From assembly GCF_947503125.1 (NCBI RefSeq), contig NZ_CANNCR010000042.1:1-38995 (forward strand): a stretch of DNA of 38,995 bases, in the 5' to 3' direction. The notes beneath the pieces are model-generated. The model did not search any database, had not been told where the DNA came from, and saw nothing but the letters and a program-made list of their open reading frames with translations. Source of the DNA: an uncultured Metabacillus sp. (lineage in GTDB: Bacteria; Bacillota; Bacilli; Bacillales; Bacillaceae). The position numbers and the translations under genes are program-made. Below, one piece after another: positions 1 through 38,995 of the stretch (position 1 is its first letter; each line of letters begins with the position of its first letter).

Positions 1-45
1 ATGGAATAGAGTACAAGCTATCGGATATTCGCTAGACAAAAAAGG

Positions 46-73
46 ACCGGGCGGTTTTTGCCCGGTTTTTCTT
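46..73 (+). terminator. Rho-independent terminator of an upstream gene
   Basis: A seven-base stem (ACCGGGC with GCCCGGT) around a GGTTTTT loop runs directly into a T-rich tract. It would end a plus-strand transcript entering from outside the window. No gene end is visible before it. Confidence 0.75.
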
Positions 74-222
74 ATGACTTTTTACGATTTAGGTCTTGAT
101 AAATAACGAAATTACATCAGTTTTTCCTGAAGGTACAAGAAGGATCGCGAATCTTAGTTCATTGTTTTCAAACAGAAAATTAATTCATATAGGTATATTA
201 ATAGGGCTGAAAGAACTAGCCT

Positions 223-1179
223 TTGTTAGAGGTGAAATTAGTCTTGAATATCAATCAATTATTATCGGGGAAAACAGCTTTAAACAAATATCTTCACCAT
301 ATATCCCATCATGAAGTTTCTCTTCATGTTCATTATTGGGGTGTTATGCCTAGTCATTACAATACTTCTCTTCATAAACATTCTTTCTATGAAGTATGTT
401 TTGTTGTAGATGGGGAAGGTGAATATTTAGAATGTGATTCAACGTATAAGTTACAAAAAAATAAATTATTTCTTTCAAAACCTAATGTTTTACATCAAAT
501 TAAGAGTGAAAGAGGATTATTTCTTATCTATATTGGATTTGAATTAATAGATCCTGAGTCTAGTGAAAAATGGATAGAAATTATGGAGCAAATTGAGGAA
601 TGCAATGAGATCATGATCGATGTTGAAGAGGGAGCGCCTTTTGTGTTGCTTTGGGAATCTTTGCTTTTACAGGCTTCAAGAAGTGAGCATCCTTTCTTTG
701 GAGAGATACTTACAAATACATCATATTCCCTCATTCTTTCTTTACTCGAAAGATTTAGTCCAATGCTTGCTAATAGATCAAATCCAAAAGACTCAGAAGA
801 AGAGATTTCACAAATTTTAAGTCAAGCAATGTTGTATATTCAAGATAATTTATCAGGCACATTAAAGCTTAGTGATCTTGCGAAACATTTACATATTTCT
901 AGTCGGCACTTAACCAGGCTTTTCGTAAAAGAGCTTGGAGTCAGTTATTCGGAGTATGTAAAAAACGAAAGAATTCAAAAAGCAGCTTTACTCCTTAAAA
1001 CCACTAATTTAAGTATCAGGCAGATTAGTGAAAAAACAGGTTTTAAAAATGTTCATTATTTTACTCGTGTGTTTGCCGCTACAGTTAGACATCCTCCTGG
1101 TATTTATCGGACACTCTATACGGATCAAGAGCAATTGACATTTTCAGAAAAAGAGAAACCCTCACAATTCCCTGAGTGA
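223..1179 (+). CDS. AraC-family transcriptional regulator with cupin sensor domain
   Basis: A 318-residue regulator. The N-terminal half has an AraC-type cupin (HKHSFYEVCFVVDGEGEY, around residues 50-70) that normally binds a sugar or polyol. The C-terminal ~100 residues form the double helix-turn-helix (LSDLAKHLHISSRHLTRLF, then IRQISEKTGFKNVHYFTRVF). The usual PxxYR ending is present as PPGIYR. The TTG at 223 has a poor ribosome site and the in-frame GTG at 232 is an alternative, so the start is uncertain. It lies upstream of, and co-directional with, an inositol-type catabolic operon, which it probably controls (inference). From memory, B. subtilis yfiF-yfiG-yfiH-yfiI has a similar composition. 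Its stop codon lies inside its own terminator. Confidence 0.85.
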   Translation: MLEVKLVLNINQLLSGKTALNKYLHHISHHEVSLHVHYWGVMPSHYNTSLHKHSFYEVCFVVDGEGEYLECDSTYKLQKNKLFLSKPNVLHQIKSERGLFLIYIGFELIDPESSEKWIEIMEQIEECNEIMIDVEEGAPFVLLWESLLLQASRSEHPFFGEILTNTSYSLILSLLERFSPMLANRSNPKDSEEEISQILSQAMLYIQDNLSGTLKLSDLAKHLHISSRHLTRLFVKELGVSYSEYVKNERIQKAALLLKTTNLSIRQISEKTGFKNVHYFTRVFAATVRHPPGIYRTLYTDQEQLTFSEKEKPSQFPE

Positions 1180-1189
1180 GGGTTTTTGT
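1156..1189 (+). terminator. Terminator of the AraC-type gene
   Basis: AAACCCTCAC pairs with GTGAGGGTTT and is followed by a T-rich run. The last codons and the stop codon of the araC-type gene form the loop and part of the right arm. Confidence 0.85.
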
Positions 1190-1263
1190 TTGTGCTACCA
1201 GAAAATATAATAATTTTTCATTAGGACTTGGCGACAAGCCGGATTTTTCTAAAAAGGGAAGGA

Positions 1264-1453
1264 AAGAAAATTTTAACATAGTTTTTGTGTCTAGCTCCAG
1301 GCGCCGTCGGCGAAGCACAGGACGTGCAAGTGCAGTCAAGAGATAAGGCCTCCATAGTTTTTGACTGCCTCAAGGGTCTAGTCAAATCGGAATGGAAGGT
1401 AAAAGAACACCTTCTTTCCGATTCGCCAAATGCTTAGCGCCTTTCGGTTTTCT
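1264..1453 (+). repeat. Dispersed structured repeat, copy 1
   Basis: About 190 bp, closely matching 8959-9158 and, inverted, 11970-12175. Shared blocks are GTGTCTAGCTCCAG near the left end, GCAC-N5-GTGC, a GCAGTCAA / TTGACTGC stem, CTAGTCAA, a long hairpin (1385-1400 with 1409-1423), and AATGCTTAGCGCC near the right end. It sits between the araC-type gene and the iol-type operon and has no ORF of its own. It is a repeat family typical of Bacillus intergenic regions. I do not know a formal name or function. Confidence 0.85.
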
Positions 1454-1563
1454 TATTTAACGAATTATGTCCTTAAAGTATAAAACAGTCGTCTATTTTG
1501 TGTAAATACATCTAATTAAATGCTGTATATAATCATATTAGAAACAATCTTTCCACTAACAAA

Positions 1564-1577
1564 TGATAACGATTACA
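1564..1577 (+). promoter_or_regulatory. cre site (CcpA operator)
   Basis: TGATAACGATTACA matches the catabolite-responsive-element consensus TGWNANCGNTNWCA at every position. It lies about 120 bp upstream of the predicted promoter of the iol-type operon. This suggests catabolite control by CcpA. The distance leaves open whether it acts on that promoter or on another one between 1580 and 1690. Confidence 0.65.
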
Positions 1578-1693
1578 CTTCCGATGTTATAGGGTTTTAT
1601 ACTTTTATATCCAATCTGTAAATATGTTGAATTTGGTATAGTTTTTGAGGGGAAATAGGATCATTTGATTCATAGAATGATTAAGGTGGTTTG

Positions 1694-1722
1694 TTGTGTC
1701 CTAAAAACATAAAGGGTATATA
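1694..1722 (+). promoter_or_regulatory. Possible sigma-A promoter of the iol-type operon
   Basis: TTGTGT and TATATA are separated by 17 bases, about 100 bp upstream of the first gene. The -35 box is only a partial match. The rest of the 1180-1824 gap holds the repeat copy and the cre site, and I saw no further gene in it. Confidence 0.4.
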
Positions 1723-1824
1723 TTATACTTAGTCAATGTTCCTGTAATGTCTATCTATATGTGGTTAGATTTTAATTAATTTTCATTTTACTTGTTAATA
1801 GAAGTACATTTAGGAGGAATGGAT

Positions 1825-2808
1825 ATGATGAAAACTGGATTAGTTACAGATATTTTAGGATACATGTCGTTTGAGGAAATGCTCGATACATGTGTTGAAA
1901 ATGGTATTGAATCCTTAGAGTTAGGGTGCGGAAATTGGTCAAAAGCTCCACATGTAAATCTAGATCTATTACTTGATAGCTCAATTGAACGAGAAAAGTT
2001 TTTAGATGCGATTAAAAGTAGAGGTCTTGAGATTGCTGCGTTGAACTGTTCAGGTAATCAACTGGAACCTACTGAAGAGGGTGATGCTCATAAAGCAGTT
2101 GTTGAAAAGACTTTTCGACTTGCAGGACTTTTAGGAGTAGAAACAATCGTCATGATGTCTGGTTGTCCAAGTGGAGGACCTAATGATGTGACACCAAACT
2201 GGTTAACACACCCTATCTTACCGGCACATTTTAAAACGCTTGATTGGCAATGGAATGAAGTGGCATTTCCATATTGGGAAAAGGCAGTAAAATGTGCGAA
2301 AGATTTTGGCGTGAAAAAGATCGCCATTGAAAACTTAGGATGTAATCTTGTTCATAATCCAGAAACTCTATTTAAACTAAGAAATGAAGTAGGGGATATG
2401 GTTGGAATGAATTTGGATCCAAGTCACTTATTTTGGATGGGGGGCGATCCTATTTCAGCTGCAAGAGAATTAGGGGATGCAATCTACCATGTACATGCAA
2501 AAGATGTTCGAATAGAAAGAGGTATTAATGAGATTAATGGGCTAATTGATGTAAAACCAATGGAAAGCTTCCAAACTCGTTCTTGGAATTATGTAGCACT
2601 TGGCTATGGTCATGACATTAGTTATTGGAAGGAGTTCTTCACTGTTGTGAAGATGACAGGTTATCAAGGACCGGTTGTTCTTGAAATGGAAGACTTAACG
2701 ATGGAACCCCTTACAGGAGTTAAGAAGTCTATGCATGTTCTTAAAGATGCGCTGCCAAGAGATTTCGAGAAAAGTAACTTAAGTACTTTCTCACTTGTTA
2801 AAAAATAA
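1825..2808 (+). CDS. Sugar phosphate isomerase/epimerase (xylose isomerase-like TIM barrel)
   Basis: About 327 residues of the AP-endonuclease-2/xylose-isomerase-like TIM-barrel family, to which IolE, IolH and IolI belong. Metal-ligand-type motifs visible are AIENLG (mid-protein Glu), MNLDPSHLFW (Asp and His), HVHAKD (His) and VLEMED (C-terminal Glu). It probably isomerises or epimerises an inosose or a related keto-sugar, and the exact reaction cannot be told. An upstream TTG at 1792 extends the frame. AGGAGG at 1812-1817, seven bases before ATGATG, argues for a start at 1825. It is the first gene of an operon with the dehydrogenase 19 bp downstream. Confidence 0.85.
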   Translation: MMKTGLVTDILGYMSFEEMLDTCVENGIESLELGCGNWSKAPHVNLDLLLDSSIEREKFLDAIKSRGLEIAALNCSGNQLEPTEEGDAHKAVVEKTFRLAGLLGVETIVMMSGCPSGGPNDVTPNWLTHPILPAHFKTLDWQWNEVAFPYWEKAVKCAKDFGVKKIAIENLGCNLVHNPETLFKLRNEVGDMVGMNLDPSHLFWMGGDPISAARELGDAIYHVHAKDVRIERGINEINGLIDVKPMESFQTRSWNYVALGYGHDISYWKEFFTVVKMTGYQGPVVLEMEDLTMEPLTGVKKSMHVLKDALPRDFEKSNLSTFSLVKK

Positions 2809-2815
2809 AACATAG

Positions 2816-3853
<1,038 letters not shown>

Positions 3854-3913
3854 TCGATTTCTGGGAGTTATAATCTGACGTGTAATTTAAAACGCGGTAG
3901 GAGGAAATTTCTT

Positions 3914-5323
3914 ATGAGTAAACAGGTAAATCAAACATCTTTTTTGCGAACAATCGTTTTAGTTTCGACATTCGGAGGGTTGCTTTTTGGATACGACACA
4001 GGTGTCATTAATGGCGCCTTGCCTTATATGTCTGAAGCTCTTGGTCTTAATTCGTATACTGAAGGTCTTGTTGCAAGTTCGCTTCTTTTTGGTGCTGCAC
4101 TAGGTGCGGTATTCGGCGGTCGACTCTCAGATTATTATGGCCGCCGCCAAAACATCCTTTATCTAGCGGTGTTGTTTTTTATTGCGGCACTTGGATGTAC
4201 GCTTGCTCCGAACGTTACTGTGATGATCATTTTTCGATTTTTACTCGGTTTAGCTGTTGGAGGCGCATCTGTCACAGTCCCAACATTTTTGGCAGAAATG
4301 TCACCTGCTGATAGTAGAGGAAGAATTGTTACGAAGAATGAATTAATGATTGTTAGCGGACAATTTTTGGCATTTGTGTTTAATGCTATTTTAGGTAATA
4401 TAATGGATGATAATGTGCATGTTTGGCGATATATGTTGGCCATTTCTGCCCTCCCGGCTTTATTCCTTTTCTTAGGTATGCTTAAGGTTCCAGAGAGCCC
4501 GCGTTGGCTTGTTTCAAAGGGGAAAAATGGAGACGCTTTCCGAATTTTACAGTTAATTAGGGAGGAGAAGCAGGCTAAATCAGAACTAAGTCAAATTGAG
4601 GATGCAATTTCTGCTGAGTCAAACCTCGAAAAAGCAACGATTAAGGACATGTCTATACCATGGATGCGCCGTATCGTATTTATCGGAATTGGAGTAGCTG
4701 TTGTGTCTCAAGTTACAGGTGTAAACTCAATCATGTATTATGGGACTGAGATTTTGAGAGATGCTGGCTTTGAAACATCTGCCGCGCTAATTGGTAACAC
4801 TGCGAATGGTTTAATTTCAGTATTAGCCACACTTGTCGGGATTTGGCTCCTAGATAAAGTAGGGCGTAGACCAATGATGCTTACTGGATTAACAGGAACG
4901 ACATCAGCCCTTCTTCTTATTGGAATACTCTCATTCACTCTTGAAGGATCAGCCGTACTTCCATATGTGATGTTAACATTAACCGTGACATTTTTAGCTT
5001 TTATGCAAGGAGCGATTGGACCAGTATTATGGGTCACACTTTCAGAAATATTTCCTTTGAGGTTGAGAGGTTTTGGAATGGGGATTAGCGTATTTTTCCT
5101 ATGGATAACTAACTTCTTTATCGGTTTGGCCTTCCCGATTATGCTCGATAAAATAGGACTTTCTACTACATTTCTTGCTTTTGCTGTGATAGGAATTGTG
5201 TCTCTCTTCTTCATTTATAAATATTTACCGGAAACAAAAGGACGATCACTTGAAGAAATTGAAGAGCACTTTCGTACCTATGATGAGCAAGATGTACTGT
5301 TAAAGAGAGCGAAAGAAATGTAA
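3914..5323 (+). CDS. iolT: myo-Inositol/proton symporter-like MFS transporter
   Basis: A 469-residue sugar-porter-family MFS protein with twelve predicted membrane segments. Family signatures visible are GGLLFGYDTGVINGALPYM in helix 1, GGRLSDYYGRR in loop 2-3, PESPRWLVSKG before the central loop, DKVGRRPMM in loop 8-9 and LPETKGRSLEEIEE at the C-terminus. From memory it matches B. subtilis IolT over nearly its whole length, so import of myo-inositol or a close relative is the best call. It is the third gene of the iol-type operon, 60 bp after iolG, with AGGAGG about nine bases before its ATG. No other iol pathway genes (iolB, C, D, E, A, J) are in the window. Confidence 0.85.
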   Translation: MSKQVNQTSFLRTIVLVSTFGGLLFGYDTGVINGALPYMSEALGLNSYTEGLVASSLLFGAALGAVFGGRLSDYYGRRQNILYLAVLFFIAALGCTLAPNVTVMIIFRFLLGLAVGGASVTVPTFLAEMSPADSRGRIVTKNELMIVSGQFLAFVFNAILGNIMDDNVHVWRYMLAISALPALFLFLGMLKVPESPRWLVSKGKNGDAFRILQLIREEKQAKSELSQIEDAISAESNLEKATIKDMSIPWMRRIVFIGIGVAVVSQVTGVNSIMYYGTEILRDAGFETSAALIGNTANGLISVLATLVGIWLLDKVGRRPMMLTGLTGTTSALLLIGILSFTLEGSAVLPYVMLTLTVTFLAFMQGAIGPVLWVTLSEIFPLRLRGFGMGISVFFLWITNFFIGLAFPIMLDKIGLSTTFLAFAVIGIVSLFFIYKYLPETKGRSLEEIEEHFRTYDEQDVLLKRAKEM

Positions 5324-5587
5324 CATCAGGAATATGGGTAATGCTTGCGGAAAAATTCTCAACTTATTTGTTTCAAAGCAAGTGATGTTATAAACATCAC
5401 ATTTGTTAAGAGGTAGTTACTTGAAAAAAGCCCGAATCTTGATTTTATTTTTTTACCATTAGCTGCATGATAACATGAGAAGAAGTAACACATAAAATTA
5501 ATTATCTGTATATTCAAATTATTTAAAATTATTTTGTAAACGTTCCCATATCATCCGTGTTAGTTAGGAAACTATTAGTAATGAGGT

Positions 5588-5625
5588 AAGCTTCAAATCT
5601 TATTTTGTAAGGTTTGAAGCTTTTA
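5588..5625 (+). terminator. Terminator after the iol-type operon (first)
   Basis: A 13-base stem with one G-T wobble (5588-5600 with 5611-5623) around a TATTTTGTAA loop, followed by a short T-rich tail. A weaker eight-base inverted repeat (GTGATGTT / AACATCAC, 5382-5400) lies closer to the iolT stop and may also slow transcription. Confidence 0.6.
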
Positions 5626-5648
5626 ACTTGATAATATTTATCTAAAAG

Positions 5649-5678
5649 GTGGAGACTGGTTACGGTTTCCACTTTTTT
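5649..5678 (+). terminator. Terminator after the iol-type operon (second)
   Basis: GTGGAGAC pairs with GTTTCCAC (one wobble) and is followed by six T residues. It lies 33 bp before the -35 box of the next operon and so insulates the two. Confidence 0.75.
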
Positions 5679-5710
5679 GCAAAATACTCTTGAAAACCCT
5701 TACATTATAA

Positions 5711-5739
5711 TTGACAAACGCTTACATTTTGAATAGAAT
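5711..5739 (+). promoter_or_regulatory. Sigma-A promoter of the first ABC importer operon
   Basis: A perfect TTGACA and a TAGAAT are separated by 17 bases, ending 56 bp before the lipoprotein gene. The spacer carries the cre-like sequence listed separately. Confidence 0.75.
5713..5726 (+). promoter_or_regulatory. cre-like operator inside the promoter
   Basis: GACAAACGCTTACA fits the cre consensus except at its two outermost left bases. It overlaps the -35 box and the spacer, a position suited to repression. The same AAACGCTTACA core recurs at 17595-17605 in front of the other sugar importer. A LacI-type repressor other than CcpA is also possible. Confidence 0.4.
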
Positions 5740-5795
5740 GAAAATTAACTTAGTTTATTGAGTATACATACTAACCTAACCGAGGAGGTAAAGCA

Positions 5796-7076
5796 ATGGG
5801 CAGAAAAGTGGCTTGGCCAAAGTTTTTCCTGATCATCGTTTGTTTCACTGTTATCGTCTGGGCTTCGGGTTGTTCTCAGAGCTCGAGCGGGGAATCATCA
5901 GACAATAAGCTGACTGTGTGGTTATGGCCTGGAATGGGAATTGAAGATCAGATTAAGCAATATGCGGAAGAAAATGATATTGAAATAGAAATCCAACTTG
6001 CTGAATTTAATGACGTGCATAATAATTTAACCACTGCATTGGCTGCAGGAAGTGGGGCGCCGGATGTCGCGGCAATTGAAGTAAAAGGGATTGTGAAGTA
6101 TTTGGATTATCCGGAACATTTTTATAACTTACTAGATTTTGGGGCCGATGAAGTGAGCAGTGATTATTTTGATTGGAAATGGAAGCAAGCGATGACGCCG
6201 GACGGTAAAGCGGTGATCGGCCTGCCGACAGACATTGGGCCGCAAGCGATGGCCTATCGAACCGATGTGTTTGAGGCAGCGGGATTGCCTACTGATCGAG
6301 AAGAGGTTGCACAACTGATTCAAACGTGGGATGACTACCTTGAGATAGGCGAACAAATTAAAGAAAAGACAGGCAAGGCAATGATTGATAATGCAAGTGC
6401 GCTTTATTCTGTCATTGAAGGCCAGGGCAAAGAAAAGTATTACGATGAAAATGGACAAGTCATCGTCAGCAAAAATCCCCAACTTAAAAAAGCGTATGAC
6501 TACACGATGCAACTCATTGAAAAGGACCTTTCTGCAAGTTTCGATGGCGGGTCTACGGAATGGGGCACAGGCTTAACGAACGGCGACTTTGCTACGGTCA
6601 TGATGCCTGCATGGCAGATGGTGTCTGTGAAAGCAAATGCACCAAATGCTGACGGAAAGTGGGATCTAACACAAATACCAGAAGGTTCAGGGAATCAGGG
6701 AGGATCTTTTCTCACCATACCAAAACAATCCGATAATCCAGAAGAAGCGTATAAGTTAATTAAGTGGTTGCTTTCACCTGAGCAGCAGCAGGTAACGTTT
6801 GAAGAAAAAGGAAACTTTCCTTCTACCCCAGAAACATATGAAACGGAAGCTCTTCAAAATTTCACGGATGATTACTTTAGCGGTGCTCCTGTAGGAAAAA
6901 TCTATGCTCAAGCTGCCGAAAGAGTAAAACCGGTTATCGAGGGTAAAAATTCAATTAATATTGAGAAAATCATGACAGATGCCGTTGTAAGGGTTGAAGA
7001 TGGGCTTCAGCGATCAGAGGAAAGCTGGGAAAGAGCGATGGATAAGCTGAAGAGATACGAAGAGCTAGACAATTAA
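5796..7076 (+). CDS. CUT1-type sugar ABC transporter substrate-binding lipoprotein
   Basis: A 426-residue extracellular solute-binding protein of family 1. The signal peptide ends in the lipobox WASGC, with the lipidated cysteine at residue 26. A Ser-rich linker and the alpha/beta periplasmic-binding fold follow, with VWLWPG near the start and GGSFLTIPKQ in the C-terminal lobe. It would sit on the outer face of the membrane and deliver an oligosaccharide to the two permeases encoded 47 and 1015 bp downstream. The substrate cannot be told from sequence. No glycosidase, kinase or regulator is adjacent, unlike the lac-type locus further on. GAGGAGGT lies about eight bases upstream of the ATG. 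Confidence 0.88.
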   Translation: MGRKVAWPKFFLIIVCFTVIVWASGCSQSSSGESSDNKLTVWLWPGMGIEDQIKQYAEENDIEIEIQLAEFNDVHNNLTTALAAGSGAPDVAAIEVKGIVKYLDYPEHFYNLLDFGADEVSSDYFDWKWKQAMTPDGKAVIGLPTDIGPQAMAYRTDVFEAAGLPTDREEVAQLIQTWDDYLEIGEQIKEKTGKAMIDNASALYSVIEGQGKEKYYDENGQVIVSKNPQLKKAYDYTMQLIEKDLSASFDGGSTEWGTGLTNGDFATVMMPAWQMVSVKANAPNADGKWDLTQIPEGSGNQGGSFLTIPKQSDNPEEAYKLIKWLLSPEQQQVTFEEKGNFPSTPETYETEALQNFTDDYFSGAPVGKIYAQAAERVKPVIEGKNSINIEKIMTDAVVRVEDGLQRSEESWERAMDKLKRYEELDN

Positions 7077-7123
7077 TTCTATTATTCACAGAATTTTTCA
7101 TTGAAGAAAGGGTGGAGGATAGT

Positions 7124-8077
7124 ATGAGTGTCAACATTGAACTGGACAAGAATCGAAAACAAATCGCTCAACAGAAAAAGAGCCGGGGGCAATTATCCCA
7201 GCGAACGAAGGATCATATATCCGGTTATCTTTATATTTCCCCGTTTTTTATTCTATTTGGAATTTTTGGGGTTTTCCCTCTCGTCTATACTGCCTTTATT
7301 TCATTTCACGATTGGAATATCCTTGGCGGTAAAGAGTTTATCGGAATCAATAACTATGCTGTTTTATTTTCCGACCCGGTTTTTTGGATTTCCATTCGAA
7401 ATACGTTTAGTATTTGGATCCTTTCGACATTGCCTCAATTATTTATAGCGTTAGTACTGGCATTTATTTTGAATCAAGCGTTTATAAAAGGAAAACAGTT
7501 TTTCCGGCTTTCCATCTTTTTGCCTAATATTACTTCCATTGTAGCAGTAGCCATTATCTTTTCTTCGATTTTCGGTGAGCAATATGGCATTCTCAACTAC
7601 TTGCTCTCCTTAATAGGAATCGATCCGATCAATTGGAAAGGCTCAACACTTGCTACTCATATTGCAATTGCTTCAATGGTGATGTGGAGATGGACAGGCT
7701 ATAATGCCATCATCTATTTGGCCGCTTTGCAAAGTATCTCGAAGGATTTATATGAAGCAGCAACGATTGACGGAGCAAGCAAAACACAGCAATTCTTTCA
7801 TATCACGATCCCAATGATCCGACCTATGATCATCTTTACCGTTATCTTATCAACCATTGGCGGTTTGCAAATTTTTGCGGAACCACTAATGTTTTCTGGA
7901 TTGGGCGGCGGTGCTATGGAGCAAGGGTTAACGATTACACTTTACCTTTATGAAGAGGCCTTTGTCAGGGATTCATTTGGGTATGCATCATCGATCGCAT
8001 GGGTGTTATTCTTGATTATCGTTCTGTTCTCGTTATTTAATTTATTCTTAACAAACAGGATAAAATCTGCAGACTAG
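7124..8077 (+). CDS. CUT1 ABC transporter permease (MalF type)
   Basis: About 317 residues with six predicted membrane helices. The cytoplasmic coupling loop contains the EAA motif (EAATIDGASKTQQFFHITIP, near residue 215) that contacts the ATPase. A long hydrophilic N-terminus precedes the first helix (SGYLYISPFFILFGIFG). A GTG at 7112 is in frame, but GGAGG at 7114-7118 favours the ATG at 7124. It pairs with the next gene to form the membrane channel. Confidence 0.9.
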   Translation: MSVNIELDKNRKQIAQQKKSRGQLSQRTKDHISGYLYISPFFILFGIFGVFPLVYTAFISFHDWNILGGKEFIGINNYAVLFSDPVFWISIRNTFSIWILSTLPQLFIALVLAFILNQAFIKGKQFFRLSIFLPNITSIVAVAIIFSSIFGEQYGILNYLLSLIGIDPINWKGSTLATHIAIASMVMWRWTGYNAIIYLAALQSISKDLYEAATIDGASKTQQFFHITIPMIRPMIIFTVILSTIGGLQIFAEPLMFSGLGGGAMEQGLTITLYLYEEAFVRDSFGYASSIAWVLFLIIVLFSLFNLFLTNRIKSAD

Positions 8078-8091
8078 GAGGAAGAGGATCT

Positions 8092-8934
8092 ATGAAAGAG
8101 GTTGGTGTATCAAAATTTTCGTTCGGCAGACAAATAACCTATGGTTTTTTAATCATCATAACCATTCTATCCATATTTCCGTTTTATTGGATGTTTGTTA
8201 TAGGATCAAATCAAACTTCTGCAGTTAATAGCTTTCCACCAAAGATGATCCCGGGTACTGACTTTTTTGAAAATGCGGCAAAGGTCTTTAATAATATTGA
8301 CTTTTTAGCTGCGATCACAAATTCATTTATCGCGTCAACGGCGATTACCATTTCGGTGCTGTTCTTTTGTTCGCTTGCGGGATTCGCGTTTGCGAAATTG
8401 CATTTTAAGGGGCGGAACTATCTGTTTATTTTTGTTATTGCGACCATGATGGTTCCTACTCAATTAGGGCTTATACCGTCCTACATGATTGTAAGTAAAT
8501 TAGGCTGGATTAACTCCTTAAACGCCGTTATCGTTCCAGGGATGGTCAATGCATTCGGTGTCTTCTGGATGAGGCAATACATTTCATCGACGATTCCTGA
8601 TGAATTGCTTGATGCAGGAAGAATCGACGGATGTTCGAATTTTCGTTTGTTCTGGAATATAACGGTTCCTGCTGTACGCCCTGCAATTGCGACATTAGGG
8701 TTAATCACATTTATGAATGTTTGGAATGACTTCCTCTGGCCATTGGTCGTATTGAAAGACCGGAGCGTTCATACAATCCAAATTGCGCTCAGAACACTGA
8801 ATAGCGCTTATTTCCAAGACTTTTCAATGATTTTAGCCGGGACATTCATGGCCACGATCCCAATATTAATCGTATTTTTACTTTTCAGTAAGCATTTTAT
8901 AGCAGGACTCACAGAAGGATCTGTGAAACATTAG
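8092..8934 (+). CDS. CUT1 ABC transporter permease (MalG type)
   Basis: A 280-residue permease with six membrane helices. Its EAA-like loop reads DAGRIDGCSNFRLFWNITVP near residue 175. It starts 14 bp after its partner, with AGGAGG overlapping the preceding stop codon, so the two are probably translationally coupled. No ATP-binding subunit is encoded here. CUT1 importers of Bacillaceae commonly share one MsmX-type ATPase encoded elsewhere. Confidence 0.9.
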   Translation: MKEVGVSKFSFGRQITYGFLIIITILSIFPFYWMFVIGSNQTSAVNSFPPKMIPGTDFFENAAKVFNNIDFLAAITNSFIASTAITISVLFFCSLAGFAFAKLHFKGRNYLFIFVIATMMVPTQLGLIPSYMIVSKLGWINSLNAVIVPGMVNAFGVFWMRQYISSTIPDELLDAGRIDGCSNFRLFWNITVPAVRPAIATLGLITFMNVWNDFLWPLVVLKDRSVHTIQIALRTLNSAYFQDFSMILAGTFMATIPILIVFLLFSKHFIAGLTEGSVKH

Positions 8935-8958
8935 TGAAGAGAAAAAGGTTGGGAAGTA

Positions 8959-9158
8959 TAAAATTTTAACCTAGTTTTAGTGTCTAGCTCCAGGCGCCAT
9001 CGGCGAAGCACAGGATGTGCAAGTGCAGTCAAGAGATAAGGACATCGCGTTTTTGACTGCCTCAAGGGTCTAGTCAAATAGGAATTGAAGGGAAAGAACA
9101 CCTTCTATTCCTATTCGCCTTATGCTTGTCGCCGAATGCTAAGCGCCTTGCGCTTCTC
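8959..9158 (+). repeat. Dispersed structured repeat, copy 2
   Basis: Same family and orientation as the copy at 1264-1453. The long hairpin is 9077-9091 with 9101-9115 (14 of 15 positions pair). Relative to copy 1, base-pair changes in this stem are compensated. It lies directly downstream of the permease gene, in a convergent intergenic region. Confidence 0.85.
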
Positions 9159-9206
9159 TTAGTAACTAACAGATAGTTAAGTTGAATAAGAATTGAATAA
9201 GCAGCT

Positions 9207-9236
9207 AAAAGGATCTTCCAAGCAGAAGATCCTTTT
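9207..9236. terminator. Bidirectional terminator
   Basis: A perfect 12-base inverted repeat (AAAAGGATCTTC / GAAGATCCTTTT) with a six-base loop. It can serve the ABC operon on the plus strand and the small gene ending at 9280 on the minus strand. The 18 bases 9200-9217 recur exactly at 11217-11234 in another terminator. Confidence 0.8.
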
Positions 9237-9279
9237 CAGTACCGTTAATACCTCATTGTGTTAATTAAAAGTGAATATA

Positions 9280-9519
9280 CTATACATGATCTTTTAATTC
9301 ATCCATTAATTGTCGAGAACGTTTAGCATTGCCTTCAGCAAAATTTCGCAATCGGTTTTGTAGTTCTTCATTGTCATGAATGCGTTCCGCCGTGATCAAG
9401 TATGTTTTCATCATTTCATTTTCTCTTTCTAAAGACATTTGTAAGATTTGTTTTAGTGACTTCTTAGATAATTCGTCTTCGTTGTCATCATCACGATCAT
9501 AATCCAGTTCGTGGTTCAT
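9280..9519 (-). CDS. Small acidic helical protein of unknown function
   Basis: A 79-residue protein. A very acidic N-terminus (YDRDDDNEDE) is followed by two long amphipathic helices with EREN and AERI patterns, faintly like half of a ferritin-like bundle. There are no cysteines, signal peptide or membrane segment. A perfect AGGAGG sits six bases before the ATG, which supports it as a real gene. It is a single-gene unit ended by the hairpin at 9207-9236. I do not recognise the family. Confidence 0.7.
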   Translation of the reverse strand: MNHELDYDRDDDNEDELSKKSLKQILQMSLERENEMMKTYLITAERIHDNEELQNRLRNFAEGNAKRSRQLMDELKDHV

Positions 9520-9656
9520 TTTAATCCTCCTATGATTTACTTCTCTTATGTTTTGTACATAAAAATCATCATTTATGCTAAAAGACTATTTCTGATAACG
9601 TATTTTTTGTCAACCTCTCTTGTTTTAAGGAGATTTTTATGGTCTGTCTTGTTGAA

Positions 9657-10091
9657 CTAACAAATATTTTCTTTAGTAGCAATATCCTTCACGACATCTT
9701 CTAAAGTAACATTTTTTAAAACCTTCTCCATTGCCAATTGTGCTGCTGAGAATAATGGTTCAATTGTATTCTGGATGTTCCTACCTACGAGACAATCAGG
9801 ATTTGGATTTTCATGTTTGCTAAACAATTCTTTCTCTTGTACAACATTAACCGCCTTATAAACGTCGAACAGTGTAATTTCAGATAATTCCTTTGCGAGT
9901 TTAGCCCCTGCAATACCTGGATGTACTTCAATCAAACCGGCTTTTTTTAGCATTCCCATTAGTTTTCTAATAACGGCTGGGTTCGTGTTAACACTTGAAG
10001 CTAAAAATTCAGAGGATGTTACCCCTTCTTTATTTAATTCAATTAGAGCCAATATATGAATTCCGACAGAAAATCGGCTGCTGATAGACAT
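9657..10091 (-). CDS. Rrf2-family transcriptional regulator (YwnA/HypR-like)
   Basis: A 144-residue winged-helix regulator. The Rrf2 N-terminus (ISSRFSVGIHILALIEL) and the recognition region (SSVNTNPAVIRKLMGMLKKAGLIE, residues 33-56) are clear. Only Cys100 (NPDCLVG) and the C-terminal Cys144 are present, so the three-cysteine Fe-S cluster set of IscR is absent. In S. aureus HypR, a relative, cysteines near positions 33, 99 and 142 sense oxidants. Here position 33 is serine, so a simpler thiol switch is possible (inference). It is divergent from the QorB-like reductase, the usual layout for regulator and target. Confidence 0.85.
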   Translation of the reverse strand: MSISSRFSVGIHILALIELNKEGVTSSEFLASSVNTNPAVIRKLMGMLKKAGLIEVHPGIAGAKLAKELSEITLFDVYKAVNVVQEKELFSKHENPNPDCLVGRNIQNTIEPLFSAAQLAMEKVLKNVTLEDVVKDIATKENIC

Positions 10092-10143
10092 ATTCAGTTA
10101 CCACCCATTCACTATTTTAGTTATTTAAATATATTCTTCATCA

Positions 10144-10257
10144 TGTAATTAATTTGATTACAAGTTTATTATACCAAATTACGAACAAAATCATAAATAG
10201 TATTTCACCTGTTGACAAAATAGATACAGGTAACTAAAATGAATACATGTAATCAAG
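10144..10257. promoter_or_regulatory. Shared operator region between the Rrf2 regulator and the reductase
   Basis: GTAATCAA occurs at 10250-10257 on the plus strand and, inverted, at 10153-10160 within GTAAT-N7-ATTAC (10144-10160). On the plus side ATACAGGTAACTAA (from 10223) and ATACATGTAATCAA (from 10243) form an imperfect direct repeat about two helical turns apart, around the -10 box. On the minus side a TATAAT lies at 10169-10174, just upstream of the inverted repeat. The layout suggests the Rrf2 protein represses both genes. Positions are good to within a base or two. Confidence 0.5.
10212..10240 (+). promoter_or_regulatory. Sigma-A promoter of the QorB-like gene
   Basis: A perfect TTGACA, a 17-base spacer and TAAAAT. 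The first ATACA-GTAA repeat lies within the spacer, consistent with repression by steric block. Confidence 0.8.
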
Positions 10258-10293
10258 GTTGTTACAGAATAAACCGATTAGGAGGAATATAAA

Positions 10294-11163
10294 GTGAAAA
10301 TATTAGTTACAGGAGCAACAGGGAAATTAGGTTCAAAGGTTGTAGAATCATTATTGAAATCTATACCTGCAAGTGAGCTGGCAGTAAGTGTTCGAAATCC
10401 AGAGAAAGCAGAAGGACTTTGTAATCGTGGAGTGGAAGTTCGTCAAGGAGATTTTGACCGTCCAGAAACATTGGATACTGCTTTTAAAGGGATTGACCGC
10501 TTATTAATTATTTCTGCTGATGGTGACAATGAAACAAGAATTCATCAACATACTAATGCTGTCCAAGCAGCTGAGCGTGCAGGGGTAAAATTTATTGCTT
10601 ACACAAGTTTGGCAAATGCAACAGAAAGCAAAAATTTAATGGCTCCTCCTCATGTTGCGACAGAAGCAGCTATCATTAAGACGGGTATCCCATATTCTTT
10701 CTTGCGTAACAATTGGTATTTGGAAAACGAAATCGGAAGCATTCAAGGTACCATGGCAGGATCTCCCTGGGTTACTTCTGCTGGAGGAGGTAAAGTAGGT
10801 TGGGCACTGCAACAAGATTACGCAGATGCTGCGGCAGCGGTTCTTGTTGGAAACGGTCATGAAAATACAGTATATGAACTTTCTGGTCCTCTTTTAGCTC
10901 AAGAAGAATTGGCATCTGCTCTTGGTAATGTATTGGGTAAAGAAATACCTGTACAACAAGTTAGTGACGAAAAATATGCAGAGATTATGAAAGGCTTAGG
11001 TTTACCTGATTTTGTGATTCCGATCGTAGTAGGAATTCAAGAAAGCATTCGGAACGGTTCACTGGAAGTTGAAAGTAATGATTTTGAGAAAGTTCTTGGT
11101 CGTCCAGTTACACCGATCAACGAAGCGCTAACCCAACTTGTTAATTCAATTTCACAAAAGTAA
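10294..11163 (+). CDS. NmrA-like NAD(P)H:quinone oxidoreductase (QorB/YtfG-like)
   Basis: A 289-residue atypical short-chain dehydrogenase. The glycine-rich nucleotide motif ILVTGATGKLG is at residues 3-13, FIAYTSLANA forms the central strand region, and SFLRNNWYLEN resembles the substrate region of E. coli QorB (YtfG). It likely reduces quinones with NAD(P)H in the cytoplasm and protects against redox cycling. The GTG start has AGGAGG eight bases upstream. It is divergent from the Rrf2 regulator and monocistronic, with its own terminator. An NmrA-type redox sensor without enzymatic activity is the alternative. Confidence 0.85.
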   Translation: MKILVTGATGKLGSKVVESLLKSIPASELAVSVRNPEKAEGLCNRGVEVRQGDFDRPETLDTAFKGIDRLLIISADGDNETRIHQHTNAVQAAERAGVKFIAYTSLANATESKNLMAPPHVATEAAIIKTGIPYSFLRNNWYLENEIGSIQGTMAGSPWVTSAGGGKVGWALQQDYADAAAAVLVGNGHENTVYELSGPLLAQEELASALGNVLGKEIPVQQVSDEKYAEIMKGLGLPDFVIPIVVGIQESIRNGSLEVESNDFEKVLGRPVTPINEALTQLVNSISQK

Positions 11164-11217
11164 AACTTAGAAAGTGAGAATGTGGAAAAATATACTAACG
11201 AGTAGCTATAATTAAAA

Positions 11218-11258
11218 GCAGCTAAAAGGATCTTAGATTGAAGATCCTTTTATGCTGC
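11218..11258 (+). terminator. Terminator of the QorB-like gene
   Basis: AAAAGGATCTT pairs with AAGATCCTTTT around a six-base loop, extended outward by GCAGC / GCTGC. Its left part is identical to the terminator at 9200-9217. Confidence 0.8.
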
Positions 11259-11332
11259 ATTGTGGCTCAACAACATTCCGGGCACATTCCTAAAAGAATG
11301 GCAAGCCAGGCGTTAAAGGAGATTGATATATA

Positions 11333-11959
11333 TTGGAATTCTGGGAATCAAGTTTTATAGAAAAACAAACGATGTGGGGATTTGAACCTGCAGAATCCGC
11401 AATCTTAACAAAGAACTTTTTTCTTGAAAGGAATGTTAAGGATATACTGGTACCAGGTATTGGATATGGCAGAAATGCAAAGGTTTTTATTGACAACGGA
11501 ATAAATGTAACAGGTATTGAGATTTCAAAAACAGCGATTGATTTGGCGAGGCAAAACGGGCTTGATAGTAGTATTTTTCATGGTTCAGTAACTGACATGC
11601 CTTTTGATAACAGACTCTATGACGGTATATTTTGCTATGCACTTATTCACTTATTGAATAAACATGAGAGAGATAAGTTTATTAAAGATTGCTATAATCA
11701 GTTAAAGCCAAATGGATATATGATTTTTACAACTGTTTCAAAGAAAGCCCCAATGTTTGGAAAGGGTAAACAATTGGATAAAGACTATTTCGAGATAATG
11801 GAAGGCGTAAAAATGTTTTTTTATGATTCTGACTCCATAAAACAAGAATTTGGACAATATGGACTGGTAGAGATTTCAGAAATTGATGAGCCAAATAAGA
11901 ACATGAAAGGTAAACCTCCAATAAATTTTATAATTGTAAAATGTAAGAAGCAACTATAA
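11333..11959 (+). CDS. Class I SAM-dependent methyltransferase
   Basis: A 208-residue cytoplasmic methyltransferase. Motif I is DILVPGIGYGRNA (residues 38-50), where the usual E/DxGxGxG is replaced by VPGIGYG. The acidic end of strand 2 is GIEIS, motif II/III is YDGIFCYALIH, and a post-motif LKPNGYMIFTT follows. The small size and the N-terminal FWESSFIEKQTMWGFEP resemble TehB or thiopurine-methyltransferase-like detoxification enzymes. The substrate is unknown. The TTG start has AAAGGAG eleven bases upstream, slightly long. It lacks a clear terminator of its own and runs into repeat copy 3. Confidence 0.8.
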   Translation: MEFWESSFIEKQTMWGFEPAESAILTKNFFLERNVKDILVPGIGYGRNAKVFIDNGINVTGIEISKTAIDLARQNGLDSSIFHGSVTDMPFDNRLYDGIFCYALIHLLNKHERDKFIKDCYNQLKPNGYMIFTTVSKKAPMFGKGKQLDKDYFEIMEGVKMFFYDSDSIKQEFGQYGLVEISEIDEPNKNMKGKPPINFIIVKCKKQL

Positions 11960-11969
11960 AGATAAAGTA

Positions 11970-12175
11970 AGAAAAGCGCAAGCGCCTTGATCAGCCTAGG
12001 GCAAATAAGACGATTTAGTATAGAAGGCGTTCTTTTGCCTTCAATTCTAAATTGGCTAGACCCTAGAGGCAGTCAAAAACTAGGACGTCCTTATCTCTTG
12101 ACTGCACTTGCACGTTCTGTGCTTCGGGGCTAGGCGCTGGAGCTAGACACAAAAACTAAGTACAAAAAGTTATAC
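11970..12175 (-). repeat. Dispersed structured repeat, copy 3 (inverted)
   Basis: Reverse-complement copy of the family at 1264-1453 and 8959-9158. Its long hairpin is 12013-12027 with 12038-12052 (13 of 15 pairs). The stem sequence differs from the other copies, yet the arms still match each other. It lies between convergent genes. Confidence 0.85.
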
Positions 12176-12182
12176 TTTAATA

Positions 12183-13772
12183 TTAAGCAGATAACAATTC
12201 ATCTTTATTCCTTGCTTTTTTCTTAGCAAGCAAATTAACAAAGAGTGTAATCATGAACGCACATACTAAACTTCCTAGCATCGCAATGATAAAACCACTC
12301 ATATTGTTGGAAAGGAAAGGAGCCATGACGGATGGAACATAGGCTGTTCCGCGTACATCAAAGAGACCAACCAGCAAGCCTCCTATACCGGATGAGACGA
12401 TGGCTCCAGCAAATATAAGTTTGTTGGAGAACATGAAGGGATAGGCTGCTTCCACAAATGTACCAAATCCAACATTAATCAAAAATCCTGGTGTAGCTAC
12501 TGCGGCTTCTCCTTTATCTCGAGGGGCAACAATATTAGCTAATGTGATGCCAGCTGATACCATCACTAAGCCGACCATATCGACCGCAACTAAAAAACTG
12601 TTTCCGGTACGTTCCATTTCTAATAAGACGATTGGGAGAATCGCAGCATGATAGATTCCTCCGATGATTGCTGGCCAAATGAGTAAACCGGCGATCAATC
12701 CTGCAAGAATCGGATTCATTGCGACAAGTGTATCTAATAATGAGCGAATCCCTTCACCAAGTTGAAGAGCGATCGGAGCGAAAAGAAAATAGACGATTAA
12801 TCCTGAGATTAATCCAGCAATCCCGCCAGCAGCAATATTGACAGTTGTAGCTGGAAATTTCCATTCCACACATTTTCTGAAAATATATTGAACCAAAAGC
12901 CCTGCACCAATCCCGCCAATAATTCCCCCAATAATTCCGCCGTTTGTGGACAGTACGCCTGCCACAATTCCAGCAACGATGGAAACATCATCAAGGTCAG
13001 CCACTTGCTTTGCGGCAATAACTGCTAGAATAATTGGAAGGGCATTGATCATCAAATCAAAAACATCGCCAAGCATAGATAAAGCAGGGATCTTACTTAA
13101 TGCGAGAACTAATGCCATCGCAATAAAACCAGGTAGTGAGGCAAGCATCATTCCGCGAATATTTATCCTTCTCCAAGGTGACGTTTTTTGGGTATTTTCG
13201 GAAGCAGTTACTTTCCCGATAATCGGACGATAAGAAATCCCCCAGTGCTTACTTAATGATGTCATAAAGGTCACCGCGCGTGTTCGATTGGTCGTTCCAG
13301 TCGTTCCCGATGTGGAAATAACATGTACCCCTTTTGAACTAATCGTTGCCATGGAGGTGCCGCCCGTCCCTGTTGCCGGCAATTTCATTTTTGCTGCGGC
13401 TTCGACTGCTTTTTTGTTGGCGCCATTTGGATCAGCACTCATGAAGATTAGCCCATCAATCTCTCCATTTTCAATCTTTTCTGAAATTTCTTGGTCTGTT
13501 TTTGCTGCTTCTTTATTGACCTCCTTTAATGTTCCTTCCAGCATTATATATGGCTTACCCGAATGTTCATCCCAGCCATAAAGAGTGGCTTCTGTAAAAT
13601 CTTTCACCGAATCCATCGAGCCTTTAGCCGCAATAAACTGGAGAGATTTGCACTTCATCCCTGCTGCTTCTATTTGCAAAAGAAGTTCGCCAAGAAGTTT
13701 CTCTGGTTCCTTCCCACCGAGAGAATAAAGATTCCCTCCACTGCTACCAAGGATAGCAACTTTCCTTTTCAT
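12183..13772 (-). CDS. PTS EIIC-type membrane permease with unknown N-terminal domain
   Basis: About 529 residues. Residues ~1-185 form a soluble glycine-rich domain (GSSGGNLYSLGG, TGTGGTSMATISS, TSGTTGTTNRTR). From about residue 205 there are eight to ten hydrophobic segments typical of the PTS_EIIC_2 family (related to fructose-type IIC), including GGIIGGIIGGIGAGLL and PGFLINVGFGTFVEAAYPF. No EIIA histidine or EIIB cysteine phosphorylation motif is visible and no PTS partner genes are adjacent, so phosphotransfer is unproven. A TTG at 13787 extends the frame, but GGGGGT seven bases before the ATG at 13772 marks the likely start. Confidence 0.75.
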   Translation of the reverse strand: MKRKVAILGSSGGNLYSLGGKEPEKLLGELLLQIEAAGMKCKSLQFIAAKGSMDSVKDFTEATLYGWDEHSGKPYIMLEGTLKEVNKEAAKTDQEISEKIENGEIDGLIFMSADPNGANKKAVEAAAKMKLPATGTGGTSMATISSKGVHVISTSGTTGTTNRTRAVTFMTSLSKHWGISYRPIIGKVTASENTQKTSPWRRINIRGMMLASLPGFIAMALVLALSKIPALSMLGDVFDLMINALPIILAVIAAKQVADLDDVSIVAGIVAGVLSTNGGIIGGIIGGIGAGLLVQYIFRKCVEWKFPATTVNIAAGGIAGLISGLIVYFLFAPIALQLGEGIRSLLDTLVAMNPILAGLIAGLLIWPAIIGGIYHAAILPIVLLEMERTGNSFLVAVDMVGLVMVSAGITLANIVAPRDKGEAAVATPGFLINVGFGTFVEAAYPFMFSNKLIFAGAIVSSGIGGLLVGLFDVRGTAYVPSVMAPFLSNNMSGFIIAMLGSLVCAFMITLFVNLLAKKKARNKDELLSA

Positions 13773-14016
13773 GATTGATACCCCCAAAATAATTTAATAT
13801 ATGTCAATATTATAATTTAGTATTTTAATTAATTAAAGTGATAATGAGATAAAATGTGAAAGTAAAATTTAGTAAATTAAAAGTATAGGGACCTTTTTTA
13901 ATGGAGGAATAGTGCCTGTACCTATGTGGCCAGTCTAATAGTATGCCCATGTTCGCCATTCCCCCGCCAATCTAACCAATCCTTATGTTCCAATCCACCT
14001 TCCCTAACAAAAAATC

Positions 14017-14025
14017 TGGTATAAT
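14017..14025 (+). promoter_or_regulatory. Extended -10 promoter of the two-component system
   Basis: TGGTATAAT is an extended -10 element about 130 bp upstream of the response-regulator start. No good -35 is seen (ACCTTC at the 17-base distance). The remaining 13773-14016 stretch is AT-rich. It has a possible minus-strand -10 (TATAAT, complement of 13809-13814) for the EIIC gene and nothing else I can support. Confidence 0.5.
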
Positions 14026-14153
14026 ATGAATATTTAGACACAGTTTTTCGACAAAGATTTTAATCTTAAAGGCTTTTCTACTATTTGCAAATACTTTATC
14101 AGTCAAATGGCATTGCCACGTTTTTAGATAGAGAAAAAAGGGGTGTTAGGCGA

Positions 14154-15674
14154 GTGAGTGATTTGTGTAAGGTGGTCATTGTTGATGATGAACTTTTGAT
14201 CAGACAGGGGATTAAGCATTATATTCAATGGGAGCAGGAAGGCTTTCAAATTGTGGGTGAGGCATCGAATGGGCAGGAGGCGCTGCAGGTGATTGATGCG
14301 GTGAGGCCGCATATTGTGATCACCGATATTGTGATGCCGGTGATGGATGGGGAAGAGCTTACGAAAGTGATTAGAAATCAGTATCCTGATATTGAAGTCA
14401 TTGTGCTCAGCAGTTTTGGGGAATTTGATTATGTGCGTTCGACCTTTCAACATGGTGTGACAGATTATATTTTAAAGCCGACATTAGATGGGGATATTCT
14501 TTTGAAAACGCTTAACAAGGCAGTGGAGAAAATTCCATCGTTAACGATTAAGAAACAGACAAATGAGATTTCAGTCCAGGCTATGCTGGATAAATGGATG
14601 ACAGGGTTTGAAGGTGATGGTGAGGAGACTGCTGTCATTGAAGCCTTTCCTTACTCCTATTACCTCATTATCGGGGTAGATGTGAAAAAACGGGAAAGTT
14701 CCTGGCCATCTTTAGAAAAAACGATCACCGATGAGCTGGAAAAACATGTGACAGAGTTTGTTCGTTATCCGCTGCCTACAGAGGATGGCTACAATACCTT
14801 ATTAATAAATGTGAATGAAGAAAACATACCGTCCGTTATTGCGTTTATGGAGAGGGTTGCTGCTTCTTATACTCATTTTAATTGGGCGGTGAGCAACCCA
14901 TTCAAAGCTGTGCAGGAAGTGAAGCAGGTATATGACAATAGCTTTGTCAGACTGATGAACCATGCATTTTATTATCCGGAGAAAAATTTCTTCAGGTATG
15001 AAGGGATAAAGGAGCAGCCATCGGTAAACGAGCCGTTTAACTTAACAGCGTTCACGGAAATGTTTAAGCGAGAACAGTTTGAAAAGGCAATGGATTATTT
15101 GCAGTCACATGTATCTGATATAACAACAACCAATTCGATGAATGTCGCCGAATTTAAACGATTTTTAAGCAATGTCATTTTTAATATTACCTTGCTTTTA
15201 AACAATATGGGATTCGACTCTTCAACCGTTAATCAAAAGAAATTTGCTTATTTTACTGCGATTGAGGGAGCCGATCATGTAGATGAGGCGGTTGATCAAT
15301 TACAGCAATTTTTAGCTGAGGTCACAACGATTGTTGGACAACCATCAAATAATGATCCAAGTGTAAAACGAATTCTTGATTATATTGAAGAGCATTATGC
15401 AGAGCCGCTCACACTAACAGAATTGGCGAAGCAATTTCATTTTAATCCAACGTACTTATCTACGTACTTCAGTACCCATATTCATGAGGGGTTTACTGAG
15501 TATGTAACAAAGGTTCGCATTGAAAAATCGCTCGAGCTTTTGCATAATCGCAACATCTCGATCTCCGACATCAGCGGAAAGGTAGGCTATTCTGATCACA
15601 GTTATTTTTGCAAGGTTTTTAAAAAGCTTAAAGGCATGTCGCCGAGCAGCTACAGGAAACAATTTGTAAAGTAG
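14154..15674 (+). CDS. YesN-type response regulator with AraC DNA-binding domain
   Basis: About 506 residues. The N-terminal receiver has the acidic pair DD at 11-12, the phospho-acceptor Asp58 in VITDIVMPVMDG, and Lys108 in YILKPT. A ~270-residue middle region follows. The C-terminal ~100 residues form the AraC double helix-turn-helix (LTELAKQFHFNPTYLSTYFS and ISDISGKVGYSDHSYFCKVFK). The frame opens at 14085, but AAAGGGGTG eight bases before the GTG at 14154 fits the receiver start. It is co-transcribed with the sensor kinase 14 bp downstream and probably activates the beta-galactoside transporter genes. Confidence 0.9.
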   Translation: MSDLCKVVIVDDELLIRQGIKHYIQWEQEGFQIVGEASNGQEALQVIDAVRPHIVITDIVMPVMDGEELTKVIRNQYPDIEVIVLSSFGEFDYVRSTFQHGVTDYILKPTLDGDILLKTLNKAVEKIPSLTIKKQTNEISVQAMLDKWMTGFEGDGEETAVIEAFPYSYYLIIGVDVKKRESSWPSLEKTITDELEKHVTEFVRYPLPTEDGYNTLLINVNEENIPSVIAFMERVAASYTHFNWAVSNPFKAVQEVKQVYDNSFVRLMNHAFYYPEKNFFRYEGIKEQPSVNEPFNLTAFTEMFKREQFEKAMDYLQSHVSDITTTNSMNVAEFKRFLSNVIFNITLLLNNMGFDSSTVNQKKFAYFTAIEGADHVDEAVDQLQQFLAEVTTIVGQPSNNDPSVKRILDYIEEHYAEPLTLTELAKQFHFNPTYLSTYFSTHIHEGFTEYVTKVRIEKSLELLHNRNISISDISGKVGYSDHSYFCKVFKKLKGMSPSSYRKQFVK

Positions 15675-15688
15675 AAAAGAGAGTGAAC

Positions 15689-17476
15689 ATGAAGCGCCTT
15701 TTAGAAAAATATAATGTCCGCGGATTATTTATTAAAATGTTTTTCGTCATGTTTGTTAGCATTGTGGTGGTGTCTGTAACGATTACTTACAGCACCATTC
15801 GCATGTCCGAGCAGCTGTTTATAGACACATTCAGCATCACGAATTCGAAGATCATCAATCAGCTTCATCGCAGCATGGACGAATTTAGTTATTCGGTTGC
15901 GGCAGCTGCCAGCGAAGTCCAAGGAAGCGGCATTATAAAAAGTTATTTAACCCAAGAAAATGCCAATTCACTATCGATGACGAAGCTGTATTATAATACA
16001 GACGTTCAAATGGAACAGATTTATTATGAAACGATTGATGACTATAAATTAAGCATGACCATTACTGGTGAAAATGGACGCCTTTTTTCAACCAATCGTG
16101 CCTATTGGCCAACGACGTTCGAAGAACTGGAAAGGGCTGACATAACGGAGAATACGTACAAAAAGCCTAAACAGCTGTTGTATCAGTTTGTCGAAAAGGG
16201 TGTGATGAGCAATTCAGAGCCGATGATTGTCATCACGAAGGCGCTGATGGAGCAGACAGCAGCCAGTATATATGGTGCCGTCTATATTGCTATCAAGGAA
16301 TCTGACTTTAAACAGTTTTATATCCCTTATACAAGTGAAGGCAATGACATGATTGTGCTTAATTCAGCTGGGAAGATTTTTTCCAGCAATCAGTCGGAAA
16401 TGGTTGGTCAAAATTCTAGTGAGCTTTTGCGGTATGCAGAAGAGATTATACAGGATGGGGTTGAGTATAAAAACATTGAGTTTTTAGGCAAAGATCAACT
16501 CATCTTGGCCACGTATCTCCCTGCAATTGATATGTATGTGGTGAATTTGATCGACAAGGAATTGGTGATGGACAACCTGATTAATACAAAAACAATCATC
16601 ATGATCAGTGCGTCGATTGTCCTTATTGCTTTAATGGCCGTCTTCTTAATCTCGAGAAGACTGACAAAATCATTAACACTGCTTGTGAAGCAAATTTCAA
16701 CCATCTCCAAAAATCAATTTGACGGCTATGTCACTGTATCCGGGAGCTCTGAGACAAAAGAGCTTGCCCATGCGTTTAATTACATGCTTGATGAGCTTCA
16801 TGACTATATAAAAGAGCTGATGGAATCACAAAAAAAACAGCGTAATGCAGAATTGGCTGCCCTCCAGCGGCAAATCAATCCGCATTTTCTGTATAATACG
16901 TTAGCATCTGTGAAAATCATGGTTCAGCAAGGCAACAAGGAAAAAGCGGCAGATACGATCAATGCCTTGATTTCGTTGTTGCAGCATGCTGTGGGGAATG
17001 TCAATGAAACGATCTCGGTAAAGGAAGAAATTGAGAATTTAAAAAGCTATGTGTTTATTAACCAGGTGCGCTACGGAAATCGCATCAATGTCAATTACTT
17101 CATTGCGCCAGACTGTTTGTATCTGCAATTGCCAAAGCTTGTGATCCAGCCATTTATTGAGAATGCTTTTTTTCATGGCTTTACGAAAAAACAGGAAGGA
17201 ATGATTCATATTGCGATTCAAAGAGAAGGTGAAAGGCTGATATGTGAAGTTGTCGATAATGGTGATGGAATGCAGATGGAGGGACGGAATCTGTTGCCGG
17301 CATCGAAACGGAAAAAGAAGCTCTTCAGCGGGATTGGCGTTCGAAATGTAAACGAAAGGATTAAATTGCTTTATGGAGAAGATTATGGTGTTCATATCTC
17401 CAGTGAAATTGGAGTTGGAACCCATATAAAAATCATCCTTCCTGTTCAAGAATCGAAAGATATTCCTAAAATCTAA
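15689..17476 (+). CDS. YesM-type sensor histidine kinase
   Basis: About 595 residues. One membrane helix near residues 13-35, an extracellular sensor region of Cache type (roughly 36-290), a second helix (IIMISASIVLIALMAVFLIS), a HAMP linker, and the His_kinase/HATPase module. The phospho-acceptor histidine lies in QINPHFLYNTL near residue 395. ATP-binding motifs include QPFIENAFFHG, DNGDGM and GIGVRNVNERIKLLYG. Kinases of this family usually sense carbohydrates, directly or through a binding protein. ATG at 15689 is preferred over the GTG at 15683. Partner of the adjacent AraC-type regulator. Confidence 0.9.
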   Translation: MKRLLEKYNVRGLFIKMFFVMFVSIVVVSVTITYSTIRMSEQLFIDTFSITNSKIINQLHRSMDEFSYSVAAAASEVQGSGIIKSYLTQENANSLSMTKLYYNTDVQMEQIYYETIDDYKLSMTITGENGRLFSTNRAYWPTTFEELERADITENTYKKPKQLLYQFVEKGVMSNSEPMIVITKALMEQTAASIYGAVYIAIKESDFKQFYIPYTSEGNDMIVLNSAGKIFSSNQSEMVGQNSSELLRYAEEIIQDGVEYKNIEFLGKDQLILATYLPAIDMYVVNLIDKELVMDNLINTKTIIMISASIVLIALMAVFLISRRLTKSLTLLVKQISTISKNQFDGYVTVSGSSETKELAHAFNYMLDELHDYIKELMESQKKQRNAELAALQRQINPHFLYNTLASVKIMVQQGNKEKAADTINALISLLQHAVGNVNETISVKEEIENLKSYVFINQVRYGNRINVNYFIAPDCLYLQLPKLVIQPFIENAFFHGFTKKQEGMIHIAIQREGERLICEVVDNGDGMQMEGRNLLPASKRKKKLFSGIGVRNVNERIKLLYGEDYGVHISSEIGVGTHIKIILPVQESKDIPKI

Positions 17477-17540
17477 AAATAATACCAATGGTGAAGGTAT
17501 GGATCATAATAAAAACCAAATATTTTGATAAAACAATATA

Positions 17541-17565
17541 AAGATCGTTCTAACGGTCTTTTTTT
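17541..17565 (+). terminator. Terminator between the two-component system and the lac-type transporter
   Basis: AAGATCG pairs with CGGTCTT (one wobble) around a six-base loop, followed by five more T residues. I saw no convincing promoter between it and the lipoprotein gene. Downstream expression may depend on read-through or on an activator-dependent promoter. Confidence 0.7.
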
Positions 17566-17591
17566 CTTAAATGCTATGATTATCTCAAGAA

Positions 17592-17605
17592 GTGAAACGC
17601 TTACA
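17592..17605 (+). promoter_or_regulatory. cre-like operator upstream of the second ABC importer
   Basis: GTGAAACGCTTACA matches the cre consensus except at the two leftmost bases and shares AAACGCTTACA with the site at 5716-5726. It ends 15 bp before the start codon, just ahead of the Shine-Dalgarno, where a bound repressor could block elongating polymerase. Confidence 0.4.
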
Positions 17606-17620
17606 AAAGGGGGAAACATA

Positions 17621-18910
17621 ATGAAAAAGGTATTACTATTATTGGTGGCAGCTATTTTCTTCTTATCAGCTTGCTCATCATCAAATGGCTCTGATTCAGC
17701 TGGTGAAGGCGGAGGATCAGAAAGCAATGAAGTGACGATCTGGGCATGGGACCCAAAATTTAATATCGCGGCATTAGAGATTGCAAAAGAAATTTATGAG
17801 AAAGAAAATCCAGATGTCAAAATTAATATTGTCGAAAATGCACAGCAAGATATTGTTCAAAAATTAAACACAGGGTTAAGCTCTGGAACAACAAATGGAC
17901 TTCCTTCGATTGTTTTAATTGAGGATTATCGCGCACAAAGCTTTTTGAAAGCGTACCCAGATGCATTTTATGAATTATCAGATGTGTTTAATAAAGATGA
18001 TTTTGCTGAGTATAAAGTAACCGCAACAAGTGTTGACGGAAAGCAGTACGGCTTGCCATTTGATACTGGTGTAACAGGCCTTTATGTCCGTACAGATTAT
18101 TTAGAACAGGCTGGATATACAGTTGAAGACCTGCAGGGCATTACATGGCAGGAATATATTGAAATCGGTAAAAAAGTGAAAGAAGCAACTGGAAAGCATA
18201 TGCTTACTATTGACCCGAACGATCTTGGCTTTATTCGTGTCATGATTCAAACAGCAGGTTCTTGGTACTTGGATCAAGATGGTGTAACACCGACTCTTGC
18301 TGGAAATGAAGAAATTAAAGAAGCTTTTGGCATTTACAAAGAAATGGTGGATGCAGATATTGTGAAACCGAACTCTGACTGGAGCCAGTTTGTTGCAAGC
18401 TTTAACTCTGGAGATGTGGCATCGATTCCAACAGGAAACTGGATTACACCTTCTGTAAAAGCAGAGGCATCACAATCAGGTAAATGGGCGGTTGTGCCAA
18501 TTCCTAAATTATCTGCGGAAGGTGCTGTAAACGCATCCAATCTTGGCGGCAGCTCATGGTATGTGTTAAATGGTCCAAATGCAGAGAAAGCAGCTGATTT
18601 CTTAGGGAAAACATTTGGTTCAAATGAAGAGCTTTACAAACGTCTAGTGACGGAAATTGGGGCAATTGGTACGTTTAAGCCGGCTGCAACCAGTGAGGAA
18701 TACAAAGCAGCAGATGAGTTCTTTGGCGGACAAAAGATTGTGTCAGATTTTGCAAAATGGACAGAAGAAATCAAGGGATTAAACTACGGGATGCACACAT
18801 ATGCAGTTGAAGATATTTTAAAAGTCGAAATGCAGAACTACCTAAATGGGAAAGACATTGAAGACGTGCTGAAGGATGCTCAAGCACAGGCAGAAGCACA
18901 GCTAAAATAA
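17621..18910 (+). CDS. Lactose/beta-galactoside ABC transporter substrate-binding lipoprotein
   Basis: A 429-residue CUT1 family-1 binding protein. The signal peptide ends in lipobox LSAC (Cys18), followed by a Ser/Gly linker and the binding fold (VTIWAWDPKFN, YGLPFDTGVTGLYVRTDYL, GNWITPSVKAEA, GGSSWYVLN). The resemblance to LacE-type proteins is from memory. The better argument for a beta-galactoside is the beta-galactosidase gene that closes the operon. The open frame extends upstream to 17525, but the GGGGG ribosome site and the signal peptide place the start at 17621. The cognate two-component system lies immediately upstream. Confidence 0.88.
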   Translation: MKKVLLLLVAAIFFLSACSSSNGSDSAGEGGGSESNEVTIWAWDPKFNIAALEIAKEIYEKENPDVKINIVENAQQDIVQKLNTGLSSGTTNGLPSIVLIEDYRAQSFLKAYPDAFYELSDVFNKDDFAEYKVTATSVDGKQYGLPFDTGVTGLYVRTDYLEQAGYTVEDLQGITWQEYIEIGKKVKEATGKHMLTIDPNDLGFIRVMIQTAGSWYLDQDGVTPTLAGNEEIKEAFGIYKEMVDADIVKPNSDWSQFVASFNSGDVASIPTGNWITPSVKAEASQSGKWAVVPIPKLSAEGAVNASNLGGSSWYVLNGPNAEKAADFLGKTFGSNEELYKRLVTEIGAIGTFKPAATSEEYKAADEFFGGQKIVSDFAKWTEEIKGLNYGMHTYAVEDILKVEMQNYLNGKDIEDVLKDAQAQAEAQLK

Positions 18911-18921
18911 GGAATTAAAAC

Positions 18922-18970
18922 CATCCCCGTTCCATAGGAAAAGCTTAAGAACGGGGATGTTCATTTCTTT
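18922..18970 (+). terminator. Intra-operon stem-loop after the binding-protein gene
   Basis: A perfect 11-base stem (CATCCCCGTTC / GAACGGGGATG) with a 16-base loop and a T-rich tail. Placed between binding protein and permeases, it probably acts as a partial terminator or 3' stabiliser so that the binding protein is made in excess. Confidence 0.75.
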
Positions 18971-18986
18971 AGGGGGAGTGAGAAAG

Positions 18987-19862
18987 ATGAGCAGTAAACT
19001 GAAACATACCGTCATTGGCTGGTCATTCATTGGCATCTCAGTCATCATGATTTGTGCCTTTTACTTTTATCCAATGGTGCAGGCTCTTATTTTATCGTTC
19101 CAATCAGGTGCCGGAACGAATTTGCAGTTCGTTGGCTTCGAAAATTACCAACGGCTTTTAACCGATTCTACGTTTATTACCGCTGTCAAAAACACCTTTA
19201 TTTATTTAATCATTCAAGTGCCAATTATGATTATTTTGGCGTTGTTCTTATCTGTTCTCTTGAATGACCGCACCTTAAAGTGGAAGGGGATTTACAGAAC
19301 GGCGATCTTCCTGCCTGCTGTAACCTCACTCGTCGGTTATTCCGTTATTTTTAAATATTTGTTTGCCCCTGAAGGATTAATAAATACGTTATTACTAAAG
19401 GTTGGCTTTATTTCAGAAGCGATTAACTGGCTTGGCGATCCGTTCTGGGCAAAGGTGACGATTATTTTGGCGATTACATGGCGCTGGACAGGCTATAATA
19501 TGATTTTTTATCTATCTGCTCTTCAAAATGTTGATCAATCGATTTATGAAGCAGCAAAAATTGACGGAGCTTCCGCATGGCATCAATTTTTCAAGATCAC
19601 AATCCCGATGTTAAAGCCAATTATCTTGTTCACTTCGATCACATCAACGATTGGAACGCTGCAATTGTTTGATGAGGTCATGAATATTACAAAAGGCGGA
19701 CCTGGTGATGCAACGACAACGATTTCGCAATACATTTACAATCTGTCGTTTAAATATACACCAGACTTTGGCTATGCCGCGACAGTTTCTTACTTTATTG
19801 TCATTATGATCGTGCTTCTCTCCATTATTCAATTTAAAGTGGCAGGTGATCGAAATGATTAA
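18987..19862 (+). CDS. Lac-type ABC transporter permease (LacF/MalF type)
   Basis: About 291 residues with six membrane helices and the EAA loop EAAKIDGASAWHQFFKITIP (near residue 190). AGGGGGAG lies eight bases before the ATG at 18987. An upstream in-frame codon at 18957 lies inside the stem-loop region and is unlikely to be the start. It overlaps the next permease gene by eight bases. Confidence 0.9.
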   Translation: MSSKLKHTVIGWSFIGISVIMICAFYFYPMVQALILSFQSGAGTNLQFVGFENYQRLLTDSTFITAVKNTFIYLIIQVPIMIILALFLSVLLNDRTLKWKGIYRTAIFLPAVTSLVGYSVIFKYLFAPEGLINTLLLKVGFISEAINWLGDPFWAKVTIILAITWRWTGYNMIFYLSALQNVDQSIYEAAKIDGASAWHQFFKITIPMLKPIILFTSITSTIGTLQLFDEVMNITKGGPGDATTTISQYIYNLSFKYTPDFGYAATVSYFIVIMIVLLSIIQFKVAGDRND

Positions 19863-20679
19863 ATTGAAACGAATTTTTATGTATGTTCTTTTAACCATTG
19901 CAGCCATCATTTCAGTGTTTCCGCTCTTTTGGATGGTCATCAGCGCAACGAATCAATCTGTTGATGTAACAAGAGGCAGACTGCTTCCTGGAGCCCACAC
20001 ACTTGAGAACTTACAAGCGCTATTAAATAGTGTTGATCTTATGACAGCCCTAGCAAATTCGGCGAAAATTTCCATTACAACAACGATCCTTTCTATGCTG
20101 ATCGCGTCATTAGCAGGGTATGGGTTTGAAATTTATAAAAGCAAAGCGAAGGATATTGTGTTTACGATCTTACTATTGTCAATGATGATTCCATTTGCCT
20201 CCTTGATGGTACCGTTATACCGCATGTTTGGTTCGATATCGCAAACGATGCCGGCGATTGGGATCAATACGTTATCAGCGGTCGTGTTGCCAACGATGAC
20301 AACGGCATTCTTAATCTTTTTCTTCCGTCAAAACACGAAAATGTTCCCGAAAGAGCTTGTAGAAGCAGGACGAATTGACGGATTAAGCGAGCTTGGTGTG
20401 TTCTTCCGTATTTATGTGCCGACGATGAAAACAACCTATGCAGCAGCAGCGATTATTACATTTATGGCAAGCTGGAATAACTATTTATGGCCGTTGGTTG
20501 TGCTTCAATCACCAGATAAAATGACGATTCCATTGCTGATTTCGAATCTGGGCTCAAGCTATTCACCGGATTACGGAATCATCATGATGGCACTCGTCAT
20601 TGCAACACTACCAACTGCACTGATCTTCTTCTTAATGCAAAAGCACTTTGTTGCAGGAATGATGGGATCGGTGAAGTAA
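19855..20679 (+). CDS. Lac-type ABC transporter permease (LacG/MalG type)
   Basis: About 274 residues with six membrane helices and the EAA-like loop EAGRIDGLSELGVFFRIYVP. It begins inside the end of its partner, so translation is coupled. The ATG at 19855, with AGGTG six bases upstream, is preferred over the GTG at 19846. As with the first importer, the ATPase subunit is not encoded here. Confidence 0.9.
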   Translation: MIKLKRIFMYVLLTIAAIISVFPLFWMVISATNQSVDVTRGRLLPGAHTLENLQALLNSVDLMTALANSAKISITTTILSMLIASLAGYGFEIYKSKAKDIVFTILLLSMMIPFASLMVPLYRMFGSISQTMPAIGINTLSAVVLPTMTTAFLIFFFRQNTKMFPKELVEAGRIDGLSELGVFFRIYVPTMKTTYAAAAIITFMASWNNYLWPLVVLQSPDKMTIPLLISNLGSSYSPDYGIIMMALVIATLPTALIFFLMQKHFVAGMMGSVK

Positions 20680-20691
20680 TTTTAAATGATG

Positions 20692-20737
20692 ACAAAGAAG
20701 TGAGGGGACCGATTGTTTTCGTCACCTCCTTCTTTGT
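20692..20737 (+). promoter_or_regulatory. Stem-loop between the permease and beta-galactosidase genes
   Basis: ACAAAGAAGTGAGG pairs with CCTCCTTCTTTGT over 13 pairs with one bulge. No U-run follows (TAGAAAAAAG), so it looks like an RNA-processing or stability element more than a terminator. A separate promoter for the enzyme gene is not evident. Confidence 0.6.
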
Positions 20738-20768
20738 TAGAAAAAAGAAAATGGAGCCAATTTAATAA

Positions 20769-23792
<3,024 letters not shown>

Positions 23793-23805
23793 TTGATAGG
23801 GAATG

Positions 23806-23862
23806 ACCCCTTCTTGTTGGGCATGTAGGAAACGATGCTGCCTGGCAGGAAGGGGTTTTTGT
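23806..23862 (+). terminator. Terminator after lacZ
   Basis: ACCCCTTC pairs with GAAGGGGT, the interior can form a second small stem (GGGCAT / ATGCTGCC), and a T-run follows directly. Confidence 0.8.
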
Positions 23863-23887
23863 TTCGATTTGAACCCATGGGAAGAGG

Positions 23888-24044
23888 GATGCTACGTGAA
23901 TAGCGATGATTGAACCACGAATTCGGGGAATTGAACCACAAAAGGCAGGTAATGAACCACGGATTACGAAAATTGAACCATCAATTGAGGAAATTGAATC
24001 ACAGCCCGCGTGATGCCAAGTGAATAGTGGTGATTGAACCACGA
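23888..24044. repeat. TGAACCAC 21-bp phased array, locus A
   Basis: Boxes TGAACCAC or one-base variants start at 23911, 23932, 23953, 23974 and 23995, exactly 21 bp apart, and again at 24035. A 33-base segment around the first box (23888-23920: GATGC, TGAATAG, TGATTGAACCACGA) recurs at 24012-24044 with six differences. The 23793-24104 gap holds this array between two terminators and no gene. The same array type is larger at 36.05-36.49 kb. Confidence 0.85.
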
Positions 24045-24058
24045 TCACCCAAACAAAA

Positions 24059-24091
24059 AGCCCTTATCTAAAATCGAGTTAGATAAGGGCT
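24059..24091. terminator. Bidirectional terminator
   Basis: A perfect 12-base stem (AGCCCTTATCTA / TAGATAAGGGCT). The minus-strand reading ends in TTTTTG, so it mainly serves the IDEAL-domain gene. Confidence 0.85.
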
Positions 24092-24104
24092 CTTATATGA
24101 TGAT

Positions 24105-24299
24105 TTAAGAAATACTCTTTAATTCCTCTGTTAATCGTAAAAATTCATGTTTGTTTTTATCTCGCAAGGATTGGTCGATTTTCTTTTGGATCGTTTCTTT
24201 TCGGAAATCAAGCAGAGCTTTGTCTAACACCATTTCAGCTAATAGGGCATCGATCACATTACCTTCAGTGTTTGGTGAATGAAGCAAATTCTTTTCCAT
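24105..24299 (-). CDS. IDEAL-domain small protein
   Basis: About 64 residues, nearly all one IDEAL domain (LLAEMVLDKALLDFRKETIQKKIDQSLRDKNKHEFLRLTEEL), a short helical domain found in small Bacillaceae proteins and in regulators such as ComK-related YozD/YpiB types. The molecular role is unknown. The frame opens at a TTG (24308), but AGGAG nine bases before the ATG at 24299 marks the start. Monocistronic, with its own promoter and terminator. Confidence 0.8.
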   Translation of the reverse strand: MEKNLLHSPNTEGNVIDALLAEMVLDKALLDFRKETIQKKIDQSLRDKNKHEFLRLTEELKSIS

Positions 24300-24326
24300 A
24301 AAAATCAACTCCTAGACCTTTTTTCT

Positions 24327-24355
24327 ATTATACTACCCATTTTTGAAATTTTCAA
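24327..24355 (-). promoter_or_regulatory. Sigma-A promoter of the IDEAL-domain gene
   Basis: On the minus strand TTGAAA, a 17-base spacer and TATAAT, ending about 27 bp before the start codon. Confidence 0.75.
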
Positions 24356-24668
24356 AACATTTAATCTGGAAATTTAATACAACAATTTCAACGGCGCTTC
24401 CGAAGTCAAATAAGAAAAACATTAGATGAGTTTTGTTACATTTCTTTATCAGAAAAAGACATGTTAATGGTTCCCTCTTATTTAATCAACAGGAAAAATT
24501 TTGCTTTTTTACTCGTTGGCACCAAGGTGTATATCCGTTCCTACTATATAAGTAAGGATCAAATTATAGTAATCTAGTACATTAATTCACTATTCTATCA
24601 AAAAATAGGTATTTAATAGTTTCCTCTGTTGCTTATCCCACATACAGTACAAGCAAAGGAGGTTTTTT
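24356..24668. other. AT-rich intergenic region upstream of the amidase
   Basis: No ORF or strong hairpin is seen here. CATACAGTA at 24641-24649 matches the -10 consensus of sporulation factor sigma-K, but no matching -35 lies at the right distance and it is only about eight bases before the ribosome site. No convincing sigma-A promoter was found for the amidase, which would fit sporulation-phase control without proving it. Confidence 0.4.
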
Positions 24669-25454
24669 ATGACTACAATTGTATTGGACCCTGGGCACGG
24701 TGGAACCGACTCCGGTGCCGTGAATCAGTCCTTTTTTGAAAAAACATTCAACTTAGATATAGCTTTAATGATACGTAACTATTTACGGAAACATTATGAT
24801 GTCAATGTTATCATGACAAGATCAACGGATACGGAACTCAGTTTGTTTACTCGAACAAATCTAGCTAATCAAGTGAACGCCGACTATTTCTGCTCCATTC
24901 ATATTAATGCAGGCGGAGGAACAGGTTGGGAGAGTTATATTTATAATGGTTCCGTGTCTGAGCAAACCGTTAGAGCTCAAGAGACGATTCACAACTATGT
25001 CATGAGCCAAATTCGCCCCTACGGTGTTCGAGATCGCGGTATGAAACGAGCAAATTTTCACGTTCTTCGTGAAACTAATATGCCTTCTATATTGTTGGAA
25101 AATCTATTTATCGATACCAATTTTGACTTAAATCTTTTGCGAAACAAGACGTTTCTAGAAAAGTTGGGGAACGCCATTGGTGAAGGACTCGCTAGAGCGT
25201 TAGCACTATCGAGAATAAATGTGGATTTGTATGTCGTGATAGCTGGAAGTTTTGTATCACTTGACAACGCCCAACAACGCAGAAATTTCTTAAGATCAAA
25301 TGGAATAGAAGCTATTGTCGTTACAACAGAAATTGATGGTGTTACTAAATATAGAGTTCAATCCGGAGCCTTTCGTAACCGAGATCTGGCTGAAGTCAGA
25401 CTTGACGTTGTTCAAAACCTTGGAATTGAAGATGCTTTTATCATTACAAAATAG
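24669..25454 (+). CDS. N-acetylmuramoyl-L-alanine amidase with SPOR domain (CwlC-like)
   Basis: A 261-residue Amidase_3 enzyme that cuts the lactyl-amide bond between muramic acid and the stem peptide. Zinc ligands are His10 (LDPGHGG), Glu24 (FFEKTFNLD) and His78 (CSIHINAG). The catalytic Glu is Glu144 (SILLENLF). The C-terminal ~75 residues (LYVVIAGSFVSLDNAQ to the end) form a SPOR peptidoglycan-binding domain with two half-repeats. It has no signal peptide. This architecture and the text GGGTGWESYIYNGSVS match B. subtilis CwlC, a mother-cell lysis enzyme made late in sporulation. AAAGGAGG lies about seven bases upstream of the ATG. Confidence 0.9.
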   Translation: MTTIVLDPGHGGTDSGAVNQSFFEKTFNLDIALMIRNYLRKHYDVNVIMTRSTDTELSLFTRTNLANQVNADYFCSIHINAGGGTGWESYIYNGSVSEQTVRAQETIHNYVMSQIRPYGVRDRGMKRANFHVLRETNMPSILLENLFIDTNFDLNLLRNKTFLEKLGNAIGEGLARALALSRINVDLYVVIAGSFVSLDNAQQRRNFLRSNGIEAIVVTTEIDGVTKYRVQSGAFRNRDLAEVRLDVVQNLGIEDAFIITK

Positions 25455-25494
25455 CGGATTACTGATCAAGTTAAAAACACGGACACTAAACTCA

Positions 25495-25779
25495 TTATTT
25501 ATTTTTTTTACCTGTTTTTATAAAAACAAATTCGTCTTGTAAAGTGAAAGAACGTTTTCCTTCTCTGATTCTTTCTACAGTTCTTTTAAACGTAGTAGAA
25601 TTTTGAGAATCAATTTTTGGAAATGGCATCGAGAGAAGTTCGTCCCTACTGTACCCAAATCTTTCACACCTAACTGTGTTTACTTCAAGAAATCGAGTTG
25701 GGAAATGCTCTTCATTCATTTCCACTAAGTATACTGCATCAGGTGACAAAGGTATGGCTCTCGACTGTTTTTTATGCAT
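25495..25779 (-). pseudogene. PAS-domain gene remnant, frameshifted and truncated
   Basis: The 94-residue frame is most of a PAS domain (AVYLVEMNEEHFPTRFLEVN, CERFGYSRDELLSMPFP) and ends abruptly in FIKTGKKNK. The end falls in a run of eight A residues on the coding strand. With seven, the frame would continue as GKKINEFSVRVFNL, which looks like the rest of the PAS strand, before running into the amidase gene. There is no ribosome site at the ATG and no effector domain. It is most likely the residue of a larger PAS signalling protein. Confidence 0.65.
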
Positions 25780-25926
25780 GATTTTTTACATTGTTTATGT
25801 ATCAACGTTTTCGACTTCTGAAGAAGTTTGGCAACTGCATAAAAAAAGGGGGCGCATCACCTTCACAATGGGGAAAATAATGTAAAGAGACGTTACCATA
25901 TGTCAGGAGAAAATTCAAAAAAGTAA

Positions 25927-25956
25927 TTGACAACTCCGCTATTTGTTCAGTATATT
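25927..25956 (+). promoter_or_regulatory. Sigma-A promoter of the Mn riboswitch transcript
   Basis: A perfect TTGACA and TATATT with an 18-base spacer, placing the transcript start near 25963, just ahead of the aptamer. Confidence 0.75.
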
Positions 25957-25974
25957 TGAAGTATAAATTGATAT

Positions 25975-26070
25975 CGTTCTCCTAAAGGGGAGTAGCTTTT
26001 ACAGCAAAGTCGTCATTTCAGAGGTTTTACATCTCTCGGCTTTGTTGGCAACGAATTTGTTGTTAGCAAG
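25975..26070 (+). ncRNA. yybP-ykoY manganese riboswitch
   Basis: Contains the conserved family segments AAAGGGGAGTAGC (25984-25996), ACATCTCTCGGC, and TTTGTTGGCAACGAA just downstream, in the expected order and spacing. In this family Mn2+ docks two loops and stabilises an anti-terminated form, turning on metal efflux or TerC-type genes. It is followed by terminators and then by a TerC-family gene, the classical ykoY arrangement. Exact 5' and 3' limits are approximate. Confidence 0.92.
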
Positions 26071-26096
26071 ACCTTTGCCATTGGTAAAGGTCTTTT
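26068..26096 (+). terminator. Riboswitch expression-platform hairpin 1
   Basis: AAGACCTTT-CC pairs with GG-AAAGGTCTT and is followed by TTATTG. It begins at the 3' edge of the aptamer, so it can compete with closure of the aptamer's basal stem. Confidence 0.75.
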
Positions 26097-26103
26097 ATTG
26101 TCT

Positions 26104-26138
26104 AAAAAACCTTTGCCATTTTTGGCAAAGGTTTTTTT
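26104..26138 (+). terminator. Second terminator of the riboswitch leader
   Basis: AACCTTTGCCA pairs with TGGCAAAGGTT, then a seven-T run. Its sequence is close to hairpin 1 (both contain ACCTTTGCC), suggesting duplication. Confidence 0.85.
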
Positions 26139-26184
26139 ATGCTCATTTACGGAGGACCTAGATAAAGGAGAGAAGACAAATGAA

Positions 26185-26280
26185 ATGAGTGAGTGCAGAT
26201 TCTTTATAAATGGCTTAACTAAGGCTGGTTTCAAGCTGGAGCTGAGCAGGGATCACCTAAACTCAAAGGATTCTTTTTAA
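26185..26280 (+). other. Possible leader ORF between the riboswitch and the TerC gene
   Basis: A 31-codon frame (MSECRFFINGLTK...) opens at ATG 26185. A strong AAAGGAG at 26164-26170 is 14 bases from that ATG. It is nine bases from another ATG at 26180 that is followed by a single Lys codon and a stop. The second frame starts inside the end of the first (ATGAAATGAGTG). This could be a translated leader or chance. No family is recognised. Confidence 0.2.
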
Positions 26281-26337
26281 GAAAGTTATGATTGGAACTC
26301 GGGAGACATGAATAGTGAAATTAAAGGAGGAATATGA

Positions 26338-27120
26338 TTGGAACTTTCTATGTTGTTCGAATATGGATGGGTATTGGTCTTATTAGTGGCATTCGAAGGT
26401 TTGCTGGCAGCGGATAATGCGCTTGTATTGGCGATTATGGTGAAGCATCTCCCTGAAAAAGAAAGGAAAAAGGCGCTATTTTACGGACTTGCAGGAGCCT
26501 TTGTCTTCCGCTTTGCATCATTATTTATTATTTCTTTCCTTGTTGATGTTTGGCAGGTTCAAGCGATAGGTGCTTTATATCTGTTATTTATTGCTATCAA
26601 TCATATTTTGAGGAAAACCTTCCTCAAGAAGAAGGACGTAGATCACGTAGAAAAAGAAAAAAAGAAAGCTGGCTTTTGGGGAACGGTTATCAAAGTGGAA
26701 TTGGCGGACATTGCATTTGCGATTGATTCTATCTTAGCTGCGGTTGCCCTGGCGGTGACATTGCCAAACACAAATCTTCCGCAGATTGGAGGAATGGACG
26801 GCGGTAAGTTTCTAGTTATTTTTGCAGGGGGATTAATTGGTTTGATCATTATGCGTTTTGCGGCTAATCTCTTTGTCAAGCTGCTCAATGCGAAGCCAGG
26901 CTTGGAAATTGCGGCGTTTGCGATTGTCGGCTGGGTTGGTGTTAAGCTTGCAGTCTTAACATTAGGTCATCCGGATATAGGCGTTATTTCCTATGAATTT
27001 GCACATTCAAAAGAGTGGAAGCTGACCTTCTATACCGTATTAATTGGGATTGCTGCAGCAGGCTGGTTCTTGAATAAAGAAGAAGCAGAGAAAAAAGAAA
27101 GAACAGAAAATGCAAGCTGA
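26338..27120 (+). CDS. TerC-family membrane protein (YkoY/MeeY-like)
   Basis: A 260-residue integral membrane protein with seven to nine helices. The TerC signature is present: ALEG-type FEGLLAADNALVLAIMVKHLP (residues 18-38) and a second acidic segment ELADIAFAIDSILAAVA (near 122), whose Asp/Asn residues are thought to bind metal. Family members YkoY and YceF of B. subtilis have been linked to Mn2+ supply for exported enzymes. Control by the upstream Mn riboswitch fits. The TTG start lies seven bases after AGGAGG. An ATG at 26334 is in another frame. Confidence 0.9.
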   Translation: MELSMLFEYGWVLVLLVAFEGLLAADNALVLAIMVKHLPEKERKKALFYGLAGAFVFRFASLFIISFLVDVWQVQAIGALYLLFIAINHILRKTFLKKKDVDHVEKEKKKAGFWGTVIKVELADIAFAIDSILAAVALAVTLPNTNLPQIGGMDGGKFLVIFAGGLIGLIIMRFAANLFVKLLNAKPGLEIAAFAIVGWVGVKLAVLTLGHPDIGVISYEFAHSKEWKLTFYTVLIGIAAAGWFLNKEEAEKKERTENAS

Positions 27121-27126
27121 GTAGCC

Positions 27127-27158
27127 CGAATGCTTAGCGCCTTGCGCTCTTCTTAGGG
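27127..27158 (+). repeat. Fragment of the dispersed structured repeat
   Basis: CGAATGCTTAGCGCCTTGCG and the following CTCTTCTTAG match the right end of copy 2 (CGAATGCTAAGCGCCTTGCG). Only the terminal ~30 bases are present, starting seven bases after the TerC stop codon. The rest of 27121-27434 is AT-rich with one terminator. Confidence 0.65.
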
Positions 27159-27348
27159 TTTCTTAAATTAATACCATTCGTTAGTTCATTAAGGATATTA
27201 GGATGTTTATATCTATTTCCTTTAATTCTTTACTTTTCTAATCAGAACACAATCGCATTTAACGTCTTGGTTTCTGCACTAATTGAGGCAGAGGCGTTGC
27301 TGCAAATTGTCAATAATATCTCACAAACAAAATAATGGAACGCAACCT

Positions 27349-27385
27349 AAAACCGACCATTCTGAATGTAGATAGGTCGGTTTTT
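27349..27385. terminator. Terminator between convergent TerC and DUF2935 genes
   Basis: AAAACCGACC pairs with GGTCGGTTTT around a 16-base loop and is followed by T residues. The symmetric arms could also stop the minus-strand transcript. Confidence 0.75.
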
Positions 27386-27434
27386 AAATATGAATAAAGC
27401 CAGGTCTGTTTAACAATCTCCTTTTTCTACTCAA

Positions 27435-28271
27435 TTAACCTTGCTGCTGTTTAAGATGTGCTTCAAACATATCAATGATTTCGAGAAATCTCTCAGCTTC
27501 GCGGAATGTGTGGTCAGCAAGCAGAGGATGAATATTGCTTTTAATACGGCACGCCTCTATTAATTCTGTTGCTGTCTTTTTAAAATCACGTAAAGAAACG
27601 ACCGAAACCCGGTTTTGATCCAGGAATTGATCTAAGAGTGGTGGTGTTTCAGATTGCGGACGCATGGAATCTAAATCAATCGCTTGGTATAAAAGTTGGT
27701 CAAAATCATGGCTAAACTCCCGGGCTTGCTCAACCAATTTTCTTTCAGAAGGATCAAGGAGATGGCCAATAAACTTGGCATGGTCAGCCATAATTTTAAG
27801 AAAGAAGACATTTTCTTTAATGATCGCTTCAGGCAAAGGCTTCAGCTTGCCCTCATTTAACTCCTTTAAACGATTTGCAAAATAAGCGGCTTCCCGACTG
27901 ACGTGATCAACTAATAAGGCAAAGTTATTGGATCTGATTTCACAACGTAAAATGAGGCCGAGTACCTTTCGTTTATAAGCCCAAATCGCAGCAGCTGCCT
28001 GATAAACCTGATTATTAAATTGTCGAATTTGATCAGGGTCCGAATTCACTGAAAACCCGCTAAGCTGCTGTTCAATCCTTTCGAATAAGGCAATAAATTG
28101 TTTCGCTTCCTCCACCAGCCGCCTGTCATCATCATGGTCAAATCCTAAGCTTAAAAATAAAGCGTGCTCCTTCATAATTCTTGACCAGAAACGAATTTCA
28201 TCTAAGGACCTGCTTACAAATAAATTTGTCATCCTCCCACCCCTGTGGCTAGTAATGGCTATCATTGTCAT
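27435..28271 (-). CDS. DUF2935 family protein
   Basis: A 278-residue soluble all-helical protein made of two related halves: the first with FWSRIMKEHALFLSLGFD (residues ~28-45), the second with FFLKIMADHAKFIGHLLDP. Each half carries His/Glu residues in a pattern typical of a metal-binding helical bundle. This matches the DUF2935 family of Bacillales and Clostridia, whose function is unknown. The ATG at 28271 has AAAAGGA upstream. An internal ATG (28232) has its GGGAGG too close. Monocistronic as far as can be seen. Confidence 0.75.
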   Translation of the reverse strand: MTMIAITSHRGGRMTNLFVSRSLDEIRFWSRIMKEHALFLSLGFDHDDDRRLVEEAKQFIALFERIEQQLSGFSVNSDPDQIRQFNNQVYQAAAAIWAYKRKVLGLILRCEIRSNNFALLVDHVSREAAYFANRLKELNEGKLKPLPEAIIKENVFFLKIMADHAKFIGHLLDPSERKLVEQAREFSHDFDQLLYQAIDLDSMRPQSETPPLLDQFLDQNRVSVVSLRDFKKTATELIEACRIKSNIHPLLADHTFREAERFLEIIDMFEAHLKQQQG

Positions 28272-28353
28272 CTTATTCCTTTTCCTTGCTTTATATGTGC
28301 ACTATTTTTGAGGATCCTTCATTGTAAGAAATAGTAAAATATCAGCAGGTTGA

Positions 28354-28362
28354 TGGTATAAT
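28354..28362 (+). promoter_or_regulatory. Extended -10 promoter of the Spo0E-like gene
   Basis: TGGTATAAT, an extended -10, lies 31 bp before the Spo0E-like start codon. The -35 position (GTAAAA) is a poor match. Confidence 0.5.
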
Positions 28363-28393
28363 TTAATAATTAATTGCTTTAATGGGGTGGATC

Positions 28394-28573
28394 ATGAACC
28401 TTATTCAGTTGCGAAAGGAAATACAATGTTTACAAGAGCAGTTATATCAAATCGGGAAAAATACAGATTGTTATTCTGAAGGTGAAGTGTTAAAGGTTAG
28501 CCAGCAGCTGGACCAAAAGATTATCATCTATCAAAAACAGATGAAAAGGCTTTCGGATAAGCAACAAAAATAG
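28394..28573 (+). CDS. Spo0E-like aspartyl-phosphate phosphatase
   Basis: About 59 residues. Two helices with the family core SQ-x-LD as VSQQLDQKI (consensus SQELD). Proteins of this family dephosphorylate Spo0A~P and delay sporulation. The N-terminal helix (LIQLRKEIQCLQEQLYQIG) also fits. GGGGTGG lies upstream of ATG 28394. An in-frame ATG at 28382 would add four residues and lacks a ribosome site. It precedes the ketosynthase/kinase operon by 80 bp, which has its own promoter. Confidence 0.85.
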   Translation: MNLIQLRKEIQCLQEQLYQIGKNTDCYSEGEVLKVSQQLDQKIIIYQKQMKRLSDKQQK

Positions 28574-28595
28574 TTAATATGACCCATAATAAACG

Positions 28596-28623
28596 ATGAC
28601 AATTAGACTACCTATTATATAAT
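28596..28623 (+). promoter_or_regulatory. Promoter of the ketosynthase-kinase-phosphatase operon
   Basis: ATGACA and a perfect TATAAT with a 16-base spacer, ending 31 bp before the ketosynthase start. Confidence 0.55.
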
Positions 28624-28653
28624 GAGTATAAAAGCAAGAAAAGGGTGGTTTGC

Positions 28654-29862
28654 TTGAAAAGTAAAATCGTTGTAACGGGTTATGGAGTAAAAGCGCCAAA
28701 GTCAACGAATATTGCACAGTTTATCCATCATTTGAAAAATGGGACCTGTTGTTTAGAAGCTGTTACAAACCTTTTGCCAAATGGAGACACGACGATTATT
28801 GGCCGTATTGATAGAGGATTAGAAGAATATGAATCTGATAAACGCTTTAAACGTTTACCAAGAGTGACGCTTTTAGGCATGGCTGCGGGAATGGAAGCGA
28901 TGAAGCATGCAAAGCTATCCAGCTTATCTGATCAAAAAGTTGGACTTTTTGTAGGAGTTTCAGTCGGAGCAATTGGTGATAAGATATACGGAGAATCAAT
29001 TATGAACATAAGCAACGACAATCTGCGAAAAGTACCTGTTACCTTTTCTCATTTTGCCAATTATCATAGCATTACCTCCGCTATTGGTCACTATTTAGGC
29101 ATAAAAGGAATCACAAAAACGATCACCACCGGATGCACGTCCAGCTTGGAAGCGATACAAGATGCGATCGTTTATTTACAGAGTGGTATGATTGATGCAG
29201 CGGTTGTAGGTGGAGCTGATAGTGTCCTTAATCAAATAGCTGCATACGGATTTGCTAAAACCAAATCAATCACAATCAATCAAGGATTAGATGATGGTGC
29301 TGTCCCATTTAGCGAAAAAAGCAAGGGCTTTGCGATTGCAGAGGGGGCAGGATTTTTGATTCTTGAAAGAGAAGAGGACGCATTAAAAAGAAATGCAAGA
29401 ATCATAGGGGAAATCGAGCAAGTTGTTTCGAATAATGATGGTGTTTTTATTTATTCTATAGATGAAACGGGTTCCCAAATGGTACAAGCCCTAAAAGAGG
29501 TTACGAAAGGAAGAAAACCGGATTACGTTAATAGCCAGGCATTAGGCTGGAGAATAAATGATCGGATCGAGGAATATGCTTCGAAGGAATTATTTAACCA
29601 TCGTGTCCCATATACATCGATAAAAAGCATGATTGGAAATCCGTATGGTGCTACTGGTGTATTGCAGGTTATTTCCTCATTAATTAGTATAACTCAAGGG
29701 TTTATCCCTCCAACTATACGTACCCAAAAGGATGGATTTGAAGCAATGAATATTGTCACCGAACCGTTGTATCAGGAGGTTCATGAGGTGGCGATCACCA
29801 ATCATGGTCATGGAGGCAATAATGCTTGTGCTTATGTAAAAAGATATAACTACAGTAGGTGA
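28654..29862 (+). CDS. Atypical beta-ketoacyl synthase (FabF fold, both catalytic His replaced)
   Basis: About 402 residues with the thiolase/ketosynthase fold. The nucleophile Cys161 is kept (TITTGCTSSLEA). The first catalytic histidine, normally in NAHGT, is Gln295 (YVNSQALG). The second, normally in KSMIGH, is Asn329 (SIKSMIGNPYGATG), while Lys324 is kept. The C-terminal glycine loop reads NHGHGGNN instead of NSFGFGG. Such a protein could accept an acyl group on Cys but should decarboxylate malonyl-ACP poorly. No acyl carrier or acyltransferase gene is nearby. TTG at 28654 with AAGGGTGG is preferred over the GTG at 28645. The sensor kinase gene follows almost without gap. Confidence 0.8.
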   Translation: MKSKIVVTGYGVKAPKSTNIAQFIHHLKNGTCCLEAVTNLLPNGDTTIIGRIDRGLEEYESDKRFKRLPRVTLLGMAAGMEAMKHAKLSSLSDQKVGLFVGVSVGAIGDKIYGESIMNISNDNLRKVPVTFSHFANYHSITSAIGHYLGIKGITKTITTGCTSSLEAIQDAIVYLQSGMIDAAVVGGADSVLNQIAAYGFAKTKSITINQGLDDGAVPFSEKSKGFAIAEGAGFLILEREEDALKRNARIIGEIEQVVSNNDGVFIYSIDETGSQMVQALKEVTKGRKPDYVNSQALGWRINDRIEEYASKELFNHRVPYTSIKSMIGNPYGATGVLQVISSLISITQGFIPPTIRTQKDGFEAMNIVTEPLYQEVHEVAITNHGHGGNNACAYVKRYNYSR

Positions 29863-29866
29863 TAGA

Positions 29867-31297
29867 GTGATCATAGCATTTTTAATCGCCATCATCGGGA
29901 TGATTCCGATTGTTTTAGCGATTTCTGCTTTAAAGCTATATAAAGGCTCTGAATTGGCAATTCCATTACTGCTTTATATGGTTTCCATTAGCTTTTGGCA
30001 ATTAGATATTGCGGTATTATATTTACAGGATACCTTTTCTGAGGAATTGATATTATGGTTATTTAAACTATTTAGAGCGGGACCAACCTTTTTGGTGCCT
30101 CTGGTCTATTATTTATCCTATATTATCATTAAAAAGCATTCAGCCTTCTCAAAGAGTAAAATAGTGAATCGCGTACTCTTTTCGATCTACAATAAATACG
30201 TTTTGGTTTGTTTATTAATCTGGAGCACGATGATTTATGTCATCAATTTGACGGAACTTGGCATTAGCGGTCTTCAGGTAATAAAGGTCGCAGGCTCGAA
30301 CACTTCTATCTATTTTCCTGAGTATGGGCCGCTGCAATTTTTGTATATTATTCATATTGTAAGCTTTATTCTTTTCTTTGCTGTTTCCTATCTCATTTCG
30401 AAAGGCTTTCAGAATCAATTTTTTAGAGAGTTTATCGCGACCTTTTTCTTTTGTTCTTTTTTTCTATTTATAACGGGGTTATTAAATTTTATTCCTGGCA
30501 GTGGAGCATTATTTAGTAGTTTAGGCATTATTATCTTCTCCGTTATTATTATTTTTTCATTTGTCAAAATGAATACCGTGATGACCGTCAACTACAATCG
30601 CTTGCTGGAACGTCAGAAGAAATTAGATTATACCGGGAATTTAACCGGAAGTTTAGTTCATGAGGTGAAGAATTCACTTGTCATAATTAAAGGCTATTCA
30701 AAATTGTTGAGTGAGCTGACAGCCTTACCGTCTCAAGGCAAAAAAATGAATGAAATGATCCAAACAGCAGCCGAGCAAATTGATAATTTAACGGTAAATT
30801 ACACGAAATATATCGAGCATAAATCGATTGAATATAAATTGACCGACCTAAATGAAACTATTGACCGAGCGATAAAATTAACAGCTGAATTGACAACAGA
30901 ACATGCGATAGACGTATATTTTGAACGGAAATTTAAAACGTTGAAGGTTTATTTAAATGAAACCAATATGAAGCAGGTGTTTATCAATCTCATTAAAAAT
31001 AGTACAGAAGCGATTCCGCCTGAACGAACAAACCGAAACATAACGATTAAAACAAATATCGATGCTGATAAAATCGTCATTGATGTGATTGATACAGGAA
31101 AAGGAATCCAATTCGAATGTTGGGAAGCGATTTTTGATCCCTTTATTTCTTATAAAGAGGGAGGATCAGGACTAGGCTTACCATATGTAAAAAAAGTCAT
31201 TTTTGAGCATCGCGGAGAAATCAACGTGATCGAAAGCAGCCCTGAAGGAACTCACTTTCAAATTACCTTGCCGCAATTTGCTTTTAGTGATTTTTGA
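29867..31297 (+). CDS. Orphan sensor histidine kinase with multi-helix membrane N-terminus
   Basis: A 476-residue kinase. The first ~235 residues contain seven or more hydrophobic helices with FWQLDIAVLYL and FRAGPTFLVPLVYYLSY, similar to the HisKA_7TM sensor type. The dimerisation domain carries the phospho-acceptor His265 (GSLVHEVKNSL). The ATPase domain has NLIKNSTEAIP (N box), DTGKGI (G1) and GGSGLGLPYVKKVI (G2). No response regulator is adjacent. The GTG start is four bases after the ketosynthase stop, so expression is tied to it. Closeness to a Spo0E-type phosphatase allows a role in the sporulation phosphorelay, as an inference only. Confidence 0.88.
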   Translation: MIIAFLIAIIGMIPIVLAISALKLYKGSELAIPLLLYMVSISFWQLDIAVLYLQDTFSEELILWLFKLFRAGPTFLVPLVYYLSYIIIKKHSAFSKSKIVNRVLFSIYNKYVLVCLLIWSTMIYVINLTELGISGLQVIKVAGSNTSIYFPEYGPLQFLYIIHIVSFILFFAVSYLISKGFQNQFFREFIATFFFCSFFLFITGLLNFIPGSGALFSSLGIIIFSVIIIFSFVKMNTVMTVNYNRLLERQKKLDYTGNLTGSLVHEVKNSLVIIKGYSKLLSELTALPSQGKKMNEMIQTAAEQIDNLTVNYTKYIEHKSIEYKLTDLNETIDRAIKLTAELTTEHAIDVYFERKFKTLKVYLNETNMKQVFINLIKNSTEAIPPERTNRNITIKTNIDADKIVIDVIDTGKGIQFECWEAIFDPFISYKEGGSGLGLPYVKKVIFEHRGEINVIESSPEGTHFQITLPQFAFSDF

Positions 31298-31318
31298 TAG
31301 GAAAAAGGGGGAGAAACA

Positions 31319-31903
31319 TTGACTTCAATTTGTATCATCAGACATGGAGAAACGGATTGGAATGCAATCGGGAAGCTGCAAGGCAGGACAGATATTCCTT
31401 TAAATGAGACAGGTGTTTTCCAGGCAGAGGAGTGTGCCGAGTTTTTAAAAGAGTTTCAGTGGGATGTGATTGTCACAAGTCCTCTGAAGCGAGCCAAGCA
31501 AACAGCTGAAATTATTAAAAGGAAAATCGATGTTCCATTAATCGAAATGGAAGAGTTTGTTGAAAAGGGGTTCGGTCATGCTGAAGGTTTGATGTTGGAG
31601 GAAAGAGAAGCTGCATTTCCAGATGGAAACTACCCAAACGAGGAAACTAATTTATCCATTACAACACGTGTGATGGAAGGGATACAGAAAATAAATGAAA
31701 CATTTAAAGATAAAAGAGTTTTATTAGTAGCCCATGGAGTTGTGATTACTACGATTCTCGCTTCTTTATCAAATGGGGAAATAGATGCGGCAAAGACAAG
31801 ACTTATCAATGCGTGTATCAGCAATATTTATTTCCAGGAGGAACAGTGGAAGATTAAAGATTTCAACCAGATTACACATCTTTCGAAATTTCTGGAAGTA
31901 TAG
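31319..31903 (+). CDS. Histidine phosphatase family protein (phosphoglycerate-mutase-like)
   Basis: A 194-residue cytoplasmic phosphatase. The signature IRHGETDWN (His9 nucleophile), LQGRTDIPLN, SPLKRAKQTAEII and a C-terminal VAHGVVITT (second catalytic His) are all present. Relatives include PhoE, CobC and small broad-specificity phosphatases, so the substrate is unknown. The TTG start has GGGGGAG five bases upstream. It is the third gene of the ketosynthase-kinase operon, 21 bp after the kinase. Confidence 0.88.
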   Translation: MTSICIIRHGETDWNAIGKLQGRTDIPLNETGVFQAEECAEFLKEFQWDVIVTSPLKRAKQTAEIIKRKIDVPLIEMEEFVEKGFGHAEGLMLEEREAAFPDGNYPNEETNLSITTRVMEGIQKINETFKDKRVLLVAHGVVITTILASLSNGEIDAAKTRLINACISNIYFQEEQWKIKDFNQITHLSKFLEV

Positions 31904-32043
31904 AAAAGGGGCTGTCTAAAAAGTCCATTTTAGTGTAATATAACTCAAAATTTAAAACCCAAGAATGTTGATATAACAGCATTCTTGGGTTTTCCTTTTT
32001 TCAAGATTGGGTTGAAAAGTTACTTTTCGGACAGCCCCTTTTT
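31904..32043. mobile_element. MITE-like element with terminal inverted repeats, doubling as a terminator
   Basis: The outer arms AAAAGGGGCTGTC (31904-31916) and GACAGCCCCTTTT (32030-32042) are perfect complements, and the match continues inward with two mismatches (to AAAAGT). Inside is a second perfect 14-base inverted repeat (31954-31967 with 31980-31993). There is no ORF. The ends resemble insertion-sequence termini of the GGGCTGTC-N-AAAAGT kind, so it may be an internally deleted IS. No target duplication is clear. It lies between convergent genes and can end both transcripts. Confidence 0.6.
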
Positions 32044-32059
32044 GAAAGAAATCGGTTCA

Positions 32060-33646
32060 CTAATAATTCCTCCACGCCTTCTCATATTTCTCAATGATCG
32101 TCGGACGTGTTAGTGTATTTATTTCAATTGAAACGGTGTTGCCTTTTTCGTCTGTTATTTCTTGGTCAATATCCTTGCCAAATGTGGTCAGCCCTTTAAG
32201 TCCTTCTACGGTAAGGAATTTGGTTTCAACTTCAATGGCTGCTTCATCGAGGTTGACTGCTTCTCTTTTTGCTAAAATAAAGCCCCAGTCGCCGAAGCTT
32301 GGAACATCAACGTGCAGGTTGGCGGTCTGCAGGTTAGCTGCTTGGACCGTTTGGTTAATCGACCAGTATACCTCAGTTGCAAAGGTCGGGCTTGTTGCTT
32401 GGATCATTATTGAGCCGCCTGGTGTTAAATGGTTCCTTAGCAGCTGATAGAATTCCAGGGTGTACAGCTTGCTTAGTGATTCATTATTCGGGTCAGGCAG
32501 ATCGACGAGAATCACATCATAAAACCCCTGATCATGTTGAAGAAATTGAAAGGCATCCTCATTTATGACATGTACTCGTTCATCCTCGAAGGCGTGTTCA
32601 TTGAGGGATGCGATGTCCCGGTTGGTTTTTCCGAGCTCCACAACCTTTGGATCAAGATCAACAAGTGTCATAGAATCGACTTCTTCATATTTTTGCAATT
32701 CCCTTAAGGCTAAGCCGTCGCCGCCTCCGAGAATGAGAATCTTTTCCTTCGATTCCGCTGTGGCCATCGCCGGGTGGACGAGTGTTTCATGGTAGCGGTA
32801 TTCATCGCTTGAACTAAACTGCAGCTGGCCATCGAGGAACAAACGCAAATCGCCTTGCTCCTTGGTTAAAATAAGTTGCTGGTACTCGCTGCGTTCTGTA
32901 TAAATAATGGGATCACGGTATAGTTTTTGTTCAAAGGAAAACGCGGTTTCTTCTCCAAACAGCACGCCAGCTGTCAGCAAGATGAAAATAGCGATTCCGG
33001 CAGAGAAATGGCGTTTGAACCCTTTGATTTCGCTTTTGAAATATAGCAGAATCCAAATTGCTACGCCAACATTGATCATCGCGACGAAAAACGCTGTTTT
33101 CACAAGGCCGAATTCAGGTCTGAGCAAGTAGACGAAAAGGAGACCGCCAATTAAGCCGCCGGCATAGTCGGAAAACAGTACTTTAGCCGTGCTTTTCTTT
33201 ACGGTAACACCAATCTCATTTGCTTTTCTGATTAAGATGGGCAGCTCCACTCCTGTTAACGCCCCAACAATTAACGTAATCGCATAGAGAAAGAAGGCAT
33301 CCATACCGGAGCTTAGGAAGGCTGAAACACCAAAGAGCAAAAAGGTCGAAAAGCCGGCGATGATGCCGATCAGATATTCAATCCACACAAATGAGAGAAT
33401 CAATTTCTTCGTCACTTTTTCACTGATTGATGCACCGATGCCCATTCCGGTAAGGAAAAGAGAAATGGTGAGAGTGTATTGCTTGACACCGTCACCAAGC
33501 AGGTAGGAGCCCGCCGCTCCGAATAATACCTCAAAGATAATGCCGCATACAGAAACGATTCCTGATGCCCAGTAAATCGCTTTGCTTCTTTTTATAGAAT
33601 CTTCGATCACGAAATGGTCGTCTCCATTCTTATGTAATGGATGCAC
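32060..33646 (-). CDS. Membrane-anchored spermidine synthase-like protein
   Basis: A 528-residue fusion of about seven N-terminal membrane helices (residues ~25-220) to a C-terminal aminopropyltransferase domain (~240-500). The domain keeps LDGQLQFSSSDEYRYHE, the SAM-type loop ILGGGDGLALREL, LVDLDPKVVELGK and VDLPDPNNESLSKLYT, which resemble polyamine synthase active-site blocks. It may transfer an aminopropyl group or make a related modification at the membrane. The frame starts at a GTG overlapping the DUF350 gene by 17 bases. A GTG at 33610 is an alternative. It is the last gene of the sigma-W-type psp operon. Confidence 0.85.
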   Translation of the reverse strand: MHPLHKNGDDHFVIEDSIKRSKAIYWASGIVSVCGIIFEVLFGAAGSYLLGDGVKQYTLTISLFLTGMGIGASISEKVTKKLILSFVWIEYLIGIIAGFSTFLLFGVSAFLSSGMDAFFLYAITLIVGALTGVELPILIRKANEIGVTVKKSTAKVLFSDYAGGLIGGLLFVYLLRPEFGLVKTAFFVAMINVGVAIWILLYFKSEIKGFKRHFSAGIAIFILLTAGVLFGEETAFSFEQKLYRDPIIYTERSEYQQLILTKEQGDLRLFLDGQLQFSSSDEYRYHETLVHPAMATAESKEKILILGGGDGLALRELQKYEEVDSMTLVDLDPKVVELGKTNRDIASLNEHAFEDERVHVINEDAFQFLQHDQGFYDVILVDLPDPNNESLSKLYTLEFYQLLRNHLTPGGSIMIQATSPTFATEVYWSINQTVQAANLQTANLHVDVPSFGDWGFILAKREAVNLDEAAIEVETKFLTVEGLKGLTTFGKDIDQEITDEKGNTVSIEINTLTRPTIIEKYEKAWRNY

Positions 33647-34025
33647 CGATCACGAATGCAAGGCCGATCGATACACACATACTGATAATTCCGACAGAAA
33701 TGTTTCCTTTTTTCAGCTGATCCTCAACAGAGAATTTCCTTGAAAACAGCTCAAATAGCAAGTAGGCAATCATTTGCAGAAGGATACCGAAAGCTCCCCA
33801 AATGATTGTGTCCATCACACTTGCACTATGATAGATCGAGAATGCGAGAATAATACAGATCCCAACGATTTTGCCGCCAATTGAAAGCGAAACCGCATGA
33901 TTTCCGTTTAACACTTCATCCCAGTCTTTATATTTTCTCGTTAACAGTTCAAAAATGGTTAATCCGACAATTACGATCGCAATCGCGATAATAAAGTAAA
34001 CCGCCGTTAAAATAAATGGCTCCAT
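33630..34025 (-). CDS. DUF350 membrane protein
   Basis: A 131-residue protein with four predicted membrane helices arranged as two repeats (VYFIIAIAIVIVGLTIFELLTRKY and MIAYLLFELFSRKFS). This matches the DUF350 (YjfL) family, whose molecular role is unknown. In many bacteria DUF350 genes sit beside PspA and spermidine-synthase-like genes, as here. It follows the DUF4247 gene by 19 bp and overlaps the synthase-like gene. Confidence 0.85.
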   Translation of the reverse strand: MEPFILTAVYFIIAIAIVIVGLTIFELLTRKYKDWDEVLNGNHAVSLSIGGKIVGICIILAFSIYHSASVMDTIIWGAFGILLQMIAYLLFELFSRKFSVEDQLKKGNISVGIISMCVSIGLAFVIGASIT

Positions 34026-34044
34026 CTCGTTCCATCCCTTCTAT

Positions 34045-34653
34045 TTATTTTCCAGTTCCTGGTCCGCCGCCGCGAACAGAGGAGGTTCCGCCTCTGACAG
34101 ACGAATTCCCGCCGGATTTATACCAGCCGCCAGACGATTGATAGCCTCCATAACAGTCGTCATTATTTTGGTAGCACTTGGATTGCTGTTTTTTTCGCCA
34201 ATCGTCAACATCCAGCACATTATCTAATAGCCAAAAGGCAAATAATCCATTAAAGAAACTAGGGTTGTAGTTGTTTCGAACAAAGTTGTATGTAGAAATT
34301 TCAACTAATGTATGTTCCGGGTTGTCTTGGTTCTTCGTTAAAATAACAAATGAATCCTGGTAGATGAGAACTTGCTTATCATCCTTTTTTTCGCTGACCT
34401 CACGAGGCTTCTCATACTCCTGCAATTCAGCGGCAACCTCATCGATCGATTTGTTTTCTGCCAGGTAAATCTCAGAAATTTCATTAGCCCCTTGCTGACT
34501 TGATACGACATCTTGCAGGACATAATTTGTTTCAATAAATTCTGCAATGCCATCTTTAAAAAGTGATCCGCCGGTAGGCCCTTGAGTTCCGCCTCCACAT
34601 GCTGTGAGGAAGAGAACAAAACATAGCATAATTAAAAGAAGCGACTTTTTCAT
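34045..34653 (-). CDS. DUF4247 lipoprotein
   Basis: A 202-residue exported protein with lipobox LTAC (Cys19). The body (FIETNYVLQDVV, YQDSFVILTKN, STYNFVRNNYNPSFFNGLFAFWLLDNVLD) resembles the DUF4247 family of Bacillales. The C-terminal ~35 residues are a Gly/Ser-rich tail with two GGTSSVRGG-type repeats and a Cys pair before it (KCYQNNDDCYGG). It would be anchored on the outer face of the membrane. It lies between pspA and DUF350, as part of the envelope-stress operon. Function unknown. Confidence 0.8.
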   Translation of the reverse strand: MKKSLLLIMLCFVLFLTACGGGTQGPTGGSLFKDGIAEFIETNYVLQDVVSSQQGANEISEIYLAENKSIDEVAAELQEYEKPREVSEKKDDKQVLIYQDSFVILTKNQDNPEHTLVEISTYNFVRNNYNPSFFNGLFAFWLLDNVLDVDDWRKKQQSKCYQNNDDCYGGYQSSGGWYKSGGNSSVRGGTSSVRGGGPGTGK

Positions 34654-34680
34654 GTGCTCACCTACTTTCCCTTACAATCC

Positions 34681-34714
34681 GCGGGGTGACTCACTGATCC
34701 CTGAGTCACCCGCC
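34681..34714 (-). promoter_or_regulatory. Intra-operon stem-loop after pspA
   Basis: GGGTGACTCA pairs perfectly with TGAGTCACCC, extended by further G-C pairs, with an eight-base loop. On the minus strand no U-run follows, so it is more likely a 3' stabiliser or processing site that favours pspA mRNA over the downstream genes. Confidence 0.65.
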
Positions 34715-34723
34715 GATGTTTTC

Positions 34724-35392
34724 CTATTCCTTTCCCAGCTTGCGTTTTAATGCTGCCAGCTCGTCATCCACATCATTTTTCTCCATTTCCGCAAATTCAT
34801 CATCCAAGCTTCTGTTTGCTGAACGCATATCCTCGCTTGTTTCTGCCTCTGCTTCATATTGAAGGACCTTTTCCTCCATACGCTCAAAGCCGCGTCTTGA
34901 TTCATCGCTGCCGATTCCTGACAGCGTCCGGTTGATCTTTGTTGTTGTTTTCGCTGTTTCCGCACGCGCTTTTAAGGAGTCCTTCTTCAATTTCATTTCA
35001 TAATATTCAGCTTTCATTTCATCCAATTTCTTGCGTAAAGAGTCTGAATCCAGCTTAGCCCGTTCATAGGATTCTTTAAGGGTATCAGCGGTTTGCTTGT
35101 GGATTTTCTTGTCTTCTAACGCACGCTTTGCAAGGTCATCATTTCCAGCTTCAACCGCTATAATCGCTTGTTCATCACGCTTTTCGACCATTTTCTGGGC
35201 ATCCTCATATTTCTTTTGCAGCATTTTTTCATTGGCAATTTGCTTGGCAACTGCTGACTCTGCATCGCGAATATCTGCTTCCATATCTCTCATAAATTGC
35301 TCAAGCATTTTCACTGGATCCTCGGCCTTATCCAATAAAGCATTTAATTCAGCGTCTACAACTGTTTTCACTCGTTTAAATAATCGAAACAT
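34724..35392 (-). CDS. pspA: PspA/IM30 family membrane-stress protein
   Basis: A 222-residue, highly charged, almost wholly helical protein. It begins MFRLFKRVKTVVDAELNALLDKAEDPVKMLEQFMRDME-like (short amphipathic membrane helix, then the family-typical DPxKMLEQ). A long coiled coil fills residues ~25-155 and an acidic C-terminal helix follows. PspA proteins assemble into ESCRT-III-like polymers that protect leaky membranes. Length matches B. subtilis PspA/LiaH (225-227). AGGAGG lies eight bases before the ATG. It is the second gene of the sigma-W-type operon, 12 bp after DUF4178. Confidence 0.92.
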   Translation of the reverse strand: MFRLFKRVKTVVDAELNALLDKAEDPVKMLEQFMRDMEADIRDAESAVAKQIANEKMLQKKYEDAQKMVEKRDEQAIIAVEAGNDDLAKRALEDKKIHKQTADTLKESYERAKLDSDSLRKKLDEMKAEYYEMKLKKDSLKARAETAKTTTKINRTLSGIGSDESRRGFERMEEKVLQYEAEAETSEDMRSANRSLDDEFAEMEKNDVDDELAALKRKLGKE

Positions 35393-35404
35393 TTGTTTTT
35401 CCTC

Positions 35405-35914
35405 CTAATTACTTGCTATAATTTTGATTTCATATTCTTCAATCGCATATCCAGCACTTGCTTCAATCTCACTGCCCCATTTTTCGACAGAAAGAAATTT
35501 TTCTTCCTCATCATCACAATAGTCATAGTACTCGCAAATCATGCCATTAACATTTTGGTTTCTGCCGATGCTTGTTACCCGGGCAGAACCTGATTCATCT
35601 AAGTGGTACGTTGTTCCATCGAATTTGATCATGTTAGGAATGGGCTCCTGCAGCTTCATTTTTACTTTTTCATAAATGCCAAGATAAAGCTCATCATCCA
35701 TCTCAACGCTGAGCCAGATTGTTTTCGACACTCCCTCAAGCTGATACGCATGCCATTTGAACCCGTGGTCATCATAGCTGATTTTCCCGACAAGCTTATA
35801 ATCCTCTAAATCATATGTAATGATGTCATTTACCTGTAAATTGAACATATTGCGTTCTTCCACGGGCTTGGCGGTGTTGCTTTTTTGGCCAAATAGTCTC
35901 TTTAAAAAGCTCAT
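35405..35914 (-). CDS. DUF4178 family protein
   Basis: A 169-residue cytoplasmic beta-rich protein. Segments NLQVNDIITYDLEDYKLVGKISYDDHGFKWHAYQLEG and FLSVEKWGSEIEASAGYAIEEYEIKII match the DUF4178 family, usually found next to PspA, DUF350 and spermidine-synthase-like genes. A basic N-terminal tail (SFLKRLFGQK) may touch the membrane. It is the first gene of the operon, with AGAGGTG upstream of its ATG and the sigma-W-type promoter about 45 bp further up. Function unknown. Confidence 0.85.
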   Translation of the reverse strand: MSFLKRLFGQKSNTAKPVEERNMFNLQVNDIITYDLEDYKLVGKISYDDHGFKWHAYQLEGVSKTIWLSVEMDDELYLGIYEKVKMKLQEPIPNMIKFDGTTYHLDESGSARVTSIGRNQNVNGMICEYYDYCDDEEEKFLSVEKWGSEIEASAGYAIEEYEIKIIASN

Positions 35915-35956
35915 TTAGATTTTTCACCTCTGATCTCTGCTAGGTTCTAGTTAATA

Positions 35957-35982
35957 TACGATTTAAAAAAGAAGAAGTTTCA
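35957..35982 (-). promoter_or_regulatory. Sigma-W-type ECF promoter
   Basis: On the minus strand TGAAAC, exactly 16 bases, then CGTA, identical to the B. subtilis sigma-W consensus. It lies 43 bp upstream of the DUF4178 start and should drive the whole psp operon in response to envelope stress. Confidence 0.85.
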
Positions 35983-36042
35983 GAAATTTCCATAGCCTTT
36001 GTAGTTTATACCCGAATGAGCAGGAAGCATTCGTATTTTGAG

Positions 36043-36485
36043 TAAACCACTTAAAGAAAAATGCCTGGGGTGAAGCAGGAAACTGAGATTGAACCACTAA
36101 TTGAGATAATTGAACCACCAATCTTAAGAAATGACCCGCATCTTGAGATAAATGAACCACGCTCGGAATAATTGAACCACTCAAAGAAAAATGCCGGGAA
36201 AATGAAAAGAGATTCCCCTGAATGAACCACCAATTTAGATAATTGAACCACACAGCAGAGTGATTGAACTGCGGCCAACATAAAAACGCCACAAAATGAA
36301 TTAATAAGATCCCGATTGAACCACAAAAACTAGTAATTAAATCACCTATCCAAATAAATGAACCACCGATCACAGGAATTGAACCACATCTTGAGATATA
36401 TGAGCCACACATCCAAATAATTGAACCACTAATAGATAAACGCAGAAGGCCCCCGATTGAACATCTAAGCTCAGTAAAGAACCAC
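36043..36485. repeat. TGAACCAC 21-bp phased array, locus B
   Basis: Boxes of the type TGAACCAC (some with one to three changes) start at 36043, 36090, 36111, 36132, 36153, 36173, 36223, 36244, 36265, 36317, 36338, 36359, 36380, 36401, 36422, 36458 and 36478. Most steps are exactly 21 bp. The larger steps (47, 50, 52, 36) hold a related spacer with AAAAA(T/C)GCC or AAACGC, then often ATGAA and a CCC-rich piece before the next box. The array fills the divergent gap between the psp operon and the amine oxidase gene (35915-36707). A 174-codon minus-strand frame across it is not credible as a gene. Confidence 0.9.
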
Positions 36486-36685
36486 ACTATAAAATAACAT
36501 ATACTGAATCTATGTCACATTTCTTACCAAACTCAAACCAAATTTCTCTATTCAAATTAAAAAGATACTAATTTTCTTTAAAAAATCCTCCTATTTCTAA
36601 CATTTAAAAACAGCTTTTTAAAAAACTACGTAACCTTATCTGACAAATTTATACAACTCTACCAAATAATCTATTAAATTAATGT

Positions 36686-36706
36686 TATTAACAGGGGGTG
36701 TTAATA
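36686..36706 (+). promoter_or_regulatory. Inverted repeat enclosing the ribosome-binding site of the amine oxidase gene
   Basis: TATTAACA and TGTTAATA are perfect complements flanking GGGGG, which is the core of the Shine-Dalgarno sequence, and end one base before the ATG. As RNA it is an eight-pair hairpin with the ribosome site in its loop. As DNA it is a palindromic operator. No strong sigma-A promoter was seen upstream (best: CTGACA at 36640 with a poor -10). Confidence 0.55.
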
Positions 36707-36707
36707 G

Positions 36708-38333
36708 ATGACAAAGAATCAGGAAAAAGGGATGACGAGAAGGGATTTTTTAGATCAGGTTGGGAAAGTTGGCGGAGCAGTTGCTGTTTGGGGGGCGATG
36801 GAATCGCTCGGATTGTTAGGGAAGCCGCTGATGGCGAGTGCGAAGGAGTTTCAAAGTCCTAAGCAAAGTGATTTAGCCATGGCGAACAAGAATGGTAAAA
36901 AAATCATTATCTTGGGAGCGGGGATTGCTGGCATGGCGGCTGCTTATGAATTACGAAAGGCGGGGTATGATTGCAAGATTCTTGAGGCGAGGGATCGCAG
37001 CGGCGGCCGAAATTGGACTGTGAGAAGGGGGACGGTAGAAACCGAAATAAATGGGGCAAAGCAAGTTTCCAATTTTGATAAAGGCCAGTACATGAATGCG
37101 GGGCCAGCTCGTATTCCGCAGCATCATGTAACGATTGATTATTGTCGGGAGCTCGGTGTTGAGCTTGAGGTTTTCTGTAATACAAATGAATTCTCCTATT
37201 TTTATCAAGAAAATGCTGGTCCTTTATCAAATCAGAAAGTGAGAAAGGGTGTTGTAAAAGCTGACACTCGCGGTTATATATCTGAACTATTAGCAAAGGC
37301 TGTTGATCAATCAGCATTGGATTATCAGCTCTCAAAGGATGATCTTGCAAGATTAACCTCCTATCTGAAAGCAGAAGGGGATTTATCGACAGATCTTACA
37401 TATAAAGGGACAAGCCGCCGCGGCTATAAGGAATTGCCTGGCGGAGGAGATAAGCCTGGTATATTGGAAACACCATTTGCTTTTGCCGATCTTCTTCAAT
37501 CGGGGATGATGAACAGCATAAGCGGTGATTACAGTTTTCAGCAGCAGCCGATGATGTTTCAGCCCGTAGGCGGGATGGATCAAATTCCAAAAGCGCTTGA
37601 AAGCAAGCTTCCCGGTGTCATAACCTTTGGTGCTGAAGTAAAGGAGATTAGACAAACAGCTGAGGGGGTTCGGATTGTTTACAAAACAAAAAACGGCAAA
37701 ACAACTGAACTGAAAGGGGACTATTGCATTTGCACCATCCCGCTGCCTGTTTTGAAAAATATCCCAGCTGATTTTACAGCGGAAATGAAGCAGGCGATTA
37801 AAAGTATCAATTATGCAACAACTGGAAAAATCGGTCTACAGTTTAAGAGCAGATTCTGGGAGAAAGAGGATCGAATTCTTGGCGGGATTACGACAACGAA
37901 TATGGACATTTCACAAATTTGGTATCCATCCAATGACTTTTTGTCAAGAAAAGGAGTGTTGGTTGGCTATTATAACTTTGGTCAAAATGCTGTTGAGTAT
38001 GGAAATCTGTCACTTTCGCAAAGACAAGCTCGTGCTTTATCTCAAGGTGGTAAGATCCATCCCGAATATGCGAAGGAATTTGAAACGTCCTTCTCTGTTG
38101 CCTGGCATAAAATAAAATATAACGAAGGAGGCTGGGCTGAATACTCTGCATCTGATCGTAAAACATATTATCCAATTTTAAATAAACCACAAGGGAGAAT
38201 TCATCTTGCAGGGGAACATCTCAGTTATTTAACAGGATGGATGGCAGGTGCGTTTGAATCTGCCAGAATTGCCGTCACGAGAATTCATGAGGACGTACTA
38301 AAAGAAAGAAAAATAACCTCTAAGGCAGGGTAA
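36708..38333 (+). CDS. Tat-exported flavin amine oxidase / L-amino-acid oxidase
   Basis: A 541-residue FAD enzyme. The twin-arginine signal (MTRRDFLDQVGK, then a hydrophobic stretch to PLMASA) predicts export as a folded, flavin-loaded protein. The dinucleotide motif IIILGAGIAGMAAAYELRKAG and ILEARDRSGGRNWT follow at about residues 66-105. The C-terminal flavin motif is GRIHLAGEHLSYLTGWMAGAFESA. It would oxidise amines or L-amino acids outside the cytoplasmic membrane to imines with release of H2O2. The exported RidA-like gene 37 bp downstream supports an imine product. The ATG follows the hairpin-enclosed ribosome site. Confidence 0.9.
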   Translation: MTKNQEKGMTRRDFLDQVGKVGGAVAVWGAMESLGLLGKPLMASAKEFQSPKQSDLAMANKNGKKIIILGAGIAGMAAAYELRKAGYDCKILEARDRSGGRNWTVRRGTVETEINGAKQVSNFDKGQYMNAGPARIPQHHVTIDYCRELGVELEVFCNTNEFSYFYQENAGPLSNQKVRKGVVKADTRGYISELLAKAVDQSALDYQLSKDDLARLTSYLKAEGDLSTDLTYKGTSRRGYKELPGGGDKPGILETPFAFADLLQSGMMNSISGDYSFQQQPMMFQPVGGMDQIPKALESKLPGVITFGAEVKEIRQTAEGVRIVYKTKNGKTTELKGDYCICTIPLPVLKNIPADFTAEMKQAIKSINYATTGKIGLQFKSRFWEKEDRILGGITTTNMDISQIWYPSNDFLSRKGVLVGYYNFGQNAVEYGNLSLSQRQARALSQGGKIHPEYAKEFETSFSVAWHKIKYNEGGWAEYSASDRKTYYPILNKPQGRIHLAGEHLSYLTGWMAGAFESARIAVTRIHEDVLKERKITSKAG

Positions 38334-38370
38334 GCATGAAGAAATAGAAATAATAAAAGGGGATCAAATA

Positions 38371-38910
38371 ATGAAGAAAACGGTGAAATCAATGGTTATG
38401 ACGACTGCGTTAGGGACAACCCTGCTTGCAGGATTCACGCTTGCTTCCGCAGGCAGTGAAAGTACGGCATTGAAGGCAAACAAGGTAACCTTCTTCGGTA
38501 CGCCAACATCTTCCATTTCCAGCTCGGTTGCTGTGCCGCACAACTACAATCGAATCTCCTATAGCGGGACTGTGCCGCCATTATTAAATAAGGACGGAAT
38601 AACGGTATATGAGAGATATGGTGATACAGAAACTCAAGCGATCGGGATTTTAAAAACCTTTAAAGCCGACCTTGAGGCAAAGGGGCTTTCGATGTCGGAT
38701 ATTACATACCTAAGAGTGTACCTTACACCAGATCCGAATAAAGGGAATAAGCAGGATTACCAAGGCTGGTTTAACGCGTACGCCAAGTTTTTTAATACGA
38801 AAGAAAATCCGGTAAAAACGGCCCGTTCGACTGTAGGTGTTGATAGTTTAGTTAATTCAGATTGGTTAATCGAGATTGAAGCGGAGGTAGCATACAAACC
38901 TAAAAAATAG
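38371..38910 (+). CDS. Exported RidA/YjgF-family protein
   Basis: A 179-residue protein with a Sec signal peptide (KKTVKSMVMTTALGTTLLAGFTLASAGS) followed by a RidA-like domain. The family's imine-binding arginine is present in ARSTVGVDSL, and the C-terminal EIEAEVAY corresponds to the active-site glutamate strand. Cytosolic RidA hydrolyses reactive enamine/imine intermediates. Here the domain is exported, like the amine oxidase just upstream, so the two probably work together outside the cell membrane. GGGG lies upstream of the ATG. Co-transcription is likely from the 37-bp gap. Confidence 0.88.
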   Translation: MKKTVKSMVMTTALGTTLLAGFTLASAGSESTALKANKVTFFGTPTSSISSSVAVPHNYNRISYSGTVPPLLNKDGITVYERYGDTETQAIGILKTFKADLEAKGLSMSDITYLRVYLTPDPNKGNKQDYQGWFNAYAKFFNTKENPVKTARSTVGVDSLVNSDWLIEIEAEVAYKPKK

Positions 38911-38995
38911 GGATCAGCGGTAGTGTCAAAAGTTCTATGAAAAAACAACGTTTTAGTTTTAATTAACACCGAAGTGAACTTGTTGACCGCCGCAA
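38911..38995. other. Window end, no feature supported
   Basis: The last 85 bases are non-coding as far as can be seen. AGTGTCAAAAGTT near 38931 faintly resembles an insertion-sequence end, but the window stops too early to judge. Confidence 0.3.

Follow-up and report, generated by a model that had tools for sequence, protein, structure and literature searches.

Dispersed arrays of a short constrained box at 21-bp steps in Metabacillus and in another family of Bacillales: candidate sites for a DNA-binding protein

The window, a stretch of 38,995 nucleotides, is contig C42 of the genome under study (G000, a soil bacterium, uncultured Metabacillus sp., with a 5.44-Mb draft in 244 contigs). An array of TGAACCAC boxes occupies positions 36043-36485 of the window, between two divergent genes. 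On the left is the gene for a DUF4178 protein (35405..35914; PF13785, E 5e-33), which lies on the minus strand and is transcribed away from the array, and on the right is the gene for a flavin-containing amine oxidase (36708..38333, plus strand; PF01593, E 7e-57). A minus-strand cluster of DUF350, DUF4247, PspA and DUF4178 genes lies beside the array (33630-35914), and 15 further genomes of the genus have loci in which its PspA-DUF4178 part aligns. In G011 the neighbours have been kept and the array is short and decayed; no array was seen within 1.5 kb in the 14 others that have the DUF4178 gene, several of which have different neighbours there. A 174-amino-acid GTG ORF runs over the array on the minus strand (35963..36487). 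Its translation, by eye, reads the box in all three frames, no Pfam match was found for it, and we judge it to be spurious; the statement of the sequence-only reading that codon constraint is not the cause of the periodicity is borne out. A second array, absent from that reading, lies on the plus strand at 23910..24042, with boxes at 23910, 23931, 23952, 23973 and 23994 in 21-bp steps and then one at 24034. It is situated between the genes for a LacZ-type beta-galactosidase upstream (20790..23792, plus strand; PF02836 and others) and an Amidase_3 protein with a SPOR domain downstream (24669..25454, plus strand; PF01520, E 3e-45), and it is matched at 23907-23960 (E 6.7e-9) by the array model R1 described below.

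In the window array the exact box is found ten times, starting at 36090, 36111, 36153, 36173, 36223, 36244, 36317, 36359, 36380 and 36422. Allowing one mismatch gives 13 boxes and allowing two gives 18, so that the earlier figure of about seventeen holds if degenerate boxes are counted, but not as an exact count. Four of the degenerate boxes are TGACCCGC (36132), TGAACTGC (36265), TAAATCAC (36338) and TGAGCCAC (36401), and the extended box of this array is ATTGAACCAC. Once degenerate boxes are included, the 21-bp runs proposed for 36090-36153, 36223-36265 and 36317-36422 also hold. The steps between called boxes are 21, 42, 20, 50, 21, 21, 52, 21, 21, 21, 21 and 21, which include the breaks of 20, 50 and 52 bp noted earlier. 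On the plus strand of the window nine pairs of boxes (at most one mismatch per box) are spaced at 21 bp; no such pair arose in any of 100 dinucleotide shuffles. The 13 boxes of the segment 36043-36485 compare with a mean of 0.62 and a maximum of five in 500 shuffles. The phased TGAACCAC array is therefore a real feature.

The array divides into three blocks on the plus strand. Block 1 (36043..36180) has boxes at about 36042 (degenerate), 36089, 36110, 36131 (degenerate), 36152 and 36172. Block 2 (36181..36303) begins with the spacer AAAGAAAAATGCCGGG, continues with boxes at about 36222, 36243 and 36264 (degenerate) and ends in a AAAAACGCC piece. Block 3 (36304..36485) has boxes at about 36316, 36337 (degenerate), 36358, 36379, 36400 (degenerate) and 36421, and its last two, both degenerate, are at about 36457 and 36477. 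Related pieces between the box groups, also part of the sequence-only reading, are present: in a BLAST self-alignment, 36088-36194 aligns with 36336-36443 at 77% and 36045-36118 with 36175-36251 at 76%. This level of block-to-block likeness suggests that the higher-order organisation arose by duplication of blocks that have since diverged.

The arrays are dispersed. A genome-wide count in the same genome confirms the excess of 21-bp spacing, with 13 exact double TGAACCAC boxes at 21 bp and none for a reversed control pattern; with a free spacing of 3-33 N the count is 17 pairs, of which 13 are exactly 21 bp apart, compared with one in the control. The arrays of this genome lie at about 11 places. 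Three of these are within 130 bp of a contig end (the end of C18, C30:91 and C85:126, which are loci L194, L199 and L201), and a further array, at C27:54100, sits 1.3 kb from one; arrays in this genome may neighbour repeats or break at them. An identical TTGAGCCATCAGTGCGGAGATTTGAGCCAC occurs in this genome at C41:39895, C52:28920, C119:4132 and C128:29; it probably belongs to a multi-copy element that has nothing to do with the arrays.

Among 60 relatives, exact boxes with a spacing of 3-33 N were found in seven, the match in the own genome included, and all seven are of this genus. With one mismatch allowed, seven of 21 genomes of the genus match, with 84 matches and one in the control. We also built a sequence-only model of three boxes, R1, from 52 segments. 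At E 0.01 or better R1 matches 14 of the 21 genomes of the genus, eight of them clearly, including the own genome (29 matches in G000, 43 in G013, 35 in G009, 16 in G005, 17 in G020, 13 in G011, seven in G019 and six in G014), and six weakly, with one or two weak matches each; seven have none. The R1 array places used here are those among the matches listed, the weak-match loci L254-L259 were left out of the analysis, and L224 (G003) was not accepted as an array. At E 1e-4 R1 matches eight of 80 genomes of the family, the sole one outside the genus with a single borderline match. At E 1e-5 it matches six of 397 genomes of the order, including the own genome. Two of these, G309 and G350, belong to another family and are rich in arrays, with the box ATTNRACCACT; G162, G177 and G321 have one match each, and a test for box clusters found no cluster in them. 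A second model, R2, has 58 matches in G350 and 61 in G309, which by our own count correspond to 28 and 33 array places, and at a threshold of 0.001 it has no match in ten other genomes of their genus. As the arrays are missing from seven of 21 genomes of the first genus and from ten of 12 of the second, they are not essential.

The 21-bp unit consists of a repeat of about 9-13 bp and a spacer of 8-12 bp, with occasional one-base slips, and a repeat length of 20-21 nt is kept across loci as the sequence varies. In 26 stretches of G350 there are 29 arrays of at least three boxes, and the number of boxes is six in 19 of them, five in seven, four in two and nine in one. The Metabacillus arrays are more ragged and have higher-order blocks of about 113-130 bp. 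Gaps of more than 24 bp between boxes (n = 38, with near-duplicates removed) cluster at 38-43, 50-51, 60-62 and 69-72 bp. The 12 gaps that are not near 42 or 63 bp share a common phase (p 0.0004 against uniform gaps, an optimistic value as some gaps may share ancestry). If a turn is 10.5 bp, these gaps are too short for whole turns by a quarter of a turn; they fit whole turns only at about 10.0-10.2 bp per turn. The proposal that the boxes face the same side of the helix thus gains from the shared phase of the irregular gaps, but is weakened by their offset at 10.5 bp per turn.

The box itself is specific to the lineage. Of 120 array boxes that end in ACCAC in six Metabacillus genomes, 107 have G as the third base and none has C (G in 35/35 in G000, 13/16 in G009, 33/40 in G013, 19/20 in G020, 6/8 in G011 and 1/1 in G014). 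In G005 and G019 the third base of such boxes is C in 47 of 47, a count that leaves out the TTGAGCCAC-type boxes, one per block, of the G005 array L225; in G350 it is T or C in 82 of 86. The model that found the arrays of G005 and G019 was built on G, which means that the search itself did not produce the switch. The boxes are genus-specific and carry a short characteristic signal, and TTGAACCAC and TTCAACCAC form a natural pair with switched boxes that could be used as a control of specificity. GTGGTTCAA resembles the T-arm of tRNA; we dropped this reading because other lineages use GGTTGAA, GGTTAAA and GGTCGAA.

The boxes are constrained. Across 12 arrays with orthologous positions in the two genomes G350 and G309, 16 of 502 box core sites are substituted, compared with 71 of 588 in the spacers and 679 of 6435 in the flanks. 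A box was called in these alignments if either row or both matched the consensus, and alignment programs favour boxes that match. The core differs from the spacers (p 3e-8) and from the flanks (p 3e-9), and the spacers do not differ from the flanks (p 0.26) and look neutral. A single position that alternates between C and A accounts for 13 of the 16 core changes, the other seven positions having three changes in 441 sites, and the two free positions of the box have changed in 18 of 126. The counts per position yield ATTnnACnACTnT, and the number of boxes is equal in seven of the 12 pairs. In 12 Metabacillus pairs (11 between G009 and G013 and one between G000 and G011) the boxes are also less changed than the spacers (139/723 and 550/1921, p 6e-7); in one pair, L233/L215, the boxes differ more than the spacers. 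Here both boxes and spacers exceed the flanks (455/3907) because slippage of units spoils the alignment. Since slippage inflates these counts, the case for selection rests on G350 and G309.

These features place the window array in a class that has been described. Subirana and Messeguer (2021; PMC8161180) found 781 tandem repeats, 20-21 nt in length, in 176 Bacillus genomes; these are species-specific and in general non-coding and have a short characteristic sequence, and repeats of this constant size are catalogued there in many bacteria, without a function. The authors note that the length corresponds to two helical turns, and propose either a protein that forms polymers along DNA and stabilises the nucleoid or a role as small RNAs (PMC8161180). 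The arrays here are alike in their 21-nt step, mostly non-coding position, dispersal, species specificity and short signal (PMC8161180), and they are not part of coding genes, as the short ORFs that overlap them are judged to be spurious; as the window array has the features tested, we file it with these repeats. The sequence-only reading knew of no description, which does not hold for the class, although the box itself was not seen there (PMC8161180), and no obvious description of TTGAACCAC or GTGGTTCAA was found in the literature among the matches listed. One example rich in 21-nt repeats is B. weihaiensis, Metabacillus harenarius in the NCBI taxonomy, with the signal TCGCGG (PMC8161180), which differs from TGAACCAC. 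The 52-nt tandem repeats of Bacillus are similar in their constant length near whole turns, species-specific signals and dispersal, and differ in unit length and in having several signals per unit, often with the reverse in the same repeat (PMC8161180). New here are the family of TGAACCAC boxes, a test for selection, a unit of six boxes, sites that are free of arrays and hints of an origin-proximal polarity. In the main text of PMC8161180 we saw no test of selection on box versus spacer, six-box unit or test of gap phase, and the terms orientation, replication origin and terminator are absent from it.

The arrays may be compared with two other kinds of repeat. The order of constant repeats and variable spacers is that of CRISPR arrays, which have a constant repeat of 23 nt or more, variable spacers of near-equal length and cas genes. 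The repeat here is about 9-13 bp with spacers of 8-12 bp, no cas genes were found among the window proteins scanned, and the CRISPR combination of a longer repeat, near-equal spacers and cas genes was not found. Plasmid iterons and centromere-like arrays are helix-phased direct repeats that are cooperatively bound and found at one locus beside the gene for the binding protein, whereas each genome here has arrays at about 11 to 33 places; a scan of nine window proteins found no binding-protein gene of this type.

We suggest that the arrays are directly repeated sites for a trans-acting, cooperative DNA-binding protein that may serve as a nucleoid anchor or as a boundary or roadblock, a reading we hold with confidence barely above even. 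The putative protein would read a box of about ATTnRACCACT, with one site per two helical turns. Binding would probably be cooperative along units of about six boxes (115-125 bp), on one face of the helix, and several such units per genome would act between genes as local nucleoprotein structures, either anchoring the nucleoid or setting a boundary or roadblock between transcription units. The arrays are real, dispersed, box-constrained and regularly phased, and of the explanations for them a cooperative binding array is, by a slight balance of probability, the most likely. The earlier proposal of a binding array for a protein is the best-supported reading: the box constraint, the shared phase of the gaps, the lineage-specific third base, the six-box units and spacers no more alike between loci than shuffled columns (below) all point to it. 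On the other side are the patchy presence, the phase offset, Metabacillus pairs that exceed their flanks and, at the window array, divergent flanking genes and the absence of a called terminator.

The genes flanking 39 arrays of G350 and G309 are convergent in 16 cases, codirectional in 17, divergent in five and of unknown arrangement in one. Compared with other gaps of at least 100 bp, array-bearing gaps in G350 are enriched for convergence (10/26 and 16/106, p 0.012). Of 27 G350 arrays, 14 have an antisense terminator-like hairpin no more than 90 nt away on the 3' side, for which the expectation from shuffling is 0.25, and 12 have a sense hairpin on the 5' side; two and seven arrays have the remaining two combinations. 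These convergent gaps and hairpins in G350 speak for a binding array, while the Metabacillus arrays speak against it: they show no convergent enrichment (9/44 and 24/124, p 1.0), and their hairpins are rarer, with an antisense hairpin on the 3' side in 2/11 arrays of the own genome and 3/11, 0/6 and 6/18 in others, and a sense hairpin on the 5' side in 1/46 overall. The Metabacillus sets for hairpins and orientation leave out some loci, for example L229, L249, L253 and L224, and include the orthologs L214/L202, L215/L233, L239/L206, L251/L200 and L248/L241. A nearly identical hairpin of about CCCGGCGCAGACCGGG follows the G350 arrays L343, L353, L354, L359, L362 and L363 and is a repeated terminator-like element that adjoins arrays. 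A promoter reading gained no support, with three promoter-like sites compared with 3.4 in shuffles.

A second explanation, that the arrays are a selfish satellite whose units are multiplied through slippage and unequal recombination and reach other loci without benefiting the host, is in our view unlikely. Several features are those of such a satellite: block duplication is evident in the higher-order periods of 113-130 bp, the single short, decayed array of G011 corresponds to three blocks at the window locus, and the distribution over genomes is patchy. At one site, between two proteins that we take to be gerQ and ywdK, the gap is 292-293 bp long in G350 and G309 and contains a six-box array, and eight of ten congeners have a gap of 39-92 bp with, by eye, a terminator-like hairpin; in the other two the gap is 348 and 760 bp, and R2 found no array in those genomes. 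Against this, the boxes are constrained relative to spacers and flanks, which is unexpected for a neutral satellite, a BLAST search of plasmid and phage collections with the array gave no match at E 0.01, and spacers compared between loci have a mean identity no higher than that of shuffled columns (0.47 and 0.47 in G350, 0.35 and 0.36 in G000, and 0.38 and 0.40 in G009). Spacers within an array are more alike (0.49 in G350, 0.45 in G000 and 0.51 in G009). Near-identical pairs of spacers from different loci (at least 0.83) are in small excess over shuffled columns (3.4% and 1.7% in G350, 0.32% and 0.10% in G000, 0.39% and 0.20% in G009), so some copying between loci is possible. The whole-unit likeness between loci of mobile repeats (MITE, REP or IS-derived) was not found. 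The suggestion in the sequence-only reading of a self-propagating repeat is therefore not supported in the sense of recent wholesale copy-and-paste; local duplication of blocks is real. A separate stretch of about 180 bp is common to the G009 and G013 array loci L202, L210, L235, L237 and L240 at 73-90%, and is perhaps a second dispersed repeat.

The arrays could alternatively act as RNA, with the motif transcribed and read as a small RNA, a sponge or a Rho-loading site that ends antisense transcription; we regard this as quite unlikely. A Rho utilisation site is a transcribed, C-rich, unstructured stretch at which Rho ends transcription. The box strand of the window has more C than G from about 36100 onward and folds like shuffled sequence (z -0.83); outside the own genome, 30 of the 35 arrays in the Metabacillus sets have an antisense gene on the 3' side, a few of these loci being orthologous to one another. 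The 52-nt repeats of B. coagulans are reported as transcribed in the main text of PMC8161180. The minus strand folds slightly better than shuffles (z -1.69, 5/100), a further point against a binding array. However, the unremarkable folding of the plus strand also counts against an RNA element, a scan of the window at Rfam gathering thresholds gave no match, near-exact 21-bp steps would be unnecessary for RNA, and the orientation preference fails in the own genome, where the 3' gene is antisense in two of the eight arrays for which it is known.

A polar element on the scale of the chromosome, with centromere-like sites or sites that guide a translocase laid out by distance from the origin and by direction, seems to us distinctly improbable. 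In G009, nine of 12 arrays are within 0.89 Mb of dnaA (maximum 2.88) and ten of 12 read toward it, and in G014 all four are within 0.63 Mb and read toward it; pooled, the two genomes give a KS p of 0.0003 for distance and a p of 0.004 for polarity. Arrays on the same contig also tend to be strand-coherent in G350 (22/25, p 0.004) and less so in G309 (19/23, p 0.08). This pattern comes, however, from two related genomes, G009 and G014, which may not be independent, and from matches at E 1e-4 or better, which leaves out the weak matches at 3223840 in G009 and 5181200 in G014. Gene orientation tracks replication and may explain the polarity, and many species have no arrays. The origin-proximal lean and polarity are thus hints, a lead and not a result. 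A fuller version, in which six-box filaments near the origin would guide or organise the chromosome in some Bacillales with a co-evolving reader, we consider rather improbable; if true, putative short nucleoprotein filaments would cluster around the origin and point toward it.

That the 21-bp period is a coding relic, a protein repeat of seven codons, is extremely unlikely: the 174-amino-acid ORF spans the window array, ORFs of at least 60 amino acids overlap 18 of 34 arrays in one set and ORFs of at least 80 amino acids seven of 39 in the G350/G309 set, and one minus frame reads the box as W-F/L-N, but steps of 19, 20, 22, 50 and 52 shift the frame, other arrays have stop codons (by eye), the window ORF, the one overlapping ORF scanned, has no Pfam match, G350/G309 substitutions by unit position modulo 3 (29/45/35) lack a third-position excess, and no single open frame with synonymous bias was found. 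The short overlapping ORFs are judged to be spurious because of the frame shifts and the substitution pattern, and the arrays are probably not coding. As to whether the arrays are always intergenic, they do lie between longer ORFs, but such short ORFs overlap many of them.

The binding-array reading that we prefer can be approached through this family, which offers a defined box, a constraint on the box and not on the spacer, a unit that often has six boxes, and sites where some species have an array and others lack one. These features of the TGAACCAC family make the question of what reads the arrays directly testable.

Similar repeats were also encountered elsewhere. A scan of viral contigs gave four matches, all regular repeats inside a predicted ORF, which we judged to be unrelated. 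A pattern scan of contigs gave at least 113 stretches, and most of those inspected are single matches or regular repeats in unrelated taxa. A Rossellomorea aquimaris record (L093) has 21-bp units that carry CGAACCACTTCTC. L110, from an uncultured Bacteroidetes, and L124 are long 21-bp arrays with TTGAACAACTC and TTGAAGCACTTTATT units, and are possibly other families of this kind.
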